From NCBI RefSeq assembly GCF_000317635.1, contig NC_019779.1, forward strand, positions 3,596,001-3,660,000: DNA of 64,000 bases. The letters run 5' to 3'. A program made the position numbers and the translations under genes. Every line of letters starts with the position of its first letter. Position 1 is the stretch's first letter. Positions 1 to 64,000 of this stretch are shown here, one piece after another. Source of the DNA: Halothece sp. PCC 7418 (GTDB lineage: Bacteria > Cyanobacteriota > Cyanobacteriia > Cyanobacteriales > Rubidibacteraceae). Below the pieces are notes generated by a model. It made no database searches and was not told the origin of the DNA. It saw only the letters and a program-made list of their open reading frames with translations.

Positions 1-2
1 CA

Positions 3-656
3 AATGAGTTAGTTTGTTTAGTCGGTCCATCGGGTTGTGGTAAGTCAACCCTCCTTAATATCATTGCGGGTCTAGTTTCTCCAACGAAGGGATCTGTTTT
101 CATTGATGGAGAAGTTGTATTTGGACCAGGGGCAGATCGAGGAATGATTTTCCAAAATTATACACTGTATCCTTGGTTAACAGTTGCTCAAAATATTGCT
201 TTTGGCTTATATTTAAAAAAAATGTCAAAATTTGAACAGAAACAGCGAGTGCATTATTACTTGAATATTATTGGCTTATCTGATTTTGCAAATACTTACC
301 CGAAAGATCTTTCAGGAGGAATGAAACAACGAGTTGCCATTGCTCGTGCTTTAGCAAATGAGCCAGATGTTCTGTTAATGGATGAACCTTTTGGGGCACT
401 TGATGCACAAACAAAAGAGCAGTTACAAGAATTTTTGATGCAATTATGGGAGCAAACAAAAATCACAATTTTAATGGTAACTCATGATATTGAAGAGGCA
501 ATTTTTTTATCGCAAAGACTTTATATCTTAGCGACTCAACCAGGTCGGATAAAAAGAGAAATTGGAATTAATTTACCTATCAACAGATCTCTTGATTTGA
601 AGTTGACTCCAGAATTTATAGAAAGAAAACGCGATGTTCTAAACACCCTACGTTAA
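3..656 (+). CDS. ABC transporter ATP-binding protein, nitrate/sulfonate/taurine type (5' end cut by window)
   Basis: The ATPase subunit would energise an importer in the inner membrane. The open frame runs back to the window start, so the true start lies outside; the first internal ATG (144) falls in the Q-loop and is not the start. Seen in order: Walker A (GPSGCGKST, nt 24-50), Q-loop (FQNYTLYPW), ABC signature (LSGGMKQR), Walker B (VLLMDEP) and H-loop (THD). The Q-loop and the C-terminal PGRIKREI stretch resemble the NrtD/SsuB/TauB group. The substrate cannot be told from the ATPase alone, and the permease and binding protein would lie upstream. The gene ends 125 bp before the chemotaxis operon and is probably transcribed separately from it. 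Confidence 0.88.
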   Translation, partial: NELVCLVGPSGCGKSTLLNIIAGLVSPTKGSVFIDGEVVFGPGADRGMIFQNYTLYPWLTVAQNIAFGLYLKKMSKFEQKQRVHYYLNIIGLSDFANTYPKDLSGGMKQRVAIARALANEPDVLLMDEPFGALDAQTKEQLQEFLMQLWEQTKITILMVTHDIEEAIFLSQRLYILATQPGRIKREIGINLPINRSLDLKLTPEFIERKRDVLNTLR

Positions 657-667
657 GATTTATTTTT

Positions 668-700
668 TTGAGCATTATTTGAGCATTATTTGAGCATTAA
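668..700 (+). repeat. Three direct 11-bp repeats upstream of the chemotaxis operon
   Basis: The unit TTGAGCATTAT occurs at 668-678 and 679-689, and with one change at the last base at 690-700. The spacing equals about one helical turn, which would suit cooperative binding of a regulator on one DNA face. It lies between the ABC ATPase stop and the CheY-like start. It could also be simple slippage-derived repetition. Confidence 0.6.
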
Positions 701-781
701 TGGTTGGCTTGATTAGATTTAATCATTAATAATATTACCAGTCAAAAAAAACTAAAATTTGATGCAAATGAGGAAAAAAGT

Positions 782-1144
782 ATGAAAAACATATTAGTCG
801 TTGATGATATTCAATCGGAAGTACAGCTAATCAAAAGTTATTTAGAAAAAGGCGGATATACTGTCACAACAGCCCTCAGTGGTGCTGAAGCTTTAGAACA
901 AGTAAGCCAACAATGTCCTGATGTGATTGTTGCTGATTTAGTGATGCCCGAAATGAGTGGTCTTGAACTATGTCGGAAACTCAAGAAAAATCCAGAAACG
1001 GCTGAGATTCCGATCATTGCTTGCACAACAAAAGATCGACAGGTAGATCAAAAGTGGGCAACCAAACAAGGAGTTGCTGTTTATTTGGTGAAGCCTTGTA
1101 CTCAAGAACAAATGATCGAAGCGGTTGAATCAGTAACTGCTTAA
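782..1144 (+). CDS. CheY-like response regulator (PilH/PixH type)
   Basis: A stand-alone 120-residue receiver domain of the kind that takes phosphate from a CheA kinase and sets the output of a pilus-based taxis pathway. Visible residues are the acidic pair D8-D9, the phospho-acceptor D52 (VADLVMP), T82-T83 at the switch position and K104 (LVKP). There is no output domain. The start is supported by GAGG about 8 nt upstream of ATG. It is the first gene of a four-gene run (CheY, CheW, MCP, CheA) with spacings of 3-20 nt, the order of cyanobacterial pix/pil/tax operons. A PatA/PixG-type second regulator is absent here. Confidence 0.9.
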   Translation: MKNILVVDDIQSEVQLIKSYLEKGGYTVTTALSGAEALEQVSQQCPDVIVADLVMPEMSGLELCRKLKKNPETAEIPIIACTTKDRQVDQKWATKQGVAVYLVKPCTQEQMIEAVESVTA

Positions 1145-1148
1145 GCTG

Positions 1149-1697
1149 ATGAAAAATACAAGCACAACGGAACGGTTACAAGAACTTCTTCCTAAACTCT
1201 TTAGCAGCGATCGCGCTGAGGGAGAGCGTTATTTGTTATTTCGGATGACATCAGATTTGCAAGTTGCCATTAGCCTCGATCAAGTTTGGGAAGCAACAAC
1301 GTTATCGGCAACAGCCATTACACCAATTCCTCAAATGCCACCTTGGATTTTGGGATGGACAAATGGGCGCGATCGTGTATTTTGTCTCATTGCACTTGCG
1401 GAGTTTTTAGGATTAGAACAGGTCAAAAAAATTCCGCAATACTATCCGATAATTATCGTGCAATTACCGAGTCAAAAAGGTAATTTTCAGCAAAGACTTT
1501 TAGGTTTAAGCGTTCATCGTATTGTCCGTACGCTACGGATTCAGCAAGAAGAAATTGTCTCGCCAGTTGGGGAGTTTCCACAAGTATTAACGCCCTATCT
1601 CCAAGGTTATTTCCAATCAGAGCAAGAACCGATTGCAATTCTTAATTTAGAGGCAATTGCCCATCAAATTCAACAACAGATTCAGTTTAAATCATAA
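1149..1697 (+). CDS. CheW-like coupling protein (PixI/PilI type)
   Basis: A 182-residue CheW-domain adaptor that would link the MCP to the CheA kinase at the membrane-proximal array. Typical features include the start of the fold (LLFRMTSDLQVAISLDQV), the PPWILGWTNGRDRVFCLI strand-turn-strand and the closing QEPIAILNLEAIAH strand. It starts 4 nt after the CheY-like stop, so translation is probably coupled. The family assignment rests on fold pattern and operon position. Confidence 0.85.
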   Translation: MKNTSTTERLQELLPKLFSSDRAEGERYLLFRMTSDLQVAISLDQVWEATTLSATAITPIPQMPPWILGWTNGRDRVFCLIALAEFLGLEQVKKIPQYYPIIIVQLPSQKGNFQQRLLGLSVHRIVRTLRIQQEEIVSPVGEFPQVLTPYLQGYFQSEQEPIAILNLEAIAHQIQQQIQFKS

Positions 1698-1716
1698 GAT
1701 AGAAAGAATAAAAATC

Positions 1717-4125
1717 ATGACTCAATTAAAGGATTCCAAGGCAAATAAATCTCTTGCAAGAAGTAATTCCAAGCAAGAGAGTAACCGATCAGGATCAGCA
1801 CGGCAACACGCCTTTTCTTCTCCGAAAAAAGCCAACCGATTATGGATTCAATTATTATGGAGAGTCTTACCAATTGTGGTCTTACCAATGACTGTAGCAG
1901 CAGGAGCAGGATGGTGGATTATTCATGAAAATATTGAAAATCAATATCGAACGCGCTTACGAGAACACTCGTTATTAGCAGCAGAGTCAATGAGAGAACG
2001 GTTATCGGGTCTCTTAGAAACCCCAGAGAGGCTGGCCAATAATCCCTTAGTCGTGGAATCAGTGCGTGAAGGGAGTGACCAAGTCATCACTGAAAATCTT
2101 AATGCTCTATCCGTTGAAGAGTTAGAGAAGCAATTTAATGAGACCAAGAGGCTTCAAGTTAACCCAATTTTAAGCAATTATGTGAAGCAACTAGCGGGTG
2201 CTGAAAGTATTGGTGAAATTATTATTACCGAACAAAATGGTTTGAATGTTGCTTACAGCCAAGTAACATCAGATTTTGTGCAGAGGGATGAAACTTGGTG
2301 GCAGAATGGTCAAACTCAAGAACAATTGATCGGAGACTTAGAGTATGATGCCTCAACGGGTAAAGTTTTAATGCAGATTACACAGAGGATTCAATCTTCT
2401 GAGACAGATGAATTTTTGGGTATAGTGCGGGTGGGATTTCCTCGTTCCACTTTTCAGGTGGTGGATGTTTACTTAGAACAAGCAAGTCTTTTAGAAACAG
2501 GACAAGTGCAAGTTTTAAATACGTCCCTCAGTCAAGTCTTAGTAACGGTGACTCAACAAGGGGCTTTAGTGCGCGATCGCGTGGAAGGAGGAGAGGCGAT
2601 TATTGATGCTGGGCAAATTCTAGTCGATACCTTAGATGACCCAGAATCAAAACTAGAGGCTGCAAAAGAGCGTCTGCAAGGAGAATATAACCTGGAAAAT
2701 CTTGAATCTGATTTTTACGTGGGAGAAACCGGTGATCCCATTGCTCGTTTTAGTTTTAGCTATGAGGGACGAACCTACGAAATGACCACCATTCCAAGAA
2801 CAGACTGGGTCAGCATTTCGTCCGTCGATCATCAAATCTTGGCCAATGCGGGAAACGAATTGATTACTGTATTCGCTCTAGTGGGTTCACTTCTGGGTGT
2901 CGCAGCAGTGGGACTAACGTTTACTTTAGCTCGTGGCTTAGCCTCTCCTCTCACCAATGTATCAGAAGCAGCATTCCGAGCAGCTTCAGGTAATCTTTCC
3001 GCAAGAGCAGAACCTCAAGGAAGTTATGAAACCCAAATTCTTGCACAAAGTTACAACAACCTGGTTGAGCGAGTCCAACAACTCCTGAAAGAACAAGAAG
3101 AAAGTGTCGAACAACAACGACAACAACGGGAAGAACTAGAAGAAGAAGTGGCGCGGTTAATGACTGATATTGAACAAGCTGCCGATGGCGATTTAACCGT
3201 GCGGGCGCAGTTGATGGAAGGAGATATTGGAATTGTTGCAGACTTGTTTAATGCGGTGGTAGAGAACTTGCAAGACACGGCGCAACAAGTAAAAGTTGCT
3301 GCCAGTCGAGTGAGTTCTTCTCTGGGAGACAATGAGCAAGAAATTCGGGAAGTTGCTGAGGGCGCGATCGCCGAAGCCGAAGAAATTCAAGAGACACTCA
3401 ACTCGGTCGAAGCGATGAACCGTTCTATTCAAGAAGTGGCAAAAAATGCCCAAAAAGCAGCCAGCATTGCTAATACTGCCCTTTTCACCGCCCAAGAAGG
3501 GAATCAAGCCATGGATCAAACCGTAGAAAGTATTCAAAGTTTACGGGCTACTGTCGGTGAAACCTCCAAAAAAATGAAACAAATGGGAGAATCAGCCCAA
3601 AAGATTTCGCAGGTGGTTTCTCTCATTGATGAAATTTCCTTAAAAACCAGCTTACTGGCGATTAATGCCAGTGTGGAAGCCCACCGTGCTGGGGAATTAG
3701 GACAAGGCTTTACGGCGGTTGCAGAACAGGTGGAAGCCTTAGCGGAACAATCGGCATCTGCAGCGAAAGAGATTGCTCAAATTGTTGCCACCATTCAAAA
3801 TGAAACCCAAGAAGCCATTGAAACCATGGAACAAGGCACGTCTGAGGTGGTTGAAAGTAGCCGTTCCGTAGAAGAAACAAAAGCCCGCCTAGCGGAAGTG
3901 GTTGCGCGTTCCGAAGAAATTAATAATCTCATGCAGTCGATTTCTGATTCCACGGTATCCCAAGCCGAAACTTCACAAGCGGTCTCACGACTGATGGAAC
4001 AAGTGACCGCATCTTCGCAAAAACGTTCGGAAACCTCAAAAGAAGTTGCTGAGGCAATTCAAGAAACCGCCCAAGTGGCACAAAGTCTAGAAGCCTCCGT
4101 AGAACAGTTCAAGGTGGAGAAGTAA
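1717..4125 (+). CDS. Methyl-accepting chemotaxis protein with periplasmic sensor (PixJ/PilJ position)
   Basis: A transmembrane chemoreceptor. I chose ATG 1717 (802 residues), since the longer frame from 1657 overlaps the CheW gene by 41 bp. Order: basic Ser-rich N-tail, TM1 at about residues 43-69, a roughly 310-residue periplasmic region resembling a double Cache sensor, TM2 at about 383-405, a HAMP domain, a second HAMP-like helix pair (ADGDLTVRA), and the coiled signalling domain with its hairpin tip near 644-660 (AINASVEAHRAGE). PixJ phototaxis receptors carry GAF/bilin domains; none is seen here and there is no obvious chromophore cysteine context, so the stimulus is more likely an extracellular ligand than light. 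It is followed 3 nt later by cheA. Confidence 0.9.
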   Translation: MTQLKDSKANKSLARSNSKQESNRSGSARQHAFSSPKKANRLWIQLLWRVLPIVVLPMTVAAGAGWWIIHENIENQYRTRLREHSLLAAESMRERLSGLLETPERLANNPLVVESVREGSDQVITENLNALSVEELEKQFNETKRLQVNPILSNYVKQLAGAESIGEIIITEQNGLNVAYSQVTSDFVQRDETWWQNGQTQEQLIGDLEYDASTGKVLMQITQRIQSSETDEFLGIVRVGFPRSTFQVVDVYLEQASLLETGQVQVLNTSLSQVLVTVTQQGALVRDRVEGGEAIIDAGQILVDTLDDPESKLEAAKERLQGEYNLENLESDFYVGETGDPIARFSFSYEGRTYEMTTIPRTDWVSISSVDHQILANAGNELITVFALVGSLLGVAAVGLTFTLARGLASPLTNVSEAAFRAASGNLSARAEPQGSYETQILAQSYNNLVERVQQLLKEQEESVEQQRQQREELEEEVARLMTDIEQAADGDLTVRAQLMEGDIGIVADLFNAVVENLQDTAQQVKVAASRVSSSLGDNEQEIREVAEGAIAEAEEIQETLNSVEAMNRSIQEVAKNAQKAASIANTALFTAQEGNQAMDQTVESIQSLRATVGETSKKMKQMGESAQKISQVVSLIDEISLKTSLLAINASVEAHRAGELGQGFTAVAEQVEALAEQSASAAKEIAQIVATIQNETQEAIETMEQGTSEVVESSRSVEETKARLAEVVARSEEINNLMQSISDSTVSQAETSQAVSRLMEQVTASSQKRSETSKEVAEAIQETAQVAQSLEASVEQFKVEK

Positions 4126-4128
4126 GAT

Positions 4129-6996
4129 ATGGATAGCGAAGCACAAGCGAGACAGGATTTTCTTGAAGAAGCCATTGAATATTGTGATCAGCTAGAGTCA
4201 GCCCTTTTAGGAATTGCGGAACAAGGGGTTGATTTAAAAGAATTTGATGCAGCAGCCAGGGCAGCCCATTCCATTAAAGGGGGGGCTGCGATGATGGGGT
4301 TTGGTGCGCTCAGTCGCACCGCTCATGCTCTGGAAGATTACCTGAAAATTTTGCAGGCGCGTTTTCAACAGGTAGAAGTCAATACGGAGTTAGAAACTTT
4401 TTTACTGCGAGGAGTCGATTGTTTACGGGCAATTGGTGACCAATATCGTCAAGGTCAGCCCCCACAACCAGACTGGTTAGAGCAACAAACAACAAGCATT
4501 TTTGACCCCCTGCGGGAACGGTTAGGCGAATTAACCGAGGCAGATGAAACTGCATTACTCTCGAAAGAAGAAGATGCTGATGTTGCTGATTTGCTTTTTG
4601 GCACTGGGGTGGAAGAGACTTTAGAGCGATTAAAAGAACAATTGACGCTGCTTTCTCCTAAAGAATTGACAGTTGCTTTAAAAAATACCAGCGAGGAATT
4701 AGCGGATTTTGGACGGATGATTGAGTGTGAGCCGTTTGTGGGCTTATGTGAGTCGGTTCAGCAGCATTTAAATGAGAGTCCTTTAGAACAGGTAAAATCT
4801 TTAACGCGCAGCGCGATCGCGCAATGGGAACGCTCACAAGCCCTGATTCAACTCGGTCGTCAAGAACATCTCTCCCCTCAACTCGACACCAGTGAAGTGG
4901 TTTCTGAGGAAATGGAAAACTGGGAAATTCCTGATTTTGATGATTTCGATCTATCCAGTTTTGAAGATCTCGAAGCCGTTGCAGCAGAAGAAAACTGGGA
5001 GATTCCTGATTTTGACGCTTTAGACATCCCTGAAGCATCAGAGGAGGAAATGGCAACGGTTACTCCAAGTTTATCTGAGAAGCCAGAAGAAACGGTAAGC
5101 GAAACCTCTCAACCACAAATTGAAGAACTCCCTGTTCCCACCCAACGCGAAGAGAGTACCGTCAGGGTTTCTGTGGAACAACTCGCTCGCATCAATACCC
5201 TCTTTAGTCGTTTAATTCTAGAACGGGAATTACTCAACTCTCGTCTCTCGGAGTTGGAAGAGTTTGTAAATCTCAGTAAATCAAGAACTCAGCAACTAGA
5301 GCAAGCCAACACACAACTGCGAAAATGGTATGACAAATTAAATTATGAACGGGTAACCGTTTCTAACACGCCCAGTCTGGAAACGGAAGACTTCGACACC
5401 CTAGAAATGGATCGCTACAGTGACTTGCACGTTCTCTTCCAAGAACAAATGGAAACCATTGTTCAGTTACAGGAAGTAACCAGTGACCTAGAAGTCAGTT
5501 CCCGAGAAGTTAACCAAGCCATGGGGGAATTAAATTTTACCACCAGCGATTTACAACGAGGGATTACTAGAGTACAAACCCGCCCTTTTTCCGAAGCAGT
5601 GAAAGGATTCCGACGGGTGATTCGAGATTTGTCGGTTCAGTATGATAAACCCGTTACCATTGAAATTCAGGGAGAAAATACACTCATCGATCGCGCTGCG
5701 TTTGAAGCCCTATCCGCCCCCTTAAATCACCTCCTCCGTAATGCCTTTGACCATGGGATTGAAGACCCTCAAACTCGCCTCCAGCAAGGGAAACCAGAGC
5801 AAGGCAAAATCACCCTGAATGCGGTCAATCAGGGGAATAAAACCATGATTTCCATTAGCGATGATGGCGGTGGGATTAATCGCGACAAAATTAAAGCGCG
5901 TTTGCAGGAAATGGGCGTGACCCCCTCTGAAATCGAACAATTCAGCGATCAAAAACTTCTCGACTCCATTTTTACCCCTGGCTTTTCCACCGCCGAACGG
6001 GTGACAGAATTATCAGGGCGTGGCGTGGGCATGGACGTAGTTCGCACCAACTTAGAAAAAATTCGCGGTGACGTTCATGTGGATACAAAATTGGGCGCGG
6101 GAACAACCTTTAGAATCAGTTTTCCGCTCTCGGTTTCCATTGCGCGGGTTACAATCGTGGAAAGTGCTGGGCTGGTGTTTGCCCTTCCTGTGGAAATGGT
6201 GAAAGCCTTTGCGCCCTTCGATGCCGAAGCCGAAGCTACAGGAGAAATCCTCTGGAATGGCGCGATCGTCCCGATCACCAGTTTAGAGGCTTGGTCACGG
6301 TTTAATCGTCCTGTGAAACCTTTTGTCATGAGAGGAACTGCAACGCTCGATCGCGCTACCGTCTTAATTGTCAATTATCGGGGATCATGGCAAGGGCTGC
6401 GGGTAGATCGCTTCTGGCAAGAGCAAGAAGTCGCATTGCGTAGCGTTGACAGTCCTCTTCCCTTACCGCCTGGGGTAACAGGTGCGACAGTTTTAGGAGA
6501 TGGTCGTCCGATTCCGCTAGTTGATCCAGTACAACTTCTCAACTGGTTTCAACAACCCCACACAGAAACTGAAGCCCCTTCTGATGTCGCCTCTCCCGAT
6601 CAGACCATGGAGACAGACACCATTCTCATCATTGACGACTCAATTCATGTCCGCCGTTATCTCGCCTTAGCCTTAGAAAAAGCGGGCTATCAAGTCGAAC
6701 AAGCCAAAGATGGACAAGAAGCGGTGGATAAAGTTTTCAGTGGCTTACCCATCAAAGCAGCCATCTGTGATATTGAAATGCCTCGTCTGGATGGTTACGG
6801 GGTTTTAGGAGAAATCAAAAATCATCCCGAGTTTAAACAGTTACCGATTGCGATGTTAACCTCTCGGGGAAATGAGAAACACCGCAAACTAGCGATAAAG
6901 TTAGGCGCGTCTGCTTACTTCTCTAAACCCTACAACGAGCAAGAGTTACTCAGCACCCTTGCCACCATGATAAATGAACGGATCCCCAGCGCGTAG
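4129..6996 (+). CDS. Hybrid chemotaxis histidine kinase CheA with C-terminal receiver (PixL/PilL type)
   Basis: The central kinase of the taxis pathway. Order: Hpt domain with phosphorylatable H47 (AAHSIKGG); an acidic linker near residues 262-310 in which the block NWEIPDFD occurs twice; the dimerisation helices (VRVSVEQLARINTLFSRL); the HATPase domain (LLRNAFDHGIED at about 532, GRGVGMDVV); a CheW-like domain; and a receiver domain with D881 as phospho-acceptor (ICDIEMPRLDG) and KPYNEQE near the end. At 955 residues it is normal for cyanobacterial hybrid CheA. A separate P2 domain is not evident. The start is 3 nt after the MCP stop with GGAGAAG upstream, so this is the last gene of the operon. 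Confidence 0.93.
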   Translation: MDSEAQARQDFLEEAIEYCDQLESALLGIAEQGVDLKEFDAAARAAHSIKGGAAMMGFGALSRTAHALEDYLKILQARFQQVEVNTELETFLLRGVDCLRAIGDQYRQGQPPQPDWLEQQTTSIFDPLRERLGELTEADETALLSKEEDADVADLLFGTGVEETLERLKEQLTLLSPKELTVALKNTSEELADFGRMIECEPFVGLCESVQQHLNESPLEQVKSLTRSAIAQWERSQALIQLGRQEHLSPQLDTSEVVSEEMENWEIPDFDDFDLSSFEDLEAVAAEENWEIPDFDALDIPEASEEEMATVTPSLSEKPEETVSETSQPQIEELPVPTQREESTVRVSVEQLARINTLFSRLILERELLNSRLSELEEFVNLSKSRTQQLEQANTQLRKWYDKLNYERVTVSNTPSLETEDFDTLEMDRYSDLHVLFQEQMETIVQLQEVTSDLEVSSREVNQAMGELNFTTSDLQRGITRVQTRPFSEAVKGFRRVIRDLSVQYDKPVTIEIQGENTLIDRAAFEALSAPLNHLLRNAFDHGIEDPQTRLQQGKPEQGKITLNAVNQGNKTMISISDDGGGINRDKIKARLQEMGVTPSEIEQFSDQKLLDSIFTPGFSTAERVTELSGRGVGMDVVRTNLEKIRGDVHVDTKLGAGTTFRISFPLSVSIARVTIVESAGLVFALPVEMVKAFAPFDAEAEATGEILWNGAIVPITSLEAWSRFNRPVKPFVMRGTATLDRATVLIVNYRGSWQGLRVDRFWQEQEVALRSVDSPLPLPPGVTGATVLGDGRPIPLVDPVQLLNWFQQPHTETEAPSDVASPDQTMETDTILIIDDSIHVRRYLALALEKAGYQVEQAKDGQEAVDKVFSGLPIKAAICDIEMPRLDGYGVLGEIKNHPEFKQLPIAMLTSRGNEKHRKLAIKLGASAYFSKPYNEQELLSTLATMINERIPSA

Positions 6997-7044
6997 GGCT
7001 CTAGAGAGTGACTGGGGTTGACCGATAATAGCAGCATTCAAGTC

Positions 7045-7061
7045 CCGTCCTTCTAGGACGG
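7045..7061. terminator. Hairpin after cheA; possible terminator or IS end
   Basis: The 7-bp stem CCGTCCT / AGGACGG has a 3-nt loop (TCT). It lies about 50 bp past cheA and about 200 bp past the 3' end of the convergent tnpB. There is no clear T-run on either side, so it may be a subterminal hairpin of the transposon end rather than a terminator. The rest of 6997-7259 shows no convincing gene. Confidence 0.4.
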
Positions 7062-7259
7062 TTTCATCAGTCTGTGTGTTATAGCCCACATTCCGCACCC
7101 CAATCGTAATCAACTCCCTGACCGTTCTGATAAACTTACACAAATTTAACCAAATAGGCTAAACTTGACGTTAACTTCCTGCTTCTTTCCCACGAGGGGC
7201 TTTTCCTAGCAACGTCGGCGTTATCTAGTCCACAGGCTTCTTCTATTTATACGAGCGAA

Positions 7260-8345
7260 CTACCCGCACTCATACAGATTTTTACTGGCATTTAAGTCTC
7301 GATCGCAACTAAAACCACAACTTTCACATTGAAAAGTCCTTTCTGATAGAGATAGTTTTTCTTTTACTGTCCCACAGTTAGAACAAGTTTTAGAAGAGGG
7401 AAACCATCGGTCAGCAATGATTAATTGAGAACCATAAAGTTGACATTTATACTCTAGCTGACGACGGAACTCATAGAAGCCCATATCTGCGATTGCTTTA
7501 GCTAGTTTATGGTTAGCCAACATTCCTTTAACGTTTAAGTCTTCAATAACAATCTTGCTGTGGTTCTTAGCAAGATAAGTCGTTAACTTATGAAGTACGT
7601 CTTTACGAATGTTAACTATCTTTCGATGAAGTCTAGCTATCTTAATCTGGGCTTTTTTCCAATTTTTAGAACCGATTTCTTTATGGCGATTTAAGTATTG
7701 AAGACGAGAAAGTTTGGCTTCAAACTTTCGATAAGACTTCGCACCTTCAAACACTTCTCCAGTAGAGAATGTCGATAAAGTCTTAACACCTAAATCAACT
7801 CCTACAATCTCGTGAGCTTTTGGTGTATTTTTGACTTCCACTTCAATCTTAAAAGAGACAAACCATCTATCTGCTGTGCGAGAAATGGTAATTATTTTTG
7901 GGTTAACACCTTGAGGAAGTCTCTCAAAAGTTCTCACCCAACCAATCTTGGGAAGTTTGATCTGGAAATGATCAATCTTGATGCTTCCATCTAAGGTGAA
8001 GCTATCATTCCTGCCTTTTTTCTTAAATTTTGGAGGTTTTGAAACACCACCAAAACATCTTTTCCATGCTTCTCTGAGATTCCTTAAAGCAAATTGAGGA
8101 GCGCATTTAGAGACTTCGTAATACCAAAGATTTTTGGGTTTACAAAGAGCAACTAATAACTTGTGAAGTTCAATTGCTGAAGGAAACTTAAGTTTATCGT
8201 CAGGATTTGCTTTATTATGATCAAGGATGAACTTAGTTAACGATAATCCCCAGTTATAAGCGTGCCGAGCCACTCCTGCGTGTTTAGCACAAAGAGTTTT
8301 CTGTTGATTATTAAGGGTTAATTCAGTCTTAAAAGAGAGGATCAT
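7260..8345 (-). CDS. tnpB: IS607/IS605-type TnpB (RNA-guided nuclease family), C-terminal tail frameshifted
   Basis: A 361-residue OrfB/TnpB protein, a family known to act as omega-RNA-guided DNA endonucleases. RuvC residues are D184 (GVDLGVKT), E268 (VIEDLNVKG) and D350 (DRDLNAS). Zinc ligands are C321, C324, C340 and C343. The catalytic core looks intact. The start ATG overlaps the stop of a tnpA remnant (ATGA), the usual IS607 coupling. Past the stop, another frame still encodes ACGLDNADVARKSPSW, the tail expected of this family, so a small frameshift near 7250-7265 cut the C-terminus by about 30 residues. That segment also overlaps the expected omega-RNA, so nuclease function may survive. 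Confidence 0.88.
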   Translation of the reverse strand: MILSFKTELTLNNQQKTLCAKHAGVARHAYNWGLSLTKFILDHNKANPDDKLKFPSAIELHKLLVALCKPKNLWYYEVSKCAPQFALRNLREAWKRCFGGVSKPPKFKKKGRNDSFTLDGSIKIDHFQIKLPKIGWVRTFERLPQGVNPKIITISRTADRWFVSFKIEVEVKNTPKAHEIVGVDLGVKTLSTFSTGEVFEGAKSYRKFEAKLSRLQYLNRHKEIGSKNWKKAQIKIARLHRKIVNIRKDVLHKLTTYLAKNHSKIVIEDLNVKGMLANHKLAKAIADMGFYEFRRQLEYKCQLYGSQLIIADRWFPSSKTCSNCGTVKEKLSLSERTFQCESCGFSCDRDLNASKNLYECG

Positions 8346-8413
8346 TTTAAGTCTTTGGCTACCTCTTTTAACTCTTGGACAATTTGTTTATTTTTGCCAC
8401 TTCTCGAACTGTA
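8342..8413 (-). pseudogene. C-terminal remnant of IS607 tnpA
   Basis: Reading the minus strand, about 24 codons (SSRSGKNKQIVQELKEVAK) end in TGA overlapping the tnpB ATG. SRS-x-KNKQ is the ending expected of IS607 serine recombinases. The upstream continuation is lost where the MITE sequence begins, at about 8413-8416, so this is the 3' stump of the gene whose 5' part lies at 8539-8862. Confidence 0.75.
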
Positions 8414-8543
8414 TTCTTTGTTCTTTGTTCTTTGTTCTTTGTTCTTTGTTGGTTGTTAATCAATGAACCACGAACCATGAACCATGAACCATGAACATCC
8501 ACCGACTCGCATTACGTACCTCAACCAACTAGGAAACGCTATA
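8413..8543 (-). mobile_element. MITE copy A inserted in tnpA, one end missing
   Basis: It matches the reverse complement of the 29161-29325 element almost base for base over the segment from its TATAGCGTTTCC end through GAGGTACGTAATGCGAG to the CATGAAC heptamers. It holds three CATGAAC-type heptamers against two in the other copy, and a (TTCTTTG)5 run at 8415-8449. The far terminal repeat is absent, so a deletion removed it together with the middle of tnpA. Confidence 0.8.
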
Positions 8544-8862
8544 ATCCTTTCTTGCGATAATTAATTCCAGAACCTAAGTCAGATATTAACTCGTAAGACC
8601 AACCATTTTTGGAACAAAAAGACTCCAAAACAATTTCTTGTCTCTTCAGGTCTTCTTTTTGGTCATTACTGCTAACACGGGCGTAAGCAACAGTTAAAGA
8701 AGCATCTTTGTTTTTACCCAAGAGTTCCGACACCTCGAACCGACGATGGTTTCCTTCAGTACGGACTGCTTTGATCCGTCCTTCAGATTCCCACCTGCGG
8801 ATGGTTCTTGTGGAAACACCTAAGAGTTCTGCTGCTTCAGAAACTGTAACTAGATTAGACAT
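8539..8862 (-). pseudogene. tnpA: N-terminal part of IS607-family serine recombinase TnpA, truncated by MITE
   Basis: 107 codons remain of a protein usually near 200 residues. It has a MerR-type helix-turn-helix (VSEAAELLGVSTRTIRRWE) followed by the start of a serine-recombinase domain with the nucleophile region VAYARVSSNDQ. The sequence ends GSGINYRKKGL then TAG, and that TAG lies inside the MITE terminal repeat (TATAGCG). The rest of the catalytic domain is missing and only a 24-codon stump survives beside tnpB, so the element cannot make its own transposase. Confidence 0.85.
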
Positions 8863-8941
8863 ATATTGGTTAAATCTGTTTGCTTGTTTAAGTATAACAA
8901 ACTTTATCCAAGATTTTGTTTTCTGTTTTAAGCCCTCACCG

Positions 8942-11900
8942 CTATATTCTCTCTTCTACCACTCCTTCTGCTTGGTGAACGATATTTCTTAGTTGGTCTA
9001 GGGTTTCGGGAGAAGCATTATTCCACATTCCTCGTTGTTGGGCTTCTAACAGTCTTTCTGCAATATCTCGCATCGCCCAAGGGTTTTTCTCTTCTAAAAA
9101 CTGTTGAACGTTCTCATCAAGAAGATAGGCTTGCGTGACCCCTTCATACATATAATCTTGAACACATTGCGCGGTTGCATCATAGGCGAAGAGATAATCG
9201 ACGGTGGCTGACATTTCAAACGCCCCTTTGTAGCCATGACGCATTACCCCTTCGATCCATTTGGGATTGACCACCCGAGACCGATAAACACGGGTGATTT
9301 CTTCACTTAATTGTCTCACTTTCGGGTTTTCCATCACAGAATTATCCCCGAAATAGGTCTGAGGATTTTTCCCTCTGACCGCCCGTACCGCAGCGGTTAA
9401 TCCTCCTTGGAATTGATAATAGTCGTCGGAGTCTAATAAATCATGTTCGCGGTTGTCTTGGTTATGGAGGACCACTTGTAAGTTTTCGAGGCGTTGACTA
9501 AAGGCTTGGGGGGCTGCTTTTCCGATTCCTTGGCGGGTGTAAGCGTAACTACTCCAGTTGATGTAAGCCTGGGCTAAATCTTCGTCAGATTGCCAGTTTT
9601 GGGCTTCAATTAAGCCTTGTAAGCCTGCACCATAGGCGCCTGGTTTCGAGCCAAAAATTCGGTAGCGCGATCGCGCTTTTGCTTCTTCTAAGGATAACCC
9701 TTGTTGTTGCCAGTAGTTGCTTTCTTTTTCGGCTTGGGTAGCTAAGGGATTGTCTTCTGGGGTTTCATTTAAGTTAGCAACCGCGTCTGTCACTTGATTA
9801 AATAAATCTAAGAGATTGGGGAAGCCATCTCGAAAAAAGCCAGAGACCCGCAATGTGACATCCACACGGGGACGATTTAAAACTGAGAGGGGTAAAACTT
9901 CAAAATCCACCACCCGCCGTGAAATGCCATCCCAAACGGGTCTCACGCCCATTAATGCAAACGCTTGGGCGATATCATCTCCGCCAGTCCGCATGGTAGA
10001 GGTTCCCCAAACCGAAATCGCGAGAGATTGTGGATATTCCCCGTTATCTTGGGTATAACGCTCAATCAGGGCTTCTGCTGCTTTATAGCCCACATCCCAA
10101 GCCGTTTCCGTGGGAATCCCTCGAATATCGACGGAATAGAAGTTGCGCCCTGTGGGGAGGACATCGGGTCGTCCGCGCGTCGGTGCGCCTGCTGCACCTG
10201 GGGGGATATAATCTCCGTTGAGTCCGTGGCGTAAGTTTTGGATTTCTTGCGGGGTTGCTTTCAGTTTTGGGAGTAAATCAGTTTGTATCCAAGTTAGTTC
10301 TTTTTGGAGTAAGGTAGGGAGAGAAGAGAAGGGTTGATGATCTAAAATAGGTTTGAAAACAGTCTTTTCGTTCTCGATCCCCCCTTCGCCCCTCTTCGTA
10401 AGGGGGGTTATGGAAGGCTGTGATAGTTCAGATAAAATATGGGTAGAAATTAGTTCTGCTGCATACTCTTCTAAGAGGGCGACGACATCCCCAATAATGC
10501 GGGAACTTGATAAGTTTTTAGGGAAAGAAGTTTGGTTTTGATCGTAAGAGAAGGGTTGAGAATAGTCAGTGGTTAGCGGATCGAAATCGAGATGATACGA
10601 TTGCGCGATCGCGCGAGTAATGCCAAGATGATTTTGGCTAGGAGAACGAGCAATTGATAAAATTAAATCTCGCAGTTGTCTCCCTTGTGGACAGTTGCCA
10701 AAAATATGTAAACCGTCTCGGATTTGGGCTTCTTTTAGGTCACATAAATAGCCATCTGCTAAGGTTAAAAATTCACTCACGCGATCGCGATTAAACTCTT
10801 CCATTCCGAAGTCTTGATGCAGATTTTCTTGAGTGACTAATTCTGTGATTTTATCTGCAATCAAAGGAAGCCGAGTGGGATCGAGGGTTTGCGCTTCATA
10901 GTATTCATCAATTAACCCTTCCAACTGTTGTAATGATCCATATAATTCTGCACGAGTTAAGGGCGGAGTTAAGTGGTCTAAAATAACACCATGGGCGCGA
11001 CGTTTTGCTTGTGACCCTTCTCCAGGATCATTGACAATAAACGGGTAAAAATGAGGAATCGAACTCAGGGCAATTTCAGGGTAACAAATATTACTGAGAC
11101 TCAAACTTTTTCCAGGTAACCATTCTAGATTCCCATGTTTTCCCACATGAATAATCGCTTGGGTTTGAAAGTCTTGACGTAACCAATGATAGAAGGCGAG
11201 ATACTCTGGTGTCGGTTCTAAATCAGGAGAATGATAGTTTAATGTGGGATCGAAATCGTATCCGCGAGAAGGTTGTATTCCTACAAAAATATTTCCGAGT
11301 TGGATTCCAGAAATGGGAAAATGATCTGTTTTGATTTCTCCCCAACGTTGGGTAATGGCTTCCTGTATTGCTTGCGGAAGCCTCGCAAAATAATCTTGAT
11401 AACTTTCTCTTGAAAGCGATTGTTTCACTTGACGATAAGATTGTCCTTCTGGGTCATTTGTTACGCCTTCAGTTAGCCATTGAATTAACTCATCTCCTGT
11501 CTCTGGAAGTTTAGAAACTTGATATCCAGATGCGTTTAAGGCTTTTAAGATTTCAACACAACTTTCTGGTGTATCTAACCCCACCCCATTGGCAAGTCTT
11601 CCATCTTTATTCGGATAATTCGCCAGAATCAGCGCAACTTTTTTATCAGCATTTTTAGTATTTTTAAGTTGAATCCAATTGTGGGCTAAATTAATAACAA
11701 ATTCCGCGCGATCGCGCAGTGGTTTATAAGCAATGACATCGGTTTCTAACTGTTCATTCCACTGCTGAGAAGACTTAAAGGAAATCGCCCGAGTAATCAC
11801 TCGCCCATCGACTTCTGGAAGTGCAACATTCATCGCTACATCTCGCGGATTTAAACCTTGCATTCCACTTTCCCACTGTTCTTTGGTTCCCCCACTTAAA

Positions 11901-12754
11901 ATTACTTGTAAAACTGGAACATTTAATTTTTGCCAAAAACTGTTTTGTTGTTCTTCTCCAAACTTCGCTAAAGAAAAACTAGTTGTATTCAAAACCAGTT
12001 CAATATTTTGACAATAGTCTAAAACCTCTGCTTGCACTTCTTCTTGACTTAAAGCAGAAACAAAAATTGGCACAGGAGATAAATTTTTCTGAGTTAATTC
12101 TTCACACAATAAATCAATCGGGGCTGTGTTCCCTGCTAAATAATGAGCGCGGTAAAATAAGATTGCAACTCGCTTTTGATTTGTTTCTTTATCTGAAAGG
12201 AAAGAAGACGAATAAATTCCAACTTTAGGAACAGATTTAACAGCAGGGGGTTGATAGTTGGTTCCGCAGCCTAAATCAGCAACAAACTGTAAGCTATGAC
12301 GACAGTTTTCGACTCCCCCTTCAATGAAATATTGCCATAATTGATTGACCGCAGAAAGAGAGACAGTCGAGTGACTAATTAAAGCAGGATCAGCGCGATC
12401 GTCTCCTGGTAAAACAAAAAGAGAAGCCCCATTTTCCTCTACCGTTTCTTTAACCACTTCTAACCCATAAGACCAATACGCCCGTCCCCCTAAAAGCCTT
12501 AAAATAATCACTTTAGCTTCTCTTAAAACCGTATCTGCATACGTATCGATACTTAACTCTTGTTGCAGATTTAAAATATTCGCAACCCGCACCTCTGGAA
12601 ACTCAGGGGGAAGTTGTGACACTGCACTTGCTAACATCTGAATATCGGTATCTGCTGCGGTTAAAATAACGATCGGTGCAGGATTTTGTTCAATAAAAAC
12701 CACCCCTTCTGTTTCGGGACTCCAACCCCCTGGAGTTGCTGCAATACGGTGCAT
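8942..12754 (-). CDS. cobN: Cobaltochelatase subunit CobN
   Basis: A 1270-residue large subunit of the aerobic-type cobaltochelatase, which inserts cobalt into the corrin ring during cobalamin synthesis. The start MHRIAATPGGW and the lack of a ChlH-type N-terminus favour CobN over the magnesium-chelatase paralogue. Conserved blocks include HVGKHGNLEWLPGKSLSLS, YGSLQQLEGLIDEYYEA, VWGTSTMRTGGDDIAQA and ESYNWQQQG-like and GYKGAFEMSATVDYL segments. An in-frame GC-rich palindrome (10376-10410) adds about 12 residues in a poorly conserved linker. The 3' 744 bp is duplicated in inverted orientation at 61102-61845. No B12 riboswitch is evident upstream. The gene end abuts the IS607 element. Confidence 0.92.
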   Translation of the reverse strand: MHRIAATPGGWSPETEGVVFIEQNPAPIVILTAADTDIQMLASAVSQLPPEFPEVRVANILNLQQELSIDTYADTVLREAKVIILRLLGGRAYWSYGLEVVKETVEENGASLFVLPGDDRADPALISHSTVSLSAVNQLWQYFIEGGVENCRHSLQFVADLGCGTNYQPPAVKSVPKVGIYSSSFLSDKETNQKRVAILFYRAHYLAGNTAPIDLLCEELTQKNLSPVPIFVSALSQEEVQAEVLDYCQNIELVLNTTSFSLAKFGEEQQNSFWQKLNVPVLQVILSGGTKEQWESGMQGLNPRDVAMNVALPEVDGRVITRAISFKSSQQWNEQLETDVIAYKPLRDRAEFVINLAHNWIQLKNTKNADKKVALILANYPNKDGRLANGVGLDTPESCVEILKALNASGYQVSKLPETGDELIQWLTEGVTNDPEGQSYRQVKQSLSRESYQDYFARLPQAIQEAITQRWGEIKTDHFPISGIQLGNIFVGIQPSRGYDFDPTLNYHSPDLEPTPEYLAFYHWLRQDFQTQAIIHVGKHGNLEWLPGKSLSLSNICYPEIALSSIPHFYPFIVNDPGEGSQAKRRAHGVILDHLTPPLTRAELYGSLQQLEGLIDEYYEAQTLDPTRLPLIADKITELVTQENLHQDFGMEEFNRDRVSEFLTLADGYLCDLKEAQIRDGLHIFGNCPQGRQLRDLILSIARSPSQNHLGITRAIAQSYHLDFDPLTTDYSQPFSYDQNQTSFPKNLSSSRIIGDVVALLEEYAAELISTHILSELSQPSITPLTKRGEGGIENEKTVFKPILDHQPFSSLPTLLQKELTWIQTDLLPKLKATPQEIQNLRHGLNGDYIPPGAAGAPTRGRPDVLPTGRNFYSVDIRGIPTETAWDVGYKAAEALIERYTQDNGEYPQSLAISVWGTSTMRTGGDDIAQAFALMGVRPVWDGISRRVVDFEVLPLSVLNRPRVDVTLRVSGFFRDGFPNLLDLFNQVTDAVANLNETPEDNPLATQAEKESNYWQQQGLSLEEAKARSRYRIFGSKPGAYGAGLQGLIEAQNWQSDEDLAQAYINWSSYAYTRQGIGKAAPQAFSQRLENLQVVLHNQDNREHDLLDSDDYYQFQGGLTAAVRAVRGKNPQTYFGDNSVMENPKVRQLSEEITRVYRSRVVNPKWIEGVMRHGYKGAFEMSATVDYLFAYDATAQCVQDYMYEGVTQAYLLDENVQQFLEEKNPWAMRDIAERLLEAQQRGMWNNASPETLDQLRNIVHQAEGVVEERI
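10376..10410. repeat. REP-like palindrome inside cobN
   Basis: A C-rich and G-rich inverted repeat (CCCCCCTTCGCCCC ... AAGGGGGG) typical of interspersed cyanobacterial intergenic repeats lies in frame within cobN. It is read as PLTKRGEGGIE on the minus strand. It keeps the reading frame open. Confidence 0.65.
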
Positions 12755-12871
12755 AAATCTTACTTCATCCTGAATTCTGTATCGTTACAAGATGATAGCA
12801 TGAATGAAAAATTAAAGGAAAGACAAAAATTGAAGATTTACCTAGTTTCATTAAAAACTTAAACAGGTGCA

Positions 12872-13456
12872 GTGATGGCAAAAAATGACGATTCCTTTTT
12901 ATTTAACCTTTTTTTGATTACCTTCCTTTTCGTGATCTTGATAAATGTTGCCCCTCTTTTATTCACACTGATCTATCCTAATGCTATACATTTTTCATGG
13001 GTCTTTTACTGGATTACGATACCGCTTAGTGGTTTACTCATTTTAGGAGTAGGATTGATTGCTGTTTTAACTCTAAAAATAAAAGGTGATTCTCAAACTT
13101 ATATCAGAGAAGGAATAAACCTTCGTGAAAAAGGAGATTTAGAGAGGGCGATTCAATCTCTTAATACAGCAATCGAAATGAATCCGAGTTCTTTTAAGGC
13201 GTATAGTATTCGTGGGCTTGCTTTGACAGAAAAAGGAAACTTAGAAGCAGCGATTCAAGATTTTAATCAGATGGTTAAATTAGTTCCTAAGAATCCGATC
13301 GCGCATTATTACCGTGGTGTGACCTATTTAGATCAAGGAGAGAAAGAAAAAGCACTTCATGAATTAGAAACTGCAGCTAATCTTTTTCGCCAACAAAAGC
13401 AGGAAAAACGGTATCAAGAAACAGTAGAATTTATTAGAGAGCTAGATCGTTCTTGA
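12872..13456 (+). CDS. Membrane-anchored TPR protein
   Basis: 194 residues. Two hydrophobic helices sit at about residues 11-35 and 45-70, followed by two to three tetratricopeptide repeats (GINLREKGDLERAIQSLNTA; GLALTEKGNLEAAIQDFNQM; GVTYLDQGEKEKALHELETA). TPRs mediate protein contacts; the partner is unknown. The start may be GTG 12872 or the following ATG 12875. It is divergent from cobN with about 117 bp between them. No enzymatic domain is visible. Confidence 0.75.
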   Translation: MMAKNDDSFLFNLFLITFLFVILINVAPLLFTLIYPNAIHFSWVFYWITIPLSGLLILGVGLIAVLTLKIKGDSQTYIREGINLREKGDLERAIQSLNTAIEMNPSSFKAYSIRGLALTEKGNLEAAIQDFNQMVKLVPKNPIAHYYRGVTYLDQGEKEKALHELETAANLFRQQKQEKRYQETVEFIRELDRS

Positions 13457-13515
13457 TTGATAAATCTATCTTTTGACAGATGAAATAAACCAAGCCAATT
13501 CAAGCTAGAATAATA

Positions 13516-13824
13516 ATGTCGAGGTCTGGAAAAACTCAAATGTCTGAACCAACCCATAAAGGCGAAATGGAACAAAAACTGGCGGAAATGGGGTCAAAAA
13601 TTGATGAATTAAAAGCAAAAGCATCCCAAGCCAGTGCAGAAAGAAAAGAAGAACTGGATCAGCACATCCACCAGATTCAGGAAAAAAGAGAAGCCATGCA
13701 GCAGCGACTCAATGAGTTACAAGAGACCAGTGGGGAGGCTTGGGATGAGATTAAATCGGGTTTTCAATCCGCTTGGGATGATCTAAATCAAGCGTTTGAA
13801 AAAGCAAGAGAACAGTTTAATTGA
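13516..13824 (+). CDS. Small coiled-coil protein of unknown function
   Basis: 102 residues, almost entirely charged amphipathic helix (EMEQKLAEMGSKIDELKAKA; QIQEKREAMQQRLNELQE), ending in an apolipoprotein-like region (IKSGFQSAWDDLNQAFEKA). There are no cysteines or membrane segments. An internal ATG at 13540 (MSEPTHKGEM) is an alternative start. I do not recognise a specific family. It lies 60 bp after the TPR gene on the same strand. Confidence 0.65.
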   Translation: MSRSGKTQMSEPTHKGEMEQKLAEMGSKIDELKAKASQASAERKEELDQHIHQIQEKREAMQQRLNELQETSGEAWDEIKSGFQSAWDDLNQAFEKAREQFN

Positions 13825-14081
13825 CGCACTCCCACGTCTTAAAGACGCGCTTGATTCGGCGATCAAACAAGAAACGCAGGACAAGCCTGTCTTACTCTCT
13901 CTAACACCTGAGGTAGCGCCCTACCTCAATATCTTCAATAACCGGAACTTTACTTCTCGCGAAATTGAAGATAACTTTATTATAGCAAAGGTTGTTCGTT
14001 TTCAGGCTATCGAAGCCTTCAACTCACCGCCTTATATCCCACGGCTAAAAGCACGTGGGCGCGTGCGGCGATTTCTGTAAC
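13825..14081. other. Structured intergenic region with several palindromes
   Basis: Three inverted repeats follow one another: GAGGTAG/CTACCTC with loop CGCC (around 13910-13928), ATCTTCAAT/ATTGAAGAT (around 13931-13972), and a CCCACG/CGTGGG hairpin near 14037-14060. On the minus strand there is a -10-like TATAAT near 13975-13985. A 94-codon frame crosses it but starts inside the upstream gene and lacks a recognisable domain. It may be an insertion-sequence end or a small RNA. Confidence 0.45.
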
Positions 14082-14942
14082 TTATTCTTGTTCTTCAGTG
14101 GCTTCCGAATTAGAAGTGTTTTCTTCTGCTTCTGGTTGAGTTGTATTTTCATCCGTTAACAGAGGAGTCATTTGTTTAATCTGATCTTTAAACTGTGCGG
14201 GTGCGAGATCAAAGGCTTTTTCGTATAAGGGCTTCGCTGCTTCATCATCTCCTTTTTCCTGTTGAACCAATGCTTGTCCTAAAACAGGACGGAAATCGCC
14301 AGGGTTGCTATCTGCAACTTCTTCATACAGCGCGATCGCGCCATCAAATTGTTCAGTCCGACCATACACCTGCGCCAATAATAACTTAATGCTAGTGGTA
14401 TTAATATCTTCATTACCACCTTCAGCTAACGCTAACGTATCTTTCAACTCACCAATTGCTGCTTCAGGGCGATTTTGTTGTAATAATAAATCGACCAGTC
14501 CTTGTAACGCCCGAGGATCGCCTGGTTGATTATCTAAAATAGTGCGATAAGCATCCGCAGCCCCTTCTAAATCACCCACTTGCTGTTTTGCTTGCGCCAA
14601 AAGAATGCGATAGGCTTGTTGATCAGGATTGAGATCAGCGAGTTTTTCTAAAGGAGGAAGTGCGCCTTCAATATCCCCTTGCTGAATCCGAACTTCAATC
14701 AGCCCTTGTAAGGCACTTTCATTATCTGGCTCTTTTTCTAAAACCGCTTCATACCCTCTGGCTTGATCCGCGAGATTGGCTTGTTCAGGTGGCGTTTGTG
14801 CCGAAGATGGATTATTGGCTTGCTGTGGACTGTCTGGGTTGAGAAAAGGAATCACAGAAACCCCCACGAAGGCGACAACAATAATACCAATAACGACTAA
14901 AATCCAAGTCTTGTTTTTTTTCTGATCAGGGGAAGAACTCAT
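14082..14942 (-). CDS. Membrane-anchored TPR protein
   Basis: 286 residues. There is one N-terminal membrane helix (TWILVVIGIIVVAFVGVSVIPFL, shown by its hydrophobic run at about residues 12-33), a Pro/Gln/Asn-rich linker, then about five TPR-type repeats (YEAVLEKEPDNESALQGLIEV; YRTILDNQPGDPRALQGLVDL; ALYEEVADSNPGDFRPVLGQA) and an acidic tail. It is probably a scaffold facing the periplasm or lumen. Hairpins with the shared core ATATCCCACG lie on both sides (14037-14060 and 15033-15060). Confidence 0.75.
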   Translation of the reverse strand: MSSSPDQKKNKTWILVVIGIIVVAFVGVSVIPFLNPDSPQQANNPSSAQTPPEQANLADQARGYEAVLEKEPDNESALQGLIEVRIQQGDIEGALPPLEKLADLNPDQQAYRILLAQAKQQVGDLEGAADAYRTILDNQPGDPRALQGLVDLLLQQNRPEAAIGELKDTLALAEGGNEDINTTSIKLLLAQVYGRTEQFDGAIALYEEVADSNPGDFRPVLGQALVQQEKGDDEAAKPLYEKAFDLAPAQFKDQIKQMTPLLTDENTTQPEAEENTSNSEATEEQE

Positions 14943-15032
14943 ATTACTTTTTTTGAGAGAGTGTTTATCAATGACTCACTAAACAACATTAACACCCCCA
15001 CCGCCAACCGCCTCAGTTGAGCAATTCTCATA

Positions 15033-15060
15033 TCCCACGCGCTTTCACCCGTGGGAGTGA
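15033..15060. repeat. CCCACG/CGTGGG hairpin, sister of the one near 14040
   Basis: ATATCCCACG, a short loop and CCGTGGGAGTG form a stem-loop in the gap between the TPR gene and the cyclophilin-RTX gene. The core is shared in direct orientation with the hairpin at about 14037-14060. Such hairpins are common at IS200/IS605 ends in cyanobacteria. No transposase gene lies between the two. Confidence 0.5.
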
Positions 15061-15092
15061 TAGTGGACCTCGCCAGTCCTAGAATTGCTAAA

Positions 15093-16955
15093 TTAACCCA
15101 TAAAATTAAAGTCGGTTGCTGTGAGACTCTCAGGACTAACTCCTTGTAAAAGAATCAAATCATTATCGACGCTATCAAGACCAAGCAATGTCTCCTCTCC
15201 ATTGTTGCTAGGTGTCAAGATGAGGTTCGTGAAATCTAACTCTGGAAAACCAACAAATATCATTTGATCGGATCCGCTAGTAAAGTCGGTGATGGTGTTG
15301 ATGCTGGTGGGGAGATTTTCCGATTCAAGGCGAAACTCATCATTTCCCGTTCCCCCTGATAAGAGATTATCGCCACCAGTGGTCAAGGTTAAGGTATCAT
15401 TCCCCTCACCAGCGATCGCGCGATCGCTGCTACCAACAATGAGATTATCATCCCCCTCTCCTCCATAGAGGCGATTTTGACCATCACCCAAAGACGCATC
15501 AAGGGTATCATTTCCACTCCCGCCAAAAGCGCGATCGCTGCTACCAACAATGAGGCTATCATCTCCGTCTCCTCCATAGAGGCGTGTTGATTCTTGTTGG
15601 GAGTTCTGATTATCAATGGTATCTTCCCCTGCACCGCTAAAGATGAAACGGGAAAGGCTGTCCGCATCAGTTGTAATCTCGTCATTTCCAAGAGAACCAA
15701 AACCGAGGCTAGATTCTGAATCATTGACGGCATTCACGGTCACACTAACGGTGGCGGTGCTGCTGTTTCCTTCGTTATCGGTAAGGGTGTAACTGAAGCT
15801 GTCACTCCCATTAAACCCTGCATTGGGAGTATAGATGAAGCGATCATCAGTGGGATTATCTGGCGTTCCGTTATTGTCAATCTCCACTGTGCCATTGTTG
15901 GCATTCGTTTCCAGCGCGATCGCGCTTAAACCTTCTTCAAAGCTATCATTGAGCAAAACATCAAGGGAGATGCTTTCGTTTTCATCAACGCTCACACTAT
16001 CATCAGTTGCGGTTGGGGGGACAACAGGAGGAGTTGTATCTTCCACAGTAACGGAAAATGTATCTTCCACTGTTTCACCGACTAAGTTGGTGGCTTGTAC
16101 CGTCATTTCTGCGGTTCCCGTTGCATCCTCCACATAATCCAACCTTAACTCGCCATCGCTAATGCTGGGGGTGACTAAATCTGGATTCGAGTTATTAGTG
16201 ACTGTGAATTGAAGTTCTGGTTTTTGGACAATAGAAATACTTTCGTAGCGAACAAAGTTTTCATCACCCGTTAATTGAGGATTCTCGGGGTCAGTCATCA
16301 AAGGTAAATTAGTAAATGCTGCTTCTCCTGTAAAGTTACTGGCATCAAAAGTGGGGAGAGCCGCGATCGCGTCAATCACCTCGAAATCGCTTTCTGAAAG
16401 CAGTTCTCCAAAGACAGTAAAACCGCCATTTTGATTATCGAGATTTTCCGAGTTATCAGCGAGATTAAAAAACCACTGACTAGTTGCGCTGTCGGGATTA
16501 TTGCCTAATTTTGCCATGGCAATGGTTCCTGCCACATTAGACCGCTCTGGACTAAACTCATTCACAATCGGTTCATCTAGGGGAACATTAGAAATGGCAC
16601 TAGCAGGATCATCTGCTGCGAGTGCGTCTTCTAATCCATCAACAATGAAACCTCCCCCCTGCACCACAAACTCTGGCACAGCGCGATGAATAATAGAGTT
16701 AACGTAATCCCCATCCTCAACATAGTTTGCAAAATTTTCAACCGTTATGGGAGCACCATTCTCCGCTTGATCAAAAAGTAATACTTCAGTGATGCCTTGA
16801 TTCGGAAATGTCTTATCGAATAACTCAAAACGAGCCACTAAACCTGTTGTGTATGGATCATCAAAGTTATCAAAAAGATTGACTGTTGTCTCTTCCAGAT
16901 CAACCAGCACTTCGAGATCCGCAATTGAATTTGTTAGAACGGGAACTGCAACCAC
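15093..16955 (-). CDS. Cyclophilin-type peptidyl-prolyl isomerase fused to cadherin-like and RTX repeats
   Basis: 620 residues. Residues about 50-245 are a cyclophilin domain (SIIHRAVPEFVVQGGGF; SQWFFNLADN; GGFTVFGELL), keeping the Arg, Phe and Gln of the active surface. Next comes a cadherin/Ig-like section, including a Big_9/VCBS-type unit (TATDDSVSVDENESISLDVL ... ). The C-terminus has calcium-binding RTX nonapeptides (YGGDGDDSL; GGSGNDTL; YGGEGDDNL; SGGTGNDEF). There is no Sec signal peptide, which together with C-terminal RTX suggests type I secretion. It is probably an extracellular foldase or matrix protein. The domain calls are secure; the role is inferred. Confidence 0.85.
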   Translation of the reverse strand: MVAVPVLTNSIADLEVLVDLEETTVNLFDNFDDPYTTGLVARFELFDKTFPNQGITEVLLFDQAENGAPITVENFANYVEDGDYVNSIIHRAVPEFVVQGGGFIVDGLEDALAADDPASAISNVPLDEPIVNEFSPERSNVAGTIAMAKLGNNPDSATSQWFFNLADNSENLDNQNGGFTVFGELLSESDFEVIDAIAALPTFDASNFTGEAAFTNLPLMTDPENPQLTGDENFVRYESISIVQKPELQFTVTNNSNPDLVTPSISDGELRLDYVEDATGTAEMTVQATNLVGETVEDTFSVTVEDTTPPVVPPTATDDSVSVDENESISLDVLLNDSFEEGLSAIALETNANNGTVEIDNNGTPDNPTDDRFIYTPNAGFNGSDSFSYTLTDNEGNSSTATVSVTVNAVNDSESSLGFGSLGNDEITTDADSLSRFIFSGAGEDTIDNQNSQQESTRLYGGDGDDSLIVGSSDRAFGGSGNDTLDASLGDGQNRLYGGEGDDNLIVGSSDRAIAGEGNDTLTLTTGGDNLLSGGTGNDEFRLESENLPTSINTITDFTSGSDQMIFVGFPELDFTNLILTPSNNGEETLLGLDSVDNDLILLQGVSPESLTATDFNFMG

Positions 16956-17091
16956 AATAAAACCTCACTTCCAGCATTAATCAAGTTGATAATTATAGCA
17001 GGTTTTACTTGATAGTCGAAATTGACCCGTTTGATATTAGCTGTAATGATGAAATAGTGGTGATAATTTAAAGACTTTAGAAACAAGAATA

Positions 17092-17490
17092 ATGGCTAAA
17101 GAAGTGATTCAAACCAAGCAAGCAGCAGCACCAGTCGGCCCCTACAATCAAGCGATCGCTGCTCAAGGAAAAATGATTTTTGTGTCGGGACAAGTTGCCC
17201 TTGAGGCAAAGACAGGAACGCTAGTTGGTGATGGGGATGTGGTGGCGCAAACTAAGCAAGTGATGGCAAATGTGGAAGCAATCTTAACAGCAGCGAATGC
17301 AAGCTGGGAAAATGTCGTGAAAACAACTATTTATCTGACGGATTTAAGTCATTTTGGGACGGTTAATGAAATCTATGGTTCTTATTTTGATCCTGAAACC
17401 GCCCCCGCCCGCGCTTGTATTGAAGTGTCTCGTTTACCGAAAGGTGCGTTAGTGGAAGTGGAATGTATGGCGATGGTCAGTGACCAGTGA
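17092..17490 (+). CDS. ridA: RidA family enamine/imine deaminase
   Basis: 132 residues, the usual length. RidA hydrolyses reactive 2-aminoacrylate and related enamines made by PLP enzymes, in the cytoplasm as a trimer. The fold is clear: APVGPYNQAI at the N-terminus, FVSGQVAL, then TTIYLTDLSHFGTVNEIY and ARACIEVSRLPKGALVEVE, with the substrate-binding Arg in PARACIEV. The last codons and TGA stop are formed by a heptamer tandem repeat, so the final residues (VSDQ) are repeat-derived. Confidence 0.93.
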   Translation: MAKEVIQTKQAAAPVGPYNQAIAAQGKMIFVSGQVALEAKTGTLVGDGDVVAQTKQVMANVEAILTAANASWENVVKTTIYLTDLSHFGTVNEIYGSYFDPETAPARACIEVSRLPKGALVEVECMAMVSDQ

Positions 17491-17541
17491 CCAGTGACCA
17501 GTGACCAGTTACCAGTTACCAGTTACCAGTTACCAGTTACC
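17478..17541. repeat. Heptamer tandem repeat (STRR type) overlapping the ridA stop
   Basis: Four copies of CAGTGAC are followed by five of CAGTTAC, nine perfect 7-bp units in two homogeneous blocks. The ridA stop codon TGA is inside the second unit. Such short tandem heptamers are well known in cyanobacterial genomes. Confidence 0.9.
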
Positions 17542-17866
17542 AAAAAGCAATTTGTATTGGTAAAAGTGATGAGAAAACGGTAAAAGATTAGATCTTTCTA
17601 TCAAATCCGCAACTTTACAGAAGTTAACGAAATGAGTTGAGGGAAAAATCTTGACGAAATTACGCGGTTTCAGGTATGCTGAAGAAAATGAAAATCCAGA
17701 GGGAGTATTGACTTTTTATAGAAAAAACCACTTCAACCCCTTGTCTTCTCGTCGCTTCCCCAAAAATCTTGTCAAGTTTTTGGAAACGAGTTGCACTAAT
17801 TTTTAGACTGGATTTAAAACTTTTGTGAAGAGGGGTTGACTTGTTGCAGGGATTGTGAATTGGGGA
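17542..17866. other. Intergenic stretch with one promoter-like motif
   Basis: No gene is seen. On the plus strand TTGACG (17651-17656) and TATGCT (17675-17680) are 18 bp apart, a plausible sigma-70 promoter. It would read through about 180 bp towards the 3' end of the convergent natA-like gene, so a small or antisense RNA is possible but unproven. Confidence 0.35.
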
Positions 17867-18682
17867 TTACTGTCCGAGATACGCTTCTAAAACCTCTGCG
17901 TTCCCTTGAATCTCTTCGGGAGTACCATGAGCCAAGTTAGTTCCTTCAGCAAGAACCCATACCTGTTGGCATAAAGACATAATAACATCCATATTATGTT
18001 CAATGATGAGAAAGGTAATCCCTTCTTGATTCCAGCGCAAGACATGGTCACTAATTTGATTAATCAGAGTGGGGTTGACCCCTGCTGCGGGTTCATCAAG
18101 GAGAATCAGTTTCGGGTGAGTCATCAGAGCGCGGGCGAGTTCCAGTAACTTCCGTTGACCACCAGAGAGTGCGCCTGCATATTCATAGGCTTTATCCGCC
18201 AGTCCCACCGAGTCTAACAGCAGGAGTGCGCGATCGCGCTGTTTCTTTTCTTCGCGCTGCACTCGTTTCGGCTTGATTAAAACCTGAAATAAGTTTTCTC
18301 CTGTTTGTTTTTGCGCCCCCAGCAACATATTTTCCAATACAGATAAACGAGACAGGACTCGCGCCACTTGAAATGTCCGAATCAACCCTTGCTGGGCAAT
18401 ACGATGAGAGCGGAGAGTTTGAATCGGTGTGCCATCAAAATAGACTTCTCCCTTGTCGGGAGTGATGAAGTTAGATAAGAGATTAAATAGTGTCGTTTTC
18501 CCAGCACCGTTGGGACCAATGAGTCCTGTAATACTACCAGCTTTGACTTGAATCGACACATTGTTCACAGCTTGAATGCCACCAAAACTTTTGCTTAAGC
18601 CTTGAGCGGACAAAAGAGCATCAGTTGCAGGTTCTTGCGTAACCGTTGCTGGATTAGACAAGGAATAAGACTTATCGACCAA
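17867..18682 (-). CDS. natA: Branched-chain/neutral amino-acid ABC transporter ATPase (LivG/NatA type)
   Basis: 271 residues. ATP hydrolysis by this subunit drives amino-acid uptake. Visible motifs are Walker A (GPNGAGKTT), Q-loop (TFQVARVL), signature (LSGGQRKLLELARAL), Walker B (LILLDEP) and the H-loop (IIEHNMDVI). EHNMDV and the following AEG are typical of LivG. It overlaps the end of the permease gene by 11 bp, so the two form one unit. UrtD of the urea system is an alternative, but the sequence fits NatA better. The binding protein, NatD and NatE are not in the window. Confidence 0.85.
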   Translation of the reverse strand: MVDKSYSLSNPATVTQEPATDALLSAQGLSKSFGGIQAVNNVSIQVKAGSITGLIGPNGAGKTTLFNLLSNFITPDKGEVYFDGTPIQTLRSHRIAQQGLIRTFQVARVLSRLSVLENMLLGAQKQTGENLFQVLIKPKRVQREEKKQRDRALLLLDSVGLADKAYEYAGALSGGQRKLLELARALMTHPKLILLDEPAAGVNPTLINQISDHVLRWNQEGITFLIIEHNMDVIMSLCQQVWVLAEGTNLAHGTPEEIQGNAEVLEAYLGQ

Positions 18683-19781
18683 GAGTGAGTTCCTCCTTTT
18701 TTCCTAAAATCCCTTGCGGGCGAGACACCATTAAAACCATTAAAATCAAGCCAATGACGAGAATGCGAAATGCTCCTAAACGGGCATCATCAATCCATCC
18801 TAACTGGGGAAGAATAAAGCGAGTTAAGGAATCATAGGCCCAGAAAATCACTGCACCGAGTAAGACTCCTCCATTATTTCCTGCACCCCCTAAAACAACA
18901 ATTGTCCAACCATAGAAACTAATCAGAGGTTGAAAGTTACTCGGATAGATGGTGGTTAATTGCCAAGCATAGAACGCCCCAGCAATGCCAGCGATCGCGC
19001 CACCGAGCATGAATGCTTGTAGTTTATACCAAAATACATCTTTGCCCAAAGCTCTTGGCACTTGTTCATCTTCTCGAATCGCTTTCAGGACTCTTCCCCA
19101 GGGGGATCGGACTAAAGTTTCTACAATCAAGTAAAAGACTGTCAGCGTCATTAAAATCAATAACATCAGTCCAGATTTATAGTCATAATCAATGAGAGCA
19201 ATGATTCCATTGACATAAACCATCCCGCCTAATAAAACAGCAAACACTCCCCAGAAACCTAGGTCAAAGGGAAACTTTTTAATTCCGCGTTGTTGTTTTC
19301 TCGCTTCAAATTCTGCTTTTAAGCTCCGTTGGAGTTGCCAAAGTCCAAACAGCGCGATCGCGCTTAAAATAAAAATCATTGTGCCTTTACTCAGCCAATT
19401 GGGATTAAACTCTCCTAACGGCAAAGGAAACCCTTGAACGCCAAACGCGCCTCTTGTTAACCACTCTTCATTGAGAGCAATGAGCCTGAGGAGCTCGGAA
19501 ACCCCAATAGTAACAATGGCAAGATAATCTTCTCGCAGCCGTAACGTCGAAAGCCCAACCAAGAGTCCTAAGAGCATTGCTAAAACCGCTCCCGCGATCG
19601 CAGCCATGAATATAGGAACGCCCTGCAAACTGAGTAAGATAGTGGTGTAAGCGCCCACGGTCATAAAAGCCACATGACCAAAATTAATCAATCCAGTATA
19701 ACCCCATTGGATATTTAACCCAAGGGCAAAAATCGCAAAGATTCCAGTGGAAATGGTCAGGAAAACTAAGTAACTTACCAT
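18672..19781 (-). CDS. natC: Amino-acid ABC transporter permease (LivM/NatC type)
   Basis: 369 residues with about 9-10 hydrophobic helices. LivM-family marks are GLNIQWGYTGLINFGHVAFM near residue 22 and the EAA-like loop GRVLKAIREDEQVPRALGKD between helices. It forms half of the membrane channel energised by the downstream ATPase. It starts 180 bp before the plus-strand tnpB element, whose left hairpin lies in this gap, so the natural promoter region may have been displaced by the insertion. Confidence 0.85.
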   Translation of the reverse strand: MVSYLVFLTISTGIFAIFALGLNIQWGYTGLINFGHVAFMTVGAYTTILLSLQGVPIFMAAIAGAVLAMLLGLLVGLSTLRLREDYLAIVTIGVSELLRLIALNEEWLTRGAFGVQGFPLPLGEFNPNWLSKGTMIFILSAIALFGLWQLQRSLKAEFEARKQQRGIKKFPFDLGFWGVFAVLLGGMVYVNGIIALIDYDYKSGLMLLILMTLTVFYLIVETLVRSPWGRVLKAIREDEQVPRALGKDVFWYKLQAFMLGGAIAGIAGAFYAWQLTTIYPSNFQPLISFYGWTIVVLGGAGNNGGVLLGAVIFWAYDSLTRFILPQLGWIDDARLGAFRILVIGLILMVLMVSRPQGILGKKEELTLGR

Positions 19782-19843
19782 CGGATATCTGATACTTGTG
19801 CATTATTCCCTAGATTCTATCTTAATGACGCGAGAGGGCTCCC

Positions 19844-19878
19844 GTTATAGCCGTTAGGCTTAACGGGTAGATGAATCG
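19844..19878. repeat. Left-end hairpin of the second tnpB element
   Basis: The inverted repeat CCCGTTATAGCC ... AACGGG lies about 95 bp before tnpB. With the CTCCCGTC/GACGGGAG hairpin at 21221-21251 it brackets the gene, as subterminal hairpins do in IS200/IS605 elements. The exact element ends cannot be fixed without an empty site. Confidence 0.55.
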
Positions 19879-19972
19879 CGTCCAAATCAAAAAAGTCCGT
19901 CAGGACATCCTTACACAAGTAGTCAAATTGTGTAGATAGTGTTATCATACGTCTAATGACTTGCAAAAACCA

Positions 19973-21238
19973 ATGCTTACCCTAACTTACGAGTACAAGT
20001 TACAACCAAAGCGACAGCAGATTGAAATGATCGAGCATACGCTTGATGTCTGTCGTTCGGTTTGGAACTTTGCGCTCAGAGAAAGAAAGGATTGGCATAA
20101 TTCTCGCAAGTCACCTGTTAATGCCTGTTCCATCCAACGAGAGTACATTATTTCTGCCGATGAATCTTACCCCAACTACCATAAACAGGCAAAGGCTTTA
20201 ACCGAAGCAAAGAAAACTGATGAACGCCTTAAGTCCGTTAACGCTCAAGTCCTTCAGCAAGTTCTGAGGACTCTTGACCGAGCGTTCGCTGATATGAAGG
20301 AGAAGGGACTAGGGTTTCCTCGGTTTAAGAATCGGTATCGTCTGCGGTCTTATGTTTATCCACAGCTAGGTAAAGAGGTAATCAAAGGGAGTTGTATTAA
20401 GTTGCCTCAATTAGGGTGGATTAGGTTCAGAAAGTCAAGAGACATTCCAGAGGGATTTAAGATTAAGCAAGCCAGAGTTGTCCGCAAGGCTTCTGGCTAC
20501 TTCGTGATGCTTTCCCTCCAGTTAGATGTGGATGTTCCTCAACCTTTTCCTCATGGACATCCAAGAGGGTTAGACCTCGGGTTTGACAAGTTTGTCGCTA
20601 CTTCCGATGGTTTAGAAGTTAAACGACCTCGGTTCTTAAAGTCTCTACAAAGGAAGCTGCGATCGCTCCAACGTAGGCTAAAGAACAAACAAAAAGGGTC
20701 GAATAACCGACATAAGCTAAATCGGAAAATAGCAAGAGTGCATCAACGCATCTCTGACACTCGTAAGGATTGGCACTTTAAGTTGGCGCACCACTTGTGC
20801 GACGGTGCTGGAATGATTTTTGTCGAAGACATTAACTTCCGCACTTGGCAAAGAGGAATGTTGTCTAAACACGCTGCGGATGCTGGGTTCGGTCAGTTTG
20901 TTAACATCCTCCAGTGGGTTTGTTGGAAGAGAGATGTTTACTTTGCCAAGGTGGACAAAGATGGGACATCTCAAGAGTGTAGCCAGTGTGGGACAGAGAC
21001 TGGTAAGAAGACTCTTGAGATTAGAGTCCATAACTGTCCTGAATGTGGCTACATCGGAGCAAGAGATGTAGTGAGTGGTGAAGTAATCAGAAATCGGGGA
21101 TTGTCTGACCTCGGGCAGTGGTTGGACGTTAAACAAAATGCCTGTGGAGACGATCTGGCGGGGGCGTTGCCTAGCCAAGAGTCTGGGAAACAGGAAAGCC
21201 TAGTCGCGAGGCTGGGAATCTCCCGTCATAGCGCGTAG
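19973..21238 (+). CDS. tnpB: IS200/IS605-type TnpB, apparently intact
   Basis: 421 residues from ATG 19973; a TTG four codons earlier (19961) is an alternative. The N-terminal YEYKLQPKRQQIEMIEHTL is the family start. RuvC residues are seen as the D in RGLDLGFDKFVATSDG, the E in IFVEDINFRTW and the D in GARDVVSGEVIRNRG. Zinc ligands are CSQC and CPEC. The tail QNACGDDLAGALPSQE is complete, unlike the copy at 7.3 kb. No tnpA accompanies it, so it depends on a transposase elsewhere or is a solo nuclease. The two TnpBs differ strongly in sequence and belong to different subgroups. Confidence 0.88.
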   Translation: MLTLTYEYKLQPKRQQIEMIEHTLDVCRSVWNFALRERKDWHNSRKSPVNACSIQREYIISADESYPNYHKQAKALTEAKKTDERLKSVNAQVLQQVLRTLDRAFADMKEKGLGFPRFKNRYRLRSYVYPQLGKEVIKGSCIKLPQLGWIRFRKSRDIPEGFKIKQARVVRKASGYFVMLSLQLDVDVPQPFPHGHPRGLDLGFDKFVATSDGLEVKRPRFLKSLQRKLRSLQRRLKNKQKGSNNRHKLNRKIARVHQRISDTRKDWHFKLAHHLCDGAGMIFVEDINFRTWQRGMLSKHAADAGFGQFVNILQWVCWKRDVYFAKVDKDGTSQECSQCGTETGKKTLEIRVHNCPECGYIGARDVVSGEVIRNRGLSDLGQWLDVKQNACGDDLAGALPSQESGKQESLVARLGISRHSA

Positions 21239-21251
21239 CGTTTGACGGGAG
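21221..21251. repeat. Right-end hairpin of the second tnpB element
   Basis: The CTCCCGTC / GACGGGAG stem encloses AGCGCGTAGCG and overlaps the last codons and stop of tnpB. It would also fall within the 3' omega-RNA scaffold. Confidence 0.6.
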
Positions 21252-21260
21252 AGGATGTCA

Positions 21261-21313
21261 ACGGATTTGTTCTTCGTTATTTGTTCTGTAGAGACATTCC
21301 ATGGAACGTCTAG
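21261..21313. repeat. MITE fragment plus palindrome at the 3' end of murQ
   Basis: TTTGTTCTTCGTTATTTG is the reverse complement of an internal segment of the MITE copy at 37740. It is followed by the near-palindrome AGACATTCCATGGAACGTCT, a motif widespread in cyanobacterial small repeats. The murQ stop TAG lies at its edge. Confidence 0.55.
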
Positions 21314-22173
21314 ATTTGGCGTTTTTCTGCTTCTTCTCGGGTTAAGCCTTCCCACTGCATCAAGAGTGCAGTTTTTACCCGATTACCGCTTTTTTCGAGC
21401 AGGAGGGCGGATTCTTCCCGCGACAGGGGGGTCAAGTCCTGAAGAATCCGCAAGGCGCGATCGCGCAATTTTTCATTGGTAACGGCAACATCCACCATCC
21501 GATTCCCATAAACTTTCCCCAGTTTGACCATCGCCCCCGTGGAGAGAATATTCAACGCCATTTTCGTCGCCGTTCCCGCCTTCAAACGAGTTGATCCCGC
21601 TAAAACTTCCGCCCCCACCAACAGCCGAATATCCACATCAACCTTGACAGATAAGTCATTTTGTGGTATGCAAGCAAGGAAAATGGTGGTTGCTCCTCGG
21701 GCTTGGGCTGCCTGTAACGCACCGTGAACATAAGGAGTGGTTCCGCCTGCGGTGATTCCAACGACGACATCTTCGCTGTTAATCTGATGCTGCGCGATCG
21801 CGCTTTCTCCATCTGCTTTGCGATCTTCCAAGCCTTCAGAACTTTTCACCAAAGCATCTTTTCCCCCCGCAATAATCCCCTGTACCAATTCTGGTGGAGT
21901 ACAGAAGGTGGGGGGACATTCTGCTGCATCCAACACCCCTAAACGCCCACTGGTTCCGGCACCGACATAAAACAAACGTCCTCCCCTTTTCAGGGCTTCA
22001 CTGGTGAGATCAATCGCTTGGGCGAGTTGTTCCCGCGCCTGATGAATTGCCCTGAGGGTTTGTGCATCTTCCCGATTGAACAGTTCGACAATTTCCACGC
22101 TGGAGAGTTGGTCGAGGTGGACACTATTGGGATTATTTTGTTCCGTTAAGAGATGACCGCGAGAGGAGTGCAT
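21310..22173 (-). CDS. murQ: N-acetylmuramic acid 6-phosphate etherase, C-terminus possibly clipped
   Basis: MurQ cleaves the lactyl ether of MurNAc-6-phosphate to give GlcNAc-6-phosphate and lactate in cell-wall recycling. I chose ATG 22173 (MHSSRGHLLTEQNNPNS), 287 residues; the frame continues to 22215 without family similarity. The SIS fold is visible: GGRLFYVGAGTSGRLGVLDA, ECPPTF, then ITAGGTTPYVHGAL and KAGTATKMALNILSTGAM. The last residues are GLTREEAEKRQI, where most homologues continue for about 12-15 residues. The stop lies in a repeat, so a short C-terminal loss is likely. Confidence 0.9.
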   Translation of the reverse strand: MHSSRGHLLTEQNNPNSVHLDQLSSVEIVELFNREDAQTLRAIHQAREQLAQAIDLTSEALKRGGRLFYVGAGTSGRLGVLDAAECPPTFCTPPELVQGIIAGGKDALVKSSEGLEDRKADGESAIAQHQINSEDVVVGITAGGTTPYVHGALQAAQARGATTIFLACIPQNDLSVKVDVDIRLLVGAEVLAGSTRLKAGTATKMALNILSTGAMVKLGKVYGNRMVDVAVTNEKLRDRALRILQDLTPLSREESALLLEKSGNRVKTALLMQWEGLTREEAEKRQI

Positions 22174-22231
22174 AGGTTGAGGTTGAGAAGAGAACCACAG
22201 AGAGAGGACTAACAAAGAACCAAGACCGAAT

Positions 22232-22600
22232 TTAAAGTAAATTTTCTAAGCGACGGCGAACATCATCCAGATTATCACCACTTGGGGATTCTGGTGTACT
22301 GGTTTTATCTTCCAAACTCCAGTCCATTTGCTCCACCTTGCTATCAGGAGGCGTAATCAGTTTTCCTTCAGGAATATGTTGTGCTTCGTAGCCTGCTTCC
22401 TCGCAAAAGGCTTCAATTTCTTCAGCATCAATTTCTTCTACACTGGGTTCAGGAAAATCTTGCGCTTCTAGCATCAGGGCAAAGCGGGTGGCATCGTCTT
22501 CTGACTCAAACATTAAGACAATATCGCGATCGCCCATTTTTAGCGAGTGGATGCCTTGGTTTTCACTTCCGGTATTGAATAATAGTACATAGACACGCAT
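22232..22600 (-). CDS. DUF3110 domain protein
   Basis: 122 residues from ATG 22600 (MRVYVLLFNTGSENQGIHSL), the typical start; an upstream in-frame ATG at 22636 adds 12 residues. The family is restricted to cyanobacteria and plastid-bearing lineages and is small and acidic. The DDATRFALMLEAQDFPEP segment is characteristic. The function is not known. It is followed by murQ on the same strand. Confidence 0.8.
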   Translation of the reverse strand: MRVYVLLFNTGSENQGIHSLKMGDRDIVLMFESEDDATRFALMLEAQDFPEPSVEEIDAEEIEAFCEEAGYEAQHIPEGKLITPPDSKVEQMDWSLEDKTSTPESPSGDNLDDVRRRLENLL

Positions 22601-22698
22601 AATGCGAATGACAGTCCTTAATTTTGATTTCACCAACAGTTTGCTATCCTTCCCAGTTTAACGAGATCGTTATTAATTGTTAATTATTAATTATTCAA

Positions 22699-22995
22699 AT
22701 GACACAATCCACCTCTCACGCCATTACCTTTAGAAATGCTGTCTTGGGCGCAGTCATTGCAGGGGGCTTAAGTTATCCTCTATATCGCCTCACACAAGCG
22801 ATTATTGCCCGTTATGCGGAACAACCGCTTCCCGATAGTAATCAAACTGCAGCAACGATCGCGGTTGCGGTCCGAACTTTAGTCATGGGAATTGGGGTTT
22901 TAGCCACTGCCGTTTTTATTCTTGTTGCCGTGGGGTTATTGCTGCTGGCGATCCAAAGCGGAATCCAATGGCTGCAAGAGAACCAATCTTCTTAA
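22699..22995 (+). CDS. DUF3082 membrane protein
   Basis: 98 residues with two hydrophobic helices, at about 12-35 and 62-90 (RTLVMGIGVLATAVFILVAV). This fits the DUF3082 family of cyanobacterial membrane proteins of unknown function. Its 3' end overlaps the convergent repeat-protein gene by 4 bp. Confidence 0.75.
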   Translation: MTQSTSHAITFRNAVLGAVIAGGLSYPLYRLTQAIIARYAEQPLPDSNQTAATIAVAVRTLVMGIGVLATAVFILVAVGLLLLAIQSGIQWLQENQSS

Positions 22996-24878
22996 TCTTC
23001 CCGATCCACCTCGATCACCTCTTCCGTCTCGACCGTTAATTCTTCTTGCCAACGTCGAATGTTGGTTCTTGCTTCTTGATAAACACTGCTGCGAGACGGG
23101 ATGTTCTGTGCGATACGAATGGCAGCAGCTAAATTATTTTGATTTGCTTGTTGCAGCGCGATCGCGTAAAGTTGTTTACTCCACTGGTTGAGCAATCGTT
23201 CTGCTTGATAACGGTAGGTTTGAGAGTTCAGGGCTTGACGGACCTTGACAATGGCTTGTGAGAGAGCATCGACTGTTTTAGCAGAAGCCATTTCACTAGC
23301 TTGACGGAGGGTTTCTCGGGCTTGGAGATCGCTGCGCCAACGTCGGATATCACTTTGGGCTTCTTGATAGAGGGCGCGGTTGGGACTAATTTCATTGGCT
23401 GTGGCGATCGCGCGTTGGAAACGTCCTTGATTGGCGAAGCGAACTGCTTGTTCTAAAATTGGCTGGTCTTCAATGCGTTGAACCTGATCGCGCCAAGTGG
23501 CAATTTTCTGTTGCGCTTGTCGATAAAGAGCACGATTGGGACGAATTTGTTGAGCAACGGCAATGGCTGATTTATAATTTTTAATGCTACTTCCGCGAGC
23601 AATGTTGCTGGCGCGATCGAGAATGGGTCGATCTTCAATGGTTTGTATCCTGCGATTCCACTGATTCACCAACTGTCTGGCTTCTTGATAGCGAGGATTC
23701 CCTCTTGGCACTTCATCTGCTTTTGCCATAGCAGCCCGTAAATCTGATGTCCTCCCCCCATTGGCATATTTTTGAGCCAAATTTAAGGTTTGTACGTCAT
23801 CAATTTCTTTTTCCCAACGGGTAATGAGGGTTTGGGCTTCTGTGTAAAGGGGACGCTCTTCGGTTAGGGTTTGGGCTTGCGCGATCGCGTCTTTTAAGCC
23901 ACCGACATTTCCCGATCGCGCTTCTAGACCAGCTAAGGCAATTTGTTTATAGTCAGCCACTTCTTCTTCTAATTCAAGGCTTTCTGGAATCCCTTGGGCG
24001 ATATCTAACAAAGTATCCCAACGCCGTTGATCTAAGTTGTCTTGCGCCCGCTTCATGAGGGTTTCCCCAACTTGATGAATCAGGGTTTGTGCGGATTGGT
24101 AGGAGTAACTGTCTTGGTCAATGCTTTGTGCTTTTTCCAAAGCGGTTAATAAGTTTTGTACTCCCCCTTGATCAAAAGCATCTCGGGCTTCATCGAGGAC
24201 CGCGCCTTCAATTTTTGCCTGTTGAATTTTTGCGACCAATACTGTATAGCGACGATTAGCTAAATAGTCATTATCGAGGTCAACCAGTCTTCCTGCTTCT
24301 TCAAAAGCAAGATTCCATGCTGCTTCTTGGAGACGGGTTTCCACATCCTCTTCGATGGCTTCTCCTTTTTCCCAAATGCTCTGCCACCGTTCCACTTTTT
24401 CCGTAATTACTTCTTGCGCTGCGATACCAGAAGGAATTTTTTTCGTAATCGCGATCGCTGCTGCTAAATTCCCAGCTTGAAACTGTTTTTCCCCCAATAC
24501 TAAAACTTCTTCTGACCAAACTTTAATATTTTTATTAATTTCTTGACGGAGGGGATGGTCTTCTGGGAGTTCTGAAACCAGCGCGATCGCGTTGAGCAAA
24601 CTGTCGGCATCGCCTTCTTTAGCTTCTACTTGTGCACAGTATAGCCGTCTTGATCCTGAAGCGAGGGGCCAATAAACCGATTCACACCCTTTGGGAGTAT
24701 TCAGGCTGAGAAGAGCAGAGGTTGCTGCATAACCAGTTACGCCAAACGTCACCATGACCACAGTTGCCCAAAAGGGCCAACCGAACAATTTGAAAACGCT
24801 TTTCCCCTTGGGAGGAGACAGAGAGGCTTCACTAGTCTTTGCGGTTTGTTCTTGAGAAGGGAGAGAATGATTTGCCAT
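22992..24878 (-). CDS. Large membrane-anchored repeat protein of unknown function
   Basis: 628 residues. One membrane helix lies at about residues 33-58 (WATVVMVTFGVTGYAATSAL), followed by a mostly helical extracytoplasmic region. This region is made of roughly 75-residue repeats with the pattern AIA.A..I.P....Y.EAQ..I..W...IQ, for example ARQLVNQWNRRIQTIEDRPIL and AQQKIATWRDQVQRIEDQPIL. The repeats resemble degenerate TPR/SEL-like helical hairpins. The C-terminus is acidic (EEVIEVDRED). I do not recognise a functional family; a scaffold role is inferred from architecture only. Confidence 0.75.
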   Translation of the reverse strand: MANHSLPSQEQTAKTSEASLSPPKGKSVFKLFGWPFWATVVMVTFGVTGYAATSALLSLNTPKGCESVYWPLASGSRRLYCAQVEAKEGDADSLLNAIALVSELPEDHPLRQEINKNIKVWSEEVLVLGEKQFQAGNLAAAIAITKKIPSGIAAQEVITEKVERWQSIWEKGEAIEEDVETRLQEAAWNLAFEEAGRLVDLDNDYLANRRYTVLVAKIQQAKIEGAVLDEARDAFDQGGVQNLLTALEKAQSIDQDSYSYQSAQTLIHQVGETLMKRAQDNLDQRRWDTLLDIAQGIPESLELEEEVADYKQIALAGLEARSGNVGGLKDAIAQAQTLTEERPLYTEAQTLITRWEKEIDDVQTLNLAQKYANGGRTSDLRAAMAKADEVPRGNPRYQEARQLVNQWNRRIQTIEDRPILDRASNIARGSSIKNYKSAIAVAQQIRPNRALYRQAQQKIATWRDQVQRIEDQPILEQAVRFANQGRFQRAIATANEISPNRALYQEAQSDIRRWRSDLQARETLRQASEMASAKTVDALSQAIVKVRQALNSQTYRYQAERLLNQWSKQLYAIALQQANQNNLAAAIRIAQNIPSRSSVYQEARTNIRRWQEELTVETEEVIEVDRED

Positions 24879-24950
24879 AATACAACATCAGGGGCTAATT
24901 TGAGTCACAAAGGGATTTTCGGCAGTGGGACTCCTTAATCATAGGTTAAC

Positions 24951-26120
24951 TTAATAGCGGATTCCTGCTGCTTCCATCCGCGCGATCGCGCGTTCCATTT
25001 CTGCTTCTGGTATGGTTAAGGCAATGCGGAAAAAGCCTTCACCAAACTTGCCATAGCCATTGCCTGGAGGAACAATAATCCCACATTGATCTAACAACAA
25101 ATTGGCAAATTCTTGGGAGGTATAACCCTGAGGAACCTGGACCCAAACATAGAGGGTGGCTTTTGGTGGTGTCAGATTCCAACCTAAACGGTTCAAGCCT
25201 GTAACAATAAGATCCCGACGACGTTGATAAACTGTCATCAGCTGATCAATTTCTCTCCGTGGCGTTTCCAATGCGGTAATGACCGCCTGTTGAATCGCTC
25301 GGAAGACTCCTGAATCAACATTACTCTTGACTCTGGCTAACCCTTCAATTCCCAAAGCATTCCCGACGACAAATCCCACGCGCCAACCGGTCATATTATA
25401 AGATTTAGAAGCACTATGAAACTCGATCGCGCACTCTTTAGCTTCTGGCACTTGCAAGACACTCGGGGGCAAATAACCATCATAAGCCATTTCCGCATAG
25501 GCATGATCATGACAGAGTAAGATGTCATGTTGGCGACAAAAGGCAACCACTTCTGCAAAAAAATCTAAACTCGCCAATGCCCCTGTGGGGTTATTGGGAT
25601 AATTGATCCAAAGCAGTTTAGCTTTTTGAGCTATTTCTATGGGAATTTGCTTTAAATCAGGTAAAAAATCATTTTCTGGTCGTAGAGGCATGGGATAGGG
25701 CTGACCATCAGCAAAGAGGGTTGCTGTTTGATAAACGGGATAACCTGGATCAGGAATGAGGGTATAGTCTCCAGAATCAACAAAGGCTAAAAAAGTGTTG
25801 TGAATGGCTTCTTTTGAGCCAATGGAAGATAAAATTTCGGTTTCTGGGTTGAGATCCGTAACCCCGTAGCGACGCGCCATAAAAGCAGCCACCGCTTCCC
25901 GAAACGCCATTGTTCCCTGATAAGGAGGATAATTATGGGTACTGGGATCATCAATGGCTTGGTGCATCGCCTGTAGAATTGGTTGGAGGGTAGGTTGGTC
26001 TGGATCACCAACACCTAAATTAATTAAATCAATCCCTTGGGCGAGTAGTTTTTGGCGTTTGCGATTAATTTCTGCAAAGAGGTAAGGTGGAATGTTATCC
26101 AGACGCTGAGAAAATTTCAT
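24951..26120 (-). CDS. dapL: LL-diaminopimelate aminotransferase
   Basis: A PLP-dependent class I aminotransferase converting tetrahydrodipicolinate directly to LL-diaminopimelate for lysine and peptidoglycan. The start MKFSQRLDNIPPYLFAEINR at 26120 gives 389 residues; the frame extends 11 codons further without support. Motifs: NLGVGDPDQPT, the NYPNNPTGA substrate loop, and the Schiff-base lysine in SASKSYNMTGWRVGF. The motif set fits DapL better than generic aspartate aminotransferases, though a succinyldiaminopimelate or general aminotransferase role cannot be excluded. asd and dapA of the same pathway are at 38-40 kb. Confidence 0.82.
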   Translation of the reverse strand: MKFSQRLDNIPPYLFAEINRKRQKLLAQGIDLINLGVGDPDQPTLQPILQAMHQAIDDPSTHNYPPYQGTMAFREAVAAFMARRYGVTDLNPETEILSSIGSKEAIHNTFLAFVDSGDYTLIPDPGYPVYQTATLFADGQPYPMPLRPENDFLPDLKQIPIEIAQKAKLLWINYPNNPTGALASLDFFAEVVAFCRQHDILLCHDHAYAEMAYDGYLPPSVLQVPEAKECAIEFHSASKSYNMTGWRVGFVVGNALGIEGLARVKSNVDSGVFRAIQQAVITALETPRREIDQLMTVYQRRRDLIVTGLNRLGWNLTPPKATLYVWVQVPQGYTSQEFANLLLDQCGIIVPPGNGYGKFGEGFFRIALTIPEAEMERAIARMEAAGIRY

Positions 26121-26336
26121 GGTTATTACATCACGGGTCTGAAACCCTGTCAAAAAGGCACATTAGTTAATTAGGATCGAGAGTTTTTTTAAGCGAATCC
26201 CCTAGAAACTCCGCAAAACCTTTGAGCAAGCCCCTTCCATTTGGGGAGGATTGCTGACGAGGCTCATTTGGCTCATTAATGGAGAGTTTTCGTTAAAGTA
26301 GAAGGAAATGTAACTCTTTCGCAATTGTAAGACACC

Positions 26337-26978
26337 ATGGCATCCTCAACCTCTATGGCTGTAAGAGAACTTCCTCTTTTCCCGTTACCGGATGTAGTTC
26401 TATTTCCGAGTCGTCCTCTCCCACTGCACATTTTTGAGTTTCGTTATCGCATGATGATGAACACAATTTTAGAAACGGATCGTCGCTTTGGGGTGTTAAT
26501 GTTTGATCCAGTCAAAGGAGATATTGCAACAGTGGGCTGTTGTGCAGAAATCTCTCAATTTCAGCGTCTTCCCGATGGTCGGATGAAAATGCTGACCCTC
26601 GGACAACAACGGTTTCGCGTCTTAAACTGGGTACGAGAAAAGCCTTATCGCGTGGGCTTAGTAGAATGGATTGAAGATGAAAGCCCAGACATGGATTTAC
26701 GTCCTCTTGCTAGTGACGTAGAAGCCTTGTTAAAGGATGTCGTCAAGCTATCCGCTAAGTTAACGGATCAAAAAATTGAGCTTCCCGATGATATTCCAGA
26801 CTTACCGCGAGAATTATCATTTTGGGTGGCGAGTAACCTGTATGGGGTTGCCTCAGAACAACAAAGTCTTCTTGAAATGCAAGATACAAAAGCCCGCTTA
26901 GATCGAGAAGCAGAAATTTTGAATTCCACTCGCAATCACCTCGCTGCGCGTACAGCGCTCAAAGATGCGTTGAAATAA
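26337..26978 (+). CDS. LON N-terminal (substrate-binding) domain protein
   Basis: 213 residues, starting REELPLFPLPDVVLFPSR-like after a short Ser/Thr tail. This is the opening of the Lon protease substrate-recognition domain, but no AAA+ or protease domain follows. Such stand-alone LON-domain proteins are common in cyanobacteria; a substrate adaptor role is inferred. It is followed 12 nt later by the lytic transglycosylase gene, so probably co-transcribed. Confidence 0.85.
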   Translation: MASSTSMAVRELPLFPLPDVVLFPSRPLPLHIFEFRYRMMMNTILETDRRFGVLMFDPVKGDIATVGCCAEISQFQRLPDGRMKMLTLGQQRFRVLNWVREKPYRVGLVEWIEDESPDMDLRPLASDVEALLKDVVKLSAKLTDQKIELPDDIPDLPRELSFWVASNLYGVASEQQSLLEMQDTKARLDREAEILNSTRNHLAARTALKDALK

Positions 26979-26990
26979 GGAAAATTTGGA

Positions 26991-29165
26991 ATGAAGTCCT
27001 CCGCGCGGATTTTACTGGGGTTAATTTTTGTTGCCTTGGCGGGAAAGTTGACTAGTCTCCTGCTAGGGGCAACAAAACCGCAATGGATTGAACAAAGCCG
27101 AGAGCAAATGACCGTGTTATTGGGTGGAGAAACCAGTAAAATGGCTGACCCCCAAACACCGAAGTCATTGCCTCCTTCTGAAGTGTTTTCTCTGGTGTCT
27201 TTGCCCACACCAGAACGGATCAGCAAGCTGGAATTAATTTTAGAACGCGGTCATCAGCCAGACCAAAATCGCGCTCGTTATCTGCTAGCAGTTACCGCCT
27301 TAGAAAACCAGCAACCGGATCAAGCCCTTCAATATTTAGACAACTTAGACATGGATTATCCCTTACTCACGGGCTACATTCGTCTGAAACAGGCGGATGC
27401 TTATGTCATGAAAGGAGAGAGTGAAAATGCAGCAGTAATTTGGTCTGAAATTATCGAAAATGATTTTAATTCCGCAATTATTGGAGAAGCCCGATATCAC
27501 TTAGGAAAAAAAGATCCGCAAAACTGGGAGACTTTAATCGCTGAGTATCCAGAACATCCTCGCACTCATGAGATTATTCAGGAGCGTTTAGCCAAGAATC
27601 CTGATCAACCGGCACTGCTGAAAATTTTGTCTCAGCAGACTCCAGAAGCCAAGGGAATGAATCAGGTGCGCGATCGGTTGGTGAGTGAATATCAGAATCA
27701 ACTGACTCCTGAAGATTGGAGCGCGATCGCGCAAGGCTATTGGGAAACATGGGAATACGGCAAAGCAGGAGAAGCCTACGGTAACGCCCCCAAAACTCCG
27801 AAAAACCTCTATCGTCAGGCTCGATCCTTACAAGTCAGTGGCGAAACTGGTAAGGCGAAACAAATTTATCTAGAACTCCTGAAGACTTTTCCTGATACAG
27901 AAGAAACAGGCTTAGGCTTACGTCGCTTAGCGGGAATGGTATCCCGTTCAGAAGCAATCTTTTACTTGGATCAAGTGATTAATCAGTTTCCGCAAGAAGC
28001 CCCAGACGCGCTGATCACGCAAGCCCAACTTTTAGCAGCAGAAGGAAAAACCCAGTTAGCCCAACAAGCCAGAGAAACCTTATTAAATAACTATTCTCAG
28101 TCTGATGCAGCAGCAGACTATCGCTGGGAACGTGCAGAAGCAGCAGCCAAACAAGGCAATATCAAAGCAGCTATAGACTGGGTAACTGCGATTACTGAAG
28201 AAAATCCCAAGGACATCCTAGCAGCCAAAGCTGGATTCTGGCGGGGAAAATGGTTACAACAGCAAGGAGAAACCACAGCAGCCGAAACCCAATTTCAGGA
28301 AACCTTATCGCAATATCCAGAGTCTTATTATGCGTGGCGTTCTGCGGTGCATTTGGGTTTACCTGTGGGAGATTTTGATACCATTCGCGATCAAATGCCC
28401 AAGGTGGTGAAACCCACCTCTCGTCCTTCACTTCCTGCAGGTTCAGCGTTACTGAAAGAACTCTATCGACTGGGACAAGATGATGCAGCCTGGACTCTCT
28501 GGCAAATGGAAACGAGCAATTCATCTTCTTTATCTGTGGAGGAACAATTTACAGATGGCGTTTTAAGGCTAACGCAAGCAAAATATCTCCAAGGAATTGG
28601 TCAAATCTCATCCCTACAATATCGGGATGAACCTGCTGAAATTGCTCGTTGGCAAAATTTACGGGAAACGCCGATGTATTGGCAGGCTTTATTCCCTTTT
28701 CCCTATCACAAAAGTATTCTCAAGTGGTCTCAGCAACGAGAGTTGAATCCTCTCTTAACGATTAGTTTGATTCGTCAAGAATCCCGTTTTGAAAAAGAGA
28801 TTGGTTCGGTTGCGGGGGCAAAAGGATTAATGCAAATTATGCCCAGTACAGGAGAATGGGTCGCCAGTAAGACCAATCTCAAAACCTATTCTTTAGTCAA
28901 TCCCGAAGATAATATTCAGTTAGGAACGTGGTATTTAGATTACACTCACGACCGTTACGATAATCATTCGATGTTAGCCGTGGCGAGTTATAATGCTGGA
29001 CCTGGGAATGTGGCAAAGTGGGTCAAGCGTTACGGGTTAGCCGATGCAGATGAATTTGTGCAAAATATTCCCTTTCCTGAAACAAAAGGCTATGTCGAAG
29101 CCGTTTTTGGCAATTACTGGAATTATTTACGACTCTATAATCCTGAGATTCAAACTCACCTATAG
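26991..29165 (+). CDS. slt: Soluble-type lytic murein transglycosylase with helical repeats
   Basis: 724 residues. An N-terminal hydrophobic segment (ILLGLIFVALAGKLTSLLL) is a signal or anchor sequence. A long TPR-like superhelix follows, and the SLT domain is at about 580-720. The catalytic glutamate is E597 (IRQESRFEKE), followed by GAKGLMQIMPSTG and AVASYNAGPGNV, all diagnostic. It cleaves the MurNAc-GlcNAc bond to 1,6-anhydro products in the periplasm. The last codon and TAG stop lie at the very start of a MITE (TATAGC), so the native C-terminus may have been slightly longer. Confidence 0.92.
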   Translation: MKSSARILLGLIFVALAGKLTSLLLGATKPQWIEQSREQMTVLLGGETSKMADPQTPKSLPPSEVFSLVSLPTPERISKLELILERGHQPDQNRARYLLAVTALENQQPDQALQYLDNLDMDYPLLTGYIRLKQADAYVMKGESENAAVIWSEIIENDFNSAIIGEARYHLGKKDPQNWETLIAEYPEHPRTHEIIQERLAKNPDQPALLKILSQQTPEAKGMNQVRDRLVSEYQNQLTPEDWSAIAQGYWETWEYGKAGEAYGNAPKTPKNLYRQARSLQVSGETGKAKQIYLELLKTFPDTEETGLGLRRLAGMVSRSEAIFYLDQVINQFPQEAPDALITQAQLLAAEGKTQLAQQARETLLNNYSQSDAAADYRWERAEAAAKQGNIKAAIDWVTAITEENPKDILAAKAGFWRGKWLQQQGETTAAETQFQETLSQYPESYYAWRSAVHLGLPVGDFDTIRDQMPKVVKPTSRPSLPAGSALLKELYRLGQDDAAWTLWQMETSNSSSLSVEEQFTDGVLRLTQAKYLQGIGQISSLQYRDEPAEIARWQNLRETPMYWQALFPFPYHKSILKWSQQRELNPLLTISLIRQESRFEKEIGSVAGAKGLMQIMPSTGEWVASKTNLKTYSLVNPEDNIQLGTWYLDYTHDRYDNHSMLAVASYNAGPGNVAKWVKRYGLADADEFVQNIPFPETKGYVEAVFGNYWNYLRLYNPEIQTHL

Positions 29166-29325
29166 CGTTTCCTAGTTGGTTGAGGTACGTAATGCGAGTC
29201 GGTGGATGTTCATGGTTCATGGTTCGTGGTTCATTGATTAAAAACCAACAAATAACAAAGAACGAAGAACAAAGAACAAAGAACCAAAATTTAGAATGTA
29301 CCTCATGAGATTGGGAAGTGCTATA
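29161..29325 (+). mobile_element. MITE copy B, complete, with imperfect 28-bp terminal inverted repeats
   Basis: Left end TATAGCGTTTCC...GAGGTAC; the right end read inverted is TATAGCACTTCC...GAGGTAC. It is 165 bp and has no coding capacity. Ends of TATAGC type next to TA suggest IS630/Tc1-mariner mobilisation (TA target). The interior holds heptamer runs (ATGGTTC, AAAGAAC). The left terminal repeat provides the TAG stop of slt. Confidence 0.85.
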
Positions 29326-29358
29326 TACCTTACTCTTGCCTAGCGCGTAGCGCTATAG

Positions 29359-30831
29359 CTACCGCTTCAGCCAAACAATAAAAGCTGTCCCATGGGTGGG
29401 GTTTTCAGGGGGAACTGCTGGAGAGATTAATTCAATTTCACCTTGCATTTGTTCCACATAATCCCGCGCAATGGCTAAGCCTAAGCCAGTTCCTGGAATA
29501 TCCCCTTCTGACTGCACTCCGCGATAATGTCGTTGAAAGATTTTGGGTTGATCGTCTGGCGGAATACCAGCACCATTATCCCGAATGATAATCCCTTGTT
29601 GGTTCGGTTTGTCGTTACAAATCACGACTTCAACCGTCCCTTGTTCGGGGGTGTATTTGATGGCGTTATCCAAGAGATTACTCAGAACTTCTTGTAAGGC
29701 TTTGCGGTTGGCTTGAATCGGGGGGAGATGATCGGGAATGTCGGTTTTGAGATCAATCTTATGGTCTTGCGCGATCGCGCTCATGGAATTTACAATTGGC
29801 TGCAATACCTCATTCAAAGCTAAGGTTTCTAAGTTTAAGGTCTGACTTGGGGGTAAGGATTTGACAGTTGTATCACTCCCGAGAAGCGGTTTTGTTTGGG
29901 TCTCAACAGTGACATCTTCTTCTGTCAGGGTTCCAATTTGATCCAAATAATCCCCCATTTCTTGCAGTAATTGCTGGAGACGTTCACTTTCTCGCAGCAC
30001 ATTTTCGGCGAGGGAGCGTTTTTTCTCATCATCCTCAGGCTGAAACCGTTTCAGCAGCAGTTTCCCAAAGGTACGTAGGGCCATGAGGGGGTTTCGTAAC
30101 TGGTGCAGAATATCATCGAGTTGATCTCGCTGTCGTTGTTGTTGCCATTGTTGTTCACGAAGTTGCTGTTGCGAGAGTCCCTGACGTTGATCTAAAACGC
30201 AAGCCAGCGCGATCGTTGTTGCAGTGCGCTGAATTTGGGTAAACTCCCACTGACTCCACTGGGCTTGTTGACGAGCAACGACTAATAACCCCATCATGAC
30301 ATTTTCATGCAGTAACGGAAAAACAATTTGATGTTGATTGTTTTGGTTAACCACATCAGGGATCAGATTCGGTTGCGCTGTGGCTAACTGTGGTGTAACC
30401 TCGGTGGAAGAAGCACTTGCTGGCAATTCAAAAGGAGTATTTTCTAATAATGAATCATCGGATGTAACAATTGTGTCTTTTTCAACTGTCTCTTCCCAAC
30501 AACTGCTATCTTCGGGATAGACCACAATGGGAATCAACTGTCGAGTTCCAGATGTCAATTCTTTCGTTAAGTAAACCGCACCGCGATCTGCATTTAATCC
30601 TTCTTGTAAATTGCTCACTTGCGAACGGCAAAGTGCGGTAAATTCAGAGCTAGCGGGGAATAAAAGTCGGTTCACCATTGGGGAAACATTTCGCTTGAGG
30701 ACAAAGTTGATTCCGTTGTCAAAAACGGTACTACTCCCTATTCTAGTGGTTTCTAGGTCTGGATTGGCTTCTGAAGAAAGTTTGAGACCAGCGTTTAAAA
30801 TAATTAACTCACCTGCAGAAACTAAAATCAA
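29359..30831 (-). CDS. GAF-containing sensor histidine kinase (Hik2/CSK-like)
   Basis: 490 residues from a TTG at 30831. That start is only 2 nt from the divergent trmD start, so ATG 30678 (MVNRLLFPASSEF, 439 residues) is a fair alternative. Order: a GAF-like sensor at about 55-215, a coiled linker (QQQLREQQWQQQRQRD), HisKA with H243 (DDILHQLRNPLMALRTFGKL), and HATPase with N box (LSNLLDNAIKY), DNGAGIP, and GTGLGLAIARDYVEQMQGEI. No membrane helix is present, so it is soluble. HQLRNPL in place of HELRTPL and the overall order recall cyanobacterial Hik2 and plastid CSK, redox-linked kinases; that assignment is from memory. A cognate regulator is not adjacent. Confidence 0.85.
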   Translation of the reverse strand: MILVSAGELIILNAGLKLSSEANPDLETTRIGSSTVFDNGINFVLKRNVSPMVNRLLFPASSEFTALCRSQVSNLQEGLNADRGAVYLTKELTSGTRQLIPIVVYPEDSSCWEETVEKDTIVTSDDSLLENTPFELPASASSTEVTPQLATAQPNLIPDVVNQNNQHQIVFPLLHENVMMGLLVVARQQAQWSQWEFTQIQRTATTIALACVLDQRQGLSQQQLREQQWQQQRQRDQLDDILHQLRNPLMALRTFGKLLLKRFQPEDDEKKRSLAENVLRESERLQQLLQEMGDYLDQIGTLTEEDVTVETQTKPLLGSDTTVKSLPPSQTLNLETLALNEVLQPIVNSMSAIAQDHKIDLKTDIPDHLPPIQANRKALQEVLSNLLDNAIKYTPEQGTVEVVICNDKPNQQGIIIRDNGAGIPPDDQPKIFQRHYRGVQSEGDIPGTGLGLAIARDYVEQMQGEIELISPAVPPENPTHGTAFIVWLKR

Positions 30832-30833
30832 TC

Positions 30834-31529
30834 GTGCGTTTTGACGTTATTACTCTATTTCCTGATTTCTTCCACTCTCCCCTTAATTCTGGTATTGTTG
30901 GGAGAGCTCTGCAAAAACAAATTGCTGACGTGAATTTTGTCAACCCTCGGGATTTTGCCTTTGATAAGCATCGTCGGGTGGATGATGAACCCTATGGGGG
31001 AGGGGTGGGAATGTTATTAAAGCCCGAACCGATTTTTGCTGCGGTAGAATCTCTTCCGCAACTTCCGAAACAAGAAGTCATTTTGATGACACCACAGGGA
31101 GAACCGATGAATCAGCCCTTATTGCGAGAACTGGCGACTGATTTTGAGCAATTGGTGTTAATTTGTGGTCATTATGAAGGGGTGGATGAACGAATTCGTG
31201 AAAATTTAGTAACTCGTGAAGTGTCTTTAGGGGATTTTATCCTCACTTGTGGCGAAATCCCTGCCTTAGCTTTGATTAATGGCGTGATTCGCTTACTTCC
31301 AGGGACAATTGGAAAAGCAGATTCTTTGAAAGCAGAGAGTTTTGAAACGGAATTGTTAGATTATCCGCAATATACGAAACCTGCAAGATTTCGAGGATGG
31401 GAAGTTCCGCCTGTGTTACGCTCTGGAAATCATGGCGCGATCGCGCAGTGGCGAAAAGAACAACAAATGAAACGCACTCAAGAACGTCGCCCAGATTTGT
31501 GGGAAAAATGGAAAAAAATGAACGAATAA
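30834..31529 (+). CDS. trmD: tRNA (guanine-N1-)-methyltransferase
   Basis: 231 residues from GTG 30834. TrmD methylates G37 of tRNAs reading CNN codons, using S-adenosylmethionine bound in a trefoil knot. The family landmarks are MRFDVITLFPDFF, VDDEPYGGGVGMLLKPEP, LICGHYEGVDERIRE, EVSLGDFILTCGE and the C-terminal WRKEQQMKRTQERRPDL. It is divergent from the histidine kinase with almost no gap, so the promoter elements of one gene must lie inside the other. Confidence 0.95.
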   Translation: MRFDVITLFPDFFHSPLNSGIVGRALQKQIADVNFVNPRDFAFDKHRRVDDEPYGGGVGMLLKPEPIFAAVESLPQLPKQEVILMTPQGEPMNQPLLRELATDFEQLVLICGHYEGVDERIRENLVTREVSLGDFILTCGEIPALALINGVIRLLPGTIGKADSLKAESFETELLDYPQYTKPARFRGWEVPPVLRSGNHGAIAQWRKEQQMKRTQERRPDLWEKWKKMNE

Positions 31530-31557
31530 CGAATTATTCAATGAGGTCATCTGTCTG

Positions 31558-31971
31558 ATGTATGACATTGATCGCGACTACGATTTATGGCTGCAACAAC
31601 AAGCTGATTTTTTACGAAACGGTAAATTTGAAGCCTTAGATGTGGATCATTTAATTGAGGAATTAGAGGCTTTGGTGAGGGGAGAAAAAAGTGCCGTTGA
31701 AAGTTTGACAATCAACATTATGGTACATTTACTTTACTGTCAATATTGGACTTCTCAAACAATCAATCAGAATCATTGGCGAGGTGAAATTGTCAATTTT
31801 CGGGCGCAACTGGAATCTAAGTTAACAACCAACTTAAAAAAACATCTTCAACATCGCTTAGACTATTTGTATGGGAAGGCTAAAAAAATTGTAGAACTTA
31901 AATCGGGAATGACAATTCCAGAAACTTCCTATTCTCTAGAAGAAGTTTTGGATGATAATTTTTTGCCTTAG
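31558..31971 (+). CDS. DUF29 family protein
   Basis: 137 residues with the family start (YDIDRDYDLWLQQQADFLRNG), the LIEELEALVRGEK helix and a C-terminal EEVLDDNFLP. DUF29 proteins are abundant in cyanobacteria, often in several copies, and have no established function. It lies 28 bp after trmD on the same strand. Confidence 0.85.
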   Translation: MYDIDRDYDLWLQQQADFLRNGKFEALDVDHLIEELEALVRGEKSAVESLTINIMVHLLYCQYWTSQTINQNHWRGEIVNFRAQLESKLTTNLKKHLQHRLDYLYGKAKKIVELKSGMTIPETSYSLEEVLDDNFLP

Positions 31972-32070
31972 TCAGAAACTGATTACTTTGCTTTTGGAAG
32001 CAATACCATACAGAAAATCAAGACAATCTCCGATTTGGTCGGTAGTTAGCGAGACCAGTAGTGTGCTATC

Positions 32071-32281
32071 ATGAAAGTACCTGTACGGCTTCCACTTTGA
32101 TTGGCTAGTACGACAGTTTGACTGGAGAGAGAAATCATCTCCAGTTGATCTATGGCAAAAGTCCCTAGATTCAACCGAGAATGGCGGTTTTGGTCTGGTT
32201 AAAGGATTAAAAGAAGCTACGACTACAATCTTTGATTTAGTCGATAGTCCATTCACAATAACTGAATCGAACCAACAATGA
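32071..32281 (+). pseudogene. Possible small gene with a frameshift right after its start, coupled to the next ORF
   Basis: An open frame of 68 codons (32075-32278; it contains YGFHFDWLVRQFDWREK, then GGFGLVKGLKEATTTIF) ends in TGA overlapping the next ATG (ATGA at 32278-32281). It has no normal start. ATG 32071 is one base out of frame, and dropping one A of ATGAAAG would give MKYLYGFHFDW. I do not recognise the protein. It could be a frameshifted gene, a sequencing error or a chance frame. A 105-codon minus-strand frame over the same bases looks less protein-like. Confidence 0.4.
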
Positions 32282-32454
32282 CCACTCATTTTATTGAAGC
32301 GGAACTAGATTTAAACCAAGAGCCTGTAACCTTACAACAAGAAATTGAAAGCGAATTAGAAAAACGGGGTCAGCCTCTCCGTTGGGCGATTACGAAAGTG
32401 GATACTAATCAGAAAAAAGTCCAAGTTGAAGCAATTGTAACAAAAAAATCGTGA
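32278..32454 (+). CDS. Small conserved-type protein, 58 residues
   Basis: MTTHFIEAELDLNQEP opens a 58-codon frame ending KVQVEAIVTKKS. Its stop TGA overlaps the GTG start of the DUF3326 gene (GTGA), so translation is probably coupled. There is no Shine-Dalgarno sequence before its ATG, which itself overlaps an upstream stop. A mixed beta/alpha composition with a basic C-terminus is visible. The function is unknown; position next to DUF3326 is the main clue. Confidence 0.7.
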   Translation: MTTHFIEAELDLNQEPVTLQQEIESELEKRGQPLRWAITKVDTNQKKVQVEAIVTKKS

Positions 32455-33503
32455 CTCAACGTCCGTTTACAGTTGCTTTAATTGTTCCCACAGGAATTGG
32501 GGCAAGCATTGGCGGTTATGCAGGGGATGCGTTACCGATTGCCCGCGCGATCGCGCAAATTAGTGATCAAGTCATTACCCATCCCAATGTCCTCAATGGC
32601 GCACAACTCTATTGGTCTTTGCCCAATGTTTATTATGTGGAAGGCTATGGCTTGGATCAGTTTGCTGCCAACCGTTGGGGCTTGCGTCCTGTGCATCAAA
32701 ACCGTGTCGGATTAATTTTAGACCAAGGCATTGAACCAGAATTGCAATTGCGTCATCTGCAAGCAGCAGAAGCGGTAAAAACTACTCTTGGGGTGAATAT
32801 GGGGGAATATATCGTGACGGATGCCCCCCTTGATGTGCAGTTGCAAACGGCTGATTCTGGGGCAAGTTGGGGGACGATTGGACAACCAGATAGTTTATTA
32901 AGGGCTGCGGAAATCTTAATCAAGCAAGGAAAAGTGAGCGCGATCGCGGTGGTTGCTCGTTTTCCCGATGATATGGACGCAGAAGCCCTCACTAGCTATC
33001 GTCAAGGTCAAGGGGTGGATGCCCTCGCTGGTGCAGAAGCCGTCATTTCCCATTTGATTGTCCGTGAATTTCAAATTCCCTGCGCCCATGCCCCTGCTTT
33101 AAGCCCCCTTCCTGCGGATGCAACTGTCTCCCCTCGTGCTGCCGCCGAAGAATTAGGCTATACGTTTCTTCCTTGTGTTTTAGTGGGTTTATCTCGCGCT
33201 CCCCAATTTATCACCCATCCTCAACCTTCTGTCGATTTAAACGCCGATGCGGTGGATGCAGTTGTGATTCCAGCTAATGCTGCAGGCGGAAGTGCGGTTT
33301 TAAGTTGGAGTCAATCCCAGACACCAATTATTGCGGTGGAAGATAATCAAACTACAATGGAAGTTACCCCTGAGTCTTTGGGAATTAAAACCATTCGTGT
33401 CCAATCTTATTTAGAGGCTGTAGGGGTCTTAGTGGCTCAGCGCAGTGGGATGAATCCTGATGCGTTACGTTTGCCTGTCTCGTCTTTGTGTCGCTTAAAT
33501 TAA
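32451..33503 (+). CDS. DUF3326 family protein
   Basis: 350 residues from GTG 32451. Typical conserved stretches are ALIVPTGIGASIGGYAGDA, THPNVLNGAQLYW, GLILDQGIEPELQLRHLQ and PANAAGGSAVLSW. The family is widespread in cyanobacteria and plants with no proven activity. The GIGASIGGYAGDA glycine-rich loop suggests nucleotide or cofactor binding, which is inference. It is coupled to the 58-residue ORF upstream, and the CPBP protease gene follows 12 nt later. Confidence 0.87.
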   Translation: MTQRPFTVALIVPTGIGASIGGYAGDALPIARAIAQISDQVITHPNVLNGAQLYWSLPNVYYVEGYGLDQFAANRWGLRPVHQNRVGLILDQGIEPELQLRHLQAAEAVKTTLGVNMGEYIVTDAPLDVQLQTADSGASWGTIGQPDSLLRAAEILIKQGKVSAIAVVARFPDDMDAEALTSYRQGQGVDALAGAEAVISHLIVREFQIPCAHAPALSPLPADATVSPRAAAEELGYTFLPCVLVGLSRAPQFITHPQPSVDLNADAVDAVVIPANAAGGSAVLSWSQSQTPIIAVEDNQTTMEVTPESLGIKTIRVQSYLEAVGVLVAQRSGMNPDALRLPVSSLCRLN

Positions 33504-33515
33504 AGAAAAAGTATC

Positions 33516-34091
33516 GTGACCAATCCCAATAATTTTGAATTTGAACCCTTAACCCGTCCCCAAGTCCTAACGATTATGGGGATTACTGCTATTTTATTAC
33601 TGATTGTCGCTAAAGCATGGCAATATTTAGGATCAGTAGCTTTGTTTCCCGTTTCCTTCAGTTTAGAAGCCGTTTTATTGGGGTTAGGGATTGCTGGATT
33701 AATTATTTTAGCCAGCAGTGGTATTTATAAAATTTGGCCCGCGTATCGTCGCAGCGCACAATATTATTTAGAGTTAGTCTTAAAACCCTTAGCGGTTCCT
33801 GATACAATTTGGCTAGGACTCCTACCAGGGTTAAGTGAAGAACTTTTATTCCGTGGCGTGATGATTCCTGCGTTAGGATCGGGTGTTTTCGCTGTCATTA
33901 TCTCCAGTGTGTTATTTGGGGTACTCCATTTAGGAGGGGCGCAACAATGGCCCTATGGTGTCTGGGCGACAGCCGTTGGCTTACTGTTAGGCACAATTAT
34001 GATCACCACAGGAAACTTATTAATTCCGATTATTGCTCATATTTTTACCAACTTTGTTTCTAGTTTGGTTTGGAAATTAGAGAAAAGATAA
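33516..34091 (+). CDS. CPBP family intramembrane glutamic protease
   Basis: 191 residues from GTG 33516, with about five membrane helices. The family motifs are EELLFRG (SEELLFRGVMIPAL, at about residues 107-120), FGVLHLG and the third motif IIAHIFTNFVSS. These residues build the membrane-embedded active site of Rce1-type CAAX proteases and of bacterial Abi/CPBP proteins. The substrate is unknown. It ends directly at a heptamer repeat. Confidence 0.87.
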   Translation: MTNPNNFEFEPLTRPQVLTIMGITAILLLIVAKAWQYLGSVALFPVSFSLEAVLLGLGIAGLIILASSGIYKIWPAYRRSAQYYLELVLKPLAVPDTIWLGLLPGLSEELLFRGVMIPALGSGVFAVIISSVLFGVLHLGGAQQWPYGVWATAVGLLLGTIMITTGNLLIPIIAHIFTNFVSSLVWKLEKR

Positions 34092-34153
34092 GTTATTAGT
34101 CATTAGTCATTAGTCACTGATAACTGGTCACTGATAACTGATCACTGGTAATT
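34091..34153. repeat. Degenerate heptamer tandem repeat after the CPBP gene
   Basis: Nine 7-bp units of the type AGTCATT, AGTCACT, GATAACT and GGTCACT follow directly on the stop codon. They are related to the repeat after ridA (CAGTGAC/CAGTTAC). There is no coding potential. Confidence 0.8.
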
Positions 34154-34160
34154 AGGAATA

Positions 34161-34970
34161 TCAAAAAGCTGGGAAAAAGATATTAGTATAAAGAGAAATC
34201 AGTTGTTGTCCATAAAATAGCGCGATCGCGCCCCCTAACGCTAAAAACGGACCAAATGGCATCGGTTGACGACGACTGAGAATCCCCAGCGCGATCGCGC
34301 CCCCACCAATTACAGTTCCCACCACACAAGCGAGAAAACAACCCACAAGCAACAGTTTCCATCCCAACCAAGCCCCCATCATCGCAGCCAGTTTCGCATC
34401 ACCACCGCCCATCGCTGGTTGTCCTAAAATTCCTGAAGCAACAATGGTGATAATATCAAATAACCAAATTCCTAAAACTGCACCAATAATTCCAAACATG
34501 AATTGTTCAGTTAAATTGTCACCCGTCCAACCGCGAATCACTTGATAACCTAAGCCAACCATTAGCCCTGATTGCGTTAAGGCATTGGGTAAGGTCATGG
34601 TATCAAAATCAATGAGAGATACGCCTAAAAGCCAGCTTAAAAACGCCGAATACGCAATTGTTTCCAGAGTTAATCCAAACTGAAGATAAACTAAAACAAA
34701 TAAAATAGCGGTTACCGTTTCAATAATCGGATAACGGGGAGAAATGGGGGTTTTGCAATGGCGACATTTCCCACGCAACCAAAGCCAGCCCACAATGGGA
34801 ACATTTTCGGTTTTACCTAAACGATGTTTACAAACGGGACAACGAGACGGTGGGTAAAGTAAAGAAAGATTAGCAGGAATCCGATAAATAACAACATTTA
34901 AAAAGCTGCCAATAGCAGCCCCAAAGATAAAAATAAAACTACTGATAATAAACTGAGAAAAAACGTCCAT
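34161..34970 (-). CDS. pilD: Type IV prepilin peptidase / N-methyltransferase
   Basis: 269 residues. It cleaves and N-methylates type IV prepilins at the inner membrane. Seen: the GAAIGSFLNVVIYRIP start, a zinc site of two CxxC pairs (CPVCKHR and CRHC, residues about 44-75), and the two catalytic aspartates in SLIDFDTMTLPNAL and GGGDAKLAAMMGAWLG. About seven membrane helices are present. The preceding Cys-rich domain indicates a bifunctional enzyme. This fits the motility theme of the chemotaxis operon, though it is not linked to it. Confidence 0.93.
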   Translation of the reverse strand: MDVFSQFIISSFIFIFGAAIGSFLNVVIYRIPANLSLLYPPSRCPVCKHRLGKTENVPIVGWLWLRGKCRHCKTPISPRYPIIETVTAILFVLVYLQFGLTLETIAYSAFLSWLLGVSLIDFDTMTLPNALTQSGLMVGLGYQVIRGWTGDNLTEQFMFGIIGAVLGIWLFDIITIVASGILGQPAMGGGDAKLAAMMGAWLGWKLLLVGCFLACVVGTVIGGGAIALGILSRRQPMPFGPFLALGGAIALFYGQQLISLYTNIFFPAF

Positions 34971-35050
34971 TTGGATCTTTATTGAATTGATAGTTTCAGA
35001 TTACCCAAACTCAGAATCAATATAGCAATTTTCGGTGAACTACATCTTTT

Positions 35051-35081
35051 AAAAAAATAAAAACCCACCTGTCAAGGCGGG
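35051..35081 (-). terminator. Rho-independent terminator of the rhodanese-like gene
   Basis: On the minus strand CCCGCCT-TGAC-AGGTGGG (one A.C mismatch) is followed by TTTTTATTTTTTT, about 53 bp after the stop at 35134. Confidence 0.8.
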
Positions 35082-35133
35082 AAAAAAGCGTTATTCTAGT
35101 CTAGAGAGAGATAAAAGAGTGATCTGGAAAGGG

Positions 35134-35502
35134 TTAGGCTGCAACGGAAGTGGTTTCCACAGGATACTCAGCTGCTTTCCATGCACCTAAACCACCAGTC
35201 ACTTCTGAAACGCGCTCAAAGCCAGCTTCTCGGAGTCGTGCTGCTGCATTGGCAGTTTCTTCATCAGTATCAGAATAAACGTAAATATCTCGATCGCGCT
35301 CTAAGTTAGCTTCGACACGAGCGACTAATTCTTCACTGGGGAAAGAAATCGCACCCATGATGTGGCTTTCATTGAAGGAAGCGCGATCGCGCACATCAAC
35401 AATAGTTAAAGCAGGCTCACCCCAATCAAGACGGCTTTTGAGATCGTAAACGCGAGATTGTTCCTTAAAAGAAGCGGGTCGTGGGAATAGTCCAGAAGTC
35501 AT
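35134..35502 (-). CDS. Rhodanese-like protein lacking the catalytic cysteine
   Basis: 122 residues with the rhodanese fold: IVDVRDRASFNESHIMGAI (CH2A-type motif), and the active-site loop region IYVYSDTDEETANAAARL, followed by GFERVSEVTGGLGAWK. The position of the nucleophilic Cys is Ser77 and the loop is not of CxxGxR form, so sulfur transfer is unlikely. It is probably a binding or regulatory rhodanese. It is monocistronic with its own terminator. Confidence 0.87.
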   Translation of the reverse strand: MTSGLFPRPASFKEQSRVYDLKSRLDWGEPALTIVDVRDRASFNESHIMGAISFPSEELVARVEANLERDRDIYVYSDTDEETANAAARLREAGFERVSEVTGGLGAWKAAEYPVETTSVAA

Positions 35503-35666
35503 AATTCTAATCTACCTTGAATAGCTGTTACTCACAATGTAACAACTTTTTTACATTTTGCAATTTTTTGTTGCTCAAAATTTGACAAAATATACCTAAA
35601 GTAGTATCAGCCTACGTGCTAGGCAAGGGGACAACGTGAAGAGTAATCAACTCTCATTAAGGATCA

Positions 35667-35727
35667 TCCACGGGTTTGAAACCCACCGCTCTCTGACTGG
35701 ATTATGGTAGGGTGGGTATTGCCCACC
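35667..35727. repeat. IS-end relic and GGTGGG/CCCACC hairpin
   Basis: The CCACGGGTTTGAAACCCACC ... CTCTGACTGG segment (35668-35700) matches the reverse complement of 60653-60691 closely, as at 3' ends of tnpB elements. Directly after it the hairpin GGTGGGTATTGCCCACC (35711-35727) lies about 35 bp past the 3' end of rnj and could act as a transcription barrier. No gene lies in 35503-35762. Confidence 0.55.
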
Positions 35728-35762
35728 ACACTACTCGTTAGTCTGAAAAGTGCTACATCACT

Positions 35763-37619
35763 CTATTGTGATGAAACAGTTGCAGCAGAGCGACGACGGC
35801 GACGGCGACCTTGGAAATCTTGTTTTCCATTCGTCCCATTATTGCCATTATCTTTATTCTTGATGATGGGAGCAGTTTTACCATTGCCATTATTTTTCAC
35901 CTTTCCATCTTTCTCTTGCGGGGTTTGCAGTAAACAGACCGTTGCGGGTTGACTCTTCAACTCTCGTCGCACTAACCGTTTTAATCCCCCTTCAATTTCG
36001 ATTTTCAACTCACTCCAGTCGATATTGGTATCAATCGGTTTTCCATTCCCATTGGTGGCTAAGTTACTCCAGTAGTTTTTGATACTTTGTTCAACACTAC
36101 GGATAATCAGTTCATTAATCTTCGTCTGTCCGAGTGGACTCACCACCCCTCGCAGATTAACTTCAGGTTGCGCTAAAACTTTACCATCGGTTCCTACAGC
36201 AACTGCAACCGTAATGAGACCATCAAGGGCGAGTTGTTGACGCTCGGTCATAATATCTTTATGGACAAGCCCAGAATGATCCACCAGTTCAATTCCAGAT
36301 TGTACTTTTTCTGTCACTTCAATCCGATCGCGCGACACTTCCACGACATCGCCATTGTTAATAATGACCATATTTTCTTTGGGAATCCCCATCGCTTGCG
36401 CCATTTCCCCATGTTTCACCAGCATCCGATGTTCACCGTGGAAGGGAACAAAGAATTTAGGCTTGGTTAACGCCAACATCAACTTATGATCTTCTTGCGA
36501 ACCATGTCCAGAAACGTGAATCCCCTGATGACGACCATAAACCACTTTCGCCCCCAGCATCATCAAACGGTCAATGGTATTCACCACCGCGATCGTATTG
36601 CCAGGAATGGGGTTTGCAGAGAAGACGACTGTATCATTTTCTCGAATTTTAATTTGACGATGTTCCCCTTTTGAGATGCGGGTCATTGCTGCTAAAGGCT
36701 CTCCCTGTGAACCCGTTGTTAAAATCACACTGCGTTCATCGGGTACTTTATTTAACTCTTTCAGGGAGACAAACAAATTATCGGGACATTTTATATACCC
36801 CAAGTTACGAGCATGAGCAATAACATTTAACATCGAACGTCCGACCACACCCACTACTCGATTATGTTTTTCTGCAAGTTCTAAAATGATCCGAACGCGA
36901 TGCACAGAAGAGGCGAAGGTTGTCACTAACAAACGTCCATCCGCTTCTGCAAAAACCCGATCTAAGTTAGGACGCACCGAATTTTCTGATGGGGTATGTC
37001 CTGGGACTTCTGCATTAGTGGAGTCACTGAGTAAACAAAGGACTCCTTTTGCGCCATATTCCGCAAGACGATGTAAATCAAAATGTTCGCCATCGACAGG
37101 GGTATGGTCAATTTTAAAGTCGCCTGTATGAATAACAACCCCTAGAGGCGTGGTAATCGCTACACAGCAGCTATCTGCAATGGAATGAGTATTGCGAATA
37201 TACTCCACAGAAAACGCACTACCCAGTTTAACCACATCCCGAGGAAGAACAGATTTTAAGGTTGTTTGATCCGCAATTCCTGCTTCTTCTAATTTATTTT
37301 GCAATAACGCTAAAGCCAAACGGGGGCCATAAATAACAGGAATATCAAACTGTTTCAGATGATAAACAATTCCCCCAATATGATCTTCGTGTCCATGGGT
37401 GACAATCATCCCTTTGATTTTATGTCGATTTTCCCGTAAATAGGTCATATCAGGCAAGACAACATTAATGCCGTGCATATCTTCACTGGGAAAACCAATC
37501 CCTGCATCTAAGAGGATCATTTCATCCCCATATTCAATGATGCAGGTATTTTTGCCGATCTCATGAAGTCCGCCGAGAGGAATAATTCTCAAGTTGGGTT
37601 GTGCTTCGTTTTTACTCAT
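35763..37619 (-). CDS. rnj: Ribonuclease J
   Basis: 618 residues of a metallo-beta-lactamase/beta-CASP RNase with endo- and 5'-3' exonuclease activity in mRNA decay and rRNA processing. Metal ligands appear in VTHGHEDHIGG, and later motifs in SDSTNAE, FASSVHRVRIILELAEKHNR, TTGSQGEP and SGHGSQEDHKLML. The C-terminal tail is long, Asn/Gly-rich and ends in an arginine cluster (GRRRRRRSA), plausibly for RNA binding. It is third in the asd-dapA-rnj order known from cyanobacteria, though 281 bp with a MITE relic separates it from dapA. Confidence 0.95.
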   Translation of the reverse strand: MSKNEAQPNLRIIPLGGLHEIGKNTCIIEYGDEMILLDAGIGFPSEDMHGINVVLPDMTYLRENRHKIKGMIVTHGHEDHIGGIVYHLKQFDIPVIYGPRLALALLQNKLEEAGIADQTTLKSVLPRDVVKLGSAFSVEYIRNTHSIADSCCVAITTPLGVVIHTGDFKIDHTPVDGEHFDLHRLAEYGAKGVLCLLSDSTNAEVPGHTPSENSVRPNLDRVFAEADGRLLVTTFASSVHRVRIILELAEKHNRVVGVVGRSMLNVIAHARNLGYIKCPDNLFVSLKELNKVPDERSVILTTGSQGEPLAAMTRISKGEHRQIKIRENDTVVFSANPIPGNTIAVVNTIDRLMMLGAKVVYGRHQGIHVSGHGSQEDHKLMLALTKPKFFVPFHGEHRMLVKHGEMAQAMGIPKENMVIINNGDVVEVSRDRIEVTEKVQSGIELVDHSGLVHKDIMTERQQLALDGLITVAVAVGTDGKVLAQPEVNLRGVVSPLGQTKINELIIRSVEQSIKNYWSNLATNGNGKPIDTNIDWSELKIEIEGGLKRLVRRELKSQPATVCLLQTPQEKDGKVKNNGNGKTAPIIKNKDNGNNGTNGKQDFQGRRRRRRSAATVSSQ

Positions 37620-37739
37620 GAATTTGTTGTCCTTTTACTTGACTTGAATGAACAATTAATAATGACTAATGGGTATAAAAAACCGATCCCGTTAGGGAAA
37701 TTAAAGTTTAAACTCCACTCATAATGCAAAATTAATAAA

Positions 37740-37885
37740 TATAGCTTTTCTTAGTTTATTGAGGTACATAAATGTGATTCGGAAATGTTCATCGTGCTTC
37801 GCCTAGGCTACGTCTGACAGGGTTCATTGTTGACCACTGTAATTACTTTCCCAAAGAACAAATAACGAAGAACAAATAACAAAAA
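37740..37885 (+). mobile_element. MITE copy C, degenerate
   Basis: TATAGCTTTTCTTAGTTTAT, then GAGGTACATAA, matches the left terminal repeat of copy B with several changes. An interior GAACAAATAACGAAGAACAA heptamer-like run follows. The right terminal repeat is not recognisable. A short palindrome-rich insert (GCTTCGCCTAGGCTACG) sits in the middle. It separates dapA from rnj. Confidence 0.6.
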
Positions 37886-37900
37886 CATTGCTCTGTTAAA

Positions 37901-38791
37901 TTAGAGGAGCGATAACTTTGTTAAAACATCTTTTAATTGGGTTTCTAAATCAGGGGTTAATTCTGAAAGCGGCGATCGCAGCGCACCGACATTCCAACCT
38001 TTTAAGCGCAATGCTGTTTTCACAGGAATGGGATTTGTTGATAAAAATAAGGCTCGGAATAAGGGAAACAATTTAAGATGCGTTTGTTGAGCTTTTTCTA
38101 ATTGACCTTCTTTAAAGTCAGTAATCATCTGTTGTAGTTCGTCTCCCACCAGATGACTGGCGATACTAACCACACCTGTTCCACCAACAGCTAACAGGGG
38201 TAACGTGAGAGAATCATCCCCTGAATAAATGCCAAAATTGCTGGGAGTTGTCGCCCGAATTTCTGAGACTTGGTCTAAATCGCCACTGGCTTCTTTAATG
38301 GCAACAATGTTATCAATCTGAGCCAATTTTGCTACCGTTTCTGTCTCTAAGTTTCGTCCCGTGCGACCCGGAATATTGTAGAGCATCATCGGCAAGTCTG
38401 GACTTGCTTGCGCGATCGCGCTAAAGTGTTGATAAAGTCCAGCCTGCGGTGGTTTGCTGTAATAAGGAACGACCTGCAAACTACCATCTAAACCCAGTTT
38501 AGCTGCTTTTTCCGTTGCTGCGATCGCCTCATGGGTAGAGTTTGACCCCGTCCCTGCCATCACTTTCCCACGGTTTCCCACCGCTTTCTGTACCACTTGG
38601 AATAATTCATATTCTTCTTCCCAAGTCAGCGTCGGAGATTCACCTGTCGTTCCACAGACGACCACGGTATCTGTCCCATGACTGACTAAATAATCGGCTA
38701 ACGCTTCCGTAACCGCATAATTAACCGCACCTTCTGCGGTAAAGGGGGTTACCATTGCCGTCAGCACTTGTCCAAAGTCCACACTTGTCAT
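37901..38791 (-). CDS. dapA: 4-hydroxy-tetrahydrodipicolinate synthase
   Basis: 296 residues. Condenses pyruvate with aspartate semialdehyde in lysine/diaminopimelate synthesis. Seen: [17 protein letters not shown] near residue 43, [11 protein letters not shown] with the proton-relay Tyr, the Schiff-base lysine in [12 protein letters not shown], and [20 protein letters not shown]. Of normal length. It lies 28 bp downstream of asd on the same strand, the preceding pathway step. Confidence 0.95.
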
Positions 38792-38819
38792 TGTTATTTT
38801 CGATCTCTTTTCTATTTCT

Positions 38820-39878
38820 CTAAACCGATACGGTTGATTGCGTCCCTTGCAACAAATTTTCTTTCACTAACAACTCCGCAATCTGCACCGCATTTAAGGC
38901 TGCTCCTTTGCGAATTTGATCGCCACTTAACCACAACTCTAACCCACAGGGATGGGAAATGTCTTGTCGAATCCGTCCCACAAACACTTCATCTTGTCCT
39001 GTTGCTTCATTCGGCATCGGAAAATAATTATTCTCCCAATCTTCTCGCACTTCCACCCCAGGCGCGTCTTGCAGAATCGCTTTGGCTTTCCCCACAGGGA
39101 AGGGTTCAGCAAATTCGAGGTTAATCGCTTCCGAATGAGCCCGTAACACAGGAACACGGACACAAGTGGCGCTAATGCGTATGTCTGGACTGCCAAAAAT
39201 TTTCCGTGTTTCTTTCACCATTTTCATTTCTTCCTGACAATATCCTTGTTCCGTTAAGGGAGAATTATGGGGGAAGACATTAAACGCCAAGGGATAAGGA
39301 AACGCCTCTGTGGTTGGGGTTTCATCATTAAGAATGGCTTGGGCTTGTTTTTTCACTTCTGCCATTGCTTTTGCACCCGCCCCCGATGCAGACTGATACG
39401 TTGCGACAATCAGCCGTTGGATGGGTTGAACTTGGTGTAACGGATACACCGCCAAGCCCATCAGAATGGTTGTGCAATTGGGATTCGCAATAATCCCTTG
39501 ATGCTGGGCAGCAGCTTGCGGGTTAATTTCTGGGACAACCAAAGGGACATTTTCAGCCATGCGGAAGGCACTAGAATTATCCACCATCACTGCACCTGCA
39601 TCAACAATGGTTCGCGCCCATTCTTTACTGGTCGATCCACCTGCTGAGGCTAAAACCAGATCGACCTCTTGAAACGCTTCTGCACTCACCGTTTCTACTT
39701 TCAGAGAGTCTCCCCGAAACGAGATTTCTTGACCTGCTGAACGAGGAGAAGCCAGTAATTTTAATTGACTGATCGGAAAAGACCGTTCTTCTAAAAGCTG
39801 AATTAACTCTTTCCCTACCGCGCCTGTAGCGCCTAAAATTGCGACACGAATTCCTTCTGACAAATGATTTGCCTCCAT
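38820..39878 (-). CDS. asd: Aspartate-semialdehyde dehydrogenase
   Basis: Reduces aspartyl phosphate with NADPH to aspartate semialdehyde for lysine, threonine and methionine. Start [15 protein letters not shown] at 39878 (352 residues); the frame opens three codons earlier. Landmarks: nucleotide-binding [17 protein letters not shown], the [10 protein letters not shown]-type catalytic cysteine ([15 protein letters not shown]), and the substrate-binding [10 protein letters not shown]. First gene of the asd-dapA unit and divergent from tig. Confidence 0.94.
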
Positions 39879-40119
39879 TAACAACAATAATCAGTTATAT
39901 TTTGTAATTTAAATCAAAAAATAGAAATATGTATAACAGATAACCAATAATGAATAACTAATAACTAATTTACACCGTCTTTGGCAATGCTACAATAACC
40001 ATTTGGACTTTGCCTTAGTTCTGAATTAGACTAACATAAGCCTCGGTCTGAGGTAGAAACTCAGTTCCATCAGGCACACTTGAAATATAGATGCGCGTTA
40101 TAGAAGAAGAGAGTAATAG

Positions 40120-41505
40120 ATGAAAGTAACCCAGGAAAAACTCCCCGATAGCCAAGTTGCTTTGGAAATAGAAATCCCTGCTGAACAAACGAAAAAAGCC
40201 TACGAGAAAGTGTTGAAAGATTTAACCCATTCTGCCAATATTCCTGGGTTTCGGAAGGGGAAAGTCCCTCGCCAGGTGTTAGTGCAACGGTTTGGGAAGG
40301 AACGCTTGAAAGCAGCAGCCATTGAAGAATTATTACAACCCTCGATTGACGAAGCCATTGAACAGGAAAAGATTGAGGCGTTAGGGAATTATCAACTCCG
40401 TTCTTCCTTTGAAGATCTAACTCAACAATACAAACCAGGTGAACCGTTTACGTTTAGTGCGTCTGTTGATGTTCCGCCAGAAGTGCAACTGGGAGATTAT
40501 AAAACTCTGAAAGTGCAAGCCGAAGAAGTCAAAGCCGATCCCGAACAAGTGGAAAACTATCTACAGGAAAAACGAGAGCAAGAAGCGACTTTAGTTCCAG
40601 TGGAAGATCGTCCCGCGCAAATGGGAGATACCACTGTTATTGATTACGAAGGACGTTTAGAAGAAAGCGGTGAACTCATTGAAGGGGCGCAAGCCGAAGA
40701 CTTTGAATTAGAACTTGCTGAAGGTAAATTCATTGAAGGTATGGTCGAAGGGATTGTCGGGATGAATCCTGAAGAAACTAAGGAAATTTCTGTGACGTTT
40801 CCAGAAGAGTATGCCCGAGAAGATTTAGCAGGAAAAACAGCGAAATTTACAGTCACCCTCAAAGAGTTAAAAGCGAAAGAATTGCCAGAACTGGATGATG
40901 AGTTTGCTGAGGATGTCGGGGAACATTCCACGATGGACCAATGGCGGGAAGCCCTAAGCAAGCAATATGAGGAGCAAGCAGAAGAACAAACCAAGAGCAA
41001 TATTGAAGAGGCGATTGTTAATGCTCTGATTGAGCAAACAGAAATTGAATTGCCCGAAACGATGATTGAACAAGAATTGCAAACAATCATCACTCAATCT
41101 ATGATGCAGTTGGCGCAGTATGGAATTGATCCTCGTCAAATGCTGAATGAAGAAGCAGTCAAACAAATGAAGCAGCGATCGCGCCCTGATGCCATTGCTC
41201 GCCTCAAGCAAAACCTGACTCTGCAAGAAATCTCGAAACAAGAAGGGCTGAACCCATCCGAAGAAGAACTAAAAGCCAAAGCGGATGAAGTCAGAAAAGA
41301 ACTTGACGAGCAAGAGCAAGAGTATGACGAAGAGCGTCTTCAAGAGTACGTGGAAGAAGACTTGCGCCAAGAAAAAACTCTCGCTTGGTTACGGGAACAA
41401 GCAGAAGTAGAATTAGTGCCTGAAGGCAGCTTGCAACAAGAAGCGGAAGCAGAAACGGAAGCAGCAGAAGCAGTGGTCGATGCTGAAAGTGAACCAGCAG
41501 AATAA
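40120..41505 (+). CDS. tig: Trigger factor
   Basis: 461 residues. Ribosome-associated chaperone with prolyl isomerase activity. The N-domain has the ribosome-binding signature GFRKGKVPRQVL. The FKBP-like domain runs from about residue 165 (GDTTVIDYEGRLEESG ... VTFPEEYAREDLAGK). The C-terminal arms are helical and very acidic, ending in an E/A-rich tail longer than average. First of a tig-clpP-clpX set; clpP follows 57 bp later. Confidence 0.95.
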   Translation: MKVTQEKLPDSQVALEIEIPAEQTKKAYEKVLKDLTHSANIPGFRKGKVPRQVLVQRFGKERLKAAAIEELLQPSIDEAIEQEKIEALGNYQLRSSFEDLTQQYKPGEPFTFSASVDVPPEVQLGDYKTLKVQAEEVKADPEQVENYLQEKREQEATLVPVEDRPAQMGDTTVIDYEGRLEESGELIEGAQAEDFELELAEGKFIEGMVEGIVGMNPEETKEISVTFPEEYAREDLAGKTAKFTVTLKELKAKELPELDDEFAEDVGEHSTMDQWREALSKQYEEQAEEQTKSNIEEAIVNALIEQTEIELPETMIEQELQTIITQSMMQLAQYGIDPRQMLNEEAVKQMKQRSRPDAIARLKQNLTLQEISKQEGLNPSEEELKAKADEVRKELDEQEQEYDEERLQEYVEEDLRQEKTLAWLREQAEVELVPEGSLQQEAEAETEAAEAVVDAESEPAE

Positions 41506-41562
41506 GTCATAATGAGGACAGAAGGAAATTAGCCGGTTAGAGCCAAAACATTAGACGAATCT

Positions 41563-42249
41563 ATGATTTACTCCCAAATGCCCTTTTCGAGTCTTCGCAG
41601 CGATCGCGCTTGCAGTCCAGTTGTGTCTCAATCCCAGAACGCCGTTGTCCCGATGGTGATTGAGCAATCAGGAATGGGAGAGCGAGCCTTCGACCTCTAT
41701 TCTCGCCTCCTCAGAGAACGGATCATCTTCCTCGGAACGCCAGTTGATGACCAAATTGCCGACTCTGTGGCTGCACAAATGCTATTTTTAGAAGCAGAAG
41801 ACCCAGAAAAAGATATCCAACTGTATATCAACTCCCCTGGAGGATCAGTCTATGCGGGAATGGCCATTTATGACACCATGCAACAAATTCAACCTGATGT
41901 TGCGACCATCTGCTATGGACTGGCTGCTAGCATGGGAGCGTTTCTCTTAGCCGGTGGTGCTGCGGGGAAACGGATGTCTCTGACCAATTCTCGAATTATG
42001 ATTCACCAACCCCTCGGAGGCGCACAGGGACAAGCAGCGGATATTGAAATCCAAGCCCGAGAAATTCTGTATATCAAAAACACCCTGAATGAACTCCTCG
42101 CTTACCACACAGGACAACCCTTAGACCGTATTGCTGAAGATACTGATCGCGACTTTTATATGTCGGCAACAGAAGCCCAAGAGTACGGTTTAATTGACCA
42201 AGTAATTACCTCGCAGACTCGTTCCCCTCGGGAAGTAGCTGCAACTTAG
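41563..42249 (+). CDS. clpP: ATP-dependent Clp protease proteolytic subunit
   Basis: 228 residues. Catalytic Ser123 ([15 protein letters not shown]) and His148 ([11 protein letters not shown]) are present, with the [16 protein letters not shown]-type oxyanion region. The N-terminal extension of about 25 residues before VVPMVIEQ may be processed. Together with ClpX encoded 33 bp downstream it forms a cytoplasmic AAA+ protease. Cyanobacteria have several ClpP paralogues; the link to clpX marks this as the ClpX-partner isoform. Confidence 0.95.
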
Positions 42250-42282
42250 ACGATATTTAATACCAGACGCAGGTGCTGACTT

Positions 42283-43620
42283 ATGTCAAAATTCGACTCC
42301 CACTTAAAATGTTCCTTCTGTGGTAAATCCCAAGAACAAGTTCGCAAATTAATTGCGGGTCCGGGCGTATATATTTGCGATGAATGTGTGGAATTATGCA
42401 ACGAAATCTTAGATGATGAACTCATTGAACCCTCTTCTCGCCCAGAACGGGTTTCGTCCCAAGAGGAAGACCAAGGGAAACGTCAGGGGAAACCTGCTCT
42501 GTCGTTGAGTGAAATTCCCAAACCCAAAGATATTAAGGGGTATCTCGATGACTATGTGATTGGTCAGGAAGAAGCGAAAAAGGTCTTGTCGGTTGCGGTT
42601 TATAACCACTATAAACGCCTCAGCCTGCTGGAAAACCAACAGAGTCACACAGGAGATGGGGAGGTTCAACTCCAGAAATCCAATATCCTGTTAATTGGTC
42701 CGACAGGTTGCGGGAAAACTCTGCTGGCGCAAACCTTGGCGGAGATTTTGGAAGTTCCTTTTGCTGTTGCTGATGCCACCACACTCACAGAAGCGGGGTA
42801 TGTGGGAGAAGATGTAGAAAATATTTTACTGCGTTTGTTACAAGTTGCGGATTCCGATGTGGAAAAAGCGCAACGGGGCATCATCTACATTGATGAAATT
42901 GATAAAGTCGCCCGTAAAAGCGAAAATACCTCTATTACTCGCGATGTCTCTGGGGAAGGGGTGCAACAAGCCCTGCTGAAGATGTTAGAAGGGACAGTTG
43001 CTAACGTCCCTCCTCAAGGGGGACGGAAACATCCCTACCAAGATTGTATCCAGATTGATACCAGTAACATCCTCTTCATTTGTGGGGGCGCGTTTGTTGG
43101 CTTAGATAAAGTGGTGGAAGAACGGATGGGGCGTAAGTCCATTGGCTTTATTCAAGGGGAAGAAGGACACACCCTTACCAAGGAAAAACGAGCAGCAGAT
43201 ATTCTCCAGCATCTGCAACCCGATGACTTTATTAAGTTTGGCATGATTCCCGAGTTTGTGGGGCGGATTCCCGTTTCGGCGGTGATTGAACCGTTAGATG
43301 AGCAGGCGTTAGTTTCGATTTTGACACAGCCCCGTAATGCACTGGTGAAACAATATCAGAAGCTATTGGGGATGGATAATATTGAGCTCGAGTTTACCCC
43401 AGAAGCCCTCCGCGCGATCGCGCAAGAAGCCAATCGAAGGAAAACAGGAGCCAGAGCCTTACGAGGCATTATTGAAGAGATCATGCTTGATGTCATGTAT
43501 GATTTGCCCTCTCGTAAAGATGTCCGTCATTGTCAAATTACCAAAAATATGGTAGAAAAACGCTCCACTGCCGAACTCTTACTCCATCCGTCTTCCCTTC
43601 CCAAACCCGAATCCGCATAA
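42283..43620 (+). CDS. clpX: Clp protease ATPase subunit ClpX
   Basis: 445 residues. Order: N-terminal zinc-binding domain ([11 protein letters not shown] ... ICDECVELC), Walker A ([15 protein letters not shown]), Walker B ([12 protein letters not shown]), pore loop region [11 protein letters not shown], the ClpP-docking loop IGF ([10 protein letters not shown]), and sensor-2 region [13 protein letters not shown]. Unfolds and feeds substrates into ClpP. Last gene of the tig-clpP-clpX set. Confidence 0.97.
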
Positions 43621-43749
43621 CAGCAAGCTCACTGCGAGGCAACTGTTGAAAAAACCAACAACTCATCCTCTCTGAGTTAGACGTAAATTTTTGTAAAGAA
43701 AGTTAAGATAGATCATAAATAAGATGAAAAAACTTTAACTCACACCGTC

Positions 43750-44094
43750 ATGGCTTCGGAATCAGAGCAAAAACAGTTATTAAAAGCAATTTTAGAGCCA
43801 TTGCTGGAGGACTTTCAGTACTGGTTTTCCCGTTCTCGTAATCTCTTAGAATCGGAACAAGTTGCGGTTTTATCTCCCGCAGAACAGGCGGACTTACTAC
43901 AGCGAGTGAAAACCGCTCAAGAAGAAGTCAGTGCAACTCAGAGTCTATTTCAAGCGACGGATGGTAACGTTGGCGTGGAAATGTCCACCATAGCCCCTTG
44001 GCATAAACTGGTTACAGAATGCTGGCAAGTGGCAAGGCAAAACCGACAACAGCAACAACAGTCACCGCGTCAGGGGATTAATGAAACAGGTTAG
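43750..44094 (+). CDS. DUF2605 family protein
   Basis: 114 residues: LLKAILEPLLEDFQYWFSRS, LLSPAEQADLLQRV-type helix and MSTIAPWHKLVTECWQVAR. This is a cyanobacterial family of unknown function. The C-terminus is Gln-rich. It is usually next to the DUF2973 gene, as here. Confidence 0.8.
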   Translation: MASESEQKQLLKAILEPLLEDFQYWFSRSRNLLESEQVAVLSPAEQADLLQRVKTAQEEVSATQSLFQATDGNVGVEMSTIAPWHKLVTECWQVARQNRQQQQQSPRQGINETG

Positions 44095-44190
44095 AATGAA
44101 GGATATCAGAAAACTATCAACCTTCGTTTGAGCCTGCTGCATTAGCAACCTAAGTTTAGAAAATACTCCCGATTAAGATTAAGGAAAACC

Positions 44191-44517
44191 ATGTTACACC
44201 TCCTATACATCATCGCTTTTACCGTCATTGCTTTTTTCGCTGTTAGTAACTTAATTCGTAGTTTGATCACCTTAGGGACTGAGTCACAAAGAACTGGAAA
44301 TAACTGGAATTCTCGCGGAAGTAGAAACAATTTTAATGGTAATCGTTATCCATCTGCACAAACCCCGTCCCATCCCGAATTATTAGACGAACAGGGAAAA
44401 CCAGTTAACGAACCCCTCCTCGTCATGCGGTCAGTGAATGTGGATGATGCACGGGAAAAATTGGATGCACTCTATAACGATTCTCCTGGTAGCAATCAAG
44501 AAGAAGATAAAGATTAA
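44191..44517 (+). CDS. DUF2973 family membrane protein
   Basis: 108 residues with one N-terminal membrane helix (MLHLLYIIAFTVIAFFAV) and a conserved SHPELLDEQGKPVNEPLLVM stretch. The family is cyanobacterial and uncharacterised. It lies 96 bp after the DUF2605 gene, a conserved pairing that suggests joint function. Confidence 0.8.
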   Translation: MLHLLYIIAFTVIAFFAVSNLIRSLITLGTESQRTGNNWNSRGSRNNFNGNRYPSAQTPSHPELLDEQGKPVNEPLLVMRSVNVDDAREKLDALYNDSPGSNQEEDKD

Positions 44518-44558
44518 TTCCTTCCTTATTCGTTCATTTTTCGCAACCTTGAGACTTT

Positions 44559-44593
44559 AAGAAGACGTTATCAGTTCGGTAGCGTCTTCTTTT
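44559..44593 (+). terminator. Hairpin terminator after the DUF2973 gene
   Basis: The 9-bp stem AAGAAGACG / CGTCTTCTT (44559-44567 and 44583-44591) has a 15-nt loop and is followed by TT. It lies between two convergent genes and can serve both strands. Confidence 0.65.
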
Positions 44594-44604
44594 AATGGAT
44601 TTCC

Positions 44605-45720
44605 TTAAAGCCGTAACCGTGTATGATTATCACTGATATTATGAACAGTTAGTTTTTCCTCTTCGCTGAACTGTTCAAAAAAGGCTCTCACTTTCGGTGG
44701 GAAATTAGGGAAAGAAAATGCAGCATCTCCTTGTGCAATATCAGCCCAAAAATATCGCAGATCAGGAACAAATTTTTCCGCTTCTTCCACTGGGAGGTTG
44801 AGAGGAGGTTTAGTTAATAATTTCATCATAAATGGGTCAGCGCGATCGCCCATCCATTCCCTAGAAAAGTGCAGTAAATCATCCCAACCAGGAACCGTTT
44901 TCACCCAATGAGATTGAATATCAAATTGCATTTGATCTCGGGATTCACCACTCACTTCAATCACCCGATAAGGATGGGGATAACTGACTAAAGAACCCGT
45001 TGTGATTTCGTATAGATTTCCTTCTTTGGCAATATCTTGAACATGAAGATGACCAGTAAAGATAAATCTTACACCATAGGCGTTTAAGAGTTTTTTCAAA
45101 CGCGGTGCATTATCCAACATATACCGATTAGAAATGGGATGATCTCCTTGTCCAGGAAAATGTTCAATCACGTTATGATGAACCATAACCAGAACCATTT
45201 GATCTTGTAAGGTAGGTAATAAGTTTTCTAACCACTGTAATTGTTCCTCGTCCAGACAACCGAGTTGCTGACCATTTTCATCAAAAATATTGGAGTTTAG
45301 CGCGATTAATTGAACGCCAGGATGTAATTCGGTGGTGTAATAAAGTTGATTGGTTTTTTCATAACCACAATGGGAGTAATAATGAGGAAATTTTTCATAG
45401 GGAATGGCAGGATTTTTACCTGGATTTTCTCCAGAAACCGTGGGAATATCATGATTGCCTGGAATTACATAAACGGGAAAAGGAAGTGTTTGCAGATAGT
45501 CTGCTAACCACTGATGATTTTCTGGTTCACCATCTTGGGTTAAATCTCCTGGCAGTAAGAGAAAGTCAAGATTTAAGGTTTTCAAGTGTTCAACCACTTG
45601 TTGAAAACTAGGGATACTGACTTCTACTAAATGAAAGCGTTTGGGGTGGTGAAAAATTGTTTCTTCAACAGCAATATGGAGATCACTCGCAATTCCGAAG
45701 CGGAAGTTAAAATTCATCAC
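44605..45720 (-). CDS. Metallophosphoesterase, CpdA-like
   Basis: 371 residues of the calcineurin-like superfamily. Metal motifs are ASDLHIA, LPGDLTQDGEPENH, VIPGNHD, VMVHHNV and FTGHLHVQD. This is the signature order of 3',5'-cyclic nucleotide phosphodiesterases of the CpdA group, though the substrate may also be another phosphodiester. The C-terminal 100 residues are an extra helical region. Cytoplasmic, with no signal peptide. Confidence 0.85.
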   Translation of the reverse strand: MMNFNFRFGIASDLHIAVEETIFHHPKRFHLVEVSIPSFQQVVEHLKTLNLDFLLLPGDLTQDGEPENHQWLADYLQTLPFPVYVIPGNHDIPTVSGENPGKNPAIPYEKFPHYYSHCGYEKTNQLYYTTELHPGVQLIALNSNIFDENGQQLGCLDEEQLQWLENLLPTLQDQMVLVMVHHNVIEHFPGQGDHPISNRYMLDNAPRLKKLLNAYGVRFIFTGHLHVQDIAKEGNLYEITTGSLVSYPHPYRVIEVSGESRDQMQFDIQSHWVKTVPGWDDLLHFSREWMGDRADPFMMKLLTKPPLNLPVEEAEKFVPDLRYFWADIAQGDAAFSFPNFPPKVRAFFEQFSEEEKLTVHNISDNHTRLRL

Positions 45721-45769
45721 ATTAATTTTGATTAGCGCACTATCTGCAAGTTTATCTTATATGAAATAC

Positions 45770-47755
45770 CTAAGTGCTTGATCCAACTAAACCTGTGGTG
45801 GGAGAACTGGCGCTTGCATATTGTTTAATCGGAATGCGTCCAGCGAGATAGCCGAGTCGTCCTGCTTCCGTCGCCATTCCCATCGCACGACCCATTGCAA
45901 TGGGATTTTTTGCCAGCGCGATCGCGCTATTAATCAACAACGCATCAGCCCCCAATTCCATAGCATAAGCAGCTTCACTGGGCGTGCCAATCCCCGCATC
46001 GACAACAACAGGAACGTTGGCTTCTTCGATGATAATTTGCAGGTTGGCTTCGGTTTTAATCCCTTGTCCCGACCCAATGGGAGATCCCAAAGGCATTACT
46101 GTGGAACAGCCCACATCTTCTAAACGTTTCGCAAGCACGGGATCGGCATTGATATAAGGTAAAACTGCAAAACCGTCTTTCACCAATTTTTCCGCAGCTT
46201 CTAACGTTCCAATCGGGTCAGGAAGGAGATGTTTCGGTTCGGGGATGACTTCTAATTTCACAAAGTTATTATCCTCCTGTCCAAGTAACTTCGCCATTTC
46301 TCGCCCTAGTTTTGCCACCCGAATTGCATCCTCTGCGGTTTTACAGCCTGCTGTATTGGGCAGCATCCAGAGTTGATTCCAATCGAGGGCTTCCCCTAAC
46401 CCTTCATGTCCTACCGCGTTATTCTGGACACGACGCACCGCAACGGTAACAATTTGGCTACCACTTGCGCTAAGACTTTCCCGCATAATTTCAGGATTGG
46501 GAAATTTTCCAGTGCCAGTAAGCAAGCGGGATTGAAAGGTACGTCCTGCAATGACTAAGGGCTGATCCTCTGGTTGGGCTGCGGTGGATTGGTTGGCGAT
46601 AGAAAGATGACTAATGTGAGAGTGTCCGTTTTGACCGTTCATTGTTGTTAGAGAAGAGGATTGTTTATGATTCAACCACTGACGAGTGTTTTGGCTGTGG
46701 AAGCGTTGGGGACGAAAATGATCTAAAAGTGGATCGCTATTCCCTTTCGTGATTAATTCCGCGATCATTTCAGCAGTAATGGGGGCGAGTAAAACGCCAT
46801 GACGATGATGTCCTGTGGCGAGAAATAAGTTTTCATAGTCTGATTGTCCGAGAATCGGGAGTTCATCGGGTGTTGTGGGACGGAAGCCCCACCAAATCTG
46901 TTCCATTGACCAATCTTGTAATTCGGGATAGAGACGCATCGCGCGATCGCTGAGAGTTTTAATCCCAGCAGGGGTATTATTTCCCGTCCACCCCACTTCT
47001 TCTGAGGTTGCGCCAATAATCAACCGTCCATCTTGTCTTGGAATTAAATAAGTATTGGGACCAAATAACACGCGCTGGATCGGATAGGGTTGATCAGGCA
47101 TCCGCAGGCACATCATTTGTCCTTTTACGGGACGCACGGGAAGCGGTAACAGTTCTTTGACCCAAGATCCTGTTGCTAGAACATAGTGATCCGCTTGTAA
47201 GATTCCCTCACTGGTTCTAATTTTGGTGATGCGACCCTTTTGCTTTTGAATGCTTTTAACCGTTACCCCTTCTCGAAATTCCACGCCGTTTGCTTTGGCT
47301 GCTTGCAAGAGGGTTTTCATTAAGGCAATATTATCCACTTGCGCGTCTTCGGGATACCACCAAGCGCCAATGACATCTTCTCCGAGTCCTGGTTGATAAA
47401 ATTCTAAATCAGGCTTGTCCACCCAAGTGGCAGGTTGTACCGCAGGAGAACTAGGGGCTTGACTTTTTTCATAAACAGGGGCGAGAATCCCACAAGGAAA
47501 ATAGCCTGTATCTTCTCCCGTTTGGTGTTCGAGGTCATTAATCCAATCGGGGTAAAGATCGCGCGATCGCAGCGCCAAATCTAATAATGGACTGGGGGGA
47601 ATCGCTTCGGCTTGGGGTGCAATCATTCCACCTGCTGCAAACCCCGCAGCTTCGGCTTGGTTTCGACTGACAACCGTGACTGATTCTCCTCTTTTCCGTA
47701 ACGAAAGCGCGATCGCGCTGCCAATAATGCCACCACCAATAATTACTGTACTCAT
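45770..47755 (-). CDS. thiO/thiG: Bifunctional glycine oxidase / thiazole synthase (ThiO-ThiG fusion)
   Basis: 661 residues. The N-terminal FAD-dependent ThiO half (about 1-355) has [20 protein letters not shown] and [11 protein letters not shown] with the terminal [15 protein letters not shown] linker at about 355-400 is followed by ThiG ([20 protein letters not shown]; lysine near [19 protein letters not shown]-type [12 protein letters not shown]). ThiO makes dehydroglycine; ThiG condenses it with deoxyxylulose phosphate and ThiS thiocarboxylate to give the thiamine thiazole. Fusion of the two is known in cyanobacteria. No TPP riboswitch fits in the 28-bp gap upstream, so regulation may act at the DUF4079 gene or not through TPP. 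Confidence 0.95.
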
Positions 47756-47783
47756 CGTTGCTCTTCCAATCCTTACCTATCTC

Positions 47784-48254
47784 TCAATTTAAATATTTCT
47801 GGACAACACTCCATCCCGTCCAAGACACATAAGCCAGCGCGAAAAACAAGACGGCATTTGTCGTTACGTGAACCGATCTCGCCCACGGGCGTTTGGCGCT
47901 AATTTGAGTTGCACTCGTTGCTGATAATAGCACTAACCCCACCACGGTAATCCCAGCAATTAAATGGGGGGAATGCCCCAAGTTACCATAATGTCCTAAA
48001 GTGCCCACAATGCCAATGGTTAACAATAGTAGAACTAAACTCACTAAAATGATGCCAATGGTGTAGTGTAGGGGGCGTAACCATTTTGGGCGTGGTGATT
48101 TTTGGGCGCGAAAATAGTATAATCCCATTCCTGTCCCAGCTAAAATGCCATAAGCGGTGACAGACAAGCCCATTGACCAAGCAGCGATCTTCCACAACCA
48201 GAGAAACGACGGTAAATCCAAGATGACTTTCCTAACTGGGTCTTCCCTTCCCAT
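47784..48254 (-). CDS. DUF4079 family membrane protein
   Basis: Up to 156 residues with four hydrophobic helices. The family usually begins with DLPSFLWLWKIAAWSMG, so TTG 48221 (145 residues, AGGA upstream) is a good alternative to ATG 48254. Histidines (LHYTIG, GHYGNLGHSPHL, SVHVTTN) lie near helix ends and could bind heme, as in cytochrome b561-like folds; that is inference. The thiO/G gene follows 28 bp downstream. Confidence 0.75.
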   Translation of the reverse strand: MGREDPVRKVILDLPSFLWLWKIAAWSMGLSVTAYGILAGTGMGLYYFRAQKSPRPKWLRPLHYTIGIILVSLVLLLLTIGIVGTLGHYGNLGHSPHLIAGITVVGLVLLSATSATQISAKRPWARSVHVTTNAVLFFALAYVSWTGWSVVQKYLN

Positions 48255-48378
48255 TATTGATCAATTTATACCTATCTGCTCGTTTTAATCAAAAAACTTG
48301 AATGAAGATTTCCCACGGTCAGTCAAAGTTTTGATACAGTAGAGTGTGCGATTTTTAGTGCTTGGGGAACGGGTCACA

Positions 48379-50100
48379 ATGTTAAAAAATGATGAATGGA
48401 TTAAAGAAAAAGCAAGTCAAGGAATGATTTCGCCTTTTGAACCGCAACAAGTTCGCAAACTTGAGGGTGACATTCCTGTTATTTCCTATGGCTTGAGTAG
48501 CTTCGGCTATGATATTCGTTTATCGCCGAATGAATTTCGGATTTTTCGTCATATTCCTGGCACTATTGTTGACCCGAAAAACTTTAATCCTGATAATTTA
48601 GAACCGACTCAACTGTGCACGGATGAAACCGGAAGTTATTTTATTCTACCCGCCCATTCTTATGGCTTAGGAGTAGCTTTAGAACGGTTAGAAATTCCTG
48701 ATAATGTAACGGTCATTTGTATTGGAAAATCAACTTATGCAAGGTGTTTTCGCGGAGACACACGAGTTGCTTTAGTTGATGGCACTGCACCAACATTAGA
48801 AGAGATGGCAAAACGTGCTGAAAATGGCGAACAATTTTGGGGATACAGTATTGGACAACATGGTCGCTTAATCGTTACTTTGCTTGAAAACCCTCGTTAT
48901 ATTGGCAGAGATTCACTGGTGGAAGTAACTTTAGATAATGAAGAATCAATATTTTGCACACCCGATCATGAATTTATGACTCGGGATGGGCGAATGGTAG
49001 CAGCACAAGAATTAAAGCCAAATGATTCTTTAATGCCACTCTATCGCCAACTTGAACGAGGTTATGAAATGGTTTATCAACCTCTAAATGGACATCTTTA
49101 TCCCACTCATCGGCTTAGTGATGAATGGAATCTTAGACATCTAATTTATGAGGAAGAACCCAATACTCATCGCCATCACATTGACCATAATCGTCTTAAT
49201 AATTGTCCATGGAATATTATGCGGATGAATGAGTCGGAACATATTCGACTACATAATAGTATTACTTATGGTGTAGATTTTGACCCAAAAGAACATGGTC
49301 AATCAGTTAAACAAGCAATTTCAGAGCTAAAATTAAACCCTGAATGGTTGGAGAATTATTCAGAACAACAACAGAAAAGAGCTTTGAAATTTTGGCATGA
49401 TCCTCAATATGCTTCAGTTCGGGAATTATTACTAGAACGCCGTCGCAATTGTTCAGATGAAACTCGTCAAGCCCATCGAGAAAAGATGTTACGTCGTTAC
49501 GAATCGAAGGAAGCAAGAGCATTAACAGGAGAAAAATCGAAGCAGGCTTGGTCACAAGATGATGGAACAAGACGCGCTCGACAGTCGGAAACGATGAAAC
49601 GCATTAATGACTCCACAAAAACTCGTCATGAGATTACCGCCGATGTTGTACGTGCAGCTTTAGATCAAACGGGTTCCATCAGAGGAGCAGCCCGATTACT
49701 TAATTGTGATCGATCAGTTTTTCGGCGCTTTCCAGATGTGATTCATCAATTCCGAGGACAAAAAGTTAAAAACCATAAAGTTGTTAGTGTGAGAGAAATT
49801 GCAGGAACTCATGATGTTTATTGTCTTAGTGTTCCTGAGGCTGGTAATTTTGCCCTAGAATCAGGAGTCTTTGTCCATAATTGTGGAATTATCGCAAATA
49901 TAACGCCTGCAGAAGCGGGTTGGCGCGGTTTTTTAACCTTAGAATTATCGAATTCTTCTAGTGCCGATTGTAAGATTTATGCCAATGAAGGAATTGTTCA
50001 ATTAGTCTTTTTAGAAGGTGATCCTTGTTCAGTTAGTTACGAACAACGAAAAGGAAAGTATCAAGAACAGCCTAATCGCGTCACTTTAGCAAAAATTTAA
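48379..50100 (+). CDS. dcd: dCTP deaminase interrupted by an intein
   Basis: 573 residues as translated: N-extein 122 residues, intein 379, C-extein 72. The spliced enzyme is 194 residues, the normal Dcd length, and converts dCTP to dUTP for dTMP synthesis. I chose ATG 48379 (MLKNDEWIKEK), the typical Dcd start; the frame runs 11 codons further upstream. The break falls in the catalytic motif GKSTYAR^CGIIANITP, directly after the active-site arginine. The host Cys after the splice site serves as the +1 nucleophile. thyX follows 12 nt later. Confidence 0.95.
   Translation: MLKNDEWIKEKASQGMISPFEPQQVRKLEGDIPVISYGLSSFGYDIRLSPNEFRIFRHIPGTIVDPKNFNPDNLEPTQLCTDETGSYFILPAHSYGLGVALERLEIPDNVTVICIGKSTYARCFRGDTRVALVDGTAPTLEEMAKRAENGEQFWGYSIGQHGRLIVTLLENPRYIGRDSLVEVTLDNEESIFCTPDHEFMTRDGRMVAAQELKPNDSLMPLYRQLERGYEMVYQPLNGHLYPTHRLSDEWNLRHLIYEEEPNTHRHHIDHNRLNNCPWNIMRMNESEHIRLHNSITYGVDFDPKEHGQSVKQAISELKLNPEWLENYSEQQQKRALKFWHDPQYASVRELLLERRRNCSDETRQAHREKMLRRYESKEARALTGEKSKQAWSQDDGTRRARQSETMKRINDSTKTRHEITADVVRAALDQTGSIRGAARLLNCDRSVFRRFPDVIHQFRGQKVKNHKVVSVREIAGTHDVYCLSVPEAGNFALESGVFVHNCGIIANITPAEAGWRGFLTLELSNSSSADCKIYANEGIVQLVFLEGDPCSVSYEQRKGKYQEQPNRVTLAKI
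48745..49881 (+). other. Dcd intein with HNH homing endonuclease (379 residues)
   Basis: It begins with Cys1 (CFRGDTRVALVDG, block A) and has block B TPDH (FCTPDHEFMT), block F HDVYCLSVPEAGNFALESG and ends in VHN before the +1 Cys. Thus all splicing residues (Cys1, TxxH, penultimate His, terminal Asn, Cys+1) are present. The insert between blocks holds an HNH-type nuclease (HRHHIDHNRLNNCPWN then MNESEHIRLHN, intein residues about 143-175), a basic NUMOD-like stretch and a helix-turn-helix (GSIRGAARLLNCDRSVFRRF), probably for target DNA recognition. Confidence 0.93.
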
Positions 50101-50112
50101 AAGGAGTTAAAA

Positions 50113-51408
50113 ATGGATAAATTTAGAATTGAAGTCATTAAAGCAACCCCGAATCCACAACAAGTAATGTGGTTAGCAATGCACCAAGATTATTCCGAAG
50201 ATTTGGTTTGGGATAAGCGCGATCGCGCACCAGATGAAACCAAAGCGGGAGAAAAAGTAATCAAGCATTTATTATCAGGAGAAAGAGGACATTATGGCCC
50301 CTTAGAACATCCGCAAATTACATTTAATGTGGGCTTTTTTCCTCATTCAATGATGCAACAAATTCGCACTCATAGGGTTGGAATTTCATTTGATGTACAG
50401 TGTCTTGCAGGGGATACTGAAGTCACTTTCGTTAAAGCCTCTGGTAGTCTTAAAAAAGCCAAAATTTCTGAACTTTACAAAAGTTGGCTTAATAAAGATA
50501 AAGAAAACAAAGTTCAAAATAATAATAAATCTCAAGAAAGAGATTTTGTTAAAAATTTGCCCTTGCGGGTACTAAATGAAGAGACAGGAAAATTTCAAAT
50601 AAGTCGCATTAAAGATGTTCTTTGTAGTGGCGTTCAACCTGTTTACCGTCTAACGCTGGAAGATAGTAAACAATTAGACTGTACGACCAACCATAAACTT
50701 TTAACGATTCAAGGTTGGCAAAGAATGGGCAAAGCAGTTGGCTTAGTTGTAAATTCAGATCGCGAAGTTATAAAAACTGAAAATGATTGTTGGGTTTTGT
50801 GTAATGGAGTACCTATATTAGAAAAAACATCAGCAGAACAAATACAATCTCAAGTTAAAGCCCATCCTGTTAAAGTTGCTAAGGTAGAATATCTAGGCTT
50901 ACAAACGACTTACGATTTAGAGGTCGCAGAACCTTGGCATAATTTTGTTGCTAATGGCATCGTTGTTCACAATTCTTTCCGTTATACGGGAAAGCGTCTT
51001 TTAGATGTCGCAGAAGGGAAAAGAGATGCAGAAGATGTCTTTTATTTACGCCCCGTGGGTGAATATACAAACCGTCAAGGAAAACGCTATTTTTACTCAG
51101 AAGAACAACGCCAAGCGGATTTAGAATGGTGCATTGAAGCCACTAAACGTTATCAACAAAGAATTGGAGAAGGATTAGCCGAAGAACACGCGCGAGGAAT
51201 TATTCCCTTTGATACCCGACAGCATTTTGTCATGAGTTGTAATGCGCGATCGCTGATGCACCTCCTTGATTTACGCTGGAAAAAAGATGCCCAATTGGAA
51301 GCGCAGAAGTTTAGTGAACTTCTCTTTGGACATTTTCAAGAGTGGACACCTCAACTGGCAGAATGGTATTTAGAAAATCGTGCCAAAAAAGCAAGGTTGT
51401 CTCCTTAG
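50113..51408 (+). CDS. thyX: Flavin-dependent thymidylate synthase interrupted by an intein
   Basis: 431 residues as translated: N-extein 96, intein 191, C-extein 144, giving a 240-residue enzyme. ThyX makes dTMP from dUMP using FAD, NADPH and methylene-tetrahydrofolate. The split lies inside the ThyX signature: RTHRVGISFDVQ^SFRYTGKR, directly before its conserved serine, which becomes the +1 residue of splicing. Starts with AAGGAG 7-8 nt before ATG. Same strand as dcd and 12 nt away, so one operon supplies dUMP precursor and dTMP. Confidence 0.95.
   Translation: MDKFRIEVIKATPNPQQVMWLAMHQDYSEDLVWDKRDRAPDETKAGEKVIKHLLSGERGHYGPLEHPQITFNVGFFPHSMMQQIRTHRVGISFDVQCLAGDTEVTFVKASGSLKKAKISELYKSWLNKDKENKVQNNNKSQERDFVKNLPLRVLNEETGKFQISRIKDVLCSGVQPVYRLTLEDSKQLDCTTNHKLLTIQGWQRMGKAVGLVVNSDREVIKTENDCWVLCNGVPILEKTSAEQIQSQVKAHPVKVAKVEYLGLQTTYDLEVAEPWHNFVANGIVVHNSFRYTGKRLLDVAEGKRDAEDVFYLRPVGEYTNRQGKRYFYSEEQRQADLEWCIEATKRYQQRIGEGLAEEHARGIIPFDTRQHFVMSCNARSLMHLLDLRWKKDAQLEAQKFSELLFGHFQEWTPQLAEWYLENRAKKARLSP
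50401..50973 (+). other. ThyX mini-intein (191 residues)
   Basis: Starts CLAGDTEVTFV (Cys1, block A), has block B TTNHKLLT (TxxH), block F VEYLGLQTTYDLEVAEPWHN and ends ANGIVVHN before Ser+1. The splicing residues are complete. Between the blocks is only a Lys/Asn-rich stretch with no HNH or LAGLIDADG motif, so it is an endonuclease-free mini-intein, probably derived by loss. Confidence 0.92.
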
Positions 51409-51500
51409 TGGATTGGTTTAAATTGGGAAAGGGAGGAAATGAGAATGAATCACTTCTTCTGAGAAATCGTTTCGGAAACTGAAAATCAAGGAGGAAACTG

Positions 51501-52520
51501 TTGACAGAATCGGCATTACTGGGAAAATCTTTAGCGGAATTAACGGATTGGGTACAAGACCAAGGACAACCTGCTTATCGGGGAAAACAGTTGCATCAGT
51601 GGTTGTATCAAAAAGGAGCGCGATCGCTGCACGAGATTACTGTGTTTCCAAAACAGTGGCGAGCAGCGTTAGAAGATCAACCCATTGGACGCTCTACTAT
51701 TGCTCACCGTAGCATTGCGCCTGATGAAACGCGGAAATATCTGCTTCGTCTTGCAGATGGAGAAATGATCGAAACCGTTGGGATTCCCACCGCGAAACGC
51801 TTAACCGTTTGTGTCTCTTCCCAAATCGGATGTCCCATGGCGTGTGACTTTTGCGCGACAGGGAAAGGCGGTTTCACCCGTAATCTCGAGGCATACGAAA
51901 TTGTGGATCAAGTGCTGACTGTGGCGGAAGATTTTGAACGGCGGGTCAGTCATGTGGTTTTTATGGGAATGGGCGAACCCCTTTTAAACCGAGAAGCGGT
52001 AGTGAAAGCGGTGAAATCCTTAAATCAAGACGTGGGAATTGGACAACGGTGTCTTACGGTTTCTACTGTCGGTATTCCCAAACAGATTCCGCTGCTTGCT
52101 GAAGAAAAATTACAAATCACCCTTGCTATTAGTCTTCATGCGTCAAATCAAACCTTGCGGGAACAATTGATTCCCAGTGGCGGAGGGTATCCCTTGTCAG
52201 ACTTAATTGCAGACTGTCGCAAGTACGTCGAACGCACTCACCGTCGGGTTACGTTTGAATATATCCTGTTAGCGGGGGTGAATGATACCCCAGATCATGC
52301 TGAAGAATTAGCCCAACTCTTAAGAGGCTTTCAAACCCACGTTAATCTCATTCCGTATAACCCCATTAGCGAAGTGGATTATCAACGCCCAGACAAAAAC
52401 CGAATCGAAGCCTTTCAATCCGTTCTTGAAGACGCTAAGATTGCCGTTAGTATCCGTTACTCTCGTGGGTTAGAAGCGGATGCTGCGTGTGGGCAATTAC
52501 GGGTAAATCAGACACAATGA
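51501..52520 (+). CDS. rlmN: 23S rRNA (adenine2503-C2)-methyltransferase
   Basis: 339 residues from TTG 51501, supported by a strong AAGGAGG about 8 nt upstream. Radical SAM enzyme with the cluster motif [11 protein letters not shown], the FMGMGEPL block, VSTVGIP and the C-terminal redox cysteine in ADAACGQLR. Methylates A2503 of 23S rRNA and A37 of some tRNAs. Its stop overlaps the pyrB start (ATGA). Confidence 0.95.
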
Positions 52521-53512
52521 CCACTGAAACGATAACATCCCCTTGGACAAAGCGTCATATCCTCTCTCTGGAAACATTTACCCAAGAAGAGTACGAAACC
52601 CTTTTAGAAACCGCCGATAGTTTTCGGGAAGTGTTATCCCGTCGCACCAAGAAAGTTCCTGCTTTACAAGGACAAGTGGTGGCAAACTTGTTTTTTGAAC
52701 CCTCCACTCGCACTCGTAGCAGTTTTGAACTGGCTGCAAAGCGGTTATCTGCAGATACCCTCAATTTTACGGGGAGTTCTTCTTCTCTGACTAAGGGCGA
52801 AACCATTTTAGATACAGCAAAAACCTATATGGCGATGGGCGCGAATATCATGGTGATTCGTCATCGCCAAGCCGGGGTCCCCCATACCATTGCAGCAGAA
52901 ATGGATCGCTTAGAAAGCAATGTCAGTATTCTCAATGCAGGAGATGGACAACATGAGCATCCCTCACAGGCGTTATTAGATTTATTTACCCTCTATCAGT
53001 TGCTGTCTCCTCAATCTCCCCGTCAGTTTCTCGTAGGGAAGAAAATCGCGATTGTGGGCGATCTTCTACATTCTCGGGTGGCGCGATCGAATATCTATAG
53101 CTTAACGGCGATGGGGGCAACGGTTCATTTAGCTGCACCGCCAACCTTGCTGCCAAAACCATTTCAGGGCTTTTTAAGGGGGTCTTCTTCCGAGAAATTG
53201 GTCTGTCACTGGGAGATTGAACCTGCCCTCGCAGATGCTGATTTTATTATGACCTTGCGCTTGCAAAAAGAGCGGATGACGGAGCATTTATTGCCTAGTT
53301 TACGGGAATATCATCAACGATTTGGAATTACGCGCGATCGCGCTCTTTTAGCTTGTCCTGATGTCAAAATTCTCCACCCAGGACCGGTGAATCGAGGGGT
53401 AGAAATCAGTTCTGATCTCATGGACGATCCTGAATTGAGTTTAATCTCCCAACAAGTCACCAGTGGAGTCGCTGTCCGCATGGCCCTCCTTTATCTGATT
53501 GGTACCAGTTGA
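52517..53512 (+). CDS. pyrB: Aspartate carbamoyltransferase catalytic subunit
   Basis: 331 residues from ATG 52517, which overlaps the rlmN stop; an upstream in-frame ATG at 52487 lies inside rlmN and is less likely. Motifs: [13 protein letters not shown] (carbamoyl phosphate site), [11 protein letters not shown], and [14 protein letters not shown], then [12 protein letters not shown]. Second step of pyrimidine synthesis. Coupled to rlmN, and downstream of the dcd-thyX pair, so three consecutive transcription neighbours touch pyrimidine metabolism. Confidence 0.95.
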
Positions 53513-53515
53513 AAA

Positions 53516-55120
53516 TTAGTCATCTTCATCAAAATCAAATCGTAACTCTTCCACTGCCATTTCTAACTCTTGGAAATATTCGGTTTGGGTGATTTCTTCC
53601 ACTTGGCGCGATCGTTTTTGTTGATCAATTTCAATTTTTAAGTCTTCCACTTGTCGTTTCAGGGCTTCCTCTTCCCGTTTCCGTTCACTAATTTCTTGGA
53701 GCATTCCTTCATAATACAAGACATTATTATGTCGGTCTTTCACCACCCGCGTATCTTCTTGCACCCAGACAATGCTGCCATCCTGCCGATACACTTGATA
53801 CTCCCAATGTTTAATCTCTCCTTCTTCATTAATCCGACGATGAAATTCTTTTTCATTATTGGGATCAACATATAACTCACTGACATCAGTGACTTGTTCA
53901 ATCATTTCTTCAGGAGAGGAATAACCAAAGATATTTGCCATTGCTGGGTTGACACTCATGTATTGCCCCTCTAAGTTGACTTGGAAAATCCCTTCTAGGG
54001 CATTCTCAAAAATACTACGGAACTTCTCTTCTGCAATGCGGAGGGATTCTTCCGCCTGTTTGCGTTCGGTAATATCAATGCCCACAGAAACGGTTGCGCT
54101 GCCATCTTTATACTTTTGAGCAGCCACTAGATAATAGCGCGATCGCTCATCAACTTGAAGTTCAATTTCCTTTGATGCTGATTCTGTATCACTATCTAAA
54201 AATCGGCGTGTAAAGTCTGCTAACTGAGAACTTCCTTCTAAAAATCCCACTTCTCGACCAATAAAGGAATCCTGCTTTAAATTCCAATCTTCAGCAAGAT
54301 GGCGATTCACCCCTAAATAGATCCCTCCTGAATTTAACCAAGAAATCGCACCTGGAACCGTATCAATCACCGTTTCCAGTTGTTCCTTCGCATCTGCTAG
54401 GTCTTTTTCCCGAGTTTGGACTGTATGCACCATCCTCTGAAATACCCGAGCAAGTCGCCCCAACTCATCATTTCTGGCTGCAACACCATCGAGACTTTTG
54501 GATCGAAATGAGTTATCTTCCACCGCAGCAGCAGCAGCAGTGACTCGCTTGACGTGCTGCAAATATCGCGACATTTCTTGATTTTTTTCGCGAATCGATA
54601 AATTTGCTTTATTTAACTCAACATTACGCTCATCTAAGAGTTCTTTAGCAATTTTATAAATTTGCCCTTGGGCGAGGAGAAGTTGCGGAAAATCCAGAAT
54701 CCGATAAACCCCTGGATCAATTTCAATCACTAACGGCTCGTATAAATCTTCAGGGGGACGTTGTAAACAATACTCCGCTGCATCATGAATGGAGGTATTG
54801 CCTGGTAAAATGTAAGGGGAACGACCACTTGAGCGATCATAAATTGAGTCATAAAGAATCTTTAAGGGTCGGCGCGTAAATAACTCTAAGCCATAAGGGG
54901 TACTCATCGCCTCTAAAAACTTTTGACGAGATAGCATCCCATAGTATTGACCATTTTCCATCAGTAAAACTCCTGTTAAAACTGGGTTTTCTTCAAAGGC
55001 TTTTGTTAAAGCCGATCCAGGAGAGTTGATATCGACGGAAAAATCATCGAGGGTTAGTTCTTGGAGAGTGGATTCAACGTTGAGATGACGGGGTGGGTTA
55101 CTGGTGCGAGAAATAGACAT
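53516..55120 (-). CDS. Multi-domain PAS sensor protein without an output enzyme
   Basis: 534 residues from ATG 55120; a GTG at 55171 would add 17 residues. Order: a CBS-like N-terminal region (ALTKAFEENPVLTGVLLMENG; SIHDAAEYCLQRP) to about 180, a coiled coil, a HAMP-like segment (AARNDELGRLARVFQRMVHT), two PAS domains (about 265-365 and 370-495, both followed by DITERKQAEE/EISERKREEE), and an acidic C-terminal coiled coil ending FDFDEDD. No kinase, GGDEF or phosphatase domain. It is soluble. It lies downstream of, and on the same strand as, the glutaminase-like and ParA-like genes, so a shared signalling role is inferred. Confidence 0.82.
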   Translation of the reverse strand: MSISRTSNPPRHLNVESTLQELTLDDFSVDINSPGSALTKAFEENPVLTGVLLMENGQYYGMLSRQKFLEAMSTPYGLELFTRRPLKILYDSIYDRSSGRSPYILPGNTSIHDAAEYCLQRPPEDLYEPLVIEIDPGVYRILDFPQLLLAQGQIYKIAKELLDERNVELNKANLSIREKNQEMSRYLQHVKRVTAAAAAVEDNSFRSKSLDGVAARNDELGRLARVFQRMVHTVQTREKDLADAKEQLETVIDTVPGAISWLNSGGIYLGVNRHLAEDWNLKQDSFIGREVGFLEGSSQLADFTRRFLDSDTESASKEIELQVDERSRYYLVAAQKYKDGSATVSVGIDITERKQAEESLRIAEEKFRSIFENALEGIFQVNLEGQYMSVNPAMANIFGYSSPEEMIEQVTDVSELYVDPNNEKEFHRRINEEGEIKHWEYQVYRQDGSIVWVQEDTRVVKDRHNNVLYYEGMLQEISERKREEEALKRQVEDLKIEIDQQKRSRQVEEITQTEYFQELEMAVEELRFDFDEDD

Positions 55121-55250
55121 GATTTTAGGAAACAGTGAAGAACTTTGCAAACTGTGAGGGAATCTCGACACTCCAACGGTTTAAAGCGCGTTGGATTCTT
55201 GGTTCTGCGACGATGCTTGCTTTGACAGGAAAAGTCCAACCCAATCAGCA

Positions 55251-56282
55251 TTACCAGTCTTCGTCAGAACTGTGATTTTCAATCAAAGATTGTAGTTTCG
55301 AGCCAGAGTCACCCGCGTTAAATATATGTAAACCAAACTCTTGACTCAGTTGTTGGGCAACTTTTAAGCCACGAACACTGTAACCAGCTTCGCTAATCAA
55401 GGGAGAGAAAATTCCAACTCCCAATTGATTAGGAATAACTAGAAAAGTCCCCCCTCCGATGCTACTTTGGGTGGGAATTCCCACTTGATAAAACCATTGC
55501 TGTGAATCGTTACCTAAACCACAATTGAGCATCAGACTTAACAAGTCTTGTACATAGGCTTTCTCGATCGCTGCTTGTTCTGTAATGGGATTAATTCCAC
55601 CATTGGCTAAGGTAGCAGCAATCATCGCCACATCATTACTGCTGACGAGAACTGCTTGTAGGTCAAAGTAGAGTTTCAGTGTATCTTGTAACTGGTCAGA
55701 TAAGACCCCACATTGGCGCAACCAAAACCCTAATCCTCGTTCATAGTTCCCTGCAGCTTTTTGTGCTTGTAAAACTGAGGTATCCACTTCTAGGGATCTT
55801 CCCGTATAACGACTGAGTTTATCTAAAACCCGTTGTAAGCGTTCTGGGAGAGAATCCCCCTTAATCAGATCCACAACTGTAATCGCACCAGCAGGGGATA
55901 ATGGGTTTTTGGGAAGACGAGTATCTGTGGTCAGTTCTAGTTGGTAAAGATTCTTATGGGAGGGTTCAACACTGACGCGCTTGGTAACATACTCTCGACC
56001 ATAATCTTCTAAAGCCACACCATAGACCAGCAAGTTCACTAAATTTTGTAAGGTAAAAAATTGGTTGGTATCACCGACCTCAAACTCTTCTCCCTGCATC
56101 GTAATGGCGTTAATGCCAAAAGAATCCGATTCAATGGGAATTAATTCAGGGGGATAATTGGTGATTTTTCCCTCTTCTACGGGTTGAAACTTTTCATGGA
56201 TATCACTCAAATAACTCCGAAAAGGAGAGGTAATACCCTGAATAGAGCTTGCTAATGATTCGAGTTCGTTGGCTTGGTTCAT
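55251..56282 (-). CDS. Glutaminase-fold protein lacking the catalytic Ser and Lys
   Basis: 343 residues over the GlsA serine-dependent beta-lactamase-like glutaminase fold, with matches to ALEDYGREYVTKRVSVEPS, GAITVVDLI, LATLANGGINP-type and GIPTQSSIGGGTFLV stretches. Active glutaminases have FSIQSISKVF; here the same place reads FTLQNLVNLL, so the nucleophile is Asn80 and the general-base lysine Asn83. The NxGAI substrate motif is SPAGAI. Catalysis is therefore unlikely; it may sense glutamine or act as a scaffold. 86 bp from the ParA gene and 130 bp from the PAS gene. Confidence 0.8.
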   Translation of the reverse strand: MNQANELESLASSIQGITSPFRSYLSDIHEKFQPVEEGKITNYPPELIPIESDSFGINAITMQGEEFEVGDTNQFFTLQNLVNLLVYGVALEDYGREYVTKRVSVEPSHKNLYQLELTTDTRLPKNPLSPAGAITVVDLIKGDSLPERLQRVLDKLSRYTGRSLEVDTSVLQAQKAAGNYERGLGFWLRQCGVLSDQLQDTLKLYFDLQAVLVSSNDVAMIAATLANGGINPITEQAAIEKAYVQDLLSLMLNCGLGNDSQQWFYQVGIPTQSSIGGGTFLVIPNQLGVGIFSPLISEAGYSVRGLKVAQQLSQEFGLHIFNAGDSGSKLQSLIENHSSDEDW

Positions 56283-56368
56283 TTTGATTAATCCTCATTT
56301 TTAAGAAATAATATATTGTGCCATGAATCTGGGAAGAATCGAATGTTACTAATGGATAAGACTCGCCC

Positions 56369-57124
56369 TCACTCCATAATTTGTTGCGCCACCTTTTGAA
56401 ATTCTTCACTAATGGGATGATTAGGGTTGCTGATAATAAAAACGCCTTCACTGGCTAGTTTAGCCATATCTACAGAAAGCGGAAAGATCCCAGCAACTGG
56501 TAAATCATAAACCTGCTCAATTTTGTCTCTTAATTTCTTAAAACTCATGGTAGTCAGCGCTTTATTCACCGCTAAAACCATTTTCCGAACCTTTAAACGA
56601 CGGGCAACATCAACCGTTACTGCTGTTCCTTGATAGTCTTGCTTGTCTGGACGCAAAATGAGAATGACAAAATGAGAAATTGCAATAGAAAGAAACGTAT
56701 CTTTCGATAATCCTGGATGGGTATCAATAAATAAATAATCTAGCTTGAGACTTTTCACTAACTTCCGAAAACCATCATGAAGCAGACTCACTTTATATCC
56801 TTCTTTTAGAATTCTGGCAATATCGTCAGCGCGAGTGCTGGAAGGAACTAAAAATATCTTGCCATCCCCTTTAATCCCAACATTATTGCTCACATCATAA
56901 GCGGTGTCTTCGATTCCTGTTGCGCCCCATAAATATGTATTGAGAGTATGATTGAGATTCTCAACGTCAAAGTTAAAAATATTATGAATCCCTGGGGATG
57001 GCAGATCAATGTCAACAACCCCAACTCGTTTTCCTTGGTTCGCAATAGCGGTAGCAAGGTTAGCGGTAAAACTTGATTTACCTGTACCGCCTCGATAAGA
57101 ATGGATGGCAATTACTTTTGGCAT
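56369..57124 (-). CDS. ParA/MinD-family ATPase
   Basis: 251 residues from ATG 57124 (MPKVIAIHSYRGGTGKSS); the frame opens earlier at 57223 without family similarity. It has a deviant Walker A with both lysine/arginine contacts (YRGGTGKSS, K16), switch I VDIDLPSPGIHNIF and Walker B LDYLFIDTHPGLS. Such ATPases position cargo or proteins on DNA or membrane. No parB or minC is adjacent; instead it begins a three-gene run with a glutaminase-like and a PAS protein. No chromosome-partition context, so a protein-positioning or switch role is inferred. Confidence 0.87.
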   Translation of the reverse strand: MPKVIAIHSYRGGTGKSSFTANLATAIANQGKRVGVVDIDLPSPGIHNIFNFDVENLNHTLNTYLWGATGIEDTAYDVSNNVGIKGDGKIFLVPSSTRADDIARILKEGYKVSLLHDGFRKLVKSLKLDYLFIDTHPGLSKDTFLSIAISHFVILILRPDKQDYQGTAVTVDVARRLKVRKMVLAVNKALTTMSFKKLRDKIEQVYDLPVAGIFPLSVDMAKLASEGVFIISNPNHPISEEFQKVAQQIME

Positions 57125-57311
57125 TTTGATCAAGTGGATGACATTGAAGGTGGACTTAAGGTCTGGAGTGAGAAAAATTACGATTCCATCATACCACGGT
57201 AAGGTTTTTCCTTTGATAAACAAATCACAAAACTAAAAAGCAACACAAGCGATGAGATTGCCCGATTTTTTTGAGTATGATCACCCTTCCCTTTCTACGT
57301 GATTAGACTTC

Positions 57312-57350
57312 CTAAAAATAAAATCCTCGAAATGATTTCGTTCCGAGGAT
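57312..57350 (-). terminator. Rho-independent terminator of the amidohydrolase gene
   Basis: On the minus strand ATCCTCG ... CGAGGAT (57323-57329 and 57344-57350) is followed by TTTTATTTTTAG, about 46 bp past the stop at 57396. Confidence 0.78.
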
Positions 57351-57395
57351 CGTTTGATTTCTTATAGTTAATTGAAAACGGATCTTTGTTTGCTC

Positions 57396-58610
57396 TTAAA
57401 CCTTTAAGGAGGGGAGTTTTTCGACACAGCGCACAAACATTTCTACTCCCATTCCTAAAGCCGTTTCATCAAAATCAAAACGCGGGTGATGATGGGGATA
57501 ATTTAATCTTAATTCTGGATTTGCTGAACCAAGGAAAAAGTAACATCCAGGCACTTGTTCAAGGAAAAACGACATATCTTCACTGCCCATGGTCTGGCAT
57601 TCTGGAACGACTCCTGTGGGCGTTTCTACCACCGTTTGCGCCACAGACCGCACTAAATTGGTCACTCTTGCATCATTAATAACAGGAGGATACATCCGCC
57701 AGTAGTTCAGGTCATAGCTTGCGCCGTGGCTGTGGCAAATCCCACTAATAATTGATTCGACGCGCTGACCAATGTAATTTTCTAAATCGGTATTAAAATA
57801 GCGCACTGTTCCCGAAAGATAAGCGCGATCGGCAATGACATTCATCGCCGAACCTGCTTTTAATTCCCCAACCGTAACCACTGCTGAATCTGTGGGGTCA
57901 ATATTGCGGGCGACAATGGTTTGTAAAGCATTGACAATTTGGGCACTGACCACGACAGCATCAATGGTTTGATGAGGCATTGCGCCATGTCCTCCTTTAG
58001 CTTGAATCTCACATTTGAAGAGTTCCACCGCAGCCATCAGTGTCCCATCGCGCACGCCAAGAGTTCCCAAGGGGAGATTGTTCCAGAGATGCAAGCCAAT
58101 CATTGCGTCAACATCGGGATTTTTCAAGACTCCCGCTTCAATCATCGGTTTTGCGCCCCCTGGACTTTCTTCGGCGGGTTGGAAGATAATTTTGACGGTC
58201 CCTGTGATATCTTGACGGTGTTGCCAGAGATGATAAGCTGTTCCGAGCGCGATCGCGGTGTGTCCATCATGTCCACAAGCGTGCATAATCCCATCATGTT
58301 GCGATCGATAAGGGACATCATTGGCTTCCTGTACGGGTAGCGCGTCCATATCAGCGCGAATCCCCAACACTTTGCCAGATGTTCCCCCTTCAATCAGCGC
58401 GACGACCCCTGTTTGGGCGACACCTGTTTCATGGGGAATCCCCCATTCTTGCAGTTTAGAAATCACAAATTCTGAGGTAAGTTTTTCTTGGAATCCTAGT
58501 TCTGGGCGTTGATGAAAGCCCCGTCGCCATTGGACAAGATCAGATTGGAGACTTTGGATTTCAGGACGAATTTTTTCAGCGTTGATGGGTTTGATGGGAG
58601 AGACAGTCAT
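57396..58610 (-). CDS. M20D amidohydrolase (IAA-amino-acid / hippurate hydrolase type)
   Basis: 404 residues. Metal ligands are visible in IMHACGHDGHTAIALG, FQPAEESPGGAKPMIEAGVL and the closing YPHHHPRFDFDE. This subfamily hydrolyses N-acyl amino acids or amino-acid conjugates in the cytoplasm. The substrate is not determinable. It lies 7 bp downstream of bioD on the same strand, so co-transcription is likely but no biosynthetic link is evident. Confidence 0.9.
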   Translation of the reverse strand: MTVSPIKPINAEKIRPEIQSLQSDLVQWRRGFHQRPELGFQEKLTSEFVISKLQEWGIPHETGVAQTGVVALIEGGTSGKVLGIRADMDALPVQEANDVPYRSQHDGIMHACGHDGHTAIALGTAYHLWQHRQDITGTVKIIFQPAEESPGGAKPMIEAGVLKNPDVDAMIGLHLWNNLPLGTLGVRDGTLMAAVELFKCEIQAKGGHGAMPHQTIDAVVVSAQIVNALQTIVARNIDPTDSAVVTVGELKAGSAMNVIADRAYLSGTVRYFNTDLENYIGQRVESIISGICHSHGASYDLNYWRMYPPVINDARVTNLVRSVAQTVVETPTGVVPECQTMGSEDMSFFLEQVPGCYFFLGSANPELRLNYPHHHPRFDFDETALGMGVEMFVRCVEKLPSLKV

Positions 58611-58617
58611 AAGGCAA

Positions 58618-59295
58618 TTACCAGAGATACTCTAATTCTAAGTTTGACGCAATGTCGGCAAGTTTTTCAGTGTCTTTCGGATTAGATAAATAAGGAATTG
58701 TTCCTAAAATTGGGAGACCACAAAGGGTTTGGATTAAGTCATGAGGAGTCCATTGGGCTTGTTTGGCTTCTGCTTCCTCGCTAAGACAGTTGACAATCAA
58801 TCCCTTAATTTCCACTTGACTTTGACGGGCAAGGGCAACATTTGCCACCGTTTGCGCGATCGCGCCTAATTTGACGGGGACAACTAACACCACTGGTAAA
58901 CGCCAAGCAGCAGCCACATCCGCCACAGTCATTTCCCATGTCATCGGAGATCCTAGCCCCCCTAAGGCTTCGAGTAAAACCAACTCCCGTTGGGATTTCA
59001 GGCGAGTCAGGGCTTGCCAAACTGTAGTTAGATTAACGTCTTGACCTTCTTGTTCGGCAGCCAAAGGGGGCGCGATCGGAAGCGGGTAAGACAAAGGGTT
59101 GATCAACTCGGGTGATTGAGTCAAAGGGAACAATTGTTGATAAAGATGACTATCACCAGGAGTTCCCGTTTGAATCAGCTTCATAATCCCCAATTGGTCT
59201 AAGGAGCGATATTTTTGCCAGTAAGCGATCAGACTAAGCGTAACAACCGTTTTCCCAATTTCCGTATCCGTACCAGTGATTAAAAGTGTTTTCAT
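58618..59295 (-). CDS. bioD: Dethiobiotin synthetase
   Basis: 225 residues. ATP-dependent closure of the ureido ring of diaminopelargonate. Seen: the P-loop GTDTEIGKTVVTLSL, the KLIQTGTPGD substrate loop and the LLEALGGLGSPM region. The latter is usually E-G-A-G-G; here LEALGGLGSP matches cyanobacterial variants. It is divergent from prs (130 bp gap). Assignment is good; other bio genes are not in the window. Confidence 0.88.
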   Translation of the reverse strand: MKTLLITGTDTEIGKTVVTLSLIAYWQKYRSLDQLGIMKLIQTGTPGDSHLYQQLFPLTQSPELINPLSYPLPIAPPLAAEQEGQDVNLTTVWQALTRLKSQRELVLLEALGGLGSPMTWEMTVADVAAAWRLPVVLVVPVKLGAIAQTVANVALARQSQVEIKGLIVNCLSEEAEAKQAQWTPHDLIQTLCGLPILGTIPYLSNPKDTEKLADIASNLELEYLW

Positions 59296-59425
59296 TGTTT
59301 AAAATTGGATTAAGAACTTTGAGCCTGATTTCTAAACAGAAAATAGCGTCTTAAATTTATTTAAATTTCATCCTAGTCACTGAGGATGATATGATTGCAA
59401 CGAACTGAGGTTAAAGAGAAAGCCC

Positions 59426-60418
59426 GTGAGCCATTCTGCTACTTTAACGCTTCAACCCCCATTGAGCCAACTTCCTGATCAAAACCGTTTACGCATCTTC
59501 TCGGGCTCTGCAAATGAGCCCCTTGCCCAAGAGGTAGCCACTTATTTAGGGCTAGAATTGGGACCGATGGTGAGAAAACGGTTTGCTGATGGTGAACTCT
59601 ATGTTCAAATCCAGGAATCGATTCGCGGTTGTGACGTTTACTTGATCCAACCCTGTTGTCATCCCGTTAATGACAACTTGATGGAACTGTTGATTATGAT
59701 CGACGCTTGTCGTCGTGCGTCTGCTCGTCAAATTACAGCAGTGATCCCTTACTATAGTTACGCTCGTGCTGATCGCAAGACAGCAGGACGAGAATCAATC
59801 ACTGCCAAGCTGGTGGCGAACTTAATTACAGAAGCTGGCGCAAGCCGTGTTCTTGCCATGGACTTACACTCAGCACAAATTCAGGGGTATTTCGATATTC
59901 CTTTAGATCACGTCTATGGTTCTCCTGTACTGATTCAATATATTGCTAGCAAGCAACTTTCTGATTTGGTTGTTGTCTCTCCTGATGTGGGAGGGGTAGC
60001 AAGGGCAAGAGCGTTTGCTAAAAAATTAGATGATGCTCCCCTCGCCATTATTGATAAACGTCGTCATAGCCATAATGAAGCTGAAGTCCTTAATTTAATT
60101 GGGGATGTCAAAGGAAAAACTGCCGTCATGGTGGATGACTTAATTGATACAGCAGGAACAATGCTGGAGGGATCTCGTTTGCTGCGTAAAGAAGGAGCAG
60201 AGCAGGTTTATGCTTGTGCTACCCACCCTGTTTTATCTGGACCTGCCCGAGAACGCTTATTTGGCGGTGCGTTTGAAGAAGTCATTGTCAGTAACACCAT
60301 TCCTGTTCCTGGCTACCAAGAAATTGAAGAACTAACCGTTTTATCCGTAGCCAATTTGATTGGTGAAGCCATTTCCCGAATTCATGAAGAAAGCTCGGTG
60401 AGCAGTATGTTCCGTTAG
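59426..60418 (+). CDS. prs: Ribose-phosphate pyrophosphokinase
   Basis: 330 residues from GTG 59426. Makes PRPP for nucleotide, histidine and tryptophan synthesis. Seen: the FADGELYVQIQESIRG loop, PYYSYARADRK, DLHSAQIQGYFDIP and the PRPP-binding VMVDDLIDTAGTM. Class I type. A hairpin follows the stop. Confidence 0.96.
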   Translation: MSHSATLTLQPPLSQLPDQNRLRIFSGSANEPLAQEVATYLGLELGPMVRKRFADGELYVQIQESIRGCDVYLIQPCCHPVNDNLMELLIMIDACRRASARQITAVIPYYSYARADRKTAGRESITAKLVANLITEAGASRVLAMDLHSAQIQGYFDIPLDHVYGSPVLIQYIASKQLSDLVVVSPDVGGVARARAFAKKLDDAPLAIIDKRRHSHNEAEVLNLIGDVKGKTAVMVDDLIDTAGTMLEGSRLLRKEGAEQVYACATHPVLSGPARERLFGGAFEEVIVSNTIPVPGYQEIEELTVLSVANLIGEAISRIHEESSVSSMFR

Positions 60419-60424
60419 GAAGGT

Positions 60425-60472
60425 GGCAAGGTCAATCAGAAGTCAGCCCAAAAAAATTGACTCTGCCTTGCC
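60425..60472 (+). terminator. Hairpin after prs
   Basis: GGCAAGG-TCAAT pairs with ATTGA-ctctg-CCTTGCC (60425-60436 with 60456-60472). A weak T-run follows. It ends about 45 bp before the tRNA gene. Confidence 0.6.
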
Positions 60473-60516
60473 ATTTCTCAAAAAGCTGTGTTAAGATTGT
60501 AAACGCTTTCGCAAAC

Positions 60517-60588
60517 GGCTCAGTAGCTCAGCGGTAGAGCAGGGGACTCATAAGCCCTTGGTCGCGTGTTCAAATCACGCCTGAGCCA
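60517..60588 (+). tRNA. tRNA-Met (anticodon CAT)
   Basis: 72 nt including the discriminator A. The acceptor stem GGCTCAG / CTGAGCC pairs perfectly, the D-arm is GCTC-AGCGGTA-GAGC, the anticodon loop is CTCATAA and the T-arm GCGTG-TTCAAAT-CACGC. CCA is not encoded. The acceptor stem with a fully paired first base pair fits elongator tRNA-Met rather than initiator. A lysidine-modified Ile2 tRNA is possible but less likely. Its 3' end borders a mosaic of mobile-element relics. Confidence 0.92.
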
Positions 60589-60652
60589 TTCTTTCTAGAA
60601 GGTCACTAACTTAGTAGTACAAGATTAGTACAAATCAAGGCAACGCCTTACA

Positions 60653-60745
60653 ATTAGCCAGTCAGAAAGCCATTGGTTTCAAACCGATGGACGGGGCTTA
60701 CAAGCGTCGTCACCCTCGTTCCGACGACAGCCCCTCATGAATGGC
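60653..60745 (-). mobile_element. Relic of a tnpB-type element right end / omega-RNA-like sequence
   Basis: On the minus strand ATTCATGAGGGG, a GTCGTC ... GACGAC stem, CCCCGTCCATCGG and TTTGAAACC ... CTGACTGG follow one another. The 3' part matches 35667-35705, and the 5' ATTCATGAGGGG ... CCCCGTC frame matches 61894-61950 on the opposite strand. No transposase gene is attached. Confidence 0.6.
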
Positions 60746-61101
60746 GAACAAAGACTTTAGTCTTCTGTGTCTGCTATGATATGCGAAACCCAAAGATGGT
60801 GAAAAACCCATCAGGTTCACTGAAAAACCTTGTTAATACTTAAACAACGGAGTCTTGCTCGCGCCCTATGAAAGTAACTTGCAAGTAATCTAAAAAGTAG
60901 AGATACAGCTAAACTTTCGTTTAGCCAAGGTCTGTAGGGCATCTTTGAACGGGCGCATCCTCACTTCGCTCCGGCTTCGGGAGACTCCTTTCTAACACTC
61001 GATTTGTGATTTTAATCCATTGAGTGGTTTCGATTGGAATCCACGCGATTTTAATCCGTGGAGAGTTCAAGACTAATGATAAGAAATTCTAATTTAAGTC
61101 G
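60746..61101. other. Non-coding stretch with short direct and inverted repeats
   Basis: No gene is seen. GATTTTAATCC occurs twice (around 61009-61019 and 61046-61057), the second within a CCACG/CGTGG hairpin. It looks like remains of mobile DNA or a structured RNA. It leads directly to the duplicated cobN segment. Confidence 0.4.
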
Positions 61102-61845
61102 GCGCGATCGCGCTACCGAATTTTTGGCTCGAAACCAGGCGCCTATGGTGCAGGCTTACAAGGCTTAATTGAAGCCCAAAACTGGCAATCTGACGAAGAT
61201 TTAGCCCAGGCTTACATCAACTGGAGTAGTTACGCTTACACCCGCCAAGGAATCGGAAAAGCAGCCCCCCAAGCCTTTAGTCAACGCCTCGAAAACTTAC
61301 AAGTGGTCCTCCATAACCAAGACAACCGCGAACATGATTTATTAGACTCCGACGACTATTATCAATTCCAAGGAGGATTAACTGCTGCGGTACGGGCGGT
61401 CAGAGGGAAAAATCCTCAGACCTATTTCGGGGATAATTCTGTGATGGAAAACCCGAAAGTGAGACAATTAAGTGAAGAAATCACCCGTGTTTATCGGTCT
61501 CGGGTGGTCAACCCCAAATGGATCGAAGGGGTAATGCGTCATGGCTACAAAGGGGCGTTTGAAATGTCAGCCACCGTCGATTATCTCTTCGCCTATGATG
61601 CAACCGCGCAATGTGTTCAAGATTATATGTATGAAGGGGTCACGCAAGCCTATCTTCTTGATGAGAACGTTCAACAGTTTTTAGAAGAGAAAAACCCTTG
61701 GGCGATGCGAGATATTGCAGAAAGACTGTTAGAAGCCCAACAACGAGGAATGTGGAATAATGCTTCTCCCGAAACCCTAGACCAACTAAGAAATATCGTT
61801 CACCAAGCAGAAGGAGTGGTAGAAGAGAGAATATAGCGGTGAGGG
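61102..61845 (+). pseudogene. Inverted 744-bp duplicate of the 3' end of cobN
   Basis: The segment repeats positions 9676 down to 8933 of the minus strand, without any difference I could find where I compared them, and encodes the last 244 or so CobN residues to the stop (GVVEERI). One border is the 12-mer GCGCGATCGCGC, the other GGTGAGGG, where the IS607 element starts at the cobN locus. It has no promoter or start of its own, so it is a non-functional fragment. The identity implies recent copying or gene conversion. Confidence 0.93.
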
Positions 61846-61893
61846 TCAGTTGTTTAAGGATGTCGAAGTCCGACTTCTATTTCTTGGGCGACG

Positions 61894-61950
61894 ATTCATG
61901 AGGGGAGTAGCGTCTGGGGAAACCCCAGATGTTTATACACCCCGTCACCC
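61894..61950 (+). mobile_element. Orphan omega-RNA-like right end of a tnpB element
   Basis: ATTCATGAGGGG, an inner GTCTGGGG-aaa-CCCCAGAT hairpin, and CCCCGTCACCC follow one another. The outer frame matches the inverted relic at 60653-60745, so the cobN fragment lies between two oppositely oriented element ends. A 67-codon frame (61850-62053) over it has no recognisable domain. The remaining bases up to 62140 show no gene. Confidence 0.55.
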
Positions 61951-62140
61951 TGTTAACTTAACGGTACAATGGGGGTCTTCTTGTCGCATTAAGATAAAAT
62001 CGAGACACCCGAGTCTTGAGGTTATGGACTGTGAAATAATAGACTCAGTCTGAGTTACGATCAATCAATTTGTTCGCTTGTTTCAGCTTGTGGCTTTATG
62101 ATGGGGTGTGTGTGGTGTGAAGTGAAGTGAAAGGAATAAG

Positions 62141-62872
62141 ATGACTGCTCAAAGCCAACTTATCTCCGTTAAGGTCTTACGGGGCGCAATTAAACGTAGC
62201 GTTGACCCATTTGTCAGTAAGAACAAATATAAAACAATTGCCCTCGTTGCCAAAGATGGAGAAGTATTCAAACGATTATTCGATATTTTATTCTCCTTAG
62301 CGGTATTAGTTCTCTGTTCTCCGCTTTATTTGCTATTAGCCATTTTGATTAAACTCAGTTCCCCCGGACCTGTGTTTTATATTCAAGAACGGATTGGCAA
62401 GAATTATCGCGCTTTCCGTTGCATTAAGTTTAGAACGATGGTTAATAATGCGGATGCGATGATGGACCGTTTAATGCTGGAGTATCCAGAATTGCGGGAA
62501 GAATACGAAGAAAACTTTAAATTAAAAGATGATCCCCGAGTCACTCCAGTGGGGAAATTTTTACGTTATACCAGCCTTGATGAGCTTCCTCAGTTTTGGA
62601 ATGTCCTGAGAGGTGACATGAGTGTTGTCGGACCGCGTCCTTTAGTGCCAGAAGAACTTTATAAATATGGTCGTCATATTGATAAAATCCTGACGATCCG
62701 ACCTGGGATCACGGGTTTATGGCAGGTTTCTGGGCGCAATGATATCCCTTACGAAAGGCGTGTCAATATGGATGTATATTACGTAAATTTTCGGAACTGG
62801 TTACTCGATTTTTGGGTCATTATCAAAACAATTGGAGTCATTCTCTTTCCTCAAGATAATGGTGGATACTAA
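62141..62872 (+). CDS. Undecaprenyl-phosphate sugar-1-phosphate transferase
   Basis: 243 residues. One membrane segment is visible (LFDILFSLAVLVLCSPLYLL), followed by the bacterial sugar transferase core: FYIQERIGKNYRAFRCIKFRTM, VTPVGKFLRYTSLDELPQFW and the SVVGPRPLVPEE motif, ending with RPGITGLWQVSGRNDIPYERR. It lacks the four-helix N-terminal half of WcaJ, so it is a short PglC/WbaP-core type. It loads the first sugar phosphate onto the lipid carrier for exopolysaccharide or O-antigen. It is followed by gmd, so both likely belong to a surface polysaccharide locus. Confidence 0.92.
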   Translation: MTAQSQLISVKVLRGAIKRSVDPFVSKNKYKTIALVAKDGEVFKRLFDILFSLAVLVLCSPLYLLLAILIKLSSPGPVFYIQERIGKNYRAFRCIKFRTMVNNADAMMDRLMLEYPELREEYEENFKLKDDPRVTPVGKFLRYTSLDELPQFWNVLRGDMSVVGPRPLVPEELYKYGRHIDKILTIRPGITGLWQVSGRNDIPYERRVNMDVYYVNFRNWLLDFWVIIKTIGVILFPQDNGGY

Positions 62873-62979
62873 GTGAGTGACAAGGTGATAGGGGGATCAT
62901 AAGATAGAGTTCTCCCTCTTAACCGCTCTCCCCCCTGTCACAGCCAACGTTTAAATTCCTCACCAATGAAATAATAATC

Positions 62980-64000
62980 ATGACCGAAAAAAAAGTTGCA
63001 TTGATTACCGGAATTACTGGTCAAGACGGCTCTTACCTCAGTGAGCTTTTATTAGAAAAAGGCTATGAAGTACATGGGATTATCCGTCGGACTTCTACGT
63101 TTAATACGGATCGGGTTGATCATATTTATGTGGATCCGCACCAAGAAGATGCACGGTTATTCTTGCATTATGGCGATTTAACTGATGGAACAACGTTACG
63201 TCGCATTTTAGAAGCCGTGCAACCGCTTGAAATTTATAATCTTGGCGCACAATCTCATGTGCGGGTCAGTTTTGACTCCCCTGAATATACGGTGGATACT
63301 GCAGCAATGGGAACGTTGCGCTTATTAGAAGCCATTCGGGACTATCAGTATCGCACAGGGATCCAAGTTCGATTTTATCAGGCGGGTTCTTCAGAAATGT
63401 TTGGGAAAGTCCAAGAGATCCCCCAAAAAGAAACAACCCCCTTTTATCCTCGGAGTCCTTATGCTTGCGGAAAAGTTTATGCCCATTGGCAAACGGTAAA
63501 TTATCGAGAATCTTATAATTTATTTGCTTGTAATGGCATTTTGTTTAACCATGAAAGCCCTCGTCGGGGAGAAACCTTCGTGACTAGGAAAATTACTCGC
63601 GCGATCGCGCGGATTTTAGCAGGACAACAGAAATACCTCTACATGGGGAATCTGGACGCAAAACGGGACTGGGGTTACGCCAAAGATTATGTGAAAGCCA
63701 TGTGGTTAATGCTACAACAAAACCAGCCAGATGATTATGTGGTCGCCACCGGTGAAACTCATTCCGTGCGAGAGTTTTTAGAACTGGCTTTTAGCTACGT
63801 GAATCTCAACTGGGAAGATTATGTGCGATTTGATGAGCGGTATCTGCGCCCTGCGGAAGTAGAATTATTAATCGGAGATCCAGCGAAAACCAAAGAAAAA
63901 TTAGGCTGGCAACCGTCCGTGAATTTTGAACAGTTAGTGATGTTAATGGTGGATGCGGATTTAACGGCTTTAGGGCTTCCTCTTCCTGAAAACAAAAACC
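62980..64000 (+). CDS. gmd: GDP-mannose 4,6-dehydratase (3' end beyond window)
   Basis: 340 codons before the window ends; the full enzyme is usually about 350-370. It forms GDP-4-keto-6-deoxymannose, precursor of GDP-fucose and related sugars. Seen: the Rossmann loop [19 protein letters not shown], the catalytic Tyr-Lys in [12 protein letters not shown], the [15 protein letters not shown] stretch and [13 protein letters not shown]. Start ATG 62980, 107 bp after the transferase. Confidence 0.95.

Follow-up and report, generated by a model that had tools for sequence, protein, structure and literature searches.

The genes dcd and thyX lie side by side in the cyanobacterium Halothece sp. PCC 7418, each interrupted by an intein within an active-site motif. 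The locus raises the question of whether this pairing reflects a common device or the coincidence of two unrelated insertions. The window analysed here is a 64,000-nucleotide stretch of contig NC_019779.1 (assembly GCF_000317635.1, positions 3,596,001 to 3,660,000, forward strand). The features concerned, in window coordinates, are as follows.

48379..50100, + strand: dcd precursor gene, 573 aa plus stop.
48379..48744, + strand: Dcd N-extein, ending in KSTYAR (continuous alignment with empty homologues).
48745..49881, + strand: Dcd intein at site a, 379 aa, from Cys1 to HN (Pfam, NCBIfam, alignment).
49168..49257, + strand: HNH motif of the Dcd intein (HRHHIDHNRLNNCPWN...EHIRLHN), by motif match, with H/N/H invariant in 6 aligned rows.
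49633..49755, + strand: conserved helical segment near the Dcd intein C-terminus (...GSIRGAARLLNCDRSVFRRFP...), from conservation and from helices in a modest-confidence model.
49882..50100, + strand: Dcd C-extein, starting with the +1 Cys.
50101..50112, + strand: gap between dcd and thyX, 12 nt, containing AAGGAG.
50113..51408, + strand: thyX precursor gene, 431 aa plus stop.
50113..50400, + strand: ThyX N-extein, ending in FDVQ.
50401..50973, + strand: ThyX mini-intein at site a, 191 aa, without endonuclease (Pfam, NCBIfam, alignment, Hint-fold model).
50974..51408, + strand: ThyX C-extein, starting with the +1 Ser of the ThyX signature (alignment with solved ThyX chains).

The 573-residue Dcd precursor contains an intein at residues 123-501 (379 residues), and its joined extein counts 194 residues. 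Direct reading gives Cys1, a TPDH sequence (the TxxH block B), a VHN end and a +1 Cys, alongside Hint homology. As the sequence-only reading had placed it, this intein, with its complete set of splicing residues, directly follows KSTYAR, the arginine of which we take to be the catalytic residue R115 of the E. coli enzyme. Pfam detects DCD and Intein_splicing above their cut-offs (PF14890 on the intein: 69.9 bits, cut-off 35.8), and the equivalog-level TIGR02274 scores the exteins at 98.5 bits (cut-off 92.8). The joined extein aligns end to end with uninterrupted homologues (e.g., 95% over 1-194), and the closest solved chain is 4dhk. The HNH residues are intact, and a homing endonuclease is predicted. 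The structure model of the whole intein is of modest confidence (mean pLDDT 68.6), and the conserved segment near its C-terminus is possibly DNA-binding.

The ThyX precursor (431 residues) harbors its intein at residues 97-287 (191 residues), leaving a joined extein of 240 residues that also aligns end to end with uninterrupted homologues (e.g., 88% over 1-240). Its splicing residues are C1, a TTNH block, a VHN end and a +1 Ser. Pfam reports Thy1 and Intein_splicing above cut-off (PF14890: 45.6 bits, cut-off 35.8), and TIGR02170, also of equivalog level, reaches 161.1 bits (cut-off 87.9). NCBIfam dCTP_deam, thyX, intein_Nterm and intein_Cterm are likewise above cut-off on the two precursors. 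The ThyX intein is modelled with a Hint fold (mean pLDDT 86), the best PDB match being the Ssp DnaB mini-intein 6frg (E 7.6e-12). It is classed as a mini-intein because, at 191 residues, it lacks in alignment the middle region found in its relatives from genomes G040 and G132; a homing endonuclease is thus absent. The +1 serine aligns with the signature serine of solved ThyX chains and presumably corresponds to S88 of Thermotoga ThyX. This signature serine was once proposed as the nucleophile, and the alanine mutant is active, according to the available excerpt of PMC4913046. It is therefore treated here as an active-site residue and not as the catalytic nucleophile; the earlier placement of the ThyX intein directly before it (DVQ^S) stands.

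These data support two real, apparently intact inteins at conserved active-site motifs. Direct reading, Pfam and NCBIfam confirm the initial claim that both genes are split by inteins with complete splicing residues. The two faults that had been named as damaging to that claim were not encountered: once joined, the exteins correspond to full-length Dcd and ThyX, and no splice-dead change, nor any frameshift, was seen in the reading of either precursor.

The two genes are indeed separated by 12 nt, as first noted, with the gap (AAGGAGTTAAAA) carrying a ribosome-binding-like AAGGAG. Close same-strand neighbourhood of dcd and thyX is found in 25 of 48 genomes having both. Profile searches of the Halothece genome at E 0.001 returned no match to ThyA (PF00303), thymidine kinase (PF00265) or trimeric dUTPase (PF00692), so that assembly of ThyX is presumably needed for dTMP synthesis. 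The role of Dcd is the supply of dUTP/dUMP; the description of both products as dTMP-forming enzymes was therefore inaccurate.

The distribution of the inteins was surveyed in 148 genomes of the order, "filled" meaning occupied at any site. ThyX, matched in 77 genomes, is filled in 34, empty in 29, distant and empty in 7, and weak or partial in 7, hence 34 of 63 scored genomes filled with all sites counted (30 at site a, 2 at b, 2 at c). Dcd, matched in 91, is filled in 10, empty in 76, intron-broken in 3 and unclear in 2, hence 10 of 86 scored (8 at site a, 1 at b, 1 at c). Each gene thus possesses three insertion sites, and both empty and filled states, which the sequence-only reading had proposed looking for in related genomes, exist for dcd and for thyX. 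In genome G123, a stop downstream breaks the filled thyX.

Among the 42 genomes matching both genes, 2 are doubly filled, as compared to 2.19 expected, and the earlier impression that the pairing is striking is not borne out. This count leaves aside the intron-broken and unclear Dcds as well as ThyX matches that are weak or partial; its first version also omits the 7 distant ThyXs. No association between Dcd and ThyX filling is detected (Fisher exact test, table 2/2/21/17, p = 1.0), or with distant ThyXs added (table 2/3/21/19, p = 0.67), in a sample of 42 related genomes that gives the test little power.

Within the genus (six genomes), both-empty, one-filled and both-filled states are all present. 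Dcd is filled in two genomes (Halothece at site a, G040 at site c) and ThyX in five, G082 being empty at both. The ThyX inteins of G040 and G132 (450 and 384 aa) contain an endonuclease-sized region, identified by eye as HNH; those of the window, G012 and G145 (191, 199 and 183 aa) are devoid of it. In quick trees, ThyX inteins and exteins disagree inside the genus: G132 falls with another genus of the family by its intein but with the window by its extein.

Taking the observed anatomy, homology and distribution together with the lack of association, it is very likely that the two inteins entered the neighbouring genes independently, probably splice constitutively, and co-occur by coincidence. 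Each would remove itself after translation, yielding a 194-residue Dcd and a 240-residue ThyX. The Dcd intein would be a full homing intein whose Hint splicing domain encloses an HNH endonuclease, and it would represent an allele that appears in Dcd across many bacterial phyla; the ThyX mini-intein has probably lost the endonuclease kept by its relatives in the same genus. Co-occupancy would then be the meeting, in an often-adjacent cyanobacterial gene pair, of an insertion that is very common with another that is less so. Inteins usually lie at conserved active-site motifs. Such siting may be explained by the need of the endonuclease for a conserved DNA target and by the penalty that imprecise loss would incur there.

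Relatives of the Dcd intein were studied in 80 loci, the best of 143 confirmed ones, many of them metagenome bins. All 80 sit in Dcd, in at least seven phyla. Nine of the 80, departing from the junction pattern, were left out of the identity comparison and of the tree. Identity to the window is higher for the intein than for the extein in 70 of 79 rows (four rows duplicate others); of the 55 rows longer than 300 aa, 48 show the same. The nine exceptions comprise phage CL131 and eight cyanobacterial rows. The cyanobacterial cellular Dcd inteins, the window's included, form one group (SH-aLRT 97; best 80 of 143 loci), and a recent cross-phylum jump into this lineage is not supported on that ground. 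The window intein shares 82% amino-acid identity with that of Spirulina, the fourfold sites 0.39. Such conservation exceeds what is expected of a passive insert and counts against the reading preferred here, although active homing would explain it. Dating of the gain was given up because each of the four comparisons shows near-saturated fourfold sites. The open literature searched yielded no description of a cross-phylum Dcd intein or of paired dcd-thyX occupancy, which may exist elsewhere.

Counting against independent insertion, double filling is seen in two genomes of one genus and in one phage contig: Dcd a with ThyX a in the window genome, Dcd c with ThyX a in G040, and Dcd a with ThyX c in viral contig L285. 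This recurrence could hint at something shared. The pair might form an intein exchange hot spot common to cyanobacteria and phages, in which double occupancy recurs and, in organisms lacking another thymidylate route, dTMP supply rests on two splicing reactions whose speed could be tunable or regulated. The three double occupancies and the multiple sites of both genes are observed; the proposal as a whole we consider unlikely.

Contig L285 (25 kb, terminase present) carries thyX and dcd ~1.1 kb apart, both filled. Related viral contigs are in mixed states, with thyX filled and dcd empty in L290 and both empty in L286, L288 and L291. The filled thyX of viral contig L268 is 90% identical at the DNA level to those of G037 and G060, a similarity confined to the gene within the stretches compared, and 14 phage records match the ThyX query over 80% or more of its length. 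In cyanophage vB_AphaS-CL131, the available excerpt of PMC6293099 describes a dCTP deaminase intein that self-excises in E. coli, with an endonuclease named HNH_3. Like the window's, it lies at site a of the same protein, directly after KSTYAR, and has an HNH endonuclease; unlike it, it belongs to a phage gene and is 33-40% identical to the window's according to which alignment is used, with no thyX annotated within the 7-kb stretch examined. Mycobacteriophages provide two ThyX-like examples and have been proposed as intein vehicles, in the accessible part of PMC5050341; by that description the ThyX host is shared and the organisms differ. Contigs L285, L290 and L268 and phage CL131 would accommodate a recent delivery of the filled pair, or of one intein, by a phage with thyX and dcd. 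However, the gene order in L285 is reversed relative to the window, its ThyX intein occupies another site, its Dcd intein is just 43% identical to the window's, and the latter groups with cellular cyanobacterial Dcd inteins in the tree from the best 80 of 143 loci; recent phage delivery is thus doubtful.

The Ter (Trichodesmium) ThyX intein, for which Liu and Yang 2004 is cited, also has a cyanobacterial ThyX host and is likened here by host protein. Its engineered mini-intein splices to ~100% in E. coli, and no dcd partner is mentioned in the excerpt available (PMC3620165). Mycobacterium smegmatis DnaB, partly documented in the available text of PMC6195587, resembles the window in combining a mini-intein at an active-site loop with an endonuclease-bearing intein; it differs in being one gene whose splicing and oxidant sensitivity were measured, the splicing of the window's inteins being predicted from sequence. 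Haloarchaeal MCM, as the available part of PMC10643990 describes it, likewise shows a cluster of inteins at functional sites, with sporadic occupancy and frequent transfer, in one archaeal gene as opposed to two neighbouring genes here.

A rival reading is a coordinated gate, in which both inteins would splice on a common signal and switch dTMP supply after translation; if real, it would place DNA precursor supply under two-step post-translational control. The interruption of both active-site motifs, a genome devoid of ThyA, thymidine kinase and dUTPase of the searched families, and conditional splicing elsewhere, e.g., the oxidant-inhibited M. smegmatis DnaB intein 1 (PMC6195587, available part), speak for it. 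Nevertheless, a gate on thymidylate supply, as first suggested, is not supported: the fillings are unassociated (n=42), congeners have one or both sites empty, and the excerpts available state no trigger for the splicing of the CL131 Dcd and Ter ThyX relatives in E. coli. Moreover, the two inteins are no close relatives of each other and differ in +1 residue (Cys, Ser), so that a shared sensor is not evident, and no report of conditional splicing of either was found in the open literature searched. Inteins at the same sites in other organisms are already known, the window pair adding to them; with co-occupancy near chance, a control switch is not proven, and the gate seems improbable. A spread between the two genes, by which the inteins of the window would recently have arisen from one source, is scarcely credible in spite of the few hundred bases between them and the deep kinship of Dcd and ThyX site-c classes, since they give no BLASTP match at E 1e-3 and differ in relatives, size and presence of an endonuclease.

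That both descend, at depth, from a common Hint ancestor is not disputed. Resemblance is found between the Dcd site-c intein of G040 and its ThyX site-c counterpart in G061 (25% identity, E 2e-17). Weak matches also link the Dcd site-b and CL131 Dcd inteins to some ThyX site-a inteins. The independence of intein classes is thus incomplete at depth, a point against the reading preferred here.

Even without a gate, dcd-thyX constitutes a compact natural laboratory for inteins, with three sites per gene, several occupancy states within one genus, full and mini forms, and phage copies. Dcd proteins with two inteins just 5 residues apart, as in Chromatium okenii, or 12 residues apart add to this variety; the two of L287 Dcd are separated by 12 residues.

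The dcd and thyX genes of the window each encode one intein and stand on the forward strand, with thyX 12 nt downstream of dcd.

48379-50100 (+), dcd: 573-aa precursor, 379-aa intein flanked by KSTYAR and CGII
50113-51408 (+), thyX: 431-aa precursor, 191-aa intein flanked by FDVQ and SFRYT

These flanks and lengths were read directly in the reading frames. Pfam, NCBIfam and alignments are concordant on the host proteins, splicing blocks and junctions of both inteins, and the two closely spaced intein-split frames noticed in the sequence-only reading are confirmed. The Dcd intein harbors an HNH endonuclease, with key residues invariant in the 6 aligned rows. The ThyX intein is a mini-intein in which, by alignment, the central part found in longer relatives is missing; its predicted model adopts a Hint fold and, among solved structures, best matches the Ssp DnaB mini-intein. 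By their sequence both elements are inteins, and their self-excision is predicted. Inteins generally occupy conserved active sites, and the insertion of both into active sites fits this rule.

Joined exteins were used as queries against 148 genomes evenly drawn from the order, matching Dcd in 91 and ThyX in 77. Insertion sites were assigned by reading junctions on the fetched loci.

Insertion sites in the exteins (^, break)
Dcd site a: KSTYAR^C
Dcd site b: IGK^STYAR (genome G125)
Dcd site c: PAEA^SWRG (congener G040)
ThyX site a: DVQ^S
ThyX site b: HRVG^SFDVQ (genomes G006, G096)
ThyX site c: GHYG^C (genomes G024, G061)

Ten of the 91 Dcds are filled (8 at a, 1 at b, 1 at c), 76 are empty, 3 are interrupted by group II introns, and 2 are unclear. 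The introns lie in G034 (two), G076 and G110 (loci L124, L125, L126), and their Rfam matches stop at the exon. ThyX is filled in 34 of 77 genomes (30 at a, 2 at b, 2 at c), empty in 29, distant and empty in 7, and weak or partial in 7. Among its six genomes, the genus shows several occupancy states.

Intein occupancy in the genus
Window genome: Dcd a; ThyX a (mini)
G040: Dcd c; ThyX a (full)
G132: Dcd empty; ThyX a (full)
G012: Dcd empty; ThyX a (mini)
G145: Dcd empty; ThyX a (mini)
G082: Dcd empty; ThyX empty

The empty Dcds of the four genomes concerned share 91-95% identity with the window Dcd extein. In quick trees, the G132 ThyX extein clusters with that of the window and its intein with that of another genus; because these groupings disagree, ThyX inteins seem to turn over in the genus.

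The sequence-only reading singled out the pairing in one operon as striking; the counts do not support taking it for more than chance. Among the 42 genomes with scorable Dcd and cyanobacterial-type ThyX, the Dcd/ThyX states are filled/filled in 2, filled/empty in 2, empty/filled in 21 and empty/empty in 17, with 2.19 filled/filled expected (Fisher p = 1.0). Adding the distant ThyXs gives 2, 3, 21 and 19 (p = 0.67). The tested genomes being related, this test is rough and of low power, and it gives no sign of an excess of double filling. As such, the dcd-thyX pair is common. Once weak ThyX matches are excluded, 48 genomes possess dcd and thyX; a distance of at most 1.5 kb separates them in 25 genomes where they share a strand and in 10 where they do not, and the two genes are far apart in 2 and fall on separate contigs in 11. 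The two window inteins do not match each other at E 1e-3. Remote likeness is found between the Dcd site-c intein of G040 (L067) and the ThyX site-c intein of G061 (L086) (25%, E 2e-17), and some ThyX site-a inteins are matched weakly by the Dcd inteins of G125 (site b) and of cyanophage vB_AphaS-CL131 (CL131; site a). An ancient exchange between dcd and thyX is therefore possible, judging from these matches, for alleles other than those of the window.

Relatives of the window Dcd intein were collected by a profile search of genome contigs, the best 80 of 143 being kept. The host gene is Dcd in all 80, and 79 possess both Dcd halves with the break at or next to site a; L182 is truncated by a contig end, and a further break is present in L188 and L204. 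A tree was built with 71 of these best loci, of which 69 are assigned to a named phylum: 35 to Pseudomonadota, 17 to Chloroflexota, 11 to Cyanobacteriota, 3 to Deinococcota, and 1 each to Acidobacteriota, Elusimicrobiota and Methylomirabilota; many are metagenome bins, where stray contigs occur. These relatives span 155 to 384 aa, a spread that suggests repeated loss of the endonuclease. The +1 residue is Cys in all 70 of the 80 kept loci (best 80 of 143) with a readable junction. Among the fetched loci, which do not cover all 91 Dcd genomes, 45 distinct sites free of a site-a intein have Cys at +1 in 28 cases, Val in 12, Ala in 4 and Ile in 1, the last being G040, filled at site c instead. 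By known chemistry, the sites with Val, Ala or Ile could not splice this intein. Two Dcd precursors carry inteins at both b and a, separated by the five-residue spacer STYAR: L204 2414-4918 (Chromatium okenii DSM 169) and L188 933-3566 (Gammaproteobacteria MAG SJ706). In a second C. okenii strain (L198), site a alone is filled.

Inteins of both genes also occur in viral contigs, which were retrieved with intein-bearing queries and are unusable for frequencies. Contig L285, which encodes a terminase, carries both, with dcd ~1.1 kb further than thyX.

L285 7078-8862: thyX with a site-c intein
L285 9503-11632: dcd with a site-a intein

Among related contigs, L290 has an intein in thyX but none in dcd, and in L286, L288 and L291 the two genes are free of inteins. 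The Dcd of viral contig L287 (5507-7699) harbors a site-a (191 aa) and a site-c (344 aa) intein, 12 extein residues apart, the latter sharing 48% identity with that of G040. On the 270-kb viral contig L243, Dcd carries a short intein at site a. In L285 and L287, the intein at site a shares 51% and 62% identity, respectively, with that of CL131, and 43% and 29% with that of the window, so the window Dcd intein is of the cellular type, in line with the tree. The intein-filled thyX of the 86-kb viral contig L268 (2698-4134) shows 90% DNA identity to genomes G037 and G060, confined to the gene and absent from the flanks in the stretches compared, and is likely the product of a phage-host exchange.

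The window genome is a single contig of 4,179,170 bases. It yields no match at E 0.001 for ThyA (PF00303), trimeric dUTPase (PF00692), dUTPase_2 (PF08761) or thymidine kinase (PF00265). Among 14 control genomes, PF00303 matches in 9, PF00692 in 11 and PF00265 in 8; the absence of PF08761 is less informative, because it matches in only 1. Of the other five genomes in the genus, only G132 has a PF00692 match. On the route from dUTP to dUMP, the window Dcd may be bifunctional. With none of these families matched in the window genome, the case that ThyX must work is strengthened. A splice gate on thymidylate supply, as suggested in the sequence-only reading, has a low probability. A gate needed by the host would not be expected to come and go as the inteins do across the genus. 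Conditional splicing is known for other inteins (PMC6195587). Most likely, each precursor would splice independently soon after folding, leaving the host with normal Dcd and ThyX. The CL131 Dcd gives spliced product in E. coli (PMC6293099), and the Trichodesmium ThyX mini-intein splices to ~100% (PMC3620165).

The window inteins share their host proteins with inteins described earlier, in the Dcd of one cyanophage (PMC6293099) and the ThyX of Trichodesmium (PMC3620165) and mycobacteriophages (PMC5050341). In the open literature, with most subscription papers outside the scope, no description was found of the paired occupancy or of the cross-phylum spread of the Dcd intein. Other inteins of the window genome (G000) reside in GyrB, DnaX and split DnaE (G000:C1 150522, 3178361, 1529969 and 3721538); the two DnaE matches fall below the Pfam cut-off and were assigned via the host gene, the N half also via intein_Nterm. 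A ThiO-ThiG fusion protein is encoded at 45770-47755 (-) of the window.
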